Part shown: positions 1 to 64,000 of the stretch, one piece after another
How the letters are laid out: each line of letters begins with the position of its first letter
Position numbering within the stretch: position 1 is the stretch's first letter
NCBI RefSeq assembly: GCF_047663525.1
Contig: NC_092591.1
Span: 52,305,501 to 52,369,500, forward strand
Direction of reading: 5' to 3'
DNA length: 64,000 nt
Source of the DNA: Anas platyrhynchos
Lineage: Eukaryota > Chordata > Aves > Anseriformes > Anatidae
The notes under the pieces: model-generated
What the model saw: the letters and a program-made list of their open reading frames with translations, nothing else
The model's database searches: none
What the model was told of the DNA's origin: nothing
Program-made: the position numbers and the translations under genes

Positions 1-144
1 CCGAATGGTGCGGTGCCATCGCTCCTGTGGCATCACGGAAGGGAAAATGTCCTCTCTGAGCACCTTACGGATCTCATTTCCTGATTTTTTGTTGTTGGTG
101 GTGGTTTGTTTGATTCTGTGAATCCACAAAAACCTTTTGGGAAA

Positions 145-392
145 ATGTTCAGGCTGGAGAAGACCCCTGAGATCATCCAGTCCAACCTTTAGCCTAGTAC
201 TGCCAAGCCCACCACCAAACCGTGCTGTGAGTTCTCCATCTACACCCTTCTTGAGGGCAAAACCACCAGGGATGGTGACAACCACTTCCCTGGGCAGCCC
301 GTTCCAATACCACAGTGCCCTTTCAGTAAAGACACTTCTAATGCCCAACCTAAGCCTCCCCTGGTGCAAATTGAGGCCATTTTATAATTATT
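145..392 (-). mobile_element. CR1 LINE 3' fragment, reverse orientation
   Basis: Read on the minus strand, this matches the conserved 3' end of avian CR1. It has the 'GGTTGGACTGGATGATCTC' type segment, seen here in reverse near 165-185, and the reverse of the 'GGGCTGCCCAGGGAAGTGG' type segment near 285-300. No ORF is preserved. The 8-bp tail is not recognisable at its left edge. Edges are approximate because I compared with the consensus from memory. Confidence 0.8.
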
Positions 393-395
393 TTA

Positions 396-2379
396 TAATT
401 ATGTCGTAAACTGAGGAGGAAACACTCCCATGCCCAGTAAAGGCTCGTGCAGGGCCAGCTCACCTTCTCCTGGAGCAGGAGGTGGTTGCACAGTGCAGTG
501 GGGTAACCGCCTCAGCCGAGCAGTCTGGGATCTTTCACTTTCCACCTCTGTGGCTTAACGAGCTTCCTCTTAATTAATTCCCAAGCAGCATCGCATTGCA
601 CCGCATCACATCGCATCGCTGTACCTGGGCAGCCCGGTCTGGAGGGAGTGCTGCTGTCCCATGAGCATAGAGGAAAGCACCTCCAGGTATTTAATTGGCA
701 GAGCAATTAGCGTAACCGGTGCCAGGGGACAAGGGACCGTGCCTCCAAGCTGTGTTACCAGCATCTGCGGTGGCAGAGTCTCCGCGGCGCCCAGCGCCCT
801 CCTGGGCTTTGCACAGCCCTGCAGAGCCCTGACCTGGGGCTGGTGGCTGGGGGTGGGCAGCGGGGAGCTGGGGTCCCCACCAGAAGTCCCCACCAGAAGA
901 CTTGGCTTGCTTTGAAAGCCAGGCGAGGTTCGCTTGGGTCCGATTTCAAACAAAACCAGATCCGCCGCGATAATTTACGGCTCTGTCTCGAACAGGGATT
1001 CTTTGTTTGGAAGCATTTGCATCGAGGAGGCTGGAGTTATTTATTAGGAGCTGGTGAAAGGGAAGTCTTCTTCCTCGGCTTGATTTAAGACCCTGTTGTT
1101 GTGGAAGATTTTTTCCCTCTGCCTGTGAAGAAAATGACCTTTCTTGGGCAGGAGGGACGGGGCCTGGCGAAAAGGCAGGGAGGGAGGCAGAGAGGGAACA
1201 CAGCCCGGCTGTGAAACAGCTCTTGGCTAGCACAGAGCTGCGTGAAGGATGTTTATGCGCTTGTTACTTTCAGTCCCGGCTTCTGGCAAATCTGTGTTTT
1301 CCCTTTGAGAAATATCTGGGGGTCCTGCCCTTGATCGTTAAAGACCCATTTCAGGCTCTTTTCGCAGCAGCCTCCGATGGCTGAGGGAGCTCGGGCTCTG
1401 CTCCCCCAGCCTCTCGGGGGAAACCCAGCGAGGCAGCTGCATATGGGCAGCACCAACGTGGCTGGCGTGTTTTGGCCAGGGTCTTGTGTTTTGGCTGGGG
1501 ACGTGTGCCAGGGGGTCCAGCAGGGCACAGGGTGACAGCACAGGGACCCGCACGGCTCTCCGATGCTCTCAAAGGGGCAGAAACATGGAAGGACGTGGCT
1601 CAGTGCCTTCACTGGTGGTAGGCAGGGCAGGGCCGCAGGGGATAGAGCTGCTGGAGCAGCACTGAGAGGCAGGAGGGGAAGGGAGAAGGGAATAACTCGA
1701 AAGCAGGCAGCCTCGGGGTGAAGGGAGGCACGCAGCACCGCCTGCTTTCAGCCACCTTCCAGCAGGAGCACCCCTGAGGTCAGGCACCCCCGGGACCCAA
1801 CCAAACGGGGTGAAATGCTGCCCGCTTATCCTCGTGAAGAGATGGATCCATGTTTTTCTCTGACATATCTGTTTGTTTCCCAAAATAACTGCGAGGCTTA
1901 TCAACCAGCTCCTCCTCTTCCCAGAAGACCGGCCCAAAATAACCAATCCACCACTTTTAGGGGTTTCGTTATGAGTTTTATGACCATGTCTACATGTGCA
2001 TGTTTACTCCTGGGTGAAGAGTCCCCGTGTATTTGTATTGTGCGGACAAGCGGGCAGAGCAGGGAAATGGCAGGACTGCCCAGGTTTCTGCTTAGCTTTA
2101 GGTGCAGGGTTAGCTTTAGGATTTCAGGCTGGCAAGGTTGATGAATGGTATTTAGACTTCGTTGGGCTTGCACGGGTTCTTCTCAGGGTCCCATCCCCAA
2201 GTTTAGGAACCAGAGCCTGGTGGCTCTCCTCTCCCTGCTCCGCAGGGCCCCCTTGGTGCTTCCACACTCAGAAAGGGCTTCTTCTGCCAGCACAGATGGG
2301 AGTCTGGACCTGGGAGGAAGGGGGCTTCACATGAGGGGACACTCAAATTTCCTGGTTTTCTAGGGTGAAACTTCTTCCC
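396..2379. other. Intergenic, no gene recognised
   Basis: This is mixed, locally GC-rich, unique-looking sequence. ORFs on both strands are short, overlapping and low in complexity, and none resembles a known protein. Apart from a short GCATC-type repeat near 590-619, I see no repeat or RNA gene here. Confidence 0.6.
588..619. repeat. GCATC/GCATT-type pentanucleotide microsatellite
   Basis: An imperfect tandem array of GCATC-like pentamers (GCATC GCATT GCACC GCATC ACATC GCATC GC) spans about 32 bases. It has no evident coding role. Confidence 0.7.
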
Positions 2380-3440
2380 TCTGTCCTCTACAGTAAAGAA
2401 GTAGCTTCAAAGATGAATATTAAAAGGAAACGAGTAAAAAAGGCTTGCAGATAGCCAGACTCTGGATATGAGGAGTCTATGATAAATTTAACCACAAGAA
2501 AGACTTTTCAAAATGAGTAAAAATAGCTAACATAGCTAAATAGTAGATAGAATATTATTGGAAGTAAAATATATCCTGGAAAAAAAAAAAAAAAAAAAGC
2601 ATAAATCATGTCCAAAGAGGCAAAACTGGAGGCATCATAAATGCCGGGATGCTAAATGTGAAATCATAATAAGACATGCTTAAAAAAAGATTTTGAAGAA
2701 TGGCTTGTAAAAGGCTAGAAACTTCTTCTGATATGAACTTTTGCAAACACATAGAAAGAAAGAAGCTGACAAGAAAGTCTTTGGCTTTCCTTCTGAATGG
2801 GGATGCGAATGAACCCTCCAGGAGGAGAAGGTGGTATTAGGAAAACTAAGTGCCTTCCATGCAGCACTATAACTCTGGATATTTGATTATACATTCAACA
2901 CAAACTACTCTAAAGTAGCAGTTATTATTGGTAGTGAAAGAGATGCTGGAGTTGCTGTGGACAGTTTCATGTTGGCTTGCCTCTCAGCAAGGATTAAGGG
3001 GTGGGGATGTGGAGCGTTATTAGGGAAGAAACCAAGAGCAAAACAACAATCCTAATCTAACAGCAATGTAAAACCGCAGTGCTCTGCTATCTCGAATTAT
3101 CTGTGTAGGTCGAGTTAGTTCCCAAAAAAGTATATCTAAAAGTATCTGCTGCAGGATGGAGATGCAATAGTGTAGGACCGTCCAGTTCAGAAAATCCCAT
3201 GAGAACAGGAGAGAGATGCAGGAGCTCATGAAATGAGAGATCGATGAGGAACTTGTTAGTAATTTCTGACAATTCAAGAGCTGAAGCACCATACGAGCTA
3301 TCAGACAGCAGGTTTAGGACAAACAAGAGGAAATATTTTTATTGCACAATAAATAACAGAAGCATACAATTCCCTGCCAAAGGATGCTGTGGATGTGGCC
3401 TGCTCAGAAAGCAGCCCGGCAGATTGCTCGGAGGAAGGTT
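2380..3440 (+). mobile_element. Old degraded CR1 LINE, ORF2-derived
   Basis: The segment reads along the plus strand like a decayed CR1 of the old amniote type. There is a 'CTGGAGGCATCATAAATGCCGGGATG' type block near 2629-2655, a 'GATGCTGGAGTTGCTGTGGACAG' type block near 2943-2966, and a 3' block near 3308-3400 resembling 'AGGAAATATTT...AATTCCCTGCCAAAGGATGCTGTGGATG'. An A-run at about 2579-2598 interrupts it. There are many stops and deletions, so no ORF survives. Assignment rests on remembered consensus sequences, and limits are approximate. Confidence 0.6.
2579..2598. repeat. Poly-A run
   Basis: About 20 consecutive A bases lie within the old CR1 remnant. Confidence 0.9.
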
Positions 3441-6400
3441 TGTGTGGGTCTGCCATCCTGCAGTCCTGTGGGGACAGGGACAGGGATGGGGACAGGCTCC
3501 CCAGAAGCCTGGGGTGCTCCTGGGTGATGTGCAGGTTCACTACAAGGCAGTCTGTCCGTCTGTCTGTCCTGTCCATGCTGGGCAGAGCACTCATTGCATG
3601 AGTTTGTGTGTGTGCTGGCTAGTTCAGGTGCTTGTAAGAGACTGGAAATTCATCTTTACAAGCACAAGGCAGAGATTTCTCTCCTCGTCCTCCCATGTCT
3701 GCGTCCCTATGGATGTGTGCTTTATCTCCTGCCCTCTGCTTAATTCCTGCATAAACACACGAAGGCTGATCTTGAAGCGAGCATCAGTGCTGCCTCCAGA
3801 ACACAGCTAAATAAAGCAGGAGAAGTCGGGTGCAGGCATACAAGTCCTTTCCAAATGTCATGTTGGTCCTGCTAGAGGAAATGGTTACAGGCTGGAAGGT
3901 TAGCTTCAGGGGGCACGGTTACAAAAATAAAGCGAGTGCCCAAACAAAAATAATTTGGCCAAATTTTGCGATGACTAAATAACTCCACTCAGTTAATGGA
4001 ATTATACCAAGCAAGGGATAAATCACCACAGACTTTGGCTCTGGGTCCGTTGCTGGAACCCAGACAATAATAACAGGTAGACCGGGATTGTGCTTTATTT
4101 CCCCGCGGTTACCAAATGTGCAGTGCCTATTTCTGCTGAGTACGCTTCGAGCTCACGGAAGACGAGCGGGAAGCCCCTGACACGGAGCAATGCCCTCACT
4201 GCCCACACAAACAAGCACACGCACGTCTGCGAGCTCTCGGCTGAGCCCCATGGAGGGGTGCTGGTGTTGCTGGATGCCTTGGCCCCACCAGGGGCCCTCT
4301 TGCTCCAGGCTTTCCAGCCTCACCTGGACACGTGCCCTTGGTGTGTCTGAGTTATCCTCCCACGTTGTCAGCTCTCCTGTCAGGACACCGGAGCTGGAGG
4401 CCTCCAGCACACACGAGGAGGGGGCTGCAGCCTGTGCAGGGCCCAGGGCCATGGGCCATGCTGGGACCAGGGCTGCTGCACACAGAAAGCTGCCTCTTTG
4501 GGCCGTGCTCCTGAAAATATAGTTGAGATGCTGTTTAGCTCGGCCTTCCCCAGGCTCGTTTTTGCTTGTGAAGCTGTTGGTTGGTGTTCCTGGCTGAACA
4601 AAACCGGCAGAGCTCCCCACCGCAGCGCGCTCCATCCGTCACACCCCGTCCTGCTCCTCCTTGCTGTCGTCCCGAAGTGAACAGCCTTCAGAGAGAGCCA
4701 TAACTCTACTTAATGCTTGCACTGCCTGCCCCAGCCTTCCTTGCACTTACAAACCTGATTTACAGCACGCAGCCTGCTTGCCTCTGTGAGCCCAGCCGAT
4801 TCACATTTTCCATTTTGCTATCTCTCCTTTGGCCTGATGCAGGCTCGAGTGGGACAGCGTGTCAGACCTGGCCTCCTCCTCAGCAGCTTGTCAAAACAAG
4901 TGTGATTTTCACCATCTCCCTCTGCTTGCTGGTAGAGCAGGTCCAAAAGCAGACCTCACAGCTGCGTCCCACTCACAGCGCTTGGCTAGCAGCTGCCCAG
5001 CATCTGATGGGGTGGGAGCAGCACGTGGGCTGTCTGGGTGAAGGGCTACCAAGCTCCCAGCAAGGGGAAAAATCACGTTTTGAAATTTTGGATTTCTTTT
5101 GCCAGGAGGGGATCACTTCTGCCCCTTTTCCTGCCGAACTCCAGAAGCTGCCGCTGATTTCAGCCAGACACCGGCGGGCAGAGGGACGGGAGGAGGCGTG
5201 TGGTGCCTCACATCAGCAGAGGCAGCTGCCGGAGGTGACCTTTTAAATTGCTCCCATAAAACCTGTTCAAGTGCCCCTGTCAGAGCCTTCAGACTTTTTA
5301 TATGCTTTGCTAAGACCTTTTATTTAATGCTGTTATGCTAAGGAAGCGGTAGGGCCCCTTGTTGTGTGCAGGAGGACTAAGGATGACAGCGTGTGAGCAG
5401 GGGAGCCTGTGAGCGCTCCAGCACCATGAGCCCCGTGTGCCCCATCCCCGCCTTCCCACAGGGATGCTGTAGCCTGGTCACCACCCAGGAGGAGCTCTGC
5501 CCTCTCTGTTGCTCACCTAGCACCATCAGCACAGTCCCAGCTGCTCCCACCACACCATCTCTCTTCTGAGCACCTCCATACCCAAAGCCCCATGTCCCAG
5601 TGGTGGCCCTGAAGCTGGGCGTGCTGCTGGGTGTGCTGTCCTCAAAGCTGAAAGCCATAGTAAAAATAAAACAGACAGCCCTCAAATGAGGAGTTTTGGT
5701 GTTGCTGTAAAGGTGTGTGGTGGGGTACTGGCTCTGCCTGGGGAGGCTGAGGTGAGGGCAGGACCTCTGCCTGCTCCCAGAGCCTCTGGCACAGCACAGC
5801 CATCCTGGTCCTGGAGGGAGATTGGAGAGGTGAGTAAATGCCTTTATGGCTCTTGAGCTGGGAAGTAAAGAGCAGGAAACCCAAAGGCGTTGTTCTCAGT
5901 GTAATCACCCCGTGGCTGCTCTGCTCCCCTCCTGAGGAACAAAATCAGAGCAGAATTACCGTGCGCTATTTTGGGATACTGACTGTCAGTGCTCAGATAT
6001 TTAAGGCTGAAGGGGCCAAGTGAGGTAACTGTTACTCGTCCCTCAAAAACCCGAGCATTTTGAGAAGTTTTTTTTGCTGGAGGGAGCACGATGGGATGAT
6101 GTGTCCCATCAGGAAGGCTAGGGCAGGCAGAAAAAGCCGTGTCAGGTGGGAGAGCGGTGCATGTTAACCCCTTCCACGTGTCCCAGTGACCTGGCTGTGC
6201 TGTTCAGCTGCATGCCTGTGGTTTCTGCAGCAGTGGCAGCCCTGTGCCCACCCGTGTGGGGTGGCAGAAGCTTTTGGCATGGCCCCGGGCCGTGTCACCT
6301 CTCAGGATTACTGTGGTCCAGGGAGAGCAGCTCTCTCTACCCCTGGCACGAGCGGCAGGGCTGTGCCAGATTAGTCACGGCATGGCCTCAGAGAGCAGGA

Positions 6401-7159
6401 TCCCAGAGAGAGGCGGGTCTGGGAGCTGTTGTGCAGTAATTAGGTTCATTATGTACTTGTTATGCAGCTATATTCATTTTATTTATGCATTTTTATACGT
6501 TGTCCTTTTAATTTTCATTATCCATTTTTCTGCTGAGGTTCCTGCTTAGGGCAAGCAGCAGTTAGTCATGCAGGATGATGAGTCTGCTGTACAGCTGGTG
6601 CTCACCCACCCCCAAGCCAGCAGTTCCTATCTTGAAGGCCTAAATCTGAAAAAAAGGAGCCTACTAGCCTGTAACTTACATTTAAACTTAAACTTAGAGC
6701 TTCTCAGCTCTCCATGGCAGCCAGGCTTCTGGCTGTCTCAGAGGGGCTGGCCCGACCTCCTAGCTGTGAGAGCAGGTGATGGAAGTTTTATTCGTGGGTC
6801 TCAGCCAACGGAGAGCTCTGGCACGCAGCTTAGGGGCAACGCGATTTTGAGGAAAGGCACGGGTCTTTGAGGTTAGTGGTCCTGTTGGCTTTTAAAAGCA
6901 GGATAACGGGATCAGGCATGTGGCTGACTTCTGCACAGACAGCTCAGAGGCCAACTGAGAGGCCCCACTCCCCACTGACTGCTGAGCCACGACTTCCAGG
7001 CTGTAAGAAACACAAATTACGTGCCAAAAAAGCAGTTTTGAGACTAAACAAAAAATGCGTTTTGGTTCCTTTTCCTTGTTTCCAGTTTCAGCCTGAATCC
7101 TCTTGAGTGCAAGTGGGTCAATAGCCTCAAGCCCTTTCTGTACACAGGAGGACCAGAAC
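3441..7159. other. Intergenic, no gene recognised
   Basis: This stretch has moderately GC-rich unique sequence. The ORFs, the largest about 180 codons, show no domain, no conserved motif and no splice-supported continuation, and they overlap on both strands. No tRNA, repeat array or mobile element was recognised. Confidence 0.55.
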
Positions 7160-7385
7160 CACAGGGCCACGGAAGAGCTGAGGCTGGCAGGGACCTCTGG
7201 TCCACCTGGTCCAACCCCTGCCCAAGCAGGGCCACCCGGAGCAGGCTGCCCAGGGCCGTGTCCAGGCGGCTTTTGAAGATCCAAGGATGGAGACACCGCA
7301 GCCTTTGGGCAACCCGTGCCTGTTCCCCATCACCTGCACAGCACAGAAGTTGCTCCTGGGGTTTGTGCCCTGCTGCCAGGCCAGG
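7160..7385 (-). mobile_element. CR1 LINE 3' fragment, reverse orientation
   Basis: The plus strand reads as the reverse of a CR1 3' end: 'CTCTGGTCCACCTGGTCCAACC' near 7195-7216, 'CAGGCTGCCCAGGGCCGTGTCC' near 7241-7262, and 'GGGCAACCCGTGCCTGTTCC' near 7307-7326. The copy is diverged and has no ORF. Its right edge fades out around 7385. Confidence 0.75.
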
Positions 7386-7842
7386 ACCACCTCGACGGGA
7401 CTTTGTGCTGCCTCCTCTGCCCGTTTTGGGGCCGCCTGGCTGCTACACCGGGCGGTTTTGCCCTTTCAGCTCTGTGTCAGCATGGCAGAACGTCTTTGCC
7501 CATATGGTGCCTTGCAGCCAGCCAGCACACGTATAGACCTGGCTATATATAAACGAGCAGGGTCAGAGCTCTATTTATAGCCTCTCTCAGCACATTCTCC
7601 TCGCTATGCATTTCTTGCCGCCGACTCCTCGCCCTGTCTCCTTGCCGCAGGAGCGCTCTGAGGTGAGACCTGCCAGCTGCACGGGGACATCTCTGCACAA
7701 GGTCGGCCTCCTGCTTCTGCCAGGCTCTGTCCTCCGGTGACAGCAGCATCCCTTGGGGATGCTTTGCTCTGAAGGGTTCCGGGCTGGTGCCCTGCCCAGT
7801 CCTATGCTCGTGGTACCTCACGGCACGAGTCCCTGCCCCTAC

Positions 7843-7877
7843 ATTTTTATTTTTATTTTTATTTTTATTTTTATTTT
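7843..7877. repeat. (ATTTTT)n microsatellite
   Basis: About six units of ATTTTT are arranged in tandem, with a final unit ending ATTTTA. Confidence 0.85.
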
Positions 7878-8217
7878 AATGTCTTGGCTCCTGGAAGCCT
7901 CTGGTCTGGCAAGGACCTCTGCTTTTTGCTGTTATAACACTTTCCACGCTTTCCGTCTATGGAAAGAAAAAGCTTGGAAAAGGGATTTCAGCATTCTCTG
8001 TAGACTGGGAAAAGAGAGGGGAAACGCATCTACTATTACAAGCTAGCCGTGACTTTCGAACAACCTCCTGTCTGAGGGAGGCATTTGGGAGCACAGGGGC
8101 CCCACTGAAGGAGAGGCACCGTGGCTCTTTTCTCACGGTGATGGCTGCTGGTCTGAGGGCTGGGGGGAGCAGAGGGTGTGTGCCTGTTGAAGGTAAGGTG
8201 GGTATTTGTAGGTGCCT

Positions 8218-8246
8218 TTTTTTTTTCCTTTTTTTTTTTTTTTTTT
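8218..8246. repeat. Poly-T tract (interrupted)
   Basis: Two T runs are separated by CC. The right-hand run is about 18 bases. Confidence 0.85.
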
Positions 8247-11200
8247 CCTAATGCATGATAATCTTGTCCTTGAGAAGCATTTCCTAGAAGCTCCATCATG
8301 AAAACCGTGTGCTACAATAGCAGCTCAGTTTGTTTGCCTGTTGCCAGTGTTCTCATCTACCCAGCTAATTTCTGTGCCATCTGCAAGAGCAGGTTTATTA
8401 CTGCTGATGTGAAACCTCAGTGTCACATCCTTTGAGCCAAAGAATCAGGGGGAGCAGCAGCTGGTGCTGTCCCCCAGGAGCAGCAGACACGTGAAGAAAT
8501 CACACAGCCCCAGCAGATTTGTACTTCTTCTTCTTTATACCAGGGTCATGCTGGGTGTCCAAGCAGGGAGTCTGGATGTGACACCTGGAGTTTGTCTGTG
8601 CTGTCATCCCCTGGACTTCGAGTACCCGTGTGGCAATATGGCACTTTAGCACGCACCTGCCTGTGCCCATCCGTTAAAAAAAGAAGATTTCAAGTCAGAA
8701 GGCCCCTTTGGAGGGACTGCAGTACATCAGTCAGTGGAGCAAACAAGCACAAACTCCAGCACAGAGAGCCACAAGCTGCAGATTTATGTCAGAAGGAGGA
8801 CTGTGCACGGGATCGTTTCAGAAAACATTTGTCAGAGGAAGGTGAGGATTACGATGGTGTGTGAAATGAACACACAAATATTACAAGTTCCTGACAGCAG
8901 CACATGATGCTTTCAAGGGAAAATATTCTACATTTCTTTGTGACTCATTAAATCCACAGGCACACGTTGTTAATGCCTTATTTGTAACACGAATCTCTTT
9001 TTGACCAATGATTGTGTAAAGCAAAAGTCTCACACTGCAAAAAATATAAGCACGTGGAGGTGCAAGGTATGGTGGGTCACAGGAGGCTGTGGTGATTAAG
9101 TGCTCCTAACCTTCAGTAGCTGTGGTGTGGTTCTCCACAGCGAGCTGCTGCCTCCGAACCCACCTCCACACGAAGCAGACGAAGCAAGGAAGGGAAAGGG
9201 GATGAAGAGCTGGAGTCTGAATTTTGGCCAGGGCCTGCTTGCTGCTCCCATTGACAGTGCCCCGAGTGCTAATTATAGTCTCCTCCCTCTGCTTTGGTCA
9301 GGGCAAATGACAAAGTGGGGTGAAACCCAAAAATAAGCAGCCTTAGAATAGTTCTCTCTACCTCTTCCTGCTAATGGCATCGCTGAACAAGACTGCTTGT
9401 TCCCCTTCAGACAAGCTCGCGGAGGTTATTTTAATCCATTTTTAGTTGCAAATAGCATTTATCAGAATAAGCATGGGCTGGTTGCCAGCTCCTTCAGATC
9501 TTTGACAGCCCAGAGGGGAAAGTCTCTGAAAAACAACTGACTGCTTCTAGTGCACGTTCCCCTGCCCAGGAGATTTTGGGGACATAATAAGGAAACATTC
9601 ATCAGATGGAGCAGAGCCCAGGAAGCAGCGTGTTGCTTGCAGCCAGTGATTCCCCTGTCATCAACGCTTGTTCCCAGGAACCAGAGCTCTTGTTCCTGTC
9701 ACCAGTGTTGATGTTTTCAGATTCAATTTAGCAGTCATTAGGAGGCAAGAAGCAGGGCTGGGAAAAGGTTACAGAGCCACTCATTTCTGGTCCGGTGGTG
9801 AGAACGTGACCCCGGCTAGCTGTGCCCCAAAATCCTCGCTGACAGCCATCCCGTGGCCACTCGATGGTCTGCAGAGCCCTCACGATCTTTGCTGAGTTCA
9901 CAGGCTGTTCAAAGCTGTGTTTTAGCAAATGCCCTATTGAGCACTAATTGGCATTCCCAGGGAAGCACGTGTGGAGCAGGCCGTGAAGATTAAATTCCCG
10001 CTTTCCCTGAAGCCATTTTGGTAATGGGAAGCATCTGGGCAACTTGCCCTACTGCTTGGTCCCAGGCTCTGCGGCTGCAATCTTTCACCAGTACAAAATT
10101 AAAGCATCTTAAGAATCGTATGCATGGTGGCCTACTGCCTGATGTCCACGGACAGGAGGGGACAGGCAAAGGACAACAGCTGACAGGAGGATGGAGATAG
10201 CATGAGATATCCCAGTGCCCGATACGGGTTGATGAAGGAGAAATTAAGGAAAGTGTTGCCACATTTGCGACGTCTTGCTGTCCTTCGTCATTTGTCGGAG
10301 TGGCTCTGAAGACCACTTAATCTGGTCTTAACCTGTTGATATCTCAGTCTTCAAGACCAGGGCATCTGAAATTCAGATCAGGAGGGCATGAGCAAGCTGT
10401 ATGCAGAAAATCTGCTGGCTGTGTGATATTTAAGGCAATTTTGGAGCCACAATCCTGGCTGAACAGCGTAGTAGTTAGAAATTCTTGGCTATGCTGAGGG
10501 AAATTGTTGTACTCCACCAAGAACACGAAGGTAACGTTAATTCTTCTCTCTCAGCTGCCACCTGAGACCCAACTGCATGTTTTCCGATGTGCCAAATTCA
10601 CCTGTTTTGCCAGTCAGGGTAAACACTTCAGGCTGATAGGGGAAATGACATCGTGCTGCTGAATTCTGCTTTCTTTGTGTCTTAAACAGGGTAAAGCCTG
10701 GCAGTAACAGAACTGACCAGACCCATTAACGTGTGGATGGAAACCAACCTGCGGGCAGCCAGTCGTCTCCCTGCGGTCCCTGGCTGTGAGGGAGGAAAGG
10801 ATGCCTGGCTGGAGGTGAGCAGCCGGCACCTTTTTATTTATTACAAGTCCAAAGGCTGACTGGGACACATGCGTGCCTTGTGTTGACCTCCATCGGTGTG
10901 AAGAAAAGCTTGATCTGCATCCCACAAACAGCTCTGCCACGGTGCTGCAGCCCTGGGAAGGCAAGGCTGGTACTGCTTCCCCTTGCACGTCCCCCAGCAT
11001 GGACTGGGGGCAAGGGGGCACAGTGGGAACAGTGCCTGCAGCCCGTGGGGAGGCAGCTCCCTGCGCTGCCCTGGGGATGCTGCTGCATCCTCCTGACTCC
11101 TAAAAGCACCCCAATGCTTTTGGCCAGGGAATGAGCCTGTCTGCCTCACCCCGCCTCAGCTGTGTGCTCGCACCTGTGTTTTCAGGGATGGGTGCTGCTC

Positions 11201-14200
11201 TCCACCCTGTGATAGGGACACGTGTGACACAGAACTTAAGTAATGCATTAAACATTTGTATCCTTGCACATCTGGAACTGATAGTGAGTGAATTAAAACC
11301 AAATAACACACGGGGAAACTCTGCACAGACCAAAGGAGAAGGGGATGAGCTTTGCCAGGGTTCACCCTTGGCTGCAGTGTTTTCTGCAGGAGGAAAACCC
11401 TGAGAGGAGACCATGAGGAGGAAGCAGGAAGCAAGCAGGGCTTCAGGAATCCAGGGAGAGAAAGGCCAAAAAGAGGGCAGGAGAGGGTGGAGGAAGAGTG
11501 CCAGGACTGGCACCCACAGGGATGAAGGGGAGCCGTCACCTGAGCAGCCAGAGGAGTGATGGATGTGTGTTTGGGGCTGGGTATGGTGTTTGTTTTTTTT
11601 GCAAACACAAAGAATTGGTTTTGTTTTTGGACACAGTTACAACACCAGGTGCAGAACTGCTCTTAAGAGGCTCGCCTTGCAGTGTGGCAAGCACAGATCC
11701 CTCCTGGTTATTTCCTGAAATTCCCTGGGCAGCAGGCAGCTCCCGGGGCAGTGCACATGTACTGGGGGTGGCAGCGCTGAGATGAGCAAGCAGAGGACTC
11801 CCTTTTGCCCCGAGCACTGGGATGTGCTGTCCCAGCCACAGGCACAGCGCAGAGGCTGGGGGCAAAGTTTGTTCTTTCCCCACCAGCCCCGAGCTGCTTC
11901 CCTGGGAATTTGCTTTCCCACCCCCCTCCTCCTTCCCCCTCTGCTAACAGGCACTTGGGCAGCACACTTTTCTGGATTGGCTTCAAGAGACCTTTTAAGG
12001 CTGCAGGGATTTGGCTTTATAGCTGCAATTTACTGGTAAAACTTGCCTGAATTATGCAGGCTTCTTGCAGTGAAACAGGTTCAAGAGCCTCTATTTTTAG
12101 TCCATCTCAAAACAAGTGCAAGAATTACTGTCTGCTCCTCCTGATTTCCTCCGTGACCCTCTCCCTCACCACGATCTCCAGCTTTCCACCCAGGTAGCCG
12201 CTCGGTGGCAGGACCAATGGCACTAAAACGGCACTATTTAGTCTCAAAGAGACCATAACCAGCTTCTCCATAGCCACGCAGAGCTCATCAATTCTCCTGG
12301 TTTGTCACGAGGAGCTAATGAGCCATCTCCTCTTGGCGCAGGGTGGCTGGAAGGCGCACAGGCTTTCAGAGGACGGTTGCCCAAGAGAGCCAGAGGTGAG
12401 TGTAACCACATAACACACGGGTACCGAGGCGTGTGTCCTGTTTGTGTAGGGCTGTGTTTGTTGCGTGATACCCTGAAGATATTTAAAACACAAATTCCTG
12501 GATGTGAAGAGCCGTACTTAAGCCGTTTGCAGTTGTAACAACAACAGCTGGAGTAGCTGACCTGAGGATACGTTAACCGTGGCAGAGTTCCTCGCCAAAA
12601 GGTGTTTATATAAAGCATGTACATGCTCTCCCTCTGTTTTATACACAAATTCACGTGGCCTCCATCCCAGGAAGCTTGTGAGCGAGGCTCAGCCCTGAAG
12701 GATGCTGACTGCAGAACCAGGCAATGGCTGGCAGGCCCCCAGGAGAGATGGTGCCTGAACCTGCCCTGCTGATTCCTACCTGTGCTGCCTCTCCTTATTT
12801 GACCCCAGCTCCAGCAGGGGGAAAATAACCCCCCTGGCACCCAGGAATGGTGGGCCAGGGCTCAGAGAGAGGAAGAAGAGGATGAGGAGGTGATTGCCTC
12901 TGCAGCACAGACACAGGTGCTCCCCTCCCAGCCTCAACCCAGCTGCTGCCACCTCTTAAAAGCTGTAGGAAACAAAGGCTCTGCTCCCACTAATTGCCCC
13001 CTGTAAGCATCTGTGTGGAGAGAGGGGTTTGCAAGCTCTGCAACAGCCCTGAGAGGTGGTAAGTCTGTGCCTCCTGGCCAGTGCTGTGCTGCTTCCCTGA
13101 ATCCTGGTCCTTCCTCCATGTGGCATCACCCTGGGACATGGCAGCTGTCTAGGGGGGCTTTGGGGACCTGGAGGGCCTCTTGGACAGCACAAGGTGTGAG
13201 GTGGGGTGGGCTGTGGGGGGTCACTCCAGGACCTCTGTAACTGCAGAGGTTCCCAGGCCAGGAGTCCTTGGCTTTGGCTGACAGGGTGGTGCCTGGTGGG
13301 CTCCTGGGGTCCCAAAATGTTTTGTGGGACATTTCCTCCTTCTGCTGGAACAGAGAGGCTTTAGCCTGTGGCTCTACACGGAGGAAGGTGCCACCTTCTC
13401 ACCTGCTTCCAGAGCCTACAGCCCTCAGCTGCCTTCTTTTGTGTGTGGGCCATATAAAACAGCACTGAGCAGTTCGCAGAGCTCCCATCCTGCAGCCTTG
13501 CCCTGCTTCTGGCACCAGAACAGTGCTGTGGAGGGGTGATTCAGCAGGGCTGGGTGTCCTGCGAGCCCTAACTGAAGCTGGGGAGCAGCTGTGTGAGCAG
13601 GAGGCTGCCAAAATGCTGCTAGAAGTAGCCCAAAGCTGTGACCGAGGGAAGGGTGCCCCTGGCTGCTCCGATGGCTCTTCAGAGGGGTGCGAGCTCCCTG
13701 CAGACAACGGGCTCCTTGCAGCAGTGCGTGAGAGCGGGCTGGTGCAGCCTCCTCGGCCGATGGTCACCCCTCTGCTTCCCACACAGCAGCATCCAGGCAT
13801 CTGCCGCTGCTTTTTGGCTGGAAATCTGCTCATCTGCAGGCTGAAATGAGAACCAGCTGGTGGTTGTTTGGGATTTATTTTAGAAAAAAAAAAATCTTCT
13901 GCAAAGCGTTATTCTGTTTTGAGTTCCTGTTTCCTTTCCCATCTGTCTGAGGAGCCGGGTTTGTAAATCTCCCCCGTCTGCGTGTCCCCACTGATGGCAC
14001 GGCTCCTCTGCCCCATCCCAGCAGGGGCAGGCACAGGGGGCTCTCCTGCAGACCTTTTTTATTCGCTGCCTGCTTTTGTTTTTGCCTGCTTATGGTTTGC
14101 CTCCTCCTGAGTTTTCTAGGTCTGAACGAACCCAGAAATCTCAAGGCAAAACACGGCTGAAACACCATCTGGTTTCACACCAGAGCAGCGCGCTTCCCAG

Positions 14201-14799
14201 GGCTTGCTCTGCCAGCCCGCCTGGCGCTCCCCTGCCTGCAGCTGGGAGTCAGCCCTGGTGCTGGCACAAAGGGGACACCGCGGTGGCTGCTCTGGTGCTG
14301 CTCGGCACCCACAAAGCCTCTACAAAGATGGTACCACAGAGCCCAAATCCAGCTCCCCAGCACCGGGCAGGGCGTACCCAAAGGCTTTCAGCAGCCTGCG
14401 GACAGCGGTTTCTGTGTGTGACTTCATGAGAAGACAAAACCGTGGCTTTCCTCATTAAAAGAGAGGTCGGTTGCACTAAAATAAGTGTGGATTTACTTTG
14501 TTTTGGATGTATCATCAGTTTATGCAGAAAAGAAATTCTGCTCTGTGTCCCCTTTTTCATTTTCTACCAATGGTCTTTCTCTTCCCTCCAGTTGTTTGCG
14601 GCTGCACAAAGCACTTTTTGGATTTTTCTCACTGGATTTTTCATCTTTTTTTAAAGGAAGCATGGTTTTTATAAATTTCACACTTTTTAACAATAACTTC
14701 TAATGATTCTGTAAACTTCTGTAGCCCAGCAGAATTTGCTGATGTCTTTCAGCAATTTCAGAGGTCCTCACCATTCTTCCTGGGTGCTTTTCATATTTT

Positions 14800-15880
14800 T
14801 AAGACCAGAGGGGACTTTATGATTATCCGTTCTGACAATGAATCTCACCCAATAATTTCTGCTTCAACGTTTCTTGAGTTAAAATGTATCTTTAAAAAAA
14901 GGCTGTTGAGACTTTAGTTCAAGACCTCAAATTATGGAAACTCTGTTGCATCTCTAGGTAAATTGTTCTAATGGCCTTTGTTAAATAGTGCACCCTGTAT
15001 TTCATCAGAATTTGCTTAGCTTCTGTTTCCAACCACCGCATCAAATTAAATTCCTGTTGTTTTTTTTTTTTTTCCTCTCTGCCTGATTAAAGAGCCCTAA
15101 TATTAATCATTTCTTCTTGCTCTGGTAATTGCGGATGGTACTCAAGTCATCTTTTGACCTTCTGTTGGATAAACTTGGATTGACCTCCTTAAGTTTCTCA
15201 CTAGAAATATGTTTTCCAGATGCTGAATCGTTCTTGTAGCTCTTGTCTGAACCCTTTACAATTTCTGTTTTTTTTTTTTTTTTTCTTATTGCTGACACGA
15301 AGCCTCATAGCATTTCGATGTGATGCAGAGGTTCCTGCTGCTGTTTTGATAGCACGAGGTAACACCTCCTCTCCACTATTATGGGATTATACATCCAAGA
15401 ATCACGTTTCTCCTAGCGAAAGCACCATGTTAGGGGGTCACATTTAACAGGCTGTGTACCGTGAAGTACCTTGGGGTAGAGTCAGGTCCGTAACCATCCC
15501 TTCCAAAGATGCTGCTTTGCAAGATTCTGTGTCCTACTCTATGCCTGTAACCATTGCCATCCTTTGTTACCATATGAATGACCCCTGTTTGGGTTTGGGG
15601 ATATTAACAACCACATTGCAGAAATTAATTCATCATGCTGGAACCATCTTCTAGATGGGTCTGTACAGCTAAGCGTGCTCCTTGTCTTTCCAAACCCACC
15701 AATTTTGTATCACTCTCAACGATACCTCTTCCCTATGAGCAGTACCAGTTTCACAGAATGCCCCACAAGGTAAACATATTGATGTATTGATCTTCATCAA
15801 ATAAATCAGAGATCTCAACAAATATGGGACCAAGTGTGTTTCAGTCAGGCCTGGTTCCCGTTAAAAATCATGCACATTTC
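14800..15880 (-). mobile_element. Ancient amniote-type CR1 LINE copy, reverse orientation
   Basis: About 1.1 kb is recognisable as the reverse of the 3' ORF2 region of the old CR1 lineage shared by turtles, crocodilians and birds. Landmarks are 'CCAGAGGGGACTTTATGATTAT' near 14,803, 'CACCCAATAATTTCTGCTTCAA' near 14,846, 'TTCCAACCACCGCATC' near 15,028, 'CTTCTGTTGGATAAACTTGG' near 15,160 and 'CTCCTTAAGTTTCTCACTAGA' near 15,185. T-tracts at 15,060-15,073 and 15,270-15,285 are local expansions. All reading frames are broken. It abuts a CR1 fragment in the opposite orientation. Confidence 0.8.
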
Positions 15881-15887
15881 CTGGGGA

Positions 15888-16045
15888 CAAGAGGGAATCT
15901 CTGTCTCTGGAGATGCTCAGAGCTGAAATGAACGAATCCCTGAGCAACCCAATCTAATCAGACCTGTTTTGGGAAGGTGCTCGGATGTGATGACTTCCAG
16001 AGGTCTCTTCCAACCCAAATTATTCTGTAATTATGTAATTATGTG
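15888..16045 (+). mobile_element. CR1 LINE 3' end, forward orientation
   Basis: A CR1 3' terminal segment with 'GGATGTGATGACTTCCAGAGGTCTCTTCCAACC' type sequence near 15,984-16,016 ends in a decayed tail, ATTCTGTAATTATGTAATTATG. It is 5'-truncated. It lies immediately beside the reverse-oriented ancient copy, so the pair forms a head-to-head composite. Confidence 0.85.
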
Positions 16046-19000
16046 GCTAATTAGCTTTCTATTTTTAACACTTGTCACTGTCCTCTGTAGTCACCTTTCT
16101 GTATTTCACCCTGCTCCTGTGACAGGTTAACCGGGGTAGGCTCTGCAGGTTTAAATATTTCATTTATCAGCATCCGCTTGAAGGGCTCCATGTAAAAAGC
16201 ACTTCATAATCAGATAATCCTGCCTGTGCCAAACACAAACCTGATACAAAGGATTTCTTTCTCCTGTGGGCTGGCGGTACAGCTGAGGCTGCCTGCTGTG
16301 ATGGGTTTTGTGGGGGACATGGCCTTGGGTGCCTGCAGGGATTTGCTGGGGGCTTCTCTCGTGGTCTGGCAACGTGGTCAGAGCCTGTGGCTGTGCTCCT
16401 GCAGGTGTCAGGAGCAGGGCCACAGGGCTGGCAGTCTCCAGGAGAGGTCACTCCTGTCCCCAGCACCTACCAGAGCAGCTCCTGCTGGTCCCGTGCCTCT
16501 GCCGGGTGGCGGGGCTGGCAGGGATGTCAGCTCTGCTGGCAGAGGGGCCATGGGGGTGCGATGTGCATCCATGGGTCTGGGGCCCAGCAGCTGCCCCTAG
16601 AGCTGGGACCTGGCACCTGCCAGAAGGGCTGTGCAGGGGGAAAAGCACCATGCAGCCCTTCAGCCACCTCTGCGTGGCTGCTGCGGCTTTGCCTGCCTTC
16701 CCCGCGGTGGGTTGGGTTGTTTTGCATCTTTGAGGTTGAGTGGGTGGCTTGGAGGTTTCTGTACGCTCTGTTCTTTTGGTAGGCTTAGCTTAGTCTGTGT
16801 GTTTAACTGCAGGTTGTGCTTCACAAAAGGGACATTATTTTCAATGAATGGCATCATCCATTTCAATATCTGGTCCAGCGTTTACGCCAGAAAAATCTGA
16901 TGAGATACAAGTTGACATCTTGTTTTCTTCATCTGGTTAGGGGAAGTCACGACGTTTTTTCAGAGAAATCTTTATTCTGAGATCTGAAAATGTATAAACA
17001 AGTAGAAACTTCCCCTGCTTTTCTTTGTCAGGCTGTCAAAATGTTCCCAGGCCACCCTGCTTTGTGGTTTTCACTTGTTATTCCTTCTTTCGTATGACAA
17101 CAGAGAGATGAGTTGACAGCCGCTGGTGTCACAGGCAGGGAGTTGCTCTGGGGAGAGGAGCGCTCAGCTTTAAACAACTTGGCTGTGGTTTTGGCGAGGC
17201 TGTGTCGGTGACCCTGCCACACAGACGGTGACTTTTGTCCGAGGATATTCCTGCCGCTAGCAGAAACAAAACCACTGCCATGGCTGCTCTCTGGGACTGC
17301 TGCTTGTGGCTGGAAGGTGTGCACGGGTTTCATCCAAGGGATATGGGCTACGCTCAGCCTTGGGAACTTGAGCACATACTGATTTATCCATCAAGTCAGC
17401 CTCCCTGCAATGGTACAAACATTGTACAGCTTTCCAGGCACAGAGGTGTGAGCCCACACGTTTATTCTGCCCTCATTCACGCTTTCATTTCAGCACCGCA
17501 AGGTGTTGTTGCATCAGTAAGAGGGCAAGCCCCAGGCTGCTTTTCATTTTCTGCTGTTCAGAGCTAATTATCCAGGAGCTGGGGAAGTAATTGACCTAGG
17601 TGTAACCAGGCCCTATGGTTCAGATGCCCGTGGGGAGAGGTGGAAGAGGTGCAGGCCTGGCATTGCCACGCACCTTGTGGTGTGACACCCCCAGTGTCCT
17701 CTGGTGGCTGAGGTAGGGAGGAAGAGCTGTGGGGCTGTAGGTGGGGAGGGAGGTGCTGGGTGGTTTGTGGAGACCCTGTGGAGCCCTAGGAAGCACTCAG
17801 TGTGGTGCTCCCTGTGACTCTCACAGCAGGACTTCATGTGGGAGGGAATTCAAGCATGCATCCCCCTGGGGTGGATGTGAAGCCACCAGAAATGATCTGT
17901 AGGCTTCTCAGGGGGCTGTGCAGAGAGCCCGGCCTCGTGCTCATGGGTATGGACAGCCACCTGGTAGGGGAACCTTAAAGGCTGCCCCCTGCTCCTTCAG
18001 GCCCACCATTGAGCAGCACTGACCTCCTGCAATGCCCCGAGGAGCCTCTTGGGCTTTGCTCTTTCCACACACAGAGACACCTCCGTCACAGGCTGGCAGC
18101 CTGCTGCAGCTCATGGCGTGCATCAGCCTGTTATTGTTGTGACACTGCTCATGTATTTCTTCCTCTCACCCACAGCCTTTCCAAGGGGAAGCTGTGATAA
18201 TGACAGGACTTCTCGTTCTTTGTCACAGAAATCGGGTATAATTGCCCCATTTCAGCTGCTTTAAGAGGTGCAGCGAGGGAACAGGCTGGATTCTTTCTTC
18301 AGCCATCAGTCATCTGAAGCATTTGGTGGATGGCACATCAGGGCTGGGAAATGACTCAACTGTCTTTGTTAAAAGCAATCTCTGGGATCAGGGAATAAAA
18401 TCAGAGGGAGGGAGCCGAGGGGGGCGGAGAGGGGCCTCAGCAGCAGAGACAGGCTGCCTGCTCTCCCCTGAGCTGCCTCTGAATCATCCCTGCAGCCACA
18501 AAGCCACTCACCAGCCCGGCCTCGCACCCGTGCCCATGCTGCTGGGGAGCCTTTTCCCCTTGCACGGTCTGGCTGAAGCTGCACCTTGTCCTCAGCCAAC
18601 ACGGTGCATATCTATCTGGCTTTGGCAGGGGAATCGGGGTGGCCTTCAGGTGAGGGCCAGGAGCCTCTCCCTGCTCTCACACCGCTGAGCCACCTGGCCT
18701 GGCTTTTGTGGGTGCCACCTCGTGCCCCGGTCACAGCACAGGTAGCATCCAGCTGGAGATAATCCCCACCATGGGCCCTTTCTCCTCCTGGCTGGGCTCG
18801 CAGAAACCTCATTGAGTTGGTCTTGCTTGGCTTGTGAGCCTTTGTGACAAAGTGCTGATGGCAAAACAGGCTGCTCCTCAGTGGGCGTAGCAGGGACTGG
18901 CTCTGTTTGTTTTTCCTGCTGCCAAGGCCTTGCTTATCTAACCTCCATTTCAGCCCTGTTCTGCGTGGAAATGTTTTTATTTATGCAGCTGGGACAGAGG

Positions 19001-20680
19001 CCCTTTCTCCTTTAACTCATCCGAGTTTGAACTCGTGGAAGAGAAAATCTCTCATGGCAGCCGTCTTCCTGCTGCCGAATGAAATGTGCCTGAAACGGGG
19101 CACACCGATGTGTGCAGGTAAAGCCTGCTCCTCCCCGTTCAGCAGCACACCGTGGCAGTGCTGTCAGTGCATCTGCACGCCCACTCGGACACATCTGGTG
19201 CAGCTAGCACAGGCCGTGCTGGTCCCAGAATCACCCCCAGGTTGGTGAGCTCCAACAATCCCTGCTCCAAAGAGAGCTCGGAGGTGTCAGTGTCACCGCA
19301 TCTGGAGGACAAGATCTCGCTGGTGTGACCTCAGGCTTGGTCTGGAGGCCATCTCCTGAGGTGCCACGTGCCCGGGCATGGCTTTCAGGCTGCTCTGCAG
19401 TCAGGCTGTCCGTGAGGGGCAGGTTGTGGAGCAGGCTGTGCTCGTAGCTGCTCTCGTGCCATGGGAAGATGCAGCCCTGGATCTGGGAGGCCCTACCACA
19501 TTGTCCTGCTGCTCCTGCCTGGACTCCGAGTACCAGCACCCCGACTGCCAGCAGTGATTTAGCAATGACTGCTGTGACAGCAGGGGCCTGACTGCGTTTG
19601 CCCATTGACGTGACCCCTTTGATCGTGGGAACCACAGAGCCTGTTTTTTCTCCAAGCGAGCAGGGGATTCGGTCATTGCTGAGCACATTGTGCCTTGTAG
19701 GATGCCTGCTGCAGCTGAGGGCTCCATGGCCCTGGTACTGCGGCTGCACCAGGCACTGTGCGTTCCTGGACAGAGCTGTAAAAGGAGGCAGAAATGAGGC
19801 TTCTTACGCACTGCTTCCTTTTATAGCCTCTCAGTGCACTGGTTTGTGTTTTTGTTTAAATACTCCAGGCTCCGGGCTTTGCTTTGTTCAGCACAATCTG
19901 TTCAACACAAAGGAAAATAAGTCGTTAGTGGTTAATTGGAACGTGTTTGTCTTAGCTGTCCTGTGTTTTTATGGACTGTCCAGGTGCTTTTTTTCCAAAA
20001 TAAAGCTGCTCTCTGTGGCTCCCCACTGAAAAGCACCTACCTATGCTAGGTCACGGCTCCACAGTAATTAATGAAGAGCTGCAGAGCTGGCCAGTGCTGT
20101 CTGTGTGCTGTGGCAGTGCGTTCCTAAACACTGTGACAAATCGGTTAAGGAAGCACGCGTGCACAATTTGCTGCAGCTGATGCTGCTGGTGACAGAATTA
20201 GGCTGTCCATCTGCATGCTCAAAGGATCTGCATTGATGGCATCCTAATGACAGTTCTCATGTAGTCTGTGTGAAGAGAAATTATAATTTGGGGAGCGAGC
20301 AGAATTGAATAGAGCTTGTTAGGGATGTTTCAGCAAAGATGATGCAGTCAGAAAATGTGTATGTTGTGAAGCAGAAATGGTTCATGGAAATATGCAGTTT
20401 GACTAACTTTAATCGTCAGTCTTCTGCTGGGCAACTCGTCAGTTGTATCATGCATGTGACCTGGGTGCTGCACAGAAACACAGCTTCCAAGGCTTTTCCC
20501 TGAGTTCCTGTCCTGTGGTCCTGGCATCTTCTGGCTGGCTGAGCGGGAACTTCTCTTGTCCCATGAAAGCTGGAAGCTTGGCTCCCAAGTGGAGTTGATG
20601 GGACTCTTAAGAAATTTCCCTGTCGCTCACTCCCAAATAAATTTGTTGTCCCTATTCAGTGCTGAGCAGCCGTAATACTC
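16046..20680. other. Intergenic, no gene recognised
   Basis: This is mostly GC-rich unique sequence with many chance ORFs on both strands. I found no protein family, splice-consistent exon chain, RNA gene or mobile element. Confidence 0.5.
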
Positions 20681-20707
20681 GGGGGGGGGGGAGGGGGGGG
20701 GGGGGGG
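20681..20707. repeat. G26-type homopolymer run with one A
   Basis: A 27-base tract of G is broken by a single A at 20,692. Such a run is a strong candidate for G-quadruplex folding on the plus strand and is also prone to length error in sequencing. Confidence 0.95.
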
Positions 20708-23700
20708 AATGGTAATTGTGTTCAACAGCTACCGACATCCTGAGCTACCTCTTGTATTTTAGAAACACCACATTTACATCTGTGTTTCTGAAATCAAATT
20801 TCACAGATTTTCTTTTTCATAGGAAACTTGCAAAACTTTCTTATGCCTACTGGGAATTGCATTTCAAGCTACTGGACACCTACGGAAGGGAATTCCATTG
20901 TTTAGCTAGGCTGAGGTCAGACTCCCATCCCCTCGGTGCTGAGGTTTTGAGCAGCTGTGGCTGGAGCTGCTGGGACAACCACTCTGCTCCTAGACAGCAG
21001 TAGCTGCTATTGAAGAATAAATGGCAGTGCAATCTTGAGCCTTGCTTGCACATAGGCCCAGGGGGCTCGTTCAGGGGAGACTAAGTGCAGAACAAGCTTG
21101 GCCATTTCTAAAACACTATGTAAAGAGAAAGAAAATTGTTTTATGGGCTCTGATAAGATATTGCTGTGTTCTGTCTCTACAGAAAGAATCTCAAAAGGGA
21201 CAGAAAGCGTTAGCACTTCCTACACGAGGGAGATTTTACTTCCTTGAGAATTTGGTCACAGGTCTATTGAGTGCTTAAAAAAAACAACCACCCAAAAGAA
21301 CCCAGACCTCTAGGAGTTTGTCTATTGCCTAAAGAGATCCAATGACACAGTTTTGTTTATTCTTTATCCTATTACGGAATAAAATCAAACCTGAACTATT
21401 ATGACTCTAAAGCCAGGGCATGTCTCCCACCTTCATGTCCAAGTTTCTTCACAGGATATTGCAATTATACAACTGTGGGTTGCTTTGTTTTTCTGTGCTA
21501 CAGTTTTGTTGCCCATACGTAAACAGAGAGCAAGATCTGGATGAGGTGAATTCCAAGAACTGCAATCCTGTAAGAGAGATGCAAAACTCGCCCACAGCCA
21601 TCAGTATTTACCTTCTAGATCAAATCGCAGGCAGCTGGGAGGAGAGTGCTAAGGATTAAAGTCCTGGCCTGGGGAAGGGTTCAAGCCTGCTGCTCTGCCA
21701 CTGGTTTTATGTGCTTGTCATGCAGTCGGTTCTTGGGTTGAAAGTGCAATAAATCCACCTGTTTTCCTGCTTGTACGGCTGGCAAGGCTTTTTCTGTGGC
21801 TGTGCAAGAAATGATGGACTGGTTGGTCAAGGCTGAAAATAACGTGTTCTGCTTTGGCCATCCTGCTGCCTGCTGGGCTTTGCACCTGGGTTTTGTGGGG
21901 AAGCATTCATTGCCAAAACCTGCGGTATTTGCTTGAAGTGCTTGATTGGTTCAGGTAAAAATAATCTGGTTTAGGTAAAAATATTGTTTCAGCCACTATG
22001 ACTGAAGTGTGTACTGACTTATTCGTGGATGTCTCTATTACAAAATGTTTCAGGTTTAGGTTAGGACCTTAAGAAGAACTGGCTGCCCCTGCAAGGGCTG
22101 ATGTCCGGGTGCTCCTTCCCCTTGGGTCACAGCAAATGTGTCCTGCTGGAGGGCTCTGCTTTGCCTCAAAGGGCTCCTTAGGTCGGGGCAGATGTGGCTC
22201 CACAGCCAGTTTCTCAGGGGATCGCCTCCTTTTCCTTGGGAATCCAGCTATTTCTTCTGATTCCCTAGGCTTTTATAGAAAATGCCCCCGGGAAGGGAAA
22301 TTATTTGTTTCCCACCTAGTAAAACCTTTCACTTACTCTGAAGCCAAATGTTTTCAGTCTGCCATAAATTCCAAAACACTTCCATCTCCGAGGCACTCAC
22401 AAAAACATTTGCATTTTTATTTCTCCCTCCCCTATTCCGTGAGGGAACAAAACAAATTAATCACCCCCTTGGCCCACCTCCTTGCCTGCTGTGGGCGAGG
22501 TGGGTAGAGCTTCTCCCCAGGGAAAACAGCCGGAGAGGTAAGCAGCAGGCAGGGTGAGGGCTGTCCTCCGGCGAGGGGTGAGCCTGGCCACGTCACCCGG
22601 CCTCTGTGAGCACCCACCTGGCGTGAACTGCTCGGCCGTGCCCCTGGGGGCCACCACGGCTCCCTGTCTGCTGGGTTATCTGCCTGGGTTGAACAATAAC
22701 AAGGATTGCAGCTCCTGCTGCCGTGGCCATCGCCTTCCTGCAGGCACCGAAGGTGTCCAAGGAAGGGCATGACGAAGCCCTGGCCTCGGTTGCCCTCCTC
22801 CTCCTGTGGCTGCTGCCTCTGTTTCCCTGCATCCGTGATGAGTGTGTGTTACAGGCATGCTCTCACCTCCGCTGCGAATGTCAAACCTGTGCTTTTACTC
22901 ATCTGTCTTTTCTCCCCTCAGCTGTTATTCAGCCCGTGATAAAGCTTCTCTCCTCCTCGTGATGGATAGATGAGGAGGAAGGAGGAACAAGCTGTCTTCT
23001 AACAGGCGAGGCACATAAAGCTGCAGCCGCGGTTGCAGTTACCAGGCGCATAAAAGGCATAATTTCTTTGCCAGCATACAGTTCCCATCCAGGGACAATG
23101 GCTCTGCAAAAGCCTGCTGGCAGGCACCCCAGCCAGAGACATCTGCATGGCACATCCTTACGGGGTGTAGGGAGGAGGGGACGACGCGTCTCTGCCCTGC
23201 AATTAACGCTCTCATTTTGTCATTTTCATTCCCTTCTTGTGGAAGCTGGTGAAGTGCTTTCCTCGTTCCCGTCTCCCACCCCCACGGCAGGGCTGTGTGG
23301 TGTTTGTGTGCTCCCTCCCCTGCCGGAGGGACTGCTGCTGTCCCCGTGTCGCTGGTGGGCTGGGTGACTGCCACCCTGCCTGCCTGCCTTCAGGTGGCAC
23401 GGGTCTTGCCCAGCCAACGCTTCTGGGACACCTGTGCCTCCAGACCTGCTCGGAGGTCTGAAGGTAGGTAGGTAGTTGCAAAGGCTTCCCTGTGTTTGTT
23501 TTCCGTGGGTTCAGTAGGGCTTTCTCCATGTATTAATTGATTAATTACTGTACTGATGAATCCTCTCCTCCAACTTGCATGATTCAACACCTCCACGCTG
23601 TAACCCCTGCCCTTCCCAGCTCTCCTCCTCCTCTGCCCTGTGCCACCAGGGCAGTCCAAAGCCCAAACCTTTGAGCAGGTGGAGTTTGCTGCTGCTCAGC

Positions 23701-26499
23701 TCTCTGGGCACACGTGTGGGCTGATTTCTGGATGTGACCACTCCGGTGGGATTCTCAGCTCAGCAGATTTCACAGAGATCAAAACCTAGGGAGACCCTGG
23801 AGAGAAGTCTAGCTGATAAACTCCCCTATCTCATTACACTGATGTGCTGAAGATTTTCTCCGTGCTTCCCCGCGATGGTGTTGCACATCCTTTTTCCCGA
23901 TGTGTTTGCACACAGAGATCATCTGCAGGCAGCGCCGTGCTCCTCGGCGTCCTGAACGAGGAGTCACCCGGCAGAGTGAGTCACTGGAGCAGTTTGACGT
24001 GGTTTAATCTGAACTTTCAGGGCCTGATTTCGTTATTGTTGCTTACATCGAGTGCTTTCTTCCTGGATGCTGAAATCAGCAGGATTTCTTGTGTTGTTTG
24101 GTTAAAAGATTTTTTTTTAAAAAAAAAAAAGGCAAAAAAAAAAAAAAAAGCATGGGTTATTGTAGGTCAGGATGCAATTACAGGAGTGAAGTACAGGAAG
24201 AAGTGCTGGACAGGTAAACAGAGCTGATGGTGAAAGATGCCTCCACGCAACCTTTCCTCTGTCACATGTGCTTCCACGTTTCTGGAGTGCTCGAGCAGCT
24301 CAGGGACTCCGTGCTGGGGGGGGCTGCTGTGTTTGTGGTGTCTCTTGTGGAAACACACGGGTTTTTGGAGGGCAGGGAGTTGGGTGCAGCACTGTTCTGT
24401 ACATTTCCTTTCCCCATAAACGCTCACTCATGGATAACTTCACCAGACCATCAGACCAGAAAAAGCTGTTAGGTCTTTGAAGCTTCCCAAGCACGCTGTG
24501 CCCCTTCCTCACACACCACAAAGCAGGTCTGTGGTATCGCCCCTTTTCCCTCCTGTCCCTTCTGCTAAAGCAAACCCAGGCTCTCTGCAGGACTTCTTAG
24601 CATCTTGGCCAGTCTAACTTGAAAAAATACTCTTGTATTGAAACTTTCAGAATTGCTGAAATTGCGTGATTTTTCTTAGGTCCTTTTTTTTTTTTCCCTT
24701 TTTTTCTAGTTAAGTCCTTTTCACATGGATATATAAAAAAAATCTTCTGCTTATTTTTGCCATATTTGCAGGCTTACAAGCACGTCTGCTTTGTGTCTCA
24801 GCCAAGTGGCAGAGACAGCTCAGCTCTAGCTCAGACCTCTCTCTTGTGTATTTGTTTCTCTTCTCTGGATTCCCATTTCGGCAGCGTCTTCTTGGTGATG
24901 TGCTACCCATAACTGAGTGGTAGCATCCCTAAGGATATCACCCACAGACCTTAACCAGGAGGATTATCCCTTCTCTCCTCCAGGACGATGTTTTTTGTCA
25001 GGATCGTGCTCCTCCTGCAATAACGTAGATCCAGCTTTCCTGGGAGTAGCTGAGGAAGGCTTTAACTGGACAGATCTAGGGCAAGAGACCCCTGGGGACA
25101 GCAAACTGGGTCCTGAACCCCTGCTGCACTTGCACCAGAGGACTGGCAAGGCAGGTTGGCTACTGTGTTCCCCAGCAAGCTCTGTCCTACTTCTCTTCTT
25201 TCCTTATCCCTTTTCCCTTTTCCTTTTCTCAGGGCAAAAGCAGTTCGGTCCCTTTTTCTTGAGTAATTTTTTTTTTTTTAATTCTGTTCAGTCTTCCCAC
25301 GCTGCAGAGATTTTTTTCCCATGCTGGCTGGGATGTCACTCGATTCAGAGACCTTTCTTTCCCTGTCGCCCCTGGAAGTGTGGGTGAAAACTATAGCACA
25401 TGCAAAAATATTTTGAGAAATATTTTGAAAACCTCACAAGTGATTACCAGAGGCTTCAATGTTAATTTTTTTCAAAGCAATTAGATAATAGAGTAGGTCA
25501 ATAACATGCCTGTCCCATTTTATTTTTTTTTTATTTTCCACTTCAGTTATGTCCTATTTCTGTTGCTTTTAATCCTCATAATAGCCAATCCTTTGGGATT
25601 AAGCATGAAACCCTTTGAAATTGGTGAACTGGGAAGGCCTGGGGTAGGCCTTCTCTCTGCTGGCTTTACCCATCTGCGTAGTCTGTGTGAATATTCTCTC
25701 TCCGTAAGGACCCATCAGGTTGTTGTTTGCAGAAGAGATGTTGAGCTTAAAGCCTGCACCTCAGCTTGCTGGGTTGTTAAAGTGGCCTATGTATATCTTC
25801 TCAGCTGCTTACGAGCACGGATTGACGTTTGCTGTGAGGAAGCAACCCCTGGGTGGTGTCCAGAGTGGAGGAGAAATGAAGAGCAGAAGTCAGAAGAGGT
25901 TGGGCTGTGAGGAAGGGACTGGAGGAGGGAGAAACATTCTCACCCCGTCCATCCCAAAGCAGAGGAGGGGTGAGCACCTCCAGGTCACCAAGCCTCCAGG
26001 TGCTCCAAGCAGAGGTGCCTGGGGCTGTGGCAGGTCCCCTGGGGACAGCAGCTGCCACTGCTTTGGCTCCCTGGGGCCTCCCAGCTGGAAAAGTCTCACG
26101 AGCTACCCAGGCTCCAGCTGCTCTCTGTTTGCTCTGTGATAGGCTCTGCAGAAATGAAATTCGGGGTCTCTGCGGAGCAAACAGGTCCTGTGCTGTGGTG
26201 TGAGCGTGGTGCCGCTGCTCCCCTTCAGCCCTGCCCGCAAGGGGGCTTTGGGCAGGTTCCCCTCGCTCCTTCTGAGCAAGGCGAGGGACCAAGATCAAAG
26301 CACAGCCTGGTCTGACAAAGTCTGTGAACCTGAGCAGAGCTGCCTTTTGCTGCAGTTTGTGAGGAAACCCCAAAGCAGCAGGGATTCAGCTTTTCCCAGG
26401 CTCTGTTCCTCTTAACTCATGAGTTAAAAGCAGCCCGGTCTGGCCGGGTTTCATTGCTGCAGACCCGGCAGTCTGTGCAGGAGGACACGAAGTGGAAAA

Positions 26500-26715
26500 C
26501 AGGCTTTTACACCCTCGTACTCCCAACACGCAAACGTGAGAGGCGGCCAGGCCTCCGAACGGCCGGCAATTTGGACGGGAGTTGCAGGGAACTTGCAGAG
26601 GGAATCGCGATGGAGGTGGGCTTGTACGGGGGCCAAAATTGGTCCTGCTGCAACGCCGCTGACATCGGCTCCCCACGCCTCTTTCGCTGTCCGATCCCCA
26701 TCTGTATTTCCTTCT
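26500..26715. promoter_or_regulatory. Small CpG-dense patch, possible regulatory element
   Basis: This 200-base stretch is clearly richer in CpG than its surroundings. Examples are AACGGCCGGCAATTTGGACG near 26,558 and AATCGCGATGG near 26,602. It may be a small CpG island, an enhancer or the promoter of an unannotated transcript. No TATA box or exon was recognised. Confidence 0.3.
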
Positions 26716-29700
26716 GAGCTCACTGTGAGTTTCCATGATTCCTGGTTCCCAGAGTACCCCCCTGCCAGAGCTCCGTGATGGCTCTGTCAAGCACACGCGT
26801 CCCAGGTTGGCTCCTGCTCCCCAGCCATGCTTGTCTGGCTAATTGCTGCCTTCACTGGGGCTGGTTCATTGGGAATGCAGAAATCTGCTCCTTACAATTT
26901 GTTCTATTCTTGTAAACCCCGAAGTTGTTGAATAACAATGAATAGAGAAAGCCTTTTGTTGACTCAAATTCGGCAGTGAATAGCAGCAGCCCCTCTGATG
27001 GACCTGGCGTGTGAGCCACCAGCGCAGCATCTCATAGACGTTCCCACGTTCTGGAAGGAATATGGTTAAAACAATATATGTTTTAGTTTCAGAGGAAAGA
27101 AGTTAAAGCTGCAATTCCCCGAAAGAACATAACATGTTGACTCAAAGGTCATGAAGGCAGTGTTACCTGAGGACACCTGTGAAAAGAAAACAGGTCCTTT
27201 TGCTTCTGGCATCTCTCTGATGACTGCTGCTTGAGGACAGAGCTATCAAGTCCTCACCTGGTGCTGTTTTGTGGCAGATCTTAATCAGGTTCTTAGGAGA
27301 CCTGTTCCGCCCAGAAACCACTACCACAGCTGCCGTCTCCTGACCACATTGGAAAGAAAAGTGAAGTTTGACAGAGAGGTGGAGTTAATTCCCTTCGGAT
27401 CTGTGGATGACAGGTTGCATCCTCTTCCACTTGCCTTAAGCATGCTGGTTTAAACACAGATAATTTTACTTCTGAAGTAAATCTAATAGCTCTGGGCCTT
27501 CTCTTGGTAGGTCTCTGTTAGGTTTCTTCTCTGCTCTGTGAGAAGCAAAGTGACTCTAACTGGAAACATTTCCTGTGGTTAGCTGTAGACAGGATCTGTG
27601 AATCCAGAACCAGCCAATGCTGGGGAAAAGACCAGCTAGATGTAGTCATGCAGAACCGAGAGAATTCCTGCAAGTGGAATTTCCCATAAAAGGCAACACT
27701 TTTACCTGCCTGTTCTCATTCGTCTTCCTGACGGGTTTGAGATTGGGCTGGTATGAACAGCTTTTCCACGCTCTCTTCTCTGTATCATTTTCTCCTCTTC
27801 TCCCCTATCTCTAATATTTGTGTTTGAGTTAAAGCTGGACACAGCAGGAGAGATATTTGGGTTCCCCCTTCCTCCTCCCCTTTGATCTCTCATCTCCTAT
27901 TTATGTCTGTAAATGTTTTGTTTTATTTGATGTACATTTGCCAGGGAAATGCTGGGCCCAGCTCCAGGCAGGCTCATTTCCCTCTTCCATCTTGAGACAT
28001 TCCAGAGCTGAACAGCATGAGATTGCACAGCTAAATATTTAGGAGAAAGCAATGAAGCTGTGTCACCAAAAACCTCAGTGTATTCCTCGGAACAGAATGA
28101 GGTTACTTAGCATGTGCCAACGAAAGTCTTGGAGCGGATGTGAGAAGGCCAACTTAAACCATCAACAGTTGTGATCAATGTATCGTACCAGAGGTACGGT
28201 GCCACCATACTCAGCTCGTTTCTAACCCCAGACCACAGGAACTTCACTCTGTGGTGGTGATTTCCCAAGCCAGCAGGGTCCCAGGCCCCTCTTAGCACCA
28301 CAGAGCAACTCTTTTCACTGAAGAACAGCTTCTTTATTTCTTTGACACGTTCTTCTTTCAATCTTTCAGTGCTTTCTATGAACTTGGAGAGAAGTCACAG
28401 CAAAGCACGCTTCGCTCAGAGCACAGGCACTGCGGTGCTCACCCTTACTGAGAGAAATTTCTCTTACTTCTATAAGCTCTAAGTGTGGCACCAGTGGCTT
28501 TGTCTGCTGAGGTTTCAGGTGTTCCTAAACCTCTTTCTAAAGCTCACCCAGAGGTTTACTGAGCGTTACCACAACCTGCAGGAGCGGTGATCTTCAGCGG
28601 AGAGCTGGGAGCAGTGACATCTGACACTGCTGCGGATCGTTTTGGCAGAGGCTGTGAACCAGAGCACAAATCCTGAAGAAGTTGCCAGAGGTTTGGGGTA
28701 GCCTCTGAAGCCTGTTTATACGCAAATATATATTCCTACTGGATTAGAGGGAGGAAAAGGGTGAGAGTGAAGCCAACAGTTTGACTGAATGCAAGTGGGA
28801 AAGAGAGCGGACCTGCTCTGGGTTGCCAAATCTGGATTTTTGTTTCAGCCTTGTGATTGTTGTCACTCTTCTTAATGCCCCAGCTCCATGGAAATATCAG
28901 TGCTTCCTTATGTACATGCAGTTAGTGCCTTCCTAGCTCTGGTGTTTGTAGTGTGAAGGTAGAAGTGGGGTGAGTCTGAAATCATCTTGATTAATAGCTT
29001 CCTGGGGAAAAAAAAATAATATTATTTCTCAGAAGTTAGAACTTTAAAGTGAGTCTCCTAGAAAAGAGGAGGTCAGGATGACTGTTTCTGAACATTTTCT
29101 AACTCAATATACTGATAATAAAATCATTGGTGGAAATCAGGCTGGTTTTAATTTCTGGTTTTATTAATCAGAATGGGGGATACACAGACCTCAGGGAATT
29201 AGGTATTTTTGTGTGAATTAATATCCGCATTTTTCTTTTAACAGAGCAGCTGATGGAGAAAAAAGTCTATGAAAGCTGTGAGTAAAACTTGTTTCCCTCA
29301 TCCCTTCATGCAAATTGTTCTGTCAATAACTATGGTTGGGTTGGGACCAGAGGTGAGACCTTGATCATGTACCCATTGGCTCACCTGTGCTTTTTCCCCA
29401 GCATCACTTGAGGAGCACCTGGTGTGTTCTCCACGTGGGACAGGCACATGGCTTGGACCTGACTTTGGGAGGGATGCAGCAGTGATTTCTCCCTCTCCCC
29501 CAAGGGCTTGGAGCACAAGTGAGTGCCTGGTCAGACAGCACGGCTGGGGGAGACTCCAGCTCGGTGCAGGAGGTTTTCCACCCCAGTGCCTTCTGCTCCT
29601 GGAGACATGTAAGTGATAGATGATGCTGCCTCCTGGGTACCCAGTGACTCCCGCCGTTCATTCAGCAAAGCCCCTGCCTGAAAGGTTGGTGATGCAAACG

Positions 29701-31980
29701 AGGTTTGGAGTGGTTTAAAAGTGGCTGCTGCTAATTAAAGCAGATTCCTGCTAGCTTAAACAGAGCCTGGTGCTTCCTGAAAGTGGTGTCCTTCTGTCTG
29801 CAAGGAGGTTCAAAGTATGCTAAGGATGAGAGCTGTCTTGGAAATCTGTGCTGTCTATCTGAACATAATTATACTCAGATTTCTCTCTTTTTGCATGGTT
29901 GGATTTAGCGAACTTTAAGGCATTTCATGGAGGTAGAGCGAGTAAAATCCCATCCATCAGACTGAAGCAGCGTGGGCACGGCAAGACACGCTCCCATGTA
30001 TGCCGCCTCTGCTTGCCAAAATGCTTTTTTGCTTCCAACTGGAAAAAGCCAGGTTTCCTTGTGGGACAAACAGTCTGTTTCAGTCACGACCTCTGGGCCA
30101 ACAACAGTCTTAATGGTTTTTCTGTGCAGTATTCATCATTTCTAAATAGCTGGCTTCAAATGTAACTAATTTCCTTCACAAAAGTTACTGTAATCTTGGT
30201 CACTTCTGAACCAGAGCAGTTCCAGCCAAACTGAAACATGGGAAAACAGAGGAGAGGAAAGGAAGATGGTGTAACACACACATTTCAAAGGGAAAGTCTT
30301 CATGAGTAATTCCTGTATTGATAGTTACCCTATTCAGGCTGATGCAATGTACCCAAAACTGCAGAGGAGAAGGGATGAAGGGACGTGAACTGGGTCTGAC
30401 CAGCAAGGTATCATTTCAAGTGCTGACTTAAATTTGGGCTAAATTAAAGCAAGGTCTCTTAAGGGTGGGGAAGATACTCTTGGCATGTACAGGACAGACT
30501 GAAAGGCCGTGAAGCTGGGAATGTGATGGGAAAACTTTTGATTTTCAGCCTCTAACAGGACCGCAGGTCAGACCCTGTTTCCTCTCTCCCACCCATCCCT
30601 GATTTATGAAGGATGGAGGCTGCTGTGACAGCCTTAGTTGCAGACACCTGCCTTAGGTTCAAGCCAAGCAGCTCACCTCTTCAGCACAGGTGATCTCTGT
30701 TTCCTCCCCTGGGCCAGCAGAGTGGTGGTCATCCTGGCTAAATCCCAGTGCTCTGGGTGGGGGATTTGGGTGGAGCTGGCCTCTGTTCTGTTTCTGCTGA
30801 GCAACTGCCATGGCACAAAAGCAGCCCCCCTTTCTGAAGCCTTGCTGAAATGAAGAAGACTGAAATGGAGACTGCAGGTGTTGTTTCACGTCTCTTGCAG
30901 TCACCCAACAGCCCCGAGCTGTGCAGCCACGGCAGGGCAGCAGGGGAAGGTTTCCACTTGCTGCTGTGCATGACACATCCCTCCTGGGTGTATTTGGGGC
31001 ATGAGGACCCTGACTCACTGGCACTCCACATAAATATTGCTTTAAAAAATCACTTACAAAAACAGAGCAGATTCTTTTGCTGCCATGTAACATGTTTGAA
31101 AAATGATGTCAAAGTGTCAGCAGTGGAGACTGATTTTCAGCAGACTTGAGAGTCCCTGCAAAGGGGCCTCAACTTGCTGAAGGTTAATTAGCACTGGAAA
31201 GAGGGCTCTCAAGTATTGCTTCAAGCTCTGGGATGAGAATTTGCCTGGGACAGTCTCAGGTTAGGAGGAGATCTCTGTATAAACCCTCTACTCTTTGCAA
31301 ATCTGAACTGAGGGGGTGGCAAGCAGAGTTTGCGCTGGAATTCCTCAAGGCACTGACATCTGATTGCTGTTGACATCTGGACCGGAGTACAGCTCTACAG
31401 TCTTTCACTTGAAAATCTAGAAATATTTTCTTAAATGTTTTTAGAACCTTTTGTGAAGTTCTTCAGAATGAATCACTGCCTAAGAACAGCTCAGTAAACA
31501 CCATCCAGTTAAAATGACTGAACACAGTACAGTTTGAACTGAGATGGAGTTCTTACAGAAAAGGTTTGCCAAAAAACTCAAAACAAACTCTGTTCTTTTA
31601 CTTAATACAATAAAACCCCTGTCAGCCTGAGAGAAATCAGATTTTCAGAAATTTCTAGCAATAGCCGTAATTTCTGAATGTTTTCTGCCACCCCAGGAGG
31701 CCCGTGCCCGATGATTGATAACCCGTACACATGCTGCTCTTTTAGTATGGCAAGGCACGTGATCCTAGCCAAGGGCACAAGGACACGTCCCCTGATTGGG
31801 AAAAGCCTGCAGGGGGGGGGTGTGATTCTCCCACATGCTTTTCTGGGAGCTCCTTGATGCAATCTGAGTCTAATGAACACACCTGACAAAGTAAACAATT
31901 ATGAAAAAGAGCACTTCCTCAGCCTTTTTGCCAGAGTTATAACAGGAGCTGTGCCTAGGATTCTACGAGAAAGTCTGACT

Positions 31981-32001
31981 GACAGACAGACAGACAGACA
32001 G
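31981..32001. repeat. (GACA)n microsatellite
   Basis: Five perfect GACA units are followed by a partial unit. Confidence 0.9.
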
Positions 32002-32959
32002 CCTATTCCTATTTCTGCTAGCAAAGTCCACAGGTAAGAGCAAAATGTCAGTATCTTACTCCAGTGTTCTGTTTCAGCTGTAAGGTATGGGGAAATATTT
32101 TTGTTCGCTTTCGAAAACAAGCCTGTCTCATTTCTGGAGTACCCTAGTTCTGGGTAACAGATGCTGCTGTAGCTGGGGCGCTGAACTTGGACAAGACAGC
32201 TAGCATCTTCTGTTGGCGCTTCTTTGCACACCTTCTTTTTGATCTGTAGCAAATCATTGAATTCGTTTGTGCCTCTTTTTCTGAGTTGTTAACTGAGAGC
32301 AAGCTGCATGACTGTGTTGTAAGGTTATAGTCATGAGCACTCATGAAGCATTTGCAAGTAGAAATCAAGACTGGGATGGTCAGCAGCTAGGTACTTAAGA
32401 GTTATTTTTTTTTCCTCATCTAACTTTTTGGGACTGAACCAGTGCAGAGGGATGACTGTTAGTCAGCTCACCATAACTTGGCTGCTAGGGAAGAACATCC
32501 TGGCTAGTTGGAGGAGCTTGCCTGTAGGATTAAACCAGCTCAGGGCCATTAAAAACGAGCTTTGTGGCAACCTCCTGGGTGGGTCTGCAGCACTGTATTG
32601 AAATATCTTTGCTTGCTAATCAGTGGGTGATGCTTCTGAGCTGCCCAGGTGAAGCTGAGGAGCGAGAAGAAACAGTGAGGTCTGGCAAAGGTGATTAGGT
32701 CAGACCCAGTGTTGCATGGACGTGGCTGCTCTGCTTTGAGGAACGGGTTGGCTTGGGAGCAGCAGTGGAGAGAACAACCTTTTAAAGACTGGAGCTTGCT
32801 TAGTTGGTTTGTGTTCACTGAACTGGTGAAGCCCATTGTTTAGGGAACTGGTTGAGATGGTTACAGAAGTGTTAGAAATTGTTTCTAAGATACCAAGAAA
32901 AATGGATGAGATTTCAAAACACAGGAAAAGGGTGCACACAGTGGTGGTTTTCAGAGAAA

Positions 32960-34120
32960 AGAGAGAGAGAGAGGTGAAAGGAACTGGATGGGAGTCAACC
33001 TAGCTCCTGGAAAAAGTGGAACAAATAATCTCTGCATAAGCATCTCAAAGATAACAAGGCGATAAGTTGCAGGCATACAGGACTGTCAGGAAGAAATCCT
33101 ATCAGAGCAGCCTGCCCTCTTTTTTCTGGCAGAATAACCAACCAGGGAAAAAAAATAGAGATGTCCTATATTCCCAGTACAGTAAGGTTTTCCACCCTCA
33201 TTCACCTGATGCTCATAAGCCAGCTATGGATATACATCCCAGGTGAAACTGGTGGAATAGGGGTGCACAGTCTCGTGGAAAAGCCTATTTGCAGAACAAT
33301 CCTTGGGGCCCTGCATCAGATGAGAAGGGAGCAGTGAGGGGGCTGCAGGGGTCCCTCCTGGGGCAGTCAGTCTTGCTGTTAATGGCTTCGTAAGTGTAGT
33401 AGAGATGATGCTCATCAAACCTGCTGGCAGCATCATGCCAGGAGGCATGCAAACATGTGAGGGAACAGGATCAGAAGTCAAAGTGGTCTTTGGAAGCTGG
33501 GGAACCAAAGTGAAAAATATTTGGTATGGACAGGCACAAAATAGGGATGAATAATCCACTGTAAAAATACGAGTTTGGGAACGGCTTGCAAGACCACAGG
33601 TAGGGAAGGTTTTAGTGGTTATAATGGATTACAAAATGAATGTGTTTCAAATGCCATGCGACTGTTCAGAGACCAACATTATCCTAGGACTGACAGGCAT
33701 GAGTATAGCCTCTGAAGCAGCCTCTTTTCTCTGATTAGTACTGTTTTTTTCTTTGTCTGGAGTATTATGCCTAACTGCAGATACAGGATTTCCCAGAAGC
33801 TGTAGATTGGTTTAAGAGAGCTGAGAGAAGAAAAACAAAACTAATTATAAATCTAGGGACTATATTATATTATTTTTTGTGTGTTTTCTGAGAATACTGC
33901 ATGCTAACCTCTCAGCTTGCTGCAAAAGAAAGAAGACAAACATTTTCTCACGTTGGTGGTAGATAGGACAAGAAATCTACTGAAAACATTGTAGCAGGGG
34001 ACATATATTAGGAAACTTCTCTCATGCCAAGTATAATAAAGCGCTGAGTAGGTTGCTTAGGAAGGCTGGGGATTCTTTAGCTGGAGATACAAAAACTTTG
34101 TATTTTTCAGAAACTGTGTA
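32960..34120 (+). mobile_element. Old degraded CR1 LINE, ORF2-derived
   Basis: The plus strand carries blocks that resemble an old CR1 ORF2. There is 'GGCGATAAGTTGCAGGCATACAGG...ATCCTATCAGAGCAG' type sequence near 33,058-33,110 (CR1 'GCCAACATGGATTCACC...CATGCCAGACCAA' region). 'CAAATGCCATGCGACTGTTCAG' follows near 33,649. A 3' block near 33,990-34,090 includes 'GTAGCAGGGGACATATATTAGG' and 'GAGTAGGTTGCTTAGGAAGGC'. It is heavily mutated with no surviving ORF. The assignment is tentative in its 5' half and better in its 3' half. Confidence 0.5.
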
Positions 34121-37100
34121 AAGGTATTGCTACCATAGGCAGAGAAGTAATTGACAAAAGAGCACAACAGAGAGCCCAGACAGTACAGTCGCAAAAACCA
34201 GACAGACATTTGGGCAAAGAGGTTTCTTTCTCAGTCTTGAGATGTTGGTAACCTGGCTTTGGAGTGGTCTTGGCTGTGTCACTGCTGGTCCGTGCCAGGC
34301 GAAGGGCAGAAGCAGGAGATGCTGCTCAAGGAAAAGAGAAGAAGAAAAGAGGTGCTTGGCAGCCCTTTTGGAAACAAAGGTAGCAGAAGGACCTACATGT
34401 TTTTATTGACTGTTTCCCCTTAATTTTACTTTCCAAATACTAATTAATGACAGGTTGCAAATCTGTCAGGACAGGAGGATCCTCTCCCATCATGTAATAT
34501 AAGTGCTACTGTCTGTAGGGGGGTTTCAGGTTCTAGGTCTGTGTTCCATGTGGAGAACTGGGAGGGTTTACAGTCGTGAGAGAACTGACTTCCCAACCAG
34601 TTCAGTGTTTCTTTCCACGACCAGTTTTTTTCATTCACACACTGCTCTAAAGGGAATACAGGCTTTTAGCAGCACTGCCAAATATCTACTTAATGGTATC
34701 AGATACTGATGCTATTATAACTTCTGGTCGTGTCTCCTTTCCAGAGAGCAATCAGTCCAGTGTGGTTATTTGAATTTAAATGATAGGCTAGCAAAAACTT
34801 TATGCTTGCTTAGGAATTTTCTTCAGGCAGCTCAAAAACCTCCCTGTCCGTCACTCCCTTGCACAGCCAACCTTGCACTGATTTCCCCAACCCCTTCTTG
34901 AAAATTTTGCATTAATATCGTGTTTAAAATTGCAGTTTCTTTTCTGGGCCACCCCAAGTTCAGACAAACGTGGTTTAGCTGGATGAGCATTGTGCAGCCT
35001 GGGGCAGCTGGTGTGATGCAGTTCAGCCAGGCCAATGTAGTCTCACGGCATCTCAGGCTGTTTCCTGAGTGTTCTGGTAGTTACACAAGGACAATCAATG
35101 TTCCTGGGAAACAAAGAGCAATTAGAGACTTTTTAAGGGCAACGTCTCTGAAGCTCTTGCACAAGATGGGGAGAATTGAGAGCAGAAAGGTCTCCAGCTC
35201 TCACTGATTGACTGCAAGGAGAAGCTTTGAGACAAACAAACAGGAGGACTTTATTTGTTGTCAGTTACTAAGGATAGACAGCTCTGACAACATGTGAGGG
35301 GAACATACACTTTTGAGGGCTGCCCTTGGTTCAGGAAAGAGGATCTGAGCTCAGCCGAGCTGGATGGGTACCTCGATGCTGTTCTGTAGCTCTCCCTGTT
35401 CAAGGTAAGCAGTGGCAGGAGTTTTGTGGCCTCAGCCTCCGACACAAAGCTACCCATAAATGAGAGCATCATGTGTTGCTCTCAGGCCTGGCAGAGCAGA
35501 AAAGAAGGTCAGGATGAGGAGGATGATCTGCTGTCAGTGCAGCGAGGCTGGACTGGGCTAGAATAGCTGCGGGGCCCCTGCAAGCTGGGGCTGAGCTGCA
35601 CTGGCAGAGCCCTGTGAAAAACAGGAACACCGATGGCAGTGGGTGCTTCAGGCCAGCGTTACAGCCACGTGGGAAAGGCTTTGTTATGAACTTGGTTTCC
35701 CACTCTATAAAAATATTTAATTTCCACTGCAATTGCAAAAATCTTTGCTGCTGGCACTTCTGACCCTCTGGATGGGAAAGCCTCGGTGTGGATGAACAGG
35801 TCTTGCTGTGGTCGTGCTACGGGAAACACAACCCCACTTACAGCTCATGTAGCTATTTCAGGCAAAAGCTATGTAAACTGCTCACTATTATAAATGAAAA
35901 TACTGAAGAATTCTCACCCATGGTTTAATCTAGAAATCTAATCCTGTCAGGGCAAACAGGAAGATTGCTGTGTCTACATTTAATGTCAGATGAGGGCCAG
36001 TTAGCCAGCTGCTTTCCTTGCCTTTGGTTTTTCTCTTTTAAGGCAAATGATGACAGAACCTGAATATGCATTGCTTAAAGCTGGAGGGACAAAAAACGTG
36101 CAGAAACTGAACGGAGTAGTGCAGCCAGCCAAGGAGAGGGAGATGGGCCGATACTTGGATTTGTTGCATCATTGCCTTTGGACTTTTATCTCTCGTTGAC
36201 TTCATGCAATTTTGGTGTGAGCATGTCCTGATTTTGTAGAGCAATATAGCAACACATACATCCCTGCAGGTCATTGCTCTGTTCCCTAAGACGTTTGCTA
36301 CCATTTTAGTACTTCTTTCACGATAACCCTGTCAGAAGGCATGCCTTTCTGTGACAAGAACTGTAAGCTTGTCCTACCAAGCTGGGATTTCTGCAGGCTT
36401 CAGCTGTGGGCCTTGAGGCCCACAGTCAGCTGAGGGGCTCCTGGCTTGGTGTCTGCAGGTCCTGGCCTGACCATGTTGTTCTCTGGCAGCAGAGAGTGAG
36501 AAAACATTCGCATGTCTTCTCGCAAGGAACTCACAGTTCAGACCAGATCCAGCCTGAGAAGAAGCGGTGGCCAAAAAGGAAAGAAACTAAACAAATAAAA
36601 ATGCACGACAGACTAATGTAAACAGTGTGTCAAGAGGGAAGCAGCTCTGAGTGCTCTTGTTCCAGCAAGAGTCAGTGTTTGCACTTTTCTTCCACTCTCT
36701 TCATCGTGGTTTTCCCCTGTGGTCCTCTTCCAGTGTCAGTGGCCATGAAGAAGCTGCAAGCAGGCCGCACAGCCTGTCCCTGCCTCACAGTCAGGCCTCT
36801 CGGGGTTTATGGCTCTGGGAAGGGCAGTGCCAGATTTCTGAATGTAGGGGAGCAGGAAGGGAGGCTTTTAACCAGCTCTAGGAGATAAAAATGTATGTGT
36901 GAATCTGCCGGTGATGAGTGCCACAAGGTGCCTTCCAAGCCTGTGCTGAAGGATGCACAGGATGTACAGCACCACAAGAACTTTCTTGACATGTAGTATG
37001 AAGAGAGTCAATGTCATATGGAGAGGTAAATTTCTTTGCCTTGATGGACACATTGGGTTTGATTTCTTGTCTGGGATATCAGCCACTTATTTCACTTTGA

Positions 37101-38437
37101 AGAAGAAAACATGGGTCCTGTCACTCCCTAGTTAACTGTGATGTGCTCTTCAGCTTAGCCAAAGTGCAATCCACTCCTGTTCTGAAATTTGTCACCATTT
37201 CAGCTGTCGAAGAGACCTTCAGTCAGTCACAACCTACAGAAAGGGTGTTCTGATAGTGGAACCTACATGAATCCAGATGTATATATATAATTGGTCCCTC
37301 TTCATTTTAATCCTGCAATTGCCAGAAGTAGGTTTGGTCCCAGGAACTGGAATCCATTCCTTTTCTTCGTTCCCTCTAACATATGAAGCTGGACACTCAG
37401 ATTCACTTTATCTCTGTTTGTTATTAGTCACGGGGTCAGCCAGTACTTAAGATACACCCCCAGACCCACCGCCGCTTCCTGCCCCAGGGAATCCCATTAA
37501 CGAGCTGCATGGGGTGAGTAAGCAGGCCTGACTCTGACCTAAGCAACTTGTACAGAAAGACGGAAAAACACCATTCCTCTGCTCTTTGTGTGGCTGATGC
37601 ACTGAGTGTGAGGGTGGACAGTGCCCAGCAGTTCCCACAGCTGCCTCTGCCTGCAGCTGGGCACGTCCCGTGCTTCTGCCCAGAACTTCTCAGGAGTGGC
37701 AGCATGCTGTTTAATCAGCTACAAAATTCACCCCAACCCTTCCAAAAAGTCAGTCTCAGGGAATCTACATGAGTAATCATGAAATGGCTATTTTTCTTTC
37801 TTTTCCTTGTCCGGCTCTGCTTTATGGGAGGTTTATGAAGACTGCCTTACTGCCCTCTGGGGGCTTTACTGCAAAGTACCTTAACCAACCCTTTGGGGAT
37901 GTGCTAAGAGCATGAGTCCCTCTGAAATTTTGGCTTCCCTTCTCATGTCCATGTGCTGACCCTGCTTATTAAAGCGGTCACCAAACTGTACAAGGCCAAG
38001 TGCAGCCCTGCTCTGGCTGCCAATGCAATAAGAAGCCCACAAAGAAGGTATCCGTAAAGGTTTTGTGGGTCTTGCTTGCTCTGAAAGCCAGTGAGATATA
38101 AACCCATCTCCAAAAACCGGGAAGAGATGGAGGAATTGGTGATGAATTAGAGATGCCCTAATGGTCGCCACGAGGTCCAATGTCGTTTTTGGTTTCCATG
38201 CTTTATTTCAGTGACGCTTTGTGACTTTTCAGGGGCTGGGCTGAGGGTTTTTGCAGGGGGATTGTGTGGCTAATCGATATTACTATTAAGTTTTAAACAT
38301 CAAAAATATTTGTGCTGCTGGGCAGAGCGGGGACAGCCCAATAAATCCTCGCCGGGGCTGCAGCACCCTCTGCAGGGCTGCGGGGCCGGCAGCAGCACCC
38401 CGAGCCTCCCTCGGCTCCAGCCCCCGAAGGGATGGAC
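34121..38437. other. Intergenic, no gene recognised
   Basis: This is AT-moderate unique sequence upstream of the ACCS CpG island. Only short ORFs are present. No element was recognised apart from a short TATATATA stretch near 37,280. Confidence 0.5.
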
Positions 38438-38508
38438 CCTTTAGTGGGAATATCACCTTTAGTGGGAATATCACCTTTATTTAATGTGAATATCACCTTT
38501 ATTTAGTG
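38438..38508. repeat. Minisatellite with 18-bp core unit
   Basis: Two perfect 18-bp units (CCTTTAGTGGGAATATCA) are followed by a 22-bp variant with a 4-base insertion and one or two substitutions, then a partial unit. Tandem growth by slippage is the simplest explanation. Confidence 0.9.
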
Positions 38509-39409
38509 CGGCCCGGTGTGCAGGGCGAATGTTGGTGCCTGAGGTTTAGCTGGTCTCCGGCTGTTTGCGTGAAGGACTTGGAAACCCAGAGCAAAACTGG
38601 GAAATTTAGCACTGTTTTTGGGGGGGTATTTTCAGGATTGTGTATTATGGCTTTCTAGACAAGGAGCTGAGGGTCAGGGGAGGTTTGCCCAGGCTCTGCA
38701 GCACTCGGGTGTTATCTGCTGGGATGAGAGGGAGGCAGGAAGGCTTTGGGAAGGAGGGCGCCGTGCGGCAGCGCTTGGTCTGCACGATACAGGAGAAAGA
38801 GGAAGGTAGCGAGGGATTTCTGCCAGCCGAGCTTTCCTTCTCGCATGGCAGAGATGGAAACTACTGAGCCGTGAGCGAGAAAATAGCTCAGCATTTGTTA
38901 TTGCCAATTTATGCGATGATTGAGGGCTCCGTGCCTTGTGGTGCTGGGATGCTGAAGCCACGGCTCCTTCTGTGGCCAGGGCTAAGCGGGGAGTTTATGG
39001 GGTGTGCGATGGCCCCGGGGTGCTGCGGGCTCTCGGGTGGCTTTGAGGAGCTTTTTGAGGAGCTTTTTAAGGAGCCAGCTCCGTGCTGACTCTGGTCTGT
39101 GTCTATTTGGTGTTAAACTTATGTCATCGGTGGCCCTATTCATTGCTGCCCCGCTCTTTGTGTGCTCCAGAAAGCAGGGAGGGCAGACGTCCTTGTGTAG
39201 CGGAGCCAGCGCACGGGTGCCTTTGCCTTGAAAAACCCTAGGAAAGGGGAAAAAAAAAAAAAAAAAAAATCTTAGGGAGCCACACAGAGGTGTGGAAGCA
39301 GAAAAACTGAGGAAATCCCAACTGCGATCTGAGCATAAGTTGTGAGGCAAGGCTGAAAAGCTTTGAAAAGCTTTTTTTTTTTTTTTTTTTTTTTTCTCCC
39401 CATAAAGGC
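38509..39409. other. Proximal upstream flank of ACCS, no gene recognised
   Basis: This is unique sequence between the minisatellite and the CpG island. It includes a short tandem of GAGGAGCTTTTT units at 39,044-39,075, an A-run at about 39,248-39,269 and a T-run at about 39,371-39,395. The two runs could pair as an inverted repeat about 100 bases apart. Confidence 0.5.
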
Positions 39410-39525
39410 ACTTTTCACAGAACTCGCCACCACGGCCCCGAAGCCGGTCATTTTCGCCCCCTTTTCGCCCAGCTTTCGCGGCGGGGGGCCCCCTCCCGTC
39501 CCCTCCCCTCCCCGAGCTCCGTGCC

Positions 39526-39885
39526 GAGCCGAGCCGTGCCTGGCACCGCCGGGCGGGGACCGGGCGAGGCGGGGCCGGGCGGGGCGGCTCTGGCACGGCT
39601 CGGCACGGCTCGGGCAGCCGCCAGCCTGACCCATCATAGCCCAGACAAGCCGAGCCGAGCCGTGCCGAGCAAAGGGAGGGCTGAAGGGAGGCTCTGCGCC
39701 TTCCCTCTTCTCCCGGCACGGCACGGGAGCGCGGCCAGCGGCTGGCACGGGCTAAATTATCCCGGAATAAGGGCTGCACGCATGTGCTGTCACCCCGGAT
39801 GTGAACATGCCGGCACGGCTCCCCGCTAGCTCGCTCCGCCCGGCTCTAGCGGAGGAGCCGAGCCGAGCCGAGCCGTGCCCAGCCG
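39526..39885. repeat. Dispersed GAGCC/GGCTC pentamer arrays forming inverted repeats
   Basis: GAGCCGAGCCGTGCC-like strings occur near 39,526, 39,649 and 39,856. Their reverse complement, GGCACGGCTCGGCACGGCTC, occurs near 39,591. These can pair into GC-rich stems in the promoter region. Confidence 0.75.
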
Positions 39886-39920
39886 GGACAGGGGCGCCGG
39901 CGGCCGCGCCTCGCCCGTGA

Positions 39921-39961
39921 GGGGCCGGGGCCGGGGCCGGGGCCGGGGCCGGGGGGGGGGG
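39921..39961 (+). repeat. (GGGGCC)5 repeat followed by G11
   Basis: Five perfect GGGGCC units at 39,921-39,950 run into eleven G bases at 39,951-39,961. The array lies upstream of the ACCS start in the CpG island. In the frame of the ACCS CDS, which is open upstream to an ATG at 39,875, it would encode alternating Gly-Arg. The same hexamer in the C9orf72 gene forms G-quadruplexes. Confidence 0.95.
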
Positions 39962-40141
39962 ACGCGGAGCCCCCGGGCGGCCGTGAGGGACGGGGGGCGA
40001 GGGGCTCCTGCGGCCGGGGGGGCGGCCCCGGCCCCCCCCGGAGCCCCTCGGGCCGTGGGCTCGGGGGGCCGGGTGCCGGGCTGGGCAGGCTCGGAGCCCC
40101 CCGGCCCCGCTCGCCGCCGTGTCCCGCAGCCCGCGGTCGGG

Positions 40142-40772
40142 ATGGATTTTCGGGGGAAGAAGTACGAGAGGGGCAGCAACTGGTCGGACCCCGAGGTGGT
40201 GGAGCTGCTGCAGCTGTGGGCCGACGAGGCGGTGCAGGTGGAGCTGGAGAGCTGCCTGCGCAACCAGCACGTCTTCAACCGCATCGCCGAGGTGCTGCGG
40301 GAGAAGGGCATCCACCGCACGGGCGACCAGTGCCGGGAGAAGATCAAGAAGATGAAGCTGGAGTACCGGCGGCTGAAGGACAACGCCAAGGCCCCGCGGG
40401 GTGGTCGCGGCTGGAAGTTCTTCGACGTGATGGACCGCGTGCTCAACAGCCGCCCCGCGCTGCCCTACGCCCTGGGTGGTGGCGTGATGGCCCAGCAGGT
40501 GCTGCAGGGCGCCATGGTGGAGAGCTACCACCACCGCCACCACCACCAGTTCGCCTTCGGGCACGCACAGCACCCCGAACTGATGGAGATCAAATGTGAG
40601 GAGGTGAACTCTGATGAGCACTGCTTGACCCCCGAGCCCCCAGCCGCCTTGGCTTACCAGCAGGGCTCCCCCGAAGAAGGGGAGATGGAGAGAGCCTTCT
40701 TGGAGAGGGCCCAGGACAACTCTCCCATCTCCAGGGTGGAGGTTCCCACTGAAACCAGTGTTTCACCTTCAG
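40142..40772 (+). CDS. ACCS: ACCS exon 1: Myb/SANT-like DNA-binding domain
   Basis: This exon encodes residues 1-210 plus the first base of codon 211 (phase 1 donor, AG|GTAGGG). The domain runs from W14 (SNWSDPEVVELLQLW) through the RN-hVF-RIAEVL and RTGDQCREKIKKMKLEYR motifs to W91-KFFDVMDRVL. These are the hallmarks of the Myb_DNA-bind_4 family found in MSANTD, ZSCAN29 and Harbinger-derived proteins. IKCE at 150-153 fits the SUMO-acceptor consensus. GC content at third codon positions is very high, unlike the later exons. Confidence 0.85.
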
Positions 40773-43700
40773 GTAGGGATGGCCTTTTACATTCCAGCAT
40801 AAGGTTGCTGCCTCGTTTCTCAGAAAGAGATGATTATTTTTTTTTTTTCTGGTGCGGAGATGGACACCTGGTTTGGTTTTTCTTTTTATGCGCTGGCGTT
40901 TGGATCCAATAAGGATTCCACGTCCCAAAAAGCTTTAAAGTAGAAGGCTGGTATCCGCATTAATAGTCTTGTGGCAATTCTCGAAATGTGTCTTGCTGCA
41001 GGTTAAAAAAAAACCTCTACAATTACCATGCTAGGCTAAGTACCGCGTATGAAATCCAAAGGACTGTCGCATCCGCTATAAGCTGGGATAGGCATTCATG
41101 CTGGATTTCTGCATATAATGCTGACAGTGCGTACATTATTCAAAAAAAAAAATAAAAATTGCATGCTTTTTGGTGTCAATTGAACATGACCAGGGCTGTC
41201 TGCAGTCCTCATGCTGAATTGTATCAGGAGACCCTCTTCTGCCCTTGCGACACAGCAAACCTGCAGGTGAAACTCTCCTTGCGCTCTGGTTAAATGTTTT
41301 CCCTATCTAATCTTTTAGACCTCTCAGCAGTGAAGAATGCTTGGGGATAATCATTGCCCGGCTTTCTAATTTGTTGATTAGGACTTGGAAAGAAGACGTG
41401 TTTGGAAGTCACTGGTAGAAACAGATTGTGTGTGTAAAGGAGACGAGAGTTGGGCGTGCAACAGACGTTACTTGGCTGCAGTGGAAGGTGGAGTCTGGAA
41501 ATCACAGAGATTTCCAGCCGGCCTCGGACAGGTTGATGGAAGAACACAGCGTGCTTGGGAGGAAGAGAGGTGGTGATCAGCGTGAGCCTTATTTCCGAGA
41601 TCAGGAAGAAACGCTCTGTCCTCACCCTGGTGGTTGCGTAGGCAGCCAAGGGCAGCGCTGTCGGAAGGGGTTGACTCATTAAGGTCAATTCAGAGAGCAA
41701 ATGGGGAGCCAGGCCAGGGGCTGGCAGCGAAATGGGGAGCCCAGCATGTGAAGTTTAAAAAAAAATAAATAAATACCACCAAACTAGCATACTCCTAGGA
41801 TGTACCTAACTGATTTTACTTTGTTTTTCCTTTAAAATCCTACTGTATTTAGTCTGGTGTTTTCTAGGAGGGGCAGTGGAAGGTTGCAAAATGTGTCTGC
41901 ACCATTTCACTTGCTGCACGTTTCATTTTTCTTCCTACTTTCAAATATTCGCAGGTTTCAGTGAGTCCAACATGGCCAGCTCGTCACGGATGCAGAACAT
42001 GGTTCCCCGGCCTGGCTTCTCCGCCTTGCATCGCCTGAGGAAGAAGCGGAAAGGCCAGCGGGTGAAGGACCCTCTTGACGACCTCCTGCTGAAGACCCTG
42101 ACGTCTCAGCGGGCCATGGAGGAGCGCTTCTTGCAGATGGAGGAGCGCCGATTTCAGCGAGACCTGGACGTGGAGGAGCGCCGGATGCAGCTGGAGCAGC
42201 GGCGCTTCGAGCTGGAGCGGGAGCATGAGTACCGCATGTTCAATGTCTTCGCCCAGATGCTCAGCATCCTGAAGCAGAGCCACAGCGGCTCCTCCTCTTC
42301 CATCGCGATGCCTCGGGGCTTGGACTTCAACCAGGCGCTGTCCGAAATGACCGGCCTCGGAGGAGGAGGCGACCTGCAAGAGCTGCGGGCTCGATCGCAG
42401 GCCGAGAGGAGCGTTGACATGCACGGCTTCTGCCACCCCGGTGACTTCCAGAGGAGCCCCTACCTCTCCGCTCGGGGCAACGTCGTCAACATTTTCCGGG
42501 GCTCCACCGAGGAGGGGTACAAAGCTTATCATGCTGACAAGTACGATGAAGACAAGAACCCCAATGTGAGTGCGAGTCTCCGACTGTTTTCCTGGCTCAC
42601 GCAGACGTGGTGGGCCAAGCTGTTTGTTCTGGGACGTGAAATAAAAAGTAACTATGCCCATCACTCCCACGTCAAAGGTGAACGTTGTGTTCAGCACAGG
42701 TTTGCATGCCCAGGTTTTCCTGTTGGGAGCCAGCCAGTGGCCGTAGCAGACCTTCAAAGGCGAAAGAAACCTGCAGGAACACGCTGTTCCTCTTTTTTAT
42801 CCCACCACCCCCTGAGGACAGTCACCGATTATTGCTGGTGATGGGTGGTGGATGAGATAAAACCACAGAGCAGTAGACATTTAAAACAAAAAACCTCAGA
42901 ACTTTCCCTGCCCGTTTCAGCTGTGCTGCTCGGTTGTAAGTAGCTCGTCACACACCCCCTTGTGGCACAGAGGCTGAATGTTAATAATTGGTATTGAATA
43001 AGTAACAAGTGTAGTGATTATAAATAATGATTTATCCGTGGGTTACTTTTAAAGAGATCCTGCATTCAGATGCTGAACTCCTTGAAATTTTTTAAATGTT
43101 TTGTTCTGAGCCCTGACTTGAGTCACACACAGTGTTGGGAGTTGAAAAATAGATTTTTAAGACACAAAAACACAGTCAATTTTTTGATAGAGGTGCGTTA
43201 TAAGGCAGAAACTCTCACTTCTACTAACTCTTCTACTGGCTTCTACTAATAATGTAAGTAGTAGATTTTTAAAGAAATGCCTAAAATTGGGCTTGTATTT
43301 TAGAAACATCATAAATGTACAATTGTTTAGGTTGCCTTTGGTATTTTTTTAAGTTTATTTATCCAACCTCTTCCAGTAATGAAAATGTGCTAGTAGACTT
43401 GAGCTCTTCAGCATCTAATATATAATATAAAATAAGCAGGGCCAAATCCTAGACCTGGAACTGCAGGACAGTCTCTCCACAGGGGAAAATGTAATGACTG
43501 TGTTTAGGTGGTTATTTGAAAAAATCAGCGGAGTGGAATGGTAACGACTGATAAATGAGTTATTTTAGATAAAGAAATGTATCAAAAACATTTCTTCAAG
43601 CTGCTGCAGAAGTGTAAACCTCAGTTTCCCCAGAATCATTTTAGATGTGTTTGCAGTTAGATGCATAACGATGAGTGAATTCAAGAATAAATTAAACGTG

Positions 43701-46700
43701 TCTTGTGAAGAAGTACAAATTGTTAGTAGCTATTCATTTTCACAAAGTTTATTGCCTAAGAAGCTAAGTGCCTGAGATATGTATGTAAACACTCAAACAT
43801 ACATATACATCTCCAGTTCTATATTACGTTCTGTATTTCTGTGAACTGTGTTTTGACTTCCTTGGTAAGCTCTTTGAGGGCACATCAGTGAAGTGACAGC
43901 GAAGGTGGTGGTATGTACATGTGGTTTTTTTGTGTCCCTAAATGATAAATTCTTTCTTTTTCTAGGGTATAATTAATTTTGGCACCAGTGAGAATAAACT
44001 CTGCTTTGACCTGATGTCTAAACGGGTAAGTTCTATTCCAAAAAGAAAAGCAAATGTGCTGTGTAGTTCCTCCTCAGTGTCTCTACTTTCCTAGTATTAT
44101 TGCTGCTGTTCAGGGTTCTCTAGTTAAGTTTCTCCTTGTGTATTTCTTCTGGTTGGAAGTCACTTTTGAATCCAGCTCTTTGTACACTTACTTTTGTTAT
44201 TTTAGCAGGAGGATAGGAACAGGGATATTTTTCTGTTCCTTTTCATAGTGTGTTTGTGGGAATGTATTTGGCTCATTCAAATACTTAAGGCTCAGTACTT
44301 ACATGAAAATAAGATGAATTTTATTTCCTCCCACTGACCATATTTCATTTAATACAGAAGTCTCAGAACTAGTTTTGATCTCTCTTTAATTTCGAGGGTC
44401 TTCATAGCCTGGGACAGAGGAAGTTGGCTCTGTCCATTGTAAAGTTTCACAGTTTGGACTCCTAGTTCTGAACTTCCCTAAAATTTGAGAGGGTGGCAGC
44501 AGTGAATGGGACATCTTGTGAAACCTCTTGAAATCATAGTGGATCGGCTGCTTGTCAGACACTTTGTTCAATTGCATGAAACAAATGACATGAATCAGGA
44601 ATAAACAACAAAAAAGACAAAAGAAAATGACAGACCTGTGCCTTAGAGGAATGTTTCTTGATTTCCATTAAATTTATTGCCCGGATTCAGCCTCCAAGGC
44701 GGAAAGGCTGCACTTTTCCTAGCTGAAGCTGCCTGTGGGGAGGGAAGGTGGCTGGGGTTCTGGCAGTCAGTCTCTGCACTTTGAAGCTCACTGTTACTCC
44801 CGTTCCACCAATTCCCACCCTCAAAATGTTCCTTGTTTTATTCCTGCCCGCCACACCACTGACTCGGGGATGCTACCCCACCACTCGGCCTTCCAGCTAA
44901 AAGAACAGGTAAGGCAGAGCTGCTGCCTGGCGGCTGTGCACACAAGAGGTGCCCTCTGGGCTGTGTAGGTTGTACCTCCCTTCGTTCACTGTCCTTCCCC
45001 TACACTAACATGGCGTCTGCAGCAAGTAGTACAGAGGGAGACAGCAATCAGCTGCATCTTCGTTAGCCTTATCGTGAGAATAAGCTGTAGTGTGATGAGC
45101 CATCGTGCAGGTGGCGACGAGTTGGACAGTGTTATTGTTTCCAGCTTCTTCGTCACAGCCCAGTTACAGCAGGGCTTCACTGAATGCTGTGCCAGCTGGG
45201 ATTGCAGGGAAAAATAATTTGTTGCTATTGGGGAAAATAAATACTGTTCCCACTGAATAAAGCAGCATATCAGATTTCTGTCTTCAACGTTTGACCCTTA
45301 AATTGGATAATTAATATTCTGCGGCTTGAGATCTCAGACAATCTTAATTTTGGATGGCCCATCTGATTTCCTTAGCCCTTAAAGCATTATCTTTAAGGGT
45401 TCTCCTCTTTATTATTGCATAGCCCTTTTTGGCCAAGTCTGCTGATACGTTTTATGTTGCATTCTCTAGACAAGTTTAGGAGAGAGATCTAAGGAGACAT
45501 AGTTCTGTGCTACATAGGCTTCATGAACATCTACAGATGAATAAAGGAACTTTATTCCCCAAATGGCAGGTTGTAATTCTGCATGGGATGAGGACAGTGT
45601 CTTTAAACTGTCCAGTTTCCAGAGCTTGGCACAAGTTATTAAAACACCAATACAGAATGTTGTGGTTTTGTTATTCTGTGGTAGACATTCACACTGCATG
45701 TTAAATTTCCTTCCTCTTTTGCACCATCACTTACTTGTCGTGTCCACACTCCCCTGTGTTTGTTAGTATTAACTCATAGACTGGTTGCCATCAAATGTTT
45801 GGAAGTTACATTGCACATAACATTTGTTTATCCCCTTTTTGTTCGTGTCAAATGTCCTTTTCCTTCTGCCCTAATCACTGCTGCACTTCCCCTTGCAACT
45901 TCATAGAACTGGATTTTGTGAAACCCTGATAATGACAACCTTGAAAATATTTAGATAAAAGCAGTGTGCTTATTTTATCTAAATATAAACATTAAAAAGG
46001 GCTCTAGAGCTTGCCCACAGTTCAGGTGAATCTGACTTTGAGAACAGAATAAGCTCCTAATAAAGGACAGAATACCTGCCCTAGGGAAGACATTCAAGAA
46101 GATAATTTTATTTTTCGCTTGTCTTTTGAAGGCTCCTGTTACATTCTAATGCTTACAAGGACTTATCAGAACTGTAGGTCTGAAGTAACTTGGAAGTGAA
46201 ATATAAATGAAAGGTAGAATTCATTAAAAATTAATATGTTGAAAGTTTAAAAAAAAAAAAAAAAGAAAAAAGGAAATATGTATCAGATTGTGATTTTAAA
46301 TCCTGTCTCTTTCTGACAATATAGACCTGAGCTTTCATGATGCTAGAGCTTCCATAATTGGAACTTAATTGCCAGCTGAAAGCTGCTGTTCTTACAACGT
46401 GGCAAAGCACTCCTTGGGACACTTGATTGCTTCATTTGTTCAGAAGGTCTTTGGCAGGCTTCTTTTTTTATGGGCATCACTTGTATTGCCTGTTTGGCAT
46501 CCTTTCTGTAGATCTCGGGGCAGAGAAGCTTTGGCTGCAATCATTTAGCAAAGACCTTCCATAAACTGCAGTTGTCACTGGTCAGCTTGCTGATCCTTGC
46601 TGACCGTCCCAGCTGCATTAATTCTGGTGGTCACTGGCTTTCTCAATCCAGTTTTAAGGCTGTTGAAGTTTTGTGTGTGTGTGTCTATGCAGGTGTGTGC

Positions 46701-49700
46701 CTGCACGTGCATCTATCTATTTCCATGTTTCTGGTTTCTGTGATTGTGCTTTTAATGCCTCTTTCTGTTGCTCACAGCTGACGCAGACCGATATGAACCT
46801 CATGGAGCCTCCACTGCTTCAGTATCCTGACTGGAAGGGACATATGTTGTAAGTCTTCCCATGCCTGTAATGCTTCGCTTTTTGAGTACTTGTCTGATAA
46901 ACAAAGGGGATGAGTACAAACCACTTCTGCTACACATTAGTTAAAACTTTTCTAGGTCACTTAATCATCTTTTTCTTCTCAAAAGTGTAAATTAGTCACC
47001 CAGCTAGTTAAAAACCCAGTTAAAAATCCAGTTAAAAATCCTTTTATGTAAGAGAAGATGCTGATTTTCTAAAGCCAATGCAGTTTTAAGAATACTGTAT
47101 ACATTAACAGATCAAGTAACTCCAAAAAGTTCCTTGAGACATCATGAACACTGAATCCTTCAGCTCTGTTCTCAGTTAAAGCTCTTCAGAAATGTATGCC
47201 TAGCTGTAGCTATTATCCGTGACACCTTTGCCATGTGTAACAGTCGTGTCTGTGGCACGGGCCTGAGCTATCCTGTTTTCTAGCTATCTGCATCAGACTT
47301 TACTGTGCCCTGGCTTTATTTTCCTGAGATGCGGACCTGGGGAAGCCCAGCCTCTTGGAGAATAAGCTGAATCAATATTTGCTTTTGTGTCTTTCTCAGT
47401 TTACGGGAGGAAGTGGCTCGGTTTTTGACCTATTACTGCAAGGCCCCTGCACCTCTTAAGGCAGAAAATGTGGGTAACCCACTTTCCATTGGTGTCTATT
47501 CTAATGTATTGCCATTTGTTGTCAAACAATTTCATCTTATTTTTTTTTAAACAAGTGATTTTGTAAGATGACAGCCTTTTATCATGTAAATGAGATTGAA
47601 TCATAGCCATTTTAGTAGCTTTTGATGAACACTTTAGCCAAAACACTTCAGTTCTGCTGTTCATTTGCCTTATTCTTTACTTTTGTGTGCCAACTTTTCA
47701 TGCCATTGCTTTCAATGTGGCTTTATGCTTTTATCTCCGTATTCAGCTCTGGGACCTATGGTGCTTGTGTCCCTCAAGGACAAAGAGTGCCCATTGTTTC
47801 AGCTGGGTTTAATTTTTTTTACCATTTTGCTGCTACACCTCAGGACAAAATCTGTCGTTAAGCCAAGAGTAGTTTTACTTGGCAAGAGCAGACTTTTTCA
47901 GACTTTGCAGGACTTGCTGACCTACGAGGGATGTAGGCTGGGCTTGGTGCATGCATCAGTCCTGTTTTTGCTGGGTTGTAAAGGCAGCAGGAGCAGCCAC
48001 TGCTGCTCTGGATACCGTGGTTCAAGCAGAGGCCCCTACTTCAAATACGCTGAAGTCGTGACTGATCAGTTTGCTGATCATTGCCCCTCCAAGGCAGCAG
48101 ATTCTACCTGATTCTTGGATTGAACTCAAGGGACCTTAAGTCTTCTAGACGTCAAGGGACGTTGGTCTTCTAGAAGCAGGAGTCAAAATTGCCCCGTATG
48201 AGATGACAATTTCCACTGTTGCACAAATTTGGCAGGAGGCAGGAGCTGCTGTTACCACAAAGAGAACATAATGCAAATTAGCTGGTGACAAGGATTTTGC
48301 CTTTCTAAAGCTTCAGAACTATTTTTTTTTTTCCCCCAACATAAAACCTGCTATTTCTAAATACTATGTTGCGTATTACAATCAAGAAAGGCACCTGGAC
48401 GAAGCATCATAAAACAGAGTACAGGATTAAAGTTATTTCTGGTAGAAGTGGGAATTCAGCAGGAAAATTCTGGGAACATCTGTGCTAGATGATTAGGGAG
48501 CAAATACATTTTGTTGATACTGTCAGAAATCATTTTTTGTCGTGGTATCTTTCTATGGACTGATTTATCACTAACCTGTCTCTTTCTTCTCTAGGTGATT
48601 GTTCTGAATGGTTGTGGCTCTTTGTTTTCTGCGTTAGCTACGGTCCTTTGTGATCCAGGAGGTAAGTGGATTGCCGGGAGATGTTTTCAATGTTTGTTTT
48701 TCTTGGGAAATAATAAGTTACTCAGTTTAAATATTGTTTGATAGAAGCAAGGTTCTAGAACTGCAAGGTTCTTGTTTCCTGCAGCATTGTGCTGTGAAAT
48801 TCATCACCTTCACACTCTGCAGATCTCTGGTGCTCACACTCTGTGTCTCACCCTGTCTGCCTTCACTGTTTGGGGTGTTCTGTTTAGCCCACTAAATGTG
48901 GGCTATGCTCAAGCTTACAAGAGTTACCGAGGATGGATGTACAGTGTCCTAGTTCTTGCAGAAGACTGAAGAATTAATACAGAAAGAAAGTAGAGAAAAA
49001 GGCAGTAACATTAAAATGTTTCCAGAAGGCATAAGTGTAGAAAAGCTTTCATGCTTAGCTGAAATATGCTAGAAGAGAGAGAAGGACTGGGGCCTGTGGC
49101 TGACAAATTTTGTTGTCTCGGTTCCAGAGGCTGTTCTGATTGCTACTCCCTTTTACGGTGGTATCACCCGGAGCGTCTTTCTGTATGGCAATGTGAAGCT
49201 GGTGTATGCCTATTTAGACAGTAAGGTAAGAATTGAGAGGAGGGAATACATGTATCAACCTCTGCAGTCAAAAAATAATTGGCACAGGAAAGTGTCAAGC
49301 TCTGGGGACCTCAGGACAAGGCTAGGCAGCAGCCTGTGGGTGTTTTCCCATTTATTGTTGGGAAACTGGACATGTAGTTTTCAAGAAACTTGTTTGAGGG
49401 CATAAATCTGGATTCCAGTCTTCTCCTTTTCTTGTATCTTACTTCCTATAAATGTGTAGTAATGGCTGTTGAGGGGGGAAGATGGCTATTTTGAACCTTG
49501 GAGACAGAAGTAGGTGCTGTCCCGCTAGAGATGGTCTGGGGTCGAAGAGCACATGGAGATTTGGCATTGCTGTAGTTATTAAGAATGGCCAGAAAATTCT
49601 GTGCCTGTGGCCTGTCTATGGTGAACATTTCTTTGTTTTCATTTGTTTACTCTTTCTGTAGTATAAAAAGATAAGAGTGGATGCTCTTCATTGTTGGTCA

Positions 49701-52700
49701 TTATTGTTAGGTTTTCATTTTGTTTTGGGGGACGTTTCTCAGGGGAATGGCTCAAGGAGACTCTGTTGAAATAATTTGGCCTTTTTTGTATGTTTGCGAT
49801 GTCTTTCAGATTACTGGAACAAGCACTCGGCCTTTTCAGCTTACAGTGGAAAAACTGGAAAAAGCCTTGCAGGATGCCCGTGCAGAGGTGAGTGTAGCTG
49901 AGCTTTTTATTATCGGTCTACAAGTATTCAAATTCTTTGTATTAAGTCAGTGGTATGTTTGAAATGGCTGGTCCCAGAAATGGCCTGAAGACCAAAACAA
50001 TTTCAGAACCTAGCACCCGGCTTTCTCATGGTCCTTGCAGAAAGGCTGAGATCAGGCTCCTTGCAAATCCTGTTTGCACTTACGGCAGAGTACTGAGCCT
50101 CACTTGCAAGAGGAATCCCACCATGTCATATGTAGCTGGGCACGCGCTACATATAGTAGTAGGGACTACCCAGAGTACATATAGCCTGGTAGTAGGGACT
50201 ACCCAGAGTTTCTCCTTTGGGAAGGCCAGCTGAGTTACCCCAAAAACAAATGCTGTACTCAGTAGTGCAGCAGAATCAAGTAAGACGATGAAGAATATTT
50301 GCAGGAGGGGCAAATTTAGAAGGCAAATGCAGATTGTATTTGAATATTTAGTCTGTAGGTTTTGAAATTGTCCTAAACCCAGTGTAGGTTTAGCTGCATC
50401 TTTACATCGTCACTGGCTCTGACATCTCCAGCCGCATGTGCTCTAAATGTGAGCAATTTGCATTCTCGTAGCTCAAATTCCTCTCTTTCTTGCCTCATTC
50501 ATGGGCAACCTTCAGTAATCTGTTCCTTCCTGATTGCTGATACAGCTGAGACACAATTCTCCTCCACTCTGCGAATGTGTGAGAGCATCTTTGTTATAAA
50601 TTGGCTTACCAGATGGCAGCAATCATAGCAGAACTCCCCCTTTTCAAAATCGTAGACTGATTCTATAGTGTTTTCCCCAGTTCCCTTTGCAAGTGCTGTA
50701 ATTATAAAAATATCTTAATTTGTGGCTAAAAGTTGTCTCTTACAAATCTAACCTTTGAGGTGAAATTGTCATGGTGAAAGCTGAAGGGGAGTCTTGTGTC
50801 GCATTCAGTGCTCCAGTGGAGGAACTGAAAAATCTATCCTGTGATGAATGCTCTCTTACTACTGCATTTTTTGTGTTCTGCAGGGCATCACTGTAAGGGC
50901 CTTAATTCTACTGAATCCCCAAAATCCCCTTGGGGACATCTATTCCTTGTCAGAATTACGGGATTACCTGGAATTTGCTAAAAGGTATGTCAGTTTGGAG
51001 GGCTGAGGTATCCTGAGTCAAATACGGCTTTCAGAGTCTGTCGGACTACTTGCTGTCTCCTAATTTATATGTGAATATTTTCTTAGTCGGGCATAAAGCC
51101 TGTTCTTCACACAGCATGCAGCAGGCTTAAGAGAGGAGAGAGGGCTGGCGGGGAGAAGGGAGCGTGGACCTTCCAGTCATCAGGAGTGGGAAGGAAACTT
51201 ATGTCAAGGAATAAAAGCTTTATTTTGCTGCTGTGCTGTGTGTCTTTGGTAGGAATCTGAGTTCCTTTCCTCCCAGTTTTTCTGTATGTGCAGAGAAAAA
51301 CATACAGAAATATTAATAAATAATTGAATATGTCTGCCCAGCTTCCTCACTGATGCTCTCTGAAATTTGGTCAATTCTGAGTGGGTGATGATACATCGTA
51401 CTCTAGAAGGGTGGTACCTGCAGCAGTTCATTTTCACAAGTGCATTGGAAATGACTGTTTTTTTTTTCTCATTGTATGATTGCAGTGTGTAACAATTAGC
51501 TGGATATAACTCAAAGCGATTCAGTGTACACATAACAGACCTTCCAAGCTGTCAAAAAGTGCTTCTGTGCTACAAAATTTGGTGTCCCTCTTCTTTGTAT
51601 AAAGCCAGTCTTTGCAGAATCCAGAATTTCTCTTTGCTTCTAAGCCCAGAAGCAGCATTTTTTTTTGTAACTTCCATTTTGTCCTTTTGCAGACATGAAT
51701 TGCATGTGATAGTAGATGAGATCTACATGCTGTCAGTTTTTGATGAATCAGCCACGTTTCACAGTGTCCTGGGCATGGACAGGTAAAATCAGCTCCTACT
51801 TCCCTGGCCATCTTCCAGTGACAATTCAACATGATGCCTTGCTGAGAACTTGTGACTGGAAGTTAAGTCATGAGCTAGCAAATTCTGAATCTGCATTACA
51901 TTGTTTGTTATTATTATTGTAATTTCTGAATGGCAAATGCATTTTTTTCAAGTGCAAGGAAAAATCTAGCAAGGAAAAAATGTTCATTTTCTGCTGTGAT
52001 ACCCTTTCCAGCGTGTGCTTTGGTACTTGCTTGTGCCAGTCCCCCCAGAATGGCAATGAATGTTTCATTTCTTGAGAGTGAGGCTTTTCTTTCCCGTTTA
52101 AACATTGCTGCCTCTTTCCCATGTTTCTGTTGATGCTATAAAGACCTTCTGTTGCCGTTTACTTTCTGTTTTTTCATACAGTAGTCACGGATCACAGTGT
52201 CACTACAGATTTGAGAATGGGTTTTATTAGGTATTAATTTAATGATACAAAATGTTTTGCAAAACTCATATTTTAATATATTTATTATAATTGTTTTTTC
52301 TTTCTGTTTTTCACCAGTGGTGCTATCTTTCTTTTTGTGCTCATTTGCAAAGAAATAAAATTATACTTGGCTGTTTTCTCAGCATTGCTGAGCTTGGACG
52401 TACAGCATTGCAAAGGAAGAATCTCCTTCTGCAAAGTGTTGTGGTTTGAAAGAAATAAGGAAAGAAAATTGCTTTAAATTCTTAGAAATTGAAATCAATA
52501 GAAATTGATTTGTAGCATTAAATGTACAAGCTATATACATGCAGAAAACTTGTGCGTGAAGTACAGCACTTGCTGGAAGTATCAATATATCTGAAATATC
52601 TAAAAATCTCATCTAAAATTAGTTCCTGGGAATTCCTTGCTTCCAAAGTTAGGTCAGATTGGGATTTTGCTGCCTGCCTGCTGTTCCGTGCTGCGCTGCC

Positions 52701-54902
52701 TGTCACTGTGTAATGCTGCCTCTCTGTTTTCGCAATGCTGCACTGGTGACCCAAAAGCTTCAGCACCTATGACACTAACTGCCCATCTGCATCCTTCTAC
52801 ATACAGATTGCCTGATCCACAGAGGACCCATGTGATGTGGGGAATAAGCAAGGTGAGTGCTGGTTGCCACCGTGCCGTGGCTTCCTCAGCGCTGTGGTTG
52901 GCTTGCTGTCCTCAGGTTCCTTATGCAAGAAAGAACAAGGCAATGGTTGTAGGATCTCAGCCTTCCTGTGCAATAAAGTAGTCTCTCTGTGTCTTTTGCA
53001 GGATTTTGCTGTCTCTGGGATTCGCTTTGGTACTTTGTACACAGAGAACCAAGATGTTGCTAACGCGGTGGCTTCTTTGTGCTACTTCCATGGGGTCTGT
53101 GGACCTGTCCAGCACAAGGTTGCGCAGCTGCTTAGAGACAGAGGTGAGTCAGCAGCTTGATATGGGATCCTCTGCTGGCTGTGTGTCTCGGTACCTTGTG
53201 GGATCCTTGTACTCTCCCAGGCGGTCTCTTGTGTGTGCAGTTGGCAGCCTTCCCTGTTCCTGAAGCTGCCTGTGTAAGCCATGGCTGACAGGTCCACAGC
53301 AGAGCAACATCTCTGCAGAGCTCCCCAGAAGCAGTTAGAGGAGCAGCTCTGAAGAAGCTAAGTGTGTAGAAGTAGCTAGTGTTGTGCAGCACCAGCTGAG
53401 CAGAGGCAAAAGAGTACAACCTTGTGGAAAGAGGGGAATGGAACTGGGATTTCTAGCTTTGCCCTGCTTGGAGTGCTAACAGTCCATAGCTGTAAAAGCC
53501 ATGACTGTAGGGAAATGGTGAAAAAGATGCACACAGACATGAAATTGCTAAATAGTTCTTGTCCACATTTCTGTTCTTTGAGGAAACAAAAAAGGAGTTG
53601 AAAGGTGAAATGTAAAAAGGCTTTGTGAGTATTTTAGAAACCTTAACAGATCTGAATTCTTAGGCAGTTTGTAATAATTTTTTTCTTCTTCTCCCTTTGT
53701 TTAGACTGGATCAACCAGGTGTACCTGAGGGCCAACCATGCCCGCCTAAAAGCTGCCCATACGTACGTGACAGATGAGCTGAAGACACTTGGGGTTCCTT
53801 TTCTCAACCGCAACGCAGGCTTCTTTGTCTGGATTGATTTCCGAAAGGTTGGTACGCCTAGGAAAGGTGGCTTCTCCTGGGACAAGGGCAGGCAGACGAT
53901 GCAGCTGTGTCCAGGGGAAAGTTCAATATTGTGATATGCATTTTGGTAAAACCCCATCTGATGTCTGGTGAGCAGAGGGAGGGACTGCCTTGTATTTCTG
54001 TGCGTGCTTTTCCTTTCGTCTGTCTGTGCATTTCCCTCCTTGCAGGAATCTTACTGCTCTCAAGCCACTTTCCTCCCCATTTCTTCCTTTTTATCACAAC
54101 TGCTGTACTTCAGAGGTAAAAGGTGTCTCCCCTGGCCTTTTTAGACCTCATGGGAATCACAAATTCATGAGGATCTCAGTGAGTTAGCCTATATGTGACT
54201 AACCTCTGGCCCTTCTGGTGACTCTCCCAGTACCTTAGGACAGGAACATTTGAGGAGGAGATGTTGCTCTGGAGGCGTTTTCTCGATAACAAGGTCCTCC
54301 TGTCCTGCGGCAAAGCCTTTGAGTGCAGTGAGCCTGGATGGTTCCGCATCATCTTTGCTGACAAGACCCACCGACTACAGCTGGGTGAGTGATGTCTTCC
54401 CTTCTTCCTCCCGCTGGAGTTCCTGCAGCACTGTTTCCTCCTCTCCTTAATCCTAAACTATCCTATTATTATTATTATTATCCTTGTCTTCTCCATGCTT
54501 CCTTTCCTTCCATCCTCCAAATTTTTCTGGATCCGACTGGGATTTGGAGACCCTTGTGGCTTAAACTAATCCACCAATATTTCCCCTCTTTATGCCTCTG
54601 CAGGTATGCAGAGGATCCGCAAGGTTTTGGAAGAGCGAGAGCAGGAGATCCTGGCTGAGGAAAAGGAGCAGCCTTGTCAGTCAGATCAGGATGGCAAAGC
54701 AGATAGCACAGATGAAGTCATTTTTGTATCCCGCCACCAGGAACCTACCTGTTCTGGTAGCTCCAACCTCGGTGACCTCATTGGCCTCCTGCAGCAGCAG
54801 ATGCGTTCATCTGACTGGCTCCAGAAAAACACAGCAGAGCAGTTTGCACAGGAAAAGCCAGAAATCTACGATGTGTTCAGCAAACTGGTGGGGAAACAGT
54901 AG
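40142..54902 (+). CDS. ACCS: ACCS orthologue with N-terminal Myb/SANT-like domain (15 exons, 886 aa)
   Basis: Coding exons are 40142-40772, 41955-42565, 43966-44025, 46778-46848, 47400-47469, 48595-48661, 49128-49225, 49810-49887, 50884-50984, 51693-51782, 52807-52852, 53002-53143, 53705-53847, 54231-54384 and 54604-54902. All junctions are GT-AG and the phases agree, giving 2661 nt and 886 residues. Domains: Myb/SANT-like DNA-binding domain at about 12-100; His-rich stretch at about 127-141; basic patch RKKRK at 239-243; coiled coil at about 251-318; ACCS N-terminal region at 382-414; fold-type I PLP enzyme at about 415-790; acidic/Gln-rich tail to 886. PLP-enzyme residues are present by motif: E423 (TSENKL), N576 (NPQNPLG), D604 and Y607 (VDEIY), Schiff-base K641 (GISKD), R649, and substrate-carboxylate R775 (GWFR). 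The human protein is about 500 residues, was reported to lack ACC synthase activity, and has no Myb/SANT half as I recall it. The start was chosen for its strong Kozak context (G at -3 and +4) and its position just before the domain. Confidence 0.88.
41955..42565 (+). CDS. ACCS: ACCS exon 2: NLS-like patch, coiled coil and ACCS N-terminus
   Basis: The acceptor is TTCGCAG and the donor AAT|GTGAGT (phase 1 in, phase 0 out). The exon encodes residues 211-414: a basic patch (239-243); a charged heptad-like coiled coil (MEERFLQMEERRFQRDLD and on), as in the C-terminal halves of Myb/SANT-like proteins; a Ser/Gly-rich linker; then EEGYKAYHADKYDEDKNPN, which matches the known ACCS N-terminal region. 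The Myb-family and ACCS parts therefore share one uninterrupted exon, which is strong evidence for a real fusion. The frame stays open into the intron to a stop at 42,841. Confidence 0.9.
43966..44025 (+). CDS. ACCS: ACCS exon 3
   Basis: This 20-codon exon (residues 415-434) begins GIINFGTSENKLCFDL. The Glu of TSENKL aligns with the specificity-determining Glu of plant ACC synthase (AENQ motif). Acceptor TTTTTCTAG, donor CGG|GTAAGT. Confidence 0.95.
45947..45986. repeat. Perfect 14-bp inverted repeat (hairpin) in ACCS intron 3
   Basis: ATATTTAGATAAAA at 45,947-45,960 is exactly complementary to TTTTATCTAAATAT at 45,973-45,986. The 12-base spacer GCAGTGTGCTTA can extend the stem by a further GCA/TGC pairing around a GTG loop, with a small bulge. 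Confidence 0.9.
46778..46848 (+). CDS. ACCS: ACCS exon 4
   Basis: It encodes LTQTDMNLMEPPLLQYPDWK and on (residues 435-457 plus two bases of 458). The QYPDW segment matches the ACCS family. Acceptor TTGCTCACAG, donor TT|GTAAGT. Confidence 0.95.
47006..47041. repeat. Three 12-bp tandem units in ACCS intron 4
   Basis: AGTTAAAAACCC is followed by two copies of AGTTAAAAATCC, exactly in register. Confidence 0.9.
47400..47469 (+). CDS. ACCS: ACCS exon 5
   Basis: It encodes FLREEVARFLTYYCKAPAPL and on, to KAEN (residues 458-481). The donor AAT|GTGGGT is weaker than its neighbours. It is the only site that restores frame without an extra residue relative to the ACCS family (EN-VIVLNG). Confidence 0.88.
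48126..48174. repeat. Imperfect tandem duplication in ACCS intron 5
   Basis: Two roughly 23-24 base copies share TCAAGGGAC and GTCTTCTAGA. They are separated by CG. Confidence 0.75.
48595..48661 (+). CDS. ACCS: ACCS exon 6
   Basis: It encodes VIVLNGCGSLFSALATVLCD and on (residues 482-503 plus one base). This is the start of the large PLP-binding domain (NGxxSLFSALA). Acceptor TTCTCTAG, donor G|GTAAGT. Confidence 0.95.
49128..49225 (+). CDS. ACCS: ACCS exon 7
   Basis: It encodes EAVLIATPFYGG and on, to VYAYLDSK (residues 504-536). TPFYGG corresponds to the TPYY motif of ACC synthases. Acceptor GGTTCCAG, donor AAG|GTAAGA. Confidence 0.95.
49810..49887 (+). CDS. ACCS: ACCS exon 8
   Basis: It encodes ITGTSTRPFQLTVEKLEKAL and on (residues 537-562). 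The RPFQLTVEKLE block is conserved with human ACCS. Acceptor GTCTTTCAG, donor GAG|GTGAGT. Confidence 0.95.
50148..50209. repeat. Tandem duplication in ACCS intron 8
   Basis: TACATATAG followed by TAGTAGGGACTACCCAGAGT occurs twice. The second copy carries a 5-base CCTGG insertion between the two blocks. Confidence 0.9.
50884..50984 (+). CDS. ACCS: ACCS exon 9
   Basis: It encodes residues 563-595 plus two bases. It includes LLNPQNPLGDIYS, where N576 is the cofactor-ring Asn. Acceptor GTTCTGCAG, donor AG|GTATGT. Confidence 0.95.
51693..51782 (+). CDS. ACCS: ACCS exon 10
   Basis: It encodes residues 596-625 plus two bases. It includes HVIVDEIYMLSVF, with D604 (pyridine nitrogen) and Y607 (PLP O3'). 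Acceptor CCTTTTGCAG, donor AG|GTAAAA. Confidence 0.95.
52807..52852 (+). CDS. ACCS: ACCS exon 11
   Basis: It encodes residues 626-641, LPDPQRTHVMWGISK. The last codon is the predicted Schiff-base lysine K641. Acceptor ACATACAG, donor AAG|GTGAGT. Confidence 0.95.
53002..53143 (+). CDS. ACCS: ACCS exon 12
   Basis: It encodes residues 642-688 plus one base, starting DFAVSGIRFGTLYTENQDVA. With exon 11 this gives the SKDFxxSGxRxG cofactor motif, with R649 as the phosphate-binding Arg. Acceptor CTTTTGCAG, donor G|GTGAGT. Confidence 0.95.
53705..53847 (+). CDS. ACCS: ACCS exon 13
   Basis: It encodes residues 689-736, WINQVYLRANHARLKAAHTY and on, to GFFVWIDFRK. It is closely similar to human ACCS. 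Acceptor TTGTTTAG. The donor AAG|GTTGGT is non-optimal but consistent in frame. Confidence 0.93.
54231..54384 (+). CDS. ACCS: ACCS exon 14
   Basis: It encodes residues 737-787 plus one base. It contains LLSCGKAFECSEPGWFRIIF, with R775 as the predicted alpha-carboxylate-binding Arg. Acceptor ACTCTCCCAG, donor G|GTGAGT. Confidence 0.95.
54463..54480. repeat. (ATT)n microsatellite in ACCS intron 14
   Basis: Five to six ATT units lie in the last ACCS intron. Confidence 0.9.
54604..54902 (+). CDS. ACCS: ACCS exon 15: C-terminal tail and stop
   Basis: It encodes residues 788-886 and ends in TAG. After MQRIRKVLEEREQEILAEEK the tail is acidic and Ser/Gln-rich. It contains DSTDEVIFVS, where VIFV at 826-829 is flanked by acidic residues like a SUMO-interacting motif, and a helical-looking end (LGDLIGLLQQQ...PEIYDVFSKLVG). 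The tail differs from the short human C-terminus. Confidence 0.9.
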
Positions 54903-55600
54903 GGGTCAGCGTGCCTTCAGGGGTGTTCCTGAGCACCGAGTGACTGGCCCTGGGCCCCTGACAGCTCAGCATTGACTTCCAGCAAATAATATATTTTCTG
55001 TATAGCAAGAAAATCACTTTGTAAAACCCCTCCTCTACCCCCTGTTGGAGGTCTCTGATTTGTATTATATAGGTGCTTTCCTCGGATTGGGGTGAGGGTA
55101 AGGAATGATGGGGGTCTTGTTCACCTGCTGCCCCTCGTCCTGCTGCATCACTGTATTTTGTATTTCATTTCTAATGAATATGCTCTTAACTCTCTTAGAA
55201 GGTCTTGTGGAGTCTTTTTTATGCTTCTTATTTCACTCTTTCTGGGAAGATGGAGACATGACATTGTTAACATGTGTGAAGTTTGCCTTTTCCTGAATGA
55301 GCCCAGACGTAATTAATTTTTTTCAGTGCCAGAAGATGACTGCTTTCACAAAGAAATGTTTTTGGGAGATAGAACCTGGTGTCAGCCCAAAGCTAGCCTC
55401 AGCTAAGATCAAATAAGCATGTATACGTGGGGCTCTTAGAACATGATCATTTATTTTGAGTTCTGTAAAAGCTTTTCATTTTGAGTTGTTTCCCATTCTG
55501 TTCTCAGATCAGACAGTATCTAACCCCCTTGGTTGGTGAAATGCCTCTTTTTGTTTCTGTCCTTCTTGTGTAAATAAAAAGCACCTATTGGCCTTTTTTA
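54903..55600 (+). other. ACCS: ACCS 3' UTR
   Basis: The roughly 0.7 kb after the TAG stop contains no further coding sequence and ends around the AATAAA at 55,573. Cleavage is expected some 10-30 bases downstream. Confidence 0.75.
55573..55578 (+). terminator. ACCS: Polyadenylation signal AATAAA for ACCS
   Basis: A canonical AATAAA hexamer lies 671 bases after the stop and is followed by a T-rich stretch (CCTTTTTTAATG). It is the first canonical signal I found after the stop codon. Confidence 0.75.
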
Positions 55601-58600
55601 ATGCCATTTTCAAAGACGTTGAAGTACACCTTTCTCCTCTTGTAATTTGTTGGCAGTGCCAAGTTACATCTTGGTAGCATTACGGAATCTGTTTAAGTTA
55701 TGAGTTAAGAGAGGTGAAACATAAAATTCAGAGTAAATCCTGTGGTGTCAAAGCAGTTTGAGCTTGCTGATCACAACTGAAGAGCAAAGGCATGTGTGCA
55801 TATCATAACTTGAATCACCATGGCAAAGGGAGCAAATAATTACTGCAGATGAACTTTGGTGAGTTGTGGAGCTGTGGGGAACTGTGGGGACGATGAGGAG
55901 CAGAGTGACCAGCTGCTGAGAAGAAGGTCGAGCTGCTGCTGGAAGGAATGGGTCCGTCTCAGACACCATGGCATGGAGGCAAGGGTGGTGGGATGATTGG
56001 TGAGATGAGTGCAAGGGACAGATAGAAGCATCATATTTGCTTAGTAGTTTATTATTTTTCCATACACAGTATTTCTAAAGACATTCTGAGGTTGTTATAA
56101 TTTTGCACGTGCTCTTCATTGTCCACAAAGAAAGCTATAGCACGAGACAGGTCTCCTTATGAGAGTGGGAGGTAAAATGTGCAGCCAATATACAAATAGA
56201 CTTACTGGCTTGCTCCTCTTACTTATGTACCCCAAGGAGGATCTGCAACAAAAACTTAGGGAGAAAGCTCTTTGAAATGAAGAACAAAGTAAGGCTGTAT
56301 AGACAGTACTTAAAACTATGTCTTAGGGGATTCTTAGGGGATGTTCTAGTCATTTCTATGGCTGGAGCATGTTACTATACAACATTCACATGGATATAGA
56401 TGTTTACTGTTCAGAAAGCATGGGTTTGGCACTGTCTGTATGGAAGTGGCCAGTGAAACACGCCACTCCCTAGGAAAGAGGCTGCAGTATATTTTCAGAA
56501 TCCCCATAACTAATATAACGTGGTCCAAGGTCACTTCCATCTGAGTTTATGGTGACTAAAAATAGCAGGGGAGATGCACATTTTTTTTCCATGTGTTTTC
56601 AGGTTTAGCACCTGAGGAGCTCTCCGCTGAGGCAGCTTAGCTACATCAGGGCTAAACAAACAAACAAAAACCTGGAAATGAGGGAAGAGAGAAATGTGGT
56701 ATCAGGGGCCTGCTATTGGAACAGGCAGCATTCATTTTGACTGTACAAAACCTGCAAGCCTTGAAAATGGCCTTCTCTGGATGAAAAGAATTGTTGAACA
56801 TTAAGAAATTCCTGAGGCTGAGCTCAGTGGAGCCACAGTGGGGGCTTTCTGTGCCAGAGCCCCCCGGGCACGCTGTCCTCCCCAGGCTGTGCCTGTGTCA
56901 GTGTTTTGTTCCCTCTGCTGCCTCCGTGTCAGATGTTCTCTGTGCACACTATTGCTCATCATCATCATTAATGTGCCTTTTTTTTCCCTTCATGGCAAAT
57001 CCGTACATGAGGGGAAAAAAAAAAAAAAAAAGATGCAGAAATGAATAAGGTCTGAGTGCCCCCTGCATTTCTTTTTCCAGTCTGGCAGGCAACAGGCAAA
57101 CAGAACAGTATCTGAAATGATGAAGCTGGTCAGAGATATATTTTTATAAAAACATAGCATTTTTATAAAATAAGAATGGTCATCAAGTTGTGTATAACAC
57201 TCTGCTTTTGTTGCTTATGTCCTCTTTATGTCCACTGTAGTTAAACAATGATAAAATCCACTTTGCTTGTAATTTTTGTTTTCAGGTTATGATTCATTTG
57301 AGTACAGAAAGGATGCTAGATCTTTTTTTCCAGTCTTGTTTTTCTTTTTTTTCCCTTTTTTTTTTTTTTTTTTTTTTTAATTCTTCTCTCTATCCCAGAG
57401 GAATGTTCAGAGTTTTTCACTTAGAAGAGGTAATTTCCTATATAGCACAGCTTTCTGTCATAGAAACTGCCCTGGTCTATATTTCAGGTCTAACCTTCAT
57501 GTGCCCATGTTTGTGGGAGGGGAAGATCAGTAAATCTCCATATTATTAACCTGTGTTACACTGCAGCTAAGTGAACAGCATGGGTATATATATTTTTTAT
57601 TTTTTTTTCAGTTACTTGGTTAGGGAATTCCTCTGCTCTCTTGCTGTCAGCAGGATTACATTTCATCGGAGAGATGGTCAGACTAATGGCTGGATAAAAA
57701 AACCTTCATGGAGAAAGCCATGTGAATCCCCCATAAACACATCTACATCTAAAATATCAGGCATGCAAAAAAACATAGCCATTTTTGCACTTCTGATCAC
57801 ATGTGCAGCCATTTTAGTGAGACAGGCTCACTAAGAGAGGATCACTGCTGTTTTTTTCTCTGAAGCAAATCAGATTACATCATGAAGAACACAAGGTAAC
57901 CTGCAAGGATATATGCAAAAATACACGTATTCTGATTGAGAAAATCAGAGGGGCAAGGTACACTCATTCTTCACTCCAATTTCTGCTTTATTTATTACCA
58001 GCTTACATAAAGCACTGGCAACTGACCAGTGACAAATGTACGTTAGTCAGAGATGGTTATAAATACTCTGCTTTTTGTCCTCAGCTTGCCGGGATCAGTT
58101 ATTTTTAGTAAGGAGCCAGTCGACCTTATCAAAGCGGAGAATCAGAAATAGTCTGGAAAAACACCGCGAGGAAATGCTGTTTTTAGCAGCTCCGTCCCCT
58201 CGCCGCTGCCGGCCAGCGAGGTGTGAGCGTGCTGCCCACGCGCTGCAGGGAGCACTCGCTTGGCGAAACACGACTGCCTCTGCACAGCGTGACGGCTGGG
58301 GGCTGTGGGGACAGGGAGAGGCACCGAGAGCATCTCAGTCTGTGTCCCTCTGTCACCTTAGGGTTTCTTCGCAGGGAATTTTTGCTCAACTGCATCTCCT
58401 CACAGCTCACGTCCTTCCACAGGAGCCATAGCAGCAGATACTGACATTATTCTTTCTCCTTTTGGTTTGGGAAGGCAGTAAAATTGTCCTCAAGTTATGA
58501 GGTCAGGCATTGTGCTTGCTGCCCAGTGCCACAGACCACGGTGCAACACCACTGGAGGTGTGTGATGGCTCGAGAGGCTGCAGCTGGGCAAGTAGCTGCT

Positions 58601-59867
58601 GGATGCAGCTTATTGCTCAGCCTAGCTGTAAACTCAGTGACATAAATGAGGATATCGTTTAGTTAGATGCAAGGCAGTGCTGTATCTGGCACAATATCCT
58701 GCTTTCTCTTACACCAGAGCCAAACTGCTTCGTTCAGTCCAGTACCTGGATTATCGATAGCAGCCATTAGCTAATGTTTTAGAAGTAAAATACGAGCTAT
58801 GACTTTTACTTCTGCTATGCTACAGGCTGAAAATAAGGTGGAAAAGATGTCTGCAAACCATTTGTTTTCCCTTTCCTATTAGCCTTTTATTATTATTTTA
58901 ATTATTTATTATAAAGGAGTTTTGAGGATGTGCTGCATCAGGAACCCCACAACCTCACCTGCAGCTGCTCTGTGTGCACGCAGACCCAGCACGGCAGGGC
59001 TCTGCATTTGTTCCTCTCTGTTCTGTGCACTGATCGTCCCAGCAGAAAATACACGATGGTGCTGCATGCGACAGCAGGCGAATGTATGGCGTGCTGGCAG
59101 GGCACTTAACAACAAATTCCCAGGTGACCTCAAAAGGGTCGAATAAGGCAAGATACGAAGGGCGAAGCGAAGTGAGGTAAAATATGCGATCTCCCCTGTA
59201 CGTTTATAAAAATGGATAGCCTGTTACCCAGATGCTGATGAATATTTTTACAAGCTATAAATGGCAACCTGCAGTCCAAAAATAGCGCTGTGCTGCAGAC
59301 TTGTCTGGCTCAGCAGCATCACCGGAATACCAATAGGCTCCCTGATGTGGTTTCAGGGAAATCTCTATCAAAACGGACTACCTCCTCCATTTTTCTTGCT
59401 GTTCGGAAATAGAAGAGCTGATGCCGCTTGCATATCTTTCATTTTAAGCTCTCAAAAAAATCGTGCTGCCTTCCAAATTCTCCTGCGGTGATGGAGCTGC
59501 CAGCGGGACTCCTTCCACGTCCCAGCCCCAGCCACCGTGCTATGGGGCTGGGGAGGCAAAGAGGTGCCAGCAGGCGCTGTGTGGGCTGGATGTGGCACGG
59601 TGTGTGGGTCTGTCCTTGTCACACGCCTGGGCCACAGCAGGCACTGTGGGCAGGGACACCCGCTGCTGTTTTAAGCTGGGTTGAAAGCCAGAGTGAGCTT
59701 GTGCTGATGGTGAAGGGGAAGGCAGGAGGTGGCTGCCAGGGCTGGTGACACAGGGGCTGGTGTGGGGATGGGACATGAATGTGTGTTCAGCTGTGTACTA
59801 TGTGGTGATGGTGTGGCATGTCGACATCTGCTTTTTGGAGTGAAACCGGTGCAGAGGTGGAGTTTTT
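55601..59867. other. ACCS-EXT2 intergenic spacer, no gene recognised
   Basis: This is AT-rich spacer with A/T tracts (about 57,014-57,031 and 57,355-57,379), an AAAC repeat near 56,654 and many short ORFs without known domains. GC content rises towards the EXT2 promoter. No RNA gene was recognised. Confidence 0.55.
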
Positions 59868-60366
59868 GGGCCTGTCGCTACAAGAAGGACATGGAGGTGC
59901 TTGAGTGGGTCCAATGAAGGGCGACGAAGCTGGTGAGGGGCCTGGAGAACAAGTCCTACGAGGAGCGGCTGAAGGAGCTGGGCTTGTTCAGCCTGGAGAA
60001 GAGGAGGCTCAGGGGCGACCTTATCGCTCTCTACAGATACCTTAAAGGAGGCTGTAGTGAGGTGGGGGTTGGCCTGTTCTCCCATGTGCCCGGTGACAGG
60101 ACGAGGGGGAATGGGCTTAAGTTGCGCCAGGGGAGTTTTAGGTTAGATGTTAGGAAGAACTTCTTTACTGAAAGGGTTGTTAGGCACTGGAACAGGCTGC
60201 CCAGGGAGGTGGTGGAGTCACCATCCCTGGAAGTCTTCAAAAGACGTTTAGATGTAGAGCTTAGGGATATGGTTTAGTGGGGACTGTTAGCGTTAGGTCA
60301 GAGGTTGGACTCGATGATCTTGAGGTCTCTTCCAACCTAGAAATCCTGTGATTCTGTGATTCTGTG
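59868..60366 (+). mobile_element. Young CR1 LINE 3' end with ORF2 C-terminus
   Basis: This is a 5'-truncated CR1 of about 500 bases in forward orientation. It keeps an open frame (59,933-60,277) encoding the extreme C-terminus of the CR1 reverse-transcriptase polyprotein, with motifs such as [20 protein letters not shown] and [20 protein letters not shown]. It then has the conserved 3' UTR (GGTTGGACTCGATGATCTTGAGG) and three 8-bp tail units (ATCCTGTG ATTCTGTG ATTCTGTG at 60,343-60,366). The low divergence indicates a late insertion. The subfamily cannot be fixed here. Confidence 0.93.
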
Positions 60367-60469
60367 CTGTGAATTTACCCTGCTGCCAGCAGGCACCCCC
60401 TGAGGACATCTGGGGAAAGGTTTCACTGAATCACCGAGCCATTAAGCTTGGAAAAACCTCGGAGATCCC

Positions 60470-60760
60470 CCACACCACGCCCCCAGCTCCCTCAGCCGCT
60501 CCCCACAGGAGCCGTGCCGAGGCGCGGCGCCCTCCGGCCGCCTGAGGGCGGCCTCGCAGTGCCTCCGCCGCCGGTCACGGAGCGGCTGCGGGGGGGGGGC
60601 CTCACGCGTGCGCAGCCGGGGCCGGGCCGCGGCGGAGGGCGAGGGGCGGGCGGGCGGGCGGCAGCGGGGACCCCCCGCGGGGCGCCGGGCGCTGGGGCCC
60701 GAGCGAGGGCGGGCGGAGGTGAGCGGGGACCGGGATTTAGGGTCGGGGAAGGGGTGTGGG
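60470..60760 (+). promoter_or_regulatory. EXT2: CpG island, EXT2 promoter
   Basis: A compact CpG island contains an NRF1-like site (ACGCGTGCGCAG at 60,604-60,615) and overlapping GC boxes, GGGGCGGGCGGGCGGGCGG, at about 60,642-60,662. No TATA box is evident. This fits the broad housekeeping expression known for EXT2. Confidence 0.8.
60665..60718 (+). other. EXT2: EXT2 noncoding first exon (3' part), donor at 60,719
   Basis: A strong donor GGAG|GTGAGCGG lies at 60,719 at the end of the CpG island, and a matching acceptor (ATCTCTCCCAG) ends at 60,927. This implies a short 5' UTR intron. The 5' end of this exon is unknown and the start given is arbitrary within the island. Confidence 0.55.
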
Positions 60761-60893
60761 GGCTGCTGGAGCCCAGCTGGAAGTCTCCGTGCAGTCAGCG
60801 GTTGGCATCGTTTGGTCTCGTTGGGGGGGGTTGTGGGTGTGTGGAGGGGGTTGGGTGTCAGTCTGCTGAGGCAGAGAGCCTGTGGGTTGTTAA

Positions 60894-64000
<3,107 letters not shown>

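Follow-up and report, generated by a model that had tools for sequence, protein, structure and literature searches.

Gene structure and surroundings of the ACCS locus

The window, which is the whole 64,000-nucleotide stretch of Anas platyrhynchos DNA that was analysed, contains a 15-exon gene followed by the start of a second gene on the same strand (Table 1). When the first was rebuilt from the DNA, the spliced exons comprised 2,661 nt, corresponding to 886 codons and a stop, with no internal stop codons and GT-AG boundaries in all 14 introns. The 886-codon frame of the original prediction was thereby borne out; its start (40142), its end (54902) and the junctions 40772/41955 and 42565/43966 all matched. 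No earlier in-frame ATG was present upstream of position 40142 within the open frame 39830-40912.

Pfam analysis of the spliced protein identified Myb_DNA-bind_4 (PF13837) at residues 12-99, scoring 73.6 bits where the cut-off is 27 (E 1.7e-20), and Aminotran_1_2 (PF00155) at residues 417-783, with a score of 206.6 bits (E 8.4e-61); each greatly exceeds its cut-off. The sole other entry at E up to 0.1 was PF01212, which fell below its cut-off. Both domain matches support a single gene in which a long helix would connect a Myb/SANT-like domain with a complete PLP enzyme of the ACCS type. The GC content at codon positions 1/2/3 was 0.66/0.39/0.88 in exon 1, 0.62/0.40/0.82 in exon 2 and 0.56/0.37/0.54 in exons 3-15, consistent with coding periodicity in each. 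CpG-rich windows were found at exons 1 and 2 and at none of exons 3-15.

Table 1. Features of the ACCS locus and of its stand-alone paralogue (window positions, unless a locus is named).
Feature	Position	Strand	Remarks
CpG island, promoter region and exon 1	39251..40750		500-base windows, GC 0.62-0.78, CpG o/e 0.66-0.88
Exon 1	40142..40772	+	631 nt, phase 1 end; start codon, Myb/SANT-like domain, linker
Myb/SANT-like domain PF13837, residues 12-99	40175..40438	+	Pfam E 1.7e-20; AF2
Exon 2	41955..42565	+	611 nt; basic cluster, long helix, linker, first 18 residues of enzyme homology
In-frame ATG, exon 2	41972..41974	+	good context aacATGG; possible 670-residue isoform without Myb domain
Basic cluster RKKRK, residues 239-243	42038..42052	+	possible nuclear localisation signal
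Predicted 71-residue helix, residues 250-320	42071..42283	+	resembles coil exon of C1 paralogue
Start of plant ACC synthase homology, residues 397-414	42512..42565	+	within exon 2
Exon 3, enzyme	43966..44025	+	
Exon 4	46778..46848	+	P451 (46826-46828) = apple ACS Q83; W453 (46832-46834) = apple ACS Y85
Exon 5	47400..47469	+	
Exon 6	48595..48661	+	
Exon 7	49128..49225	+	
Exon 8	49810..49887	+	
Exon 9	50884..50984	+	
Exon 10	51693..51782	+	
Exon 11	52807..52852	+	last codon K641, aligned to PLP-binding lysine (apple ACS K273)
Exon 12	53002..53143	+	
Exon 13	53705..53847	+	
Exon 14	54231..54384	+	holds R775 (apple ACS R407)
Exon 15	54604..54902	+	stop codon; C-terminal tail with SUMO-interaction-like DEVIFV (residue 824)
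EXT2 start, next gene	60984..61607	+	Exostosin_GT47 E 5.5e-11
C1 paralogue, stand-alone Myb/SANT-coil gene	L014:1548-3566 (G000:C1, from 146525147)		324 aa, two coding exons, without enzyme

The C-terminal tail encoded by exon 15 (54604-54899, + strand) extends approximately 85 residues beyond the enzyme homology and contains VIFV with acidic flanks; human ACCS seems shorter at this end. An open reading frame at 59918-60274 (+ strand) is presumably similar to the C terminus of a CR1-type LINE and matched nothing in Pfam at E ≤ 0.1. With Rfam, nothing anywhere in the window reached the gathering score. In the upstream part (positions 1-38000) no gene was recognised, and neither of the two open reading frames tested there had a Pfam match. 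The exostosin-family open reading frame downstream is one that we take, from its sequence, to be EXT2. As it lies on the same strand, and as EXT2 is the gene adjacent to human ACCS in an excerpt of PMC4458882, the locus at 40142..54902 is the vertebrate ACCS gene.

The Myb/SANT-like module and its paralogues

On exon 1 alone, PF13837 scored 77.6 bits, and the AF2 model of the domain had block pLDDT values of 89-97 (residues 11-80), 65 (residues 81-90) and 92 (residues 91-100). Only two solved-structure entries matched its sequence, both of Arabidopsis GT-1 (2jmw, 2ebi), and Foldseek analysis of the exon-1 model against the PDB gave 13 matches up to E 10, with none at E ≤ 0.001. The exon-1 domain was compared with the S. 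pombe Sap1 DNA-binding domain (5jdk) and the trihelix domain of GT-1, both of which lack an enzyme. The Z level of the fold likeness to GT-1 and Sap1 may reflect a common helical arrangement, and fold likeness alone shows no function.

The domain had first been described as bearing the signature of the Harbinger-transposon-derived family. PF13837 is a wide grouping with plant trihelix factors among its members; PF13873 comprises NAIF1 and further Harbinger-derived genes. Exon 1 gave no PF13873 match at E up to 1, a range in which the tool filters lose most matches above 0.1 and other Harbinger branches stay possible. The description was thus stronger than the evidence and was not upheld, given that PF13837 is not Harbinger-specific, PF13873 was unmatched and the structure matches were to GT-1. 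The idea was a reasonable one, because PIF/Harbinger elements encode a DNA-binding SANT/myb/trihelix protein, as stated in an excerpt of PMC8616336. When exons 1-2 were used to scan contigs of viruses and prokaryotes, a pattern matched in 5 and 41 stretches, respectively, none of which was confirmed as a relative.

A search of the genome (1.26 Gb, 42 contigs) for PF13837 gave nine matches, among which the window's own ranked second by score and the best was on contig C1. The C1 gene consists of a Myb exon of 562 nt, a phase-1 intron of 1,044 nt and a coil exon of 413 nt with its own stop; in ACCS, exon 1 (631 nt) is likewise followed by a phase-1 intron, of 1,182 nt. A Gly codon split at the join and then F-x-E are common to both genes. 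The Myb domains of the two were identical at 39 of 96 residues (E 7e-19), and the coils, in a separate match and in the same order, at 24 of 66 (E 1e-6, the coil E-values being derived from small target sets of 37 open reading frames, the open reading frames of 11 loci, or one pair). When the ACCS coil was used as a query against the six-frame open reading frames of those 11 loci, there were two matches at E <1, both of which were pieces of the C1 coil. The coil score of 79 was reached by none of 5,000 full and none of 5,000 heptad-keeping shuffles, for segments that were picked after the match had been seen. The existence of a stand-alone, two-exon paralogue of exons 1-2 that lacks the enzyme supports the proposal of a captured DNA-binding module.

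The C1 paralogue has the nearest architecture found to that of ACCS exons 1-2. An IKVE SUMO-type motif is present ahead of its intron, and AATAAA occurs just 5' of its stop and again approximately 40 bases 3' of it.

The Myb/SANT domain was also compared by codon position with four relatives (L003, L004, L005 and C1). Identity to the window domain was 0.19 at position 3 and 0.66 at position 2 for L004, and 0.28 and 0.70 for L003. The far greater divergence at position 3 fits a domain kept under protein constraint. The values for C1 (0.60 and 0.57) and L005 (0.43 and 0.61) were uninformative or weaker. L003, L004 and L005 lie on the minus strand at G000:C4:51064772-51083562, where PF13837 domains 35-40% identical to the window domain are spaced 8-10 kb apart; they may represent a tandem array of genes or three Myb exons of a single gene. 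The coil had no match near them at E up to 1 (29.7 kb, L011-L013). Two further loci, L007 and L008, look to us like MSANTD2 and MSANTD1, respectively, and the PF13837 match in L008 crosses one TAA.

The coiled coil that had been proposed between the two domains was confirmed in part. A 71-residue helix was predicted at residues 250-320, with ten-residue block pLDDT values of 93-98 in mid-helix and 66 and 83 at its ends in a single-sequence model; a coiled coil beyond this helix prediction was unsupported. SUMO-type patterns (at 71, 150 and 477) and SUMO-interaction-like patterns (at 16, 480 and 824) each matched three times in the 886-residue protein, and single matches of this kind mean little, so both were set aside as evidence. 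The NCBIfam analysis of exons 1 and 2 gave one match, which at 12.5 bits was far below the cut-off of 700.

The joins between exons 1, 2 and 3

As the Myb exon, phase-1 intron and coil exon of ACCS recur in that order in the C1 paralogue, the sequences make it most likely that exons 1 and 2 form one ancestral unit. The exact splice points of their join are probable. With splice sites scored by a matrix that was derived from the remaining 13 introns and is biased toward them, the intron 1 donor (5.1; others 6.6-12.9) and acceptor (6.2; others 6.9-15.3) were each the lowest of the 14 introns, and several GT and AG sites near the ends of intron 1 outscored the proposed ones. With six donors and five acceptors considered, the frame stayed open into the enzyme in 6 of 27 donor-acceptor pairs, including the proposed pair. 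Donor 40596 and acceptor 41867, which score higher, were each in frame with the proposed partner, and gave one stop when paired together. The residues flanking the join were compared with those of the paralogue and dropped as evidence, their likeness being reached by 2,261 of 10,000 shuffles and by 509 of 3,415 other segment pairs.

Since intron 1 has the weakest splice signals and exon 2 has a well-placed ATG, an enzyme isoform without the Myb domain is possible. This might even be the main product, in which case an exon 2 promoter and the ATG at 41972 would yield a 670-residue coil-plus-enzyme protein and exon 1 would occur in a minor isoform only. Such an arrangement would agree with the CpG o/e of 0.73-0.83 in the exon 2 region, the favourable context of the ATG and the weak intron 1 splice sites. 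We consider it unlikely, as the stronger CpG island and an own start are at exon 1, the C1 paralogue pairs a Myb exon with a coil exon in the same order, and the exon 2 GC3 of 0.82 could account for the CpG content without a promoter.

At the following join, solved plant ACC synthases aligned from residue 397-398 to residue 795-800, in an alignment that begins with the final 18 codons of exon 2 and continues unbroken across exon 3. A start of the enzyme at exon 3 was rejected on this basis, and the long helix and the enzyme start are therefore common to one exon. The shared exon also bears on whether the locus might comprise two neighbouring genes, with a Myb/SANT gene polyadenylated in intron 1 or 2, ACCS beginning downstream, and the 886-codon join representing merely a possible splice. 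AATAAA is present at 41151, 41764 and 41768 (intron 1) and at 42640 (intron 2), in keeping with two genes; however, loss of exon 2 would cost the enzyme a conserved stretch, a transcript ending just past 42640 would be without a stop codon (the frame is open to a stop ending at 42841), and the Myb exon precedes the coil exon in the paralogue. We regard two separate genes as very improbable.

Exons 1 and 2 are long (631 and 611 nt) and have GC3 values of 0.88 and 0.82, whereas exons 3-14 measure 46-154 nt and exons 3-15 have a GC3 of 0.54. This contrast fits the joining of a two-exon Myb/SANT gene to an intron-rich enzyme gene, although proximity to the promoter could account for some of the GC difference. 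In our estimation, a fused Myb/SANT-enzyme product is very probably made.

The enzyme domain, proposed function and known systems

The ACCS protein and apple ACS were identical at 137 of 387 aligned residues. Fourteen active-site positions were taken for comparison, using apple position labels that we assume to be correct; one was outside the alignment and one was a label misfit, leaving 12, of which eight were kept. The kept residues were E423, Y513, N576, D604, Y607, K641, R649 and R775, corresponding to apple E47, Y145, N202, D230, Y233, K273, R281 and R407, while apple A46, Y85, T121 and S270 were replaced by Ser, Trp (W453), Gly and Gly. The PLP lysine and the cofactor-binding Asp, Asn, Tyr and Arg of the ACS-like branch of fold-type-I PLP enzymes are thus present (K641, D604, N576, Y607, Y513, R649 and R775), and the domain very probably binds PLP.

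Aligned with AtACS7 (7dlw) and with apple ACS, the protein has P451 opposite the Gln within the FQDYHG stretch of the plant enzymes (apple Q83). The residues N217, D245 and Y248 of PMC8580319 equal apple N202, D230 and Y233 plus 15, and apple Q83 was therefore taken as AtACS7 Q98. AtACS7 N217 and D245 are both kept, as N576 and D604. In an excerpt of the same paper (PMC8580319), Q98 is found only in functional ACSs; the duck protein has Pro at the site of this Gln of genuine ACC synthases. Because the PLP residues are kept and the ACC-linked Gln is Pro, PLP sensing, or a reaction of the lyase or aminotransferase kind, appears likelier than ACC synthesis.

The gene structure, the domains, the kept PLP residues and the paralogue architecture were read from the sequence, and from them we infer the identity of the transcript, a nuclear location, binding to DNA, dimerisation, activity and regulation as follows. 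A complete Myb/SANT-coil gene, with its Myb exon and coil exon, would have been joined inside exon 2 to a PLP enzyme, and the main product would be one 886-residue protein. Its N-terminal trihelix-like Myb/SANT domain, taken by itself, probably binds DNA, and the basic cluster probably directs the protein to the nucleus. The long helix may aid dimerisation, and the fold-type-I PLP enzyme would dimerise too, so that the dimer could sit on DNA tethered by two Myb/SANT domains. The PLP domain might then act locally as a C-beta-S-lyase or aminotransferase rather than in ACC synthesis; alternatively, by analogy with MocR/GabR, it might sense PLP or an amino acid and alter DNA binding. We favour this proposal as a whole, that of a Myb/SANT-coil gene fused to ACCS whose 886-residue main product forms a DNA-bound PLP dimer acting as a local enzyme or sensor, and consider it reasonably probable. 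Whether the role is regulatory or one of local catalysis, such a role is conceivable at slightly under an even chance.

SANT domains often bind proteins. The fused protein could accordingly be made with its Myb/SANT domain serving as a protein-interaction scaffold without specific DNA binding, and with the enzyme as an inactive PLP-fold remnant. P451 at the Q98 site and W453 at the Y85 site are compatible with a remnant, as is the human ACCS product, described in an excerpt of PMC2748086 (citing Koch 2001) as being without ACC synthase activity. Retention of the PLP lysine, the Asp, the Asn, both Tyr and both Arg argues against it, as does a window Myb domain with the second-highest of the nine PF13837 scores in the genome, and we find this explanation improbable.

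Returning to the DNA-bound PLP dimer, a bolder form would make ACCS a PLP-dependent transcription factor of vertebrates, the animal equivalent of MocR/GabR with an origin of its own. It would read vitamin-B6 or sulfur-amino-acid status, or perform persulfide or pyruvate chemistry, on DNA, and mammals would have lost its DNA-binding half; this we hold to be doubtful. If ACCS relatives carry the DNA-binding module, an orphan enzyme gains a testable hypothesis, that of a nuclear DNA-bound PLP protein. The stand-alone C1 paralogue in the same genome shows a possible starting point of the capture. No ACCS-Myb/SANT fusion in print was found among the matches listed in the open-licence literature, and ACCS does not occur in PMC10027918 or PMC8616336. 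The architecture may already be present in automatic protein-database annotations.

Human ACCS has approximately 500 residues and the enzyme part only; relative to this length, the duck gene adds approximately 395 residues (Myb/SANT, helix and linker). The human gene (PHACS) has in common with the duck gene the enzyme family and, according to the excerpt of PMC4458882, the neighbour EXT2. Plant ACC synthases (1iax, 1m4n, 7dlw), which act in the ethylene pathway, are homologous over residue 397-398 to 795-800, with the PLP residues kept; however, their Gln98 (AtACS7) and Tyr85 (apple) are Pro and Trp in the duck protein, and the N-terminal Myb/SANT module is a feature of the latter. The C1 paralogue has the Myb/SANT domain, phase-1 intron and coil exon in the ACCS order but ends after the coil, without the enzyme. 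Bacterial MocR/GabR regulators combine a DNA-binding domain of the GntR-type winged-helix class, a linker and an aminotransferase-fold PLP domain. The C-terminal aminotransferase-fold domain is shared (PF00155, residues 417-783), while their GntR winged-helix N-terminus was absent among the Pfam matches at E up to 0.1; with Myb/SANT replacing the winged helix, the likeness is one of analogy and not kinship. In TSNARE1 and other vertebrate genes, a Harbinger-derived Myb-like domain is joined to an unrelated domain. ACCS has in common with these genes a captured Myb-like domain with an unrelated partner, and differs from them in what that partner is. The fusion would be a captured Myb/SANT module with a metabolic enzyme as its partner, which would add such an enzyme to the known partners of captured Myb/SANT domains.
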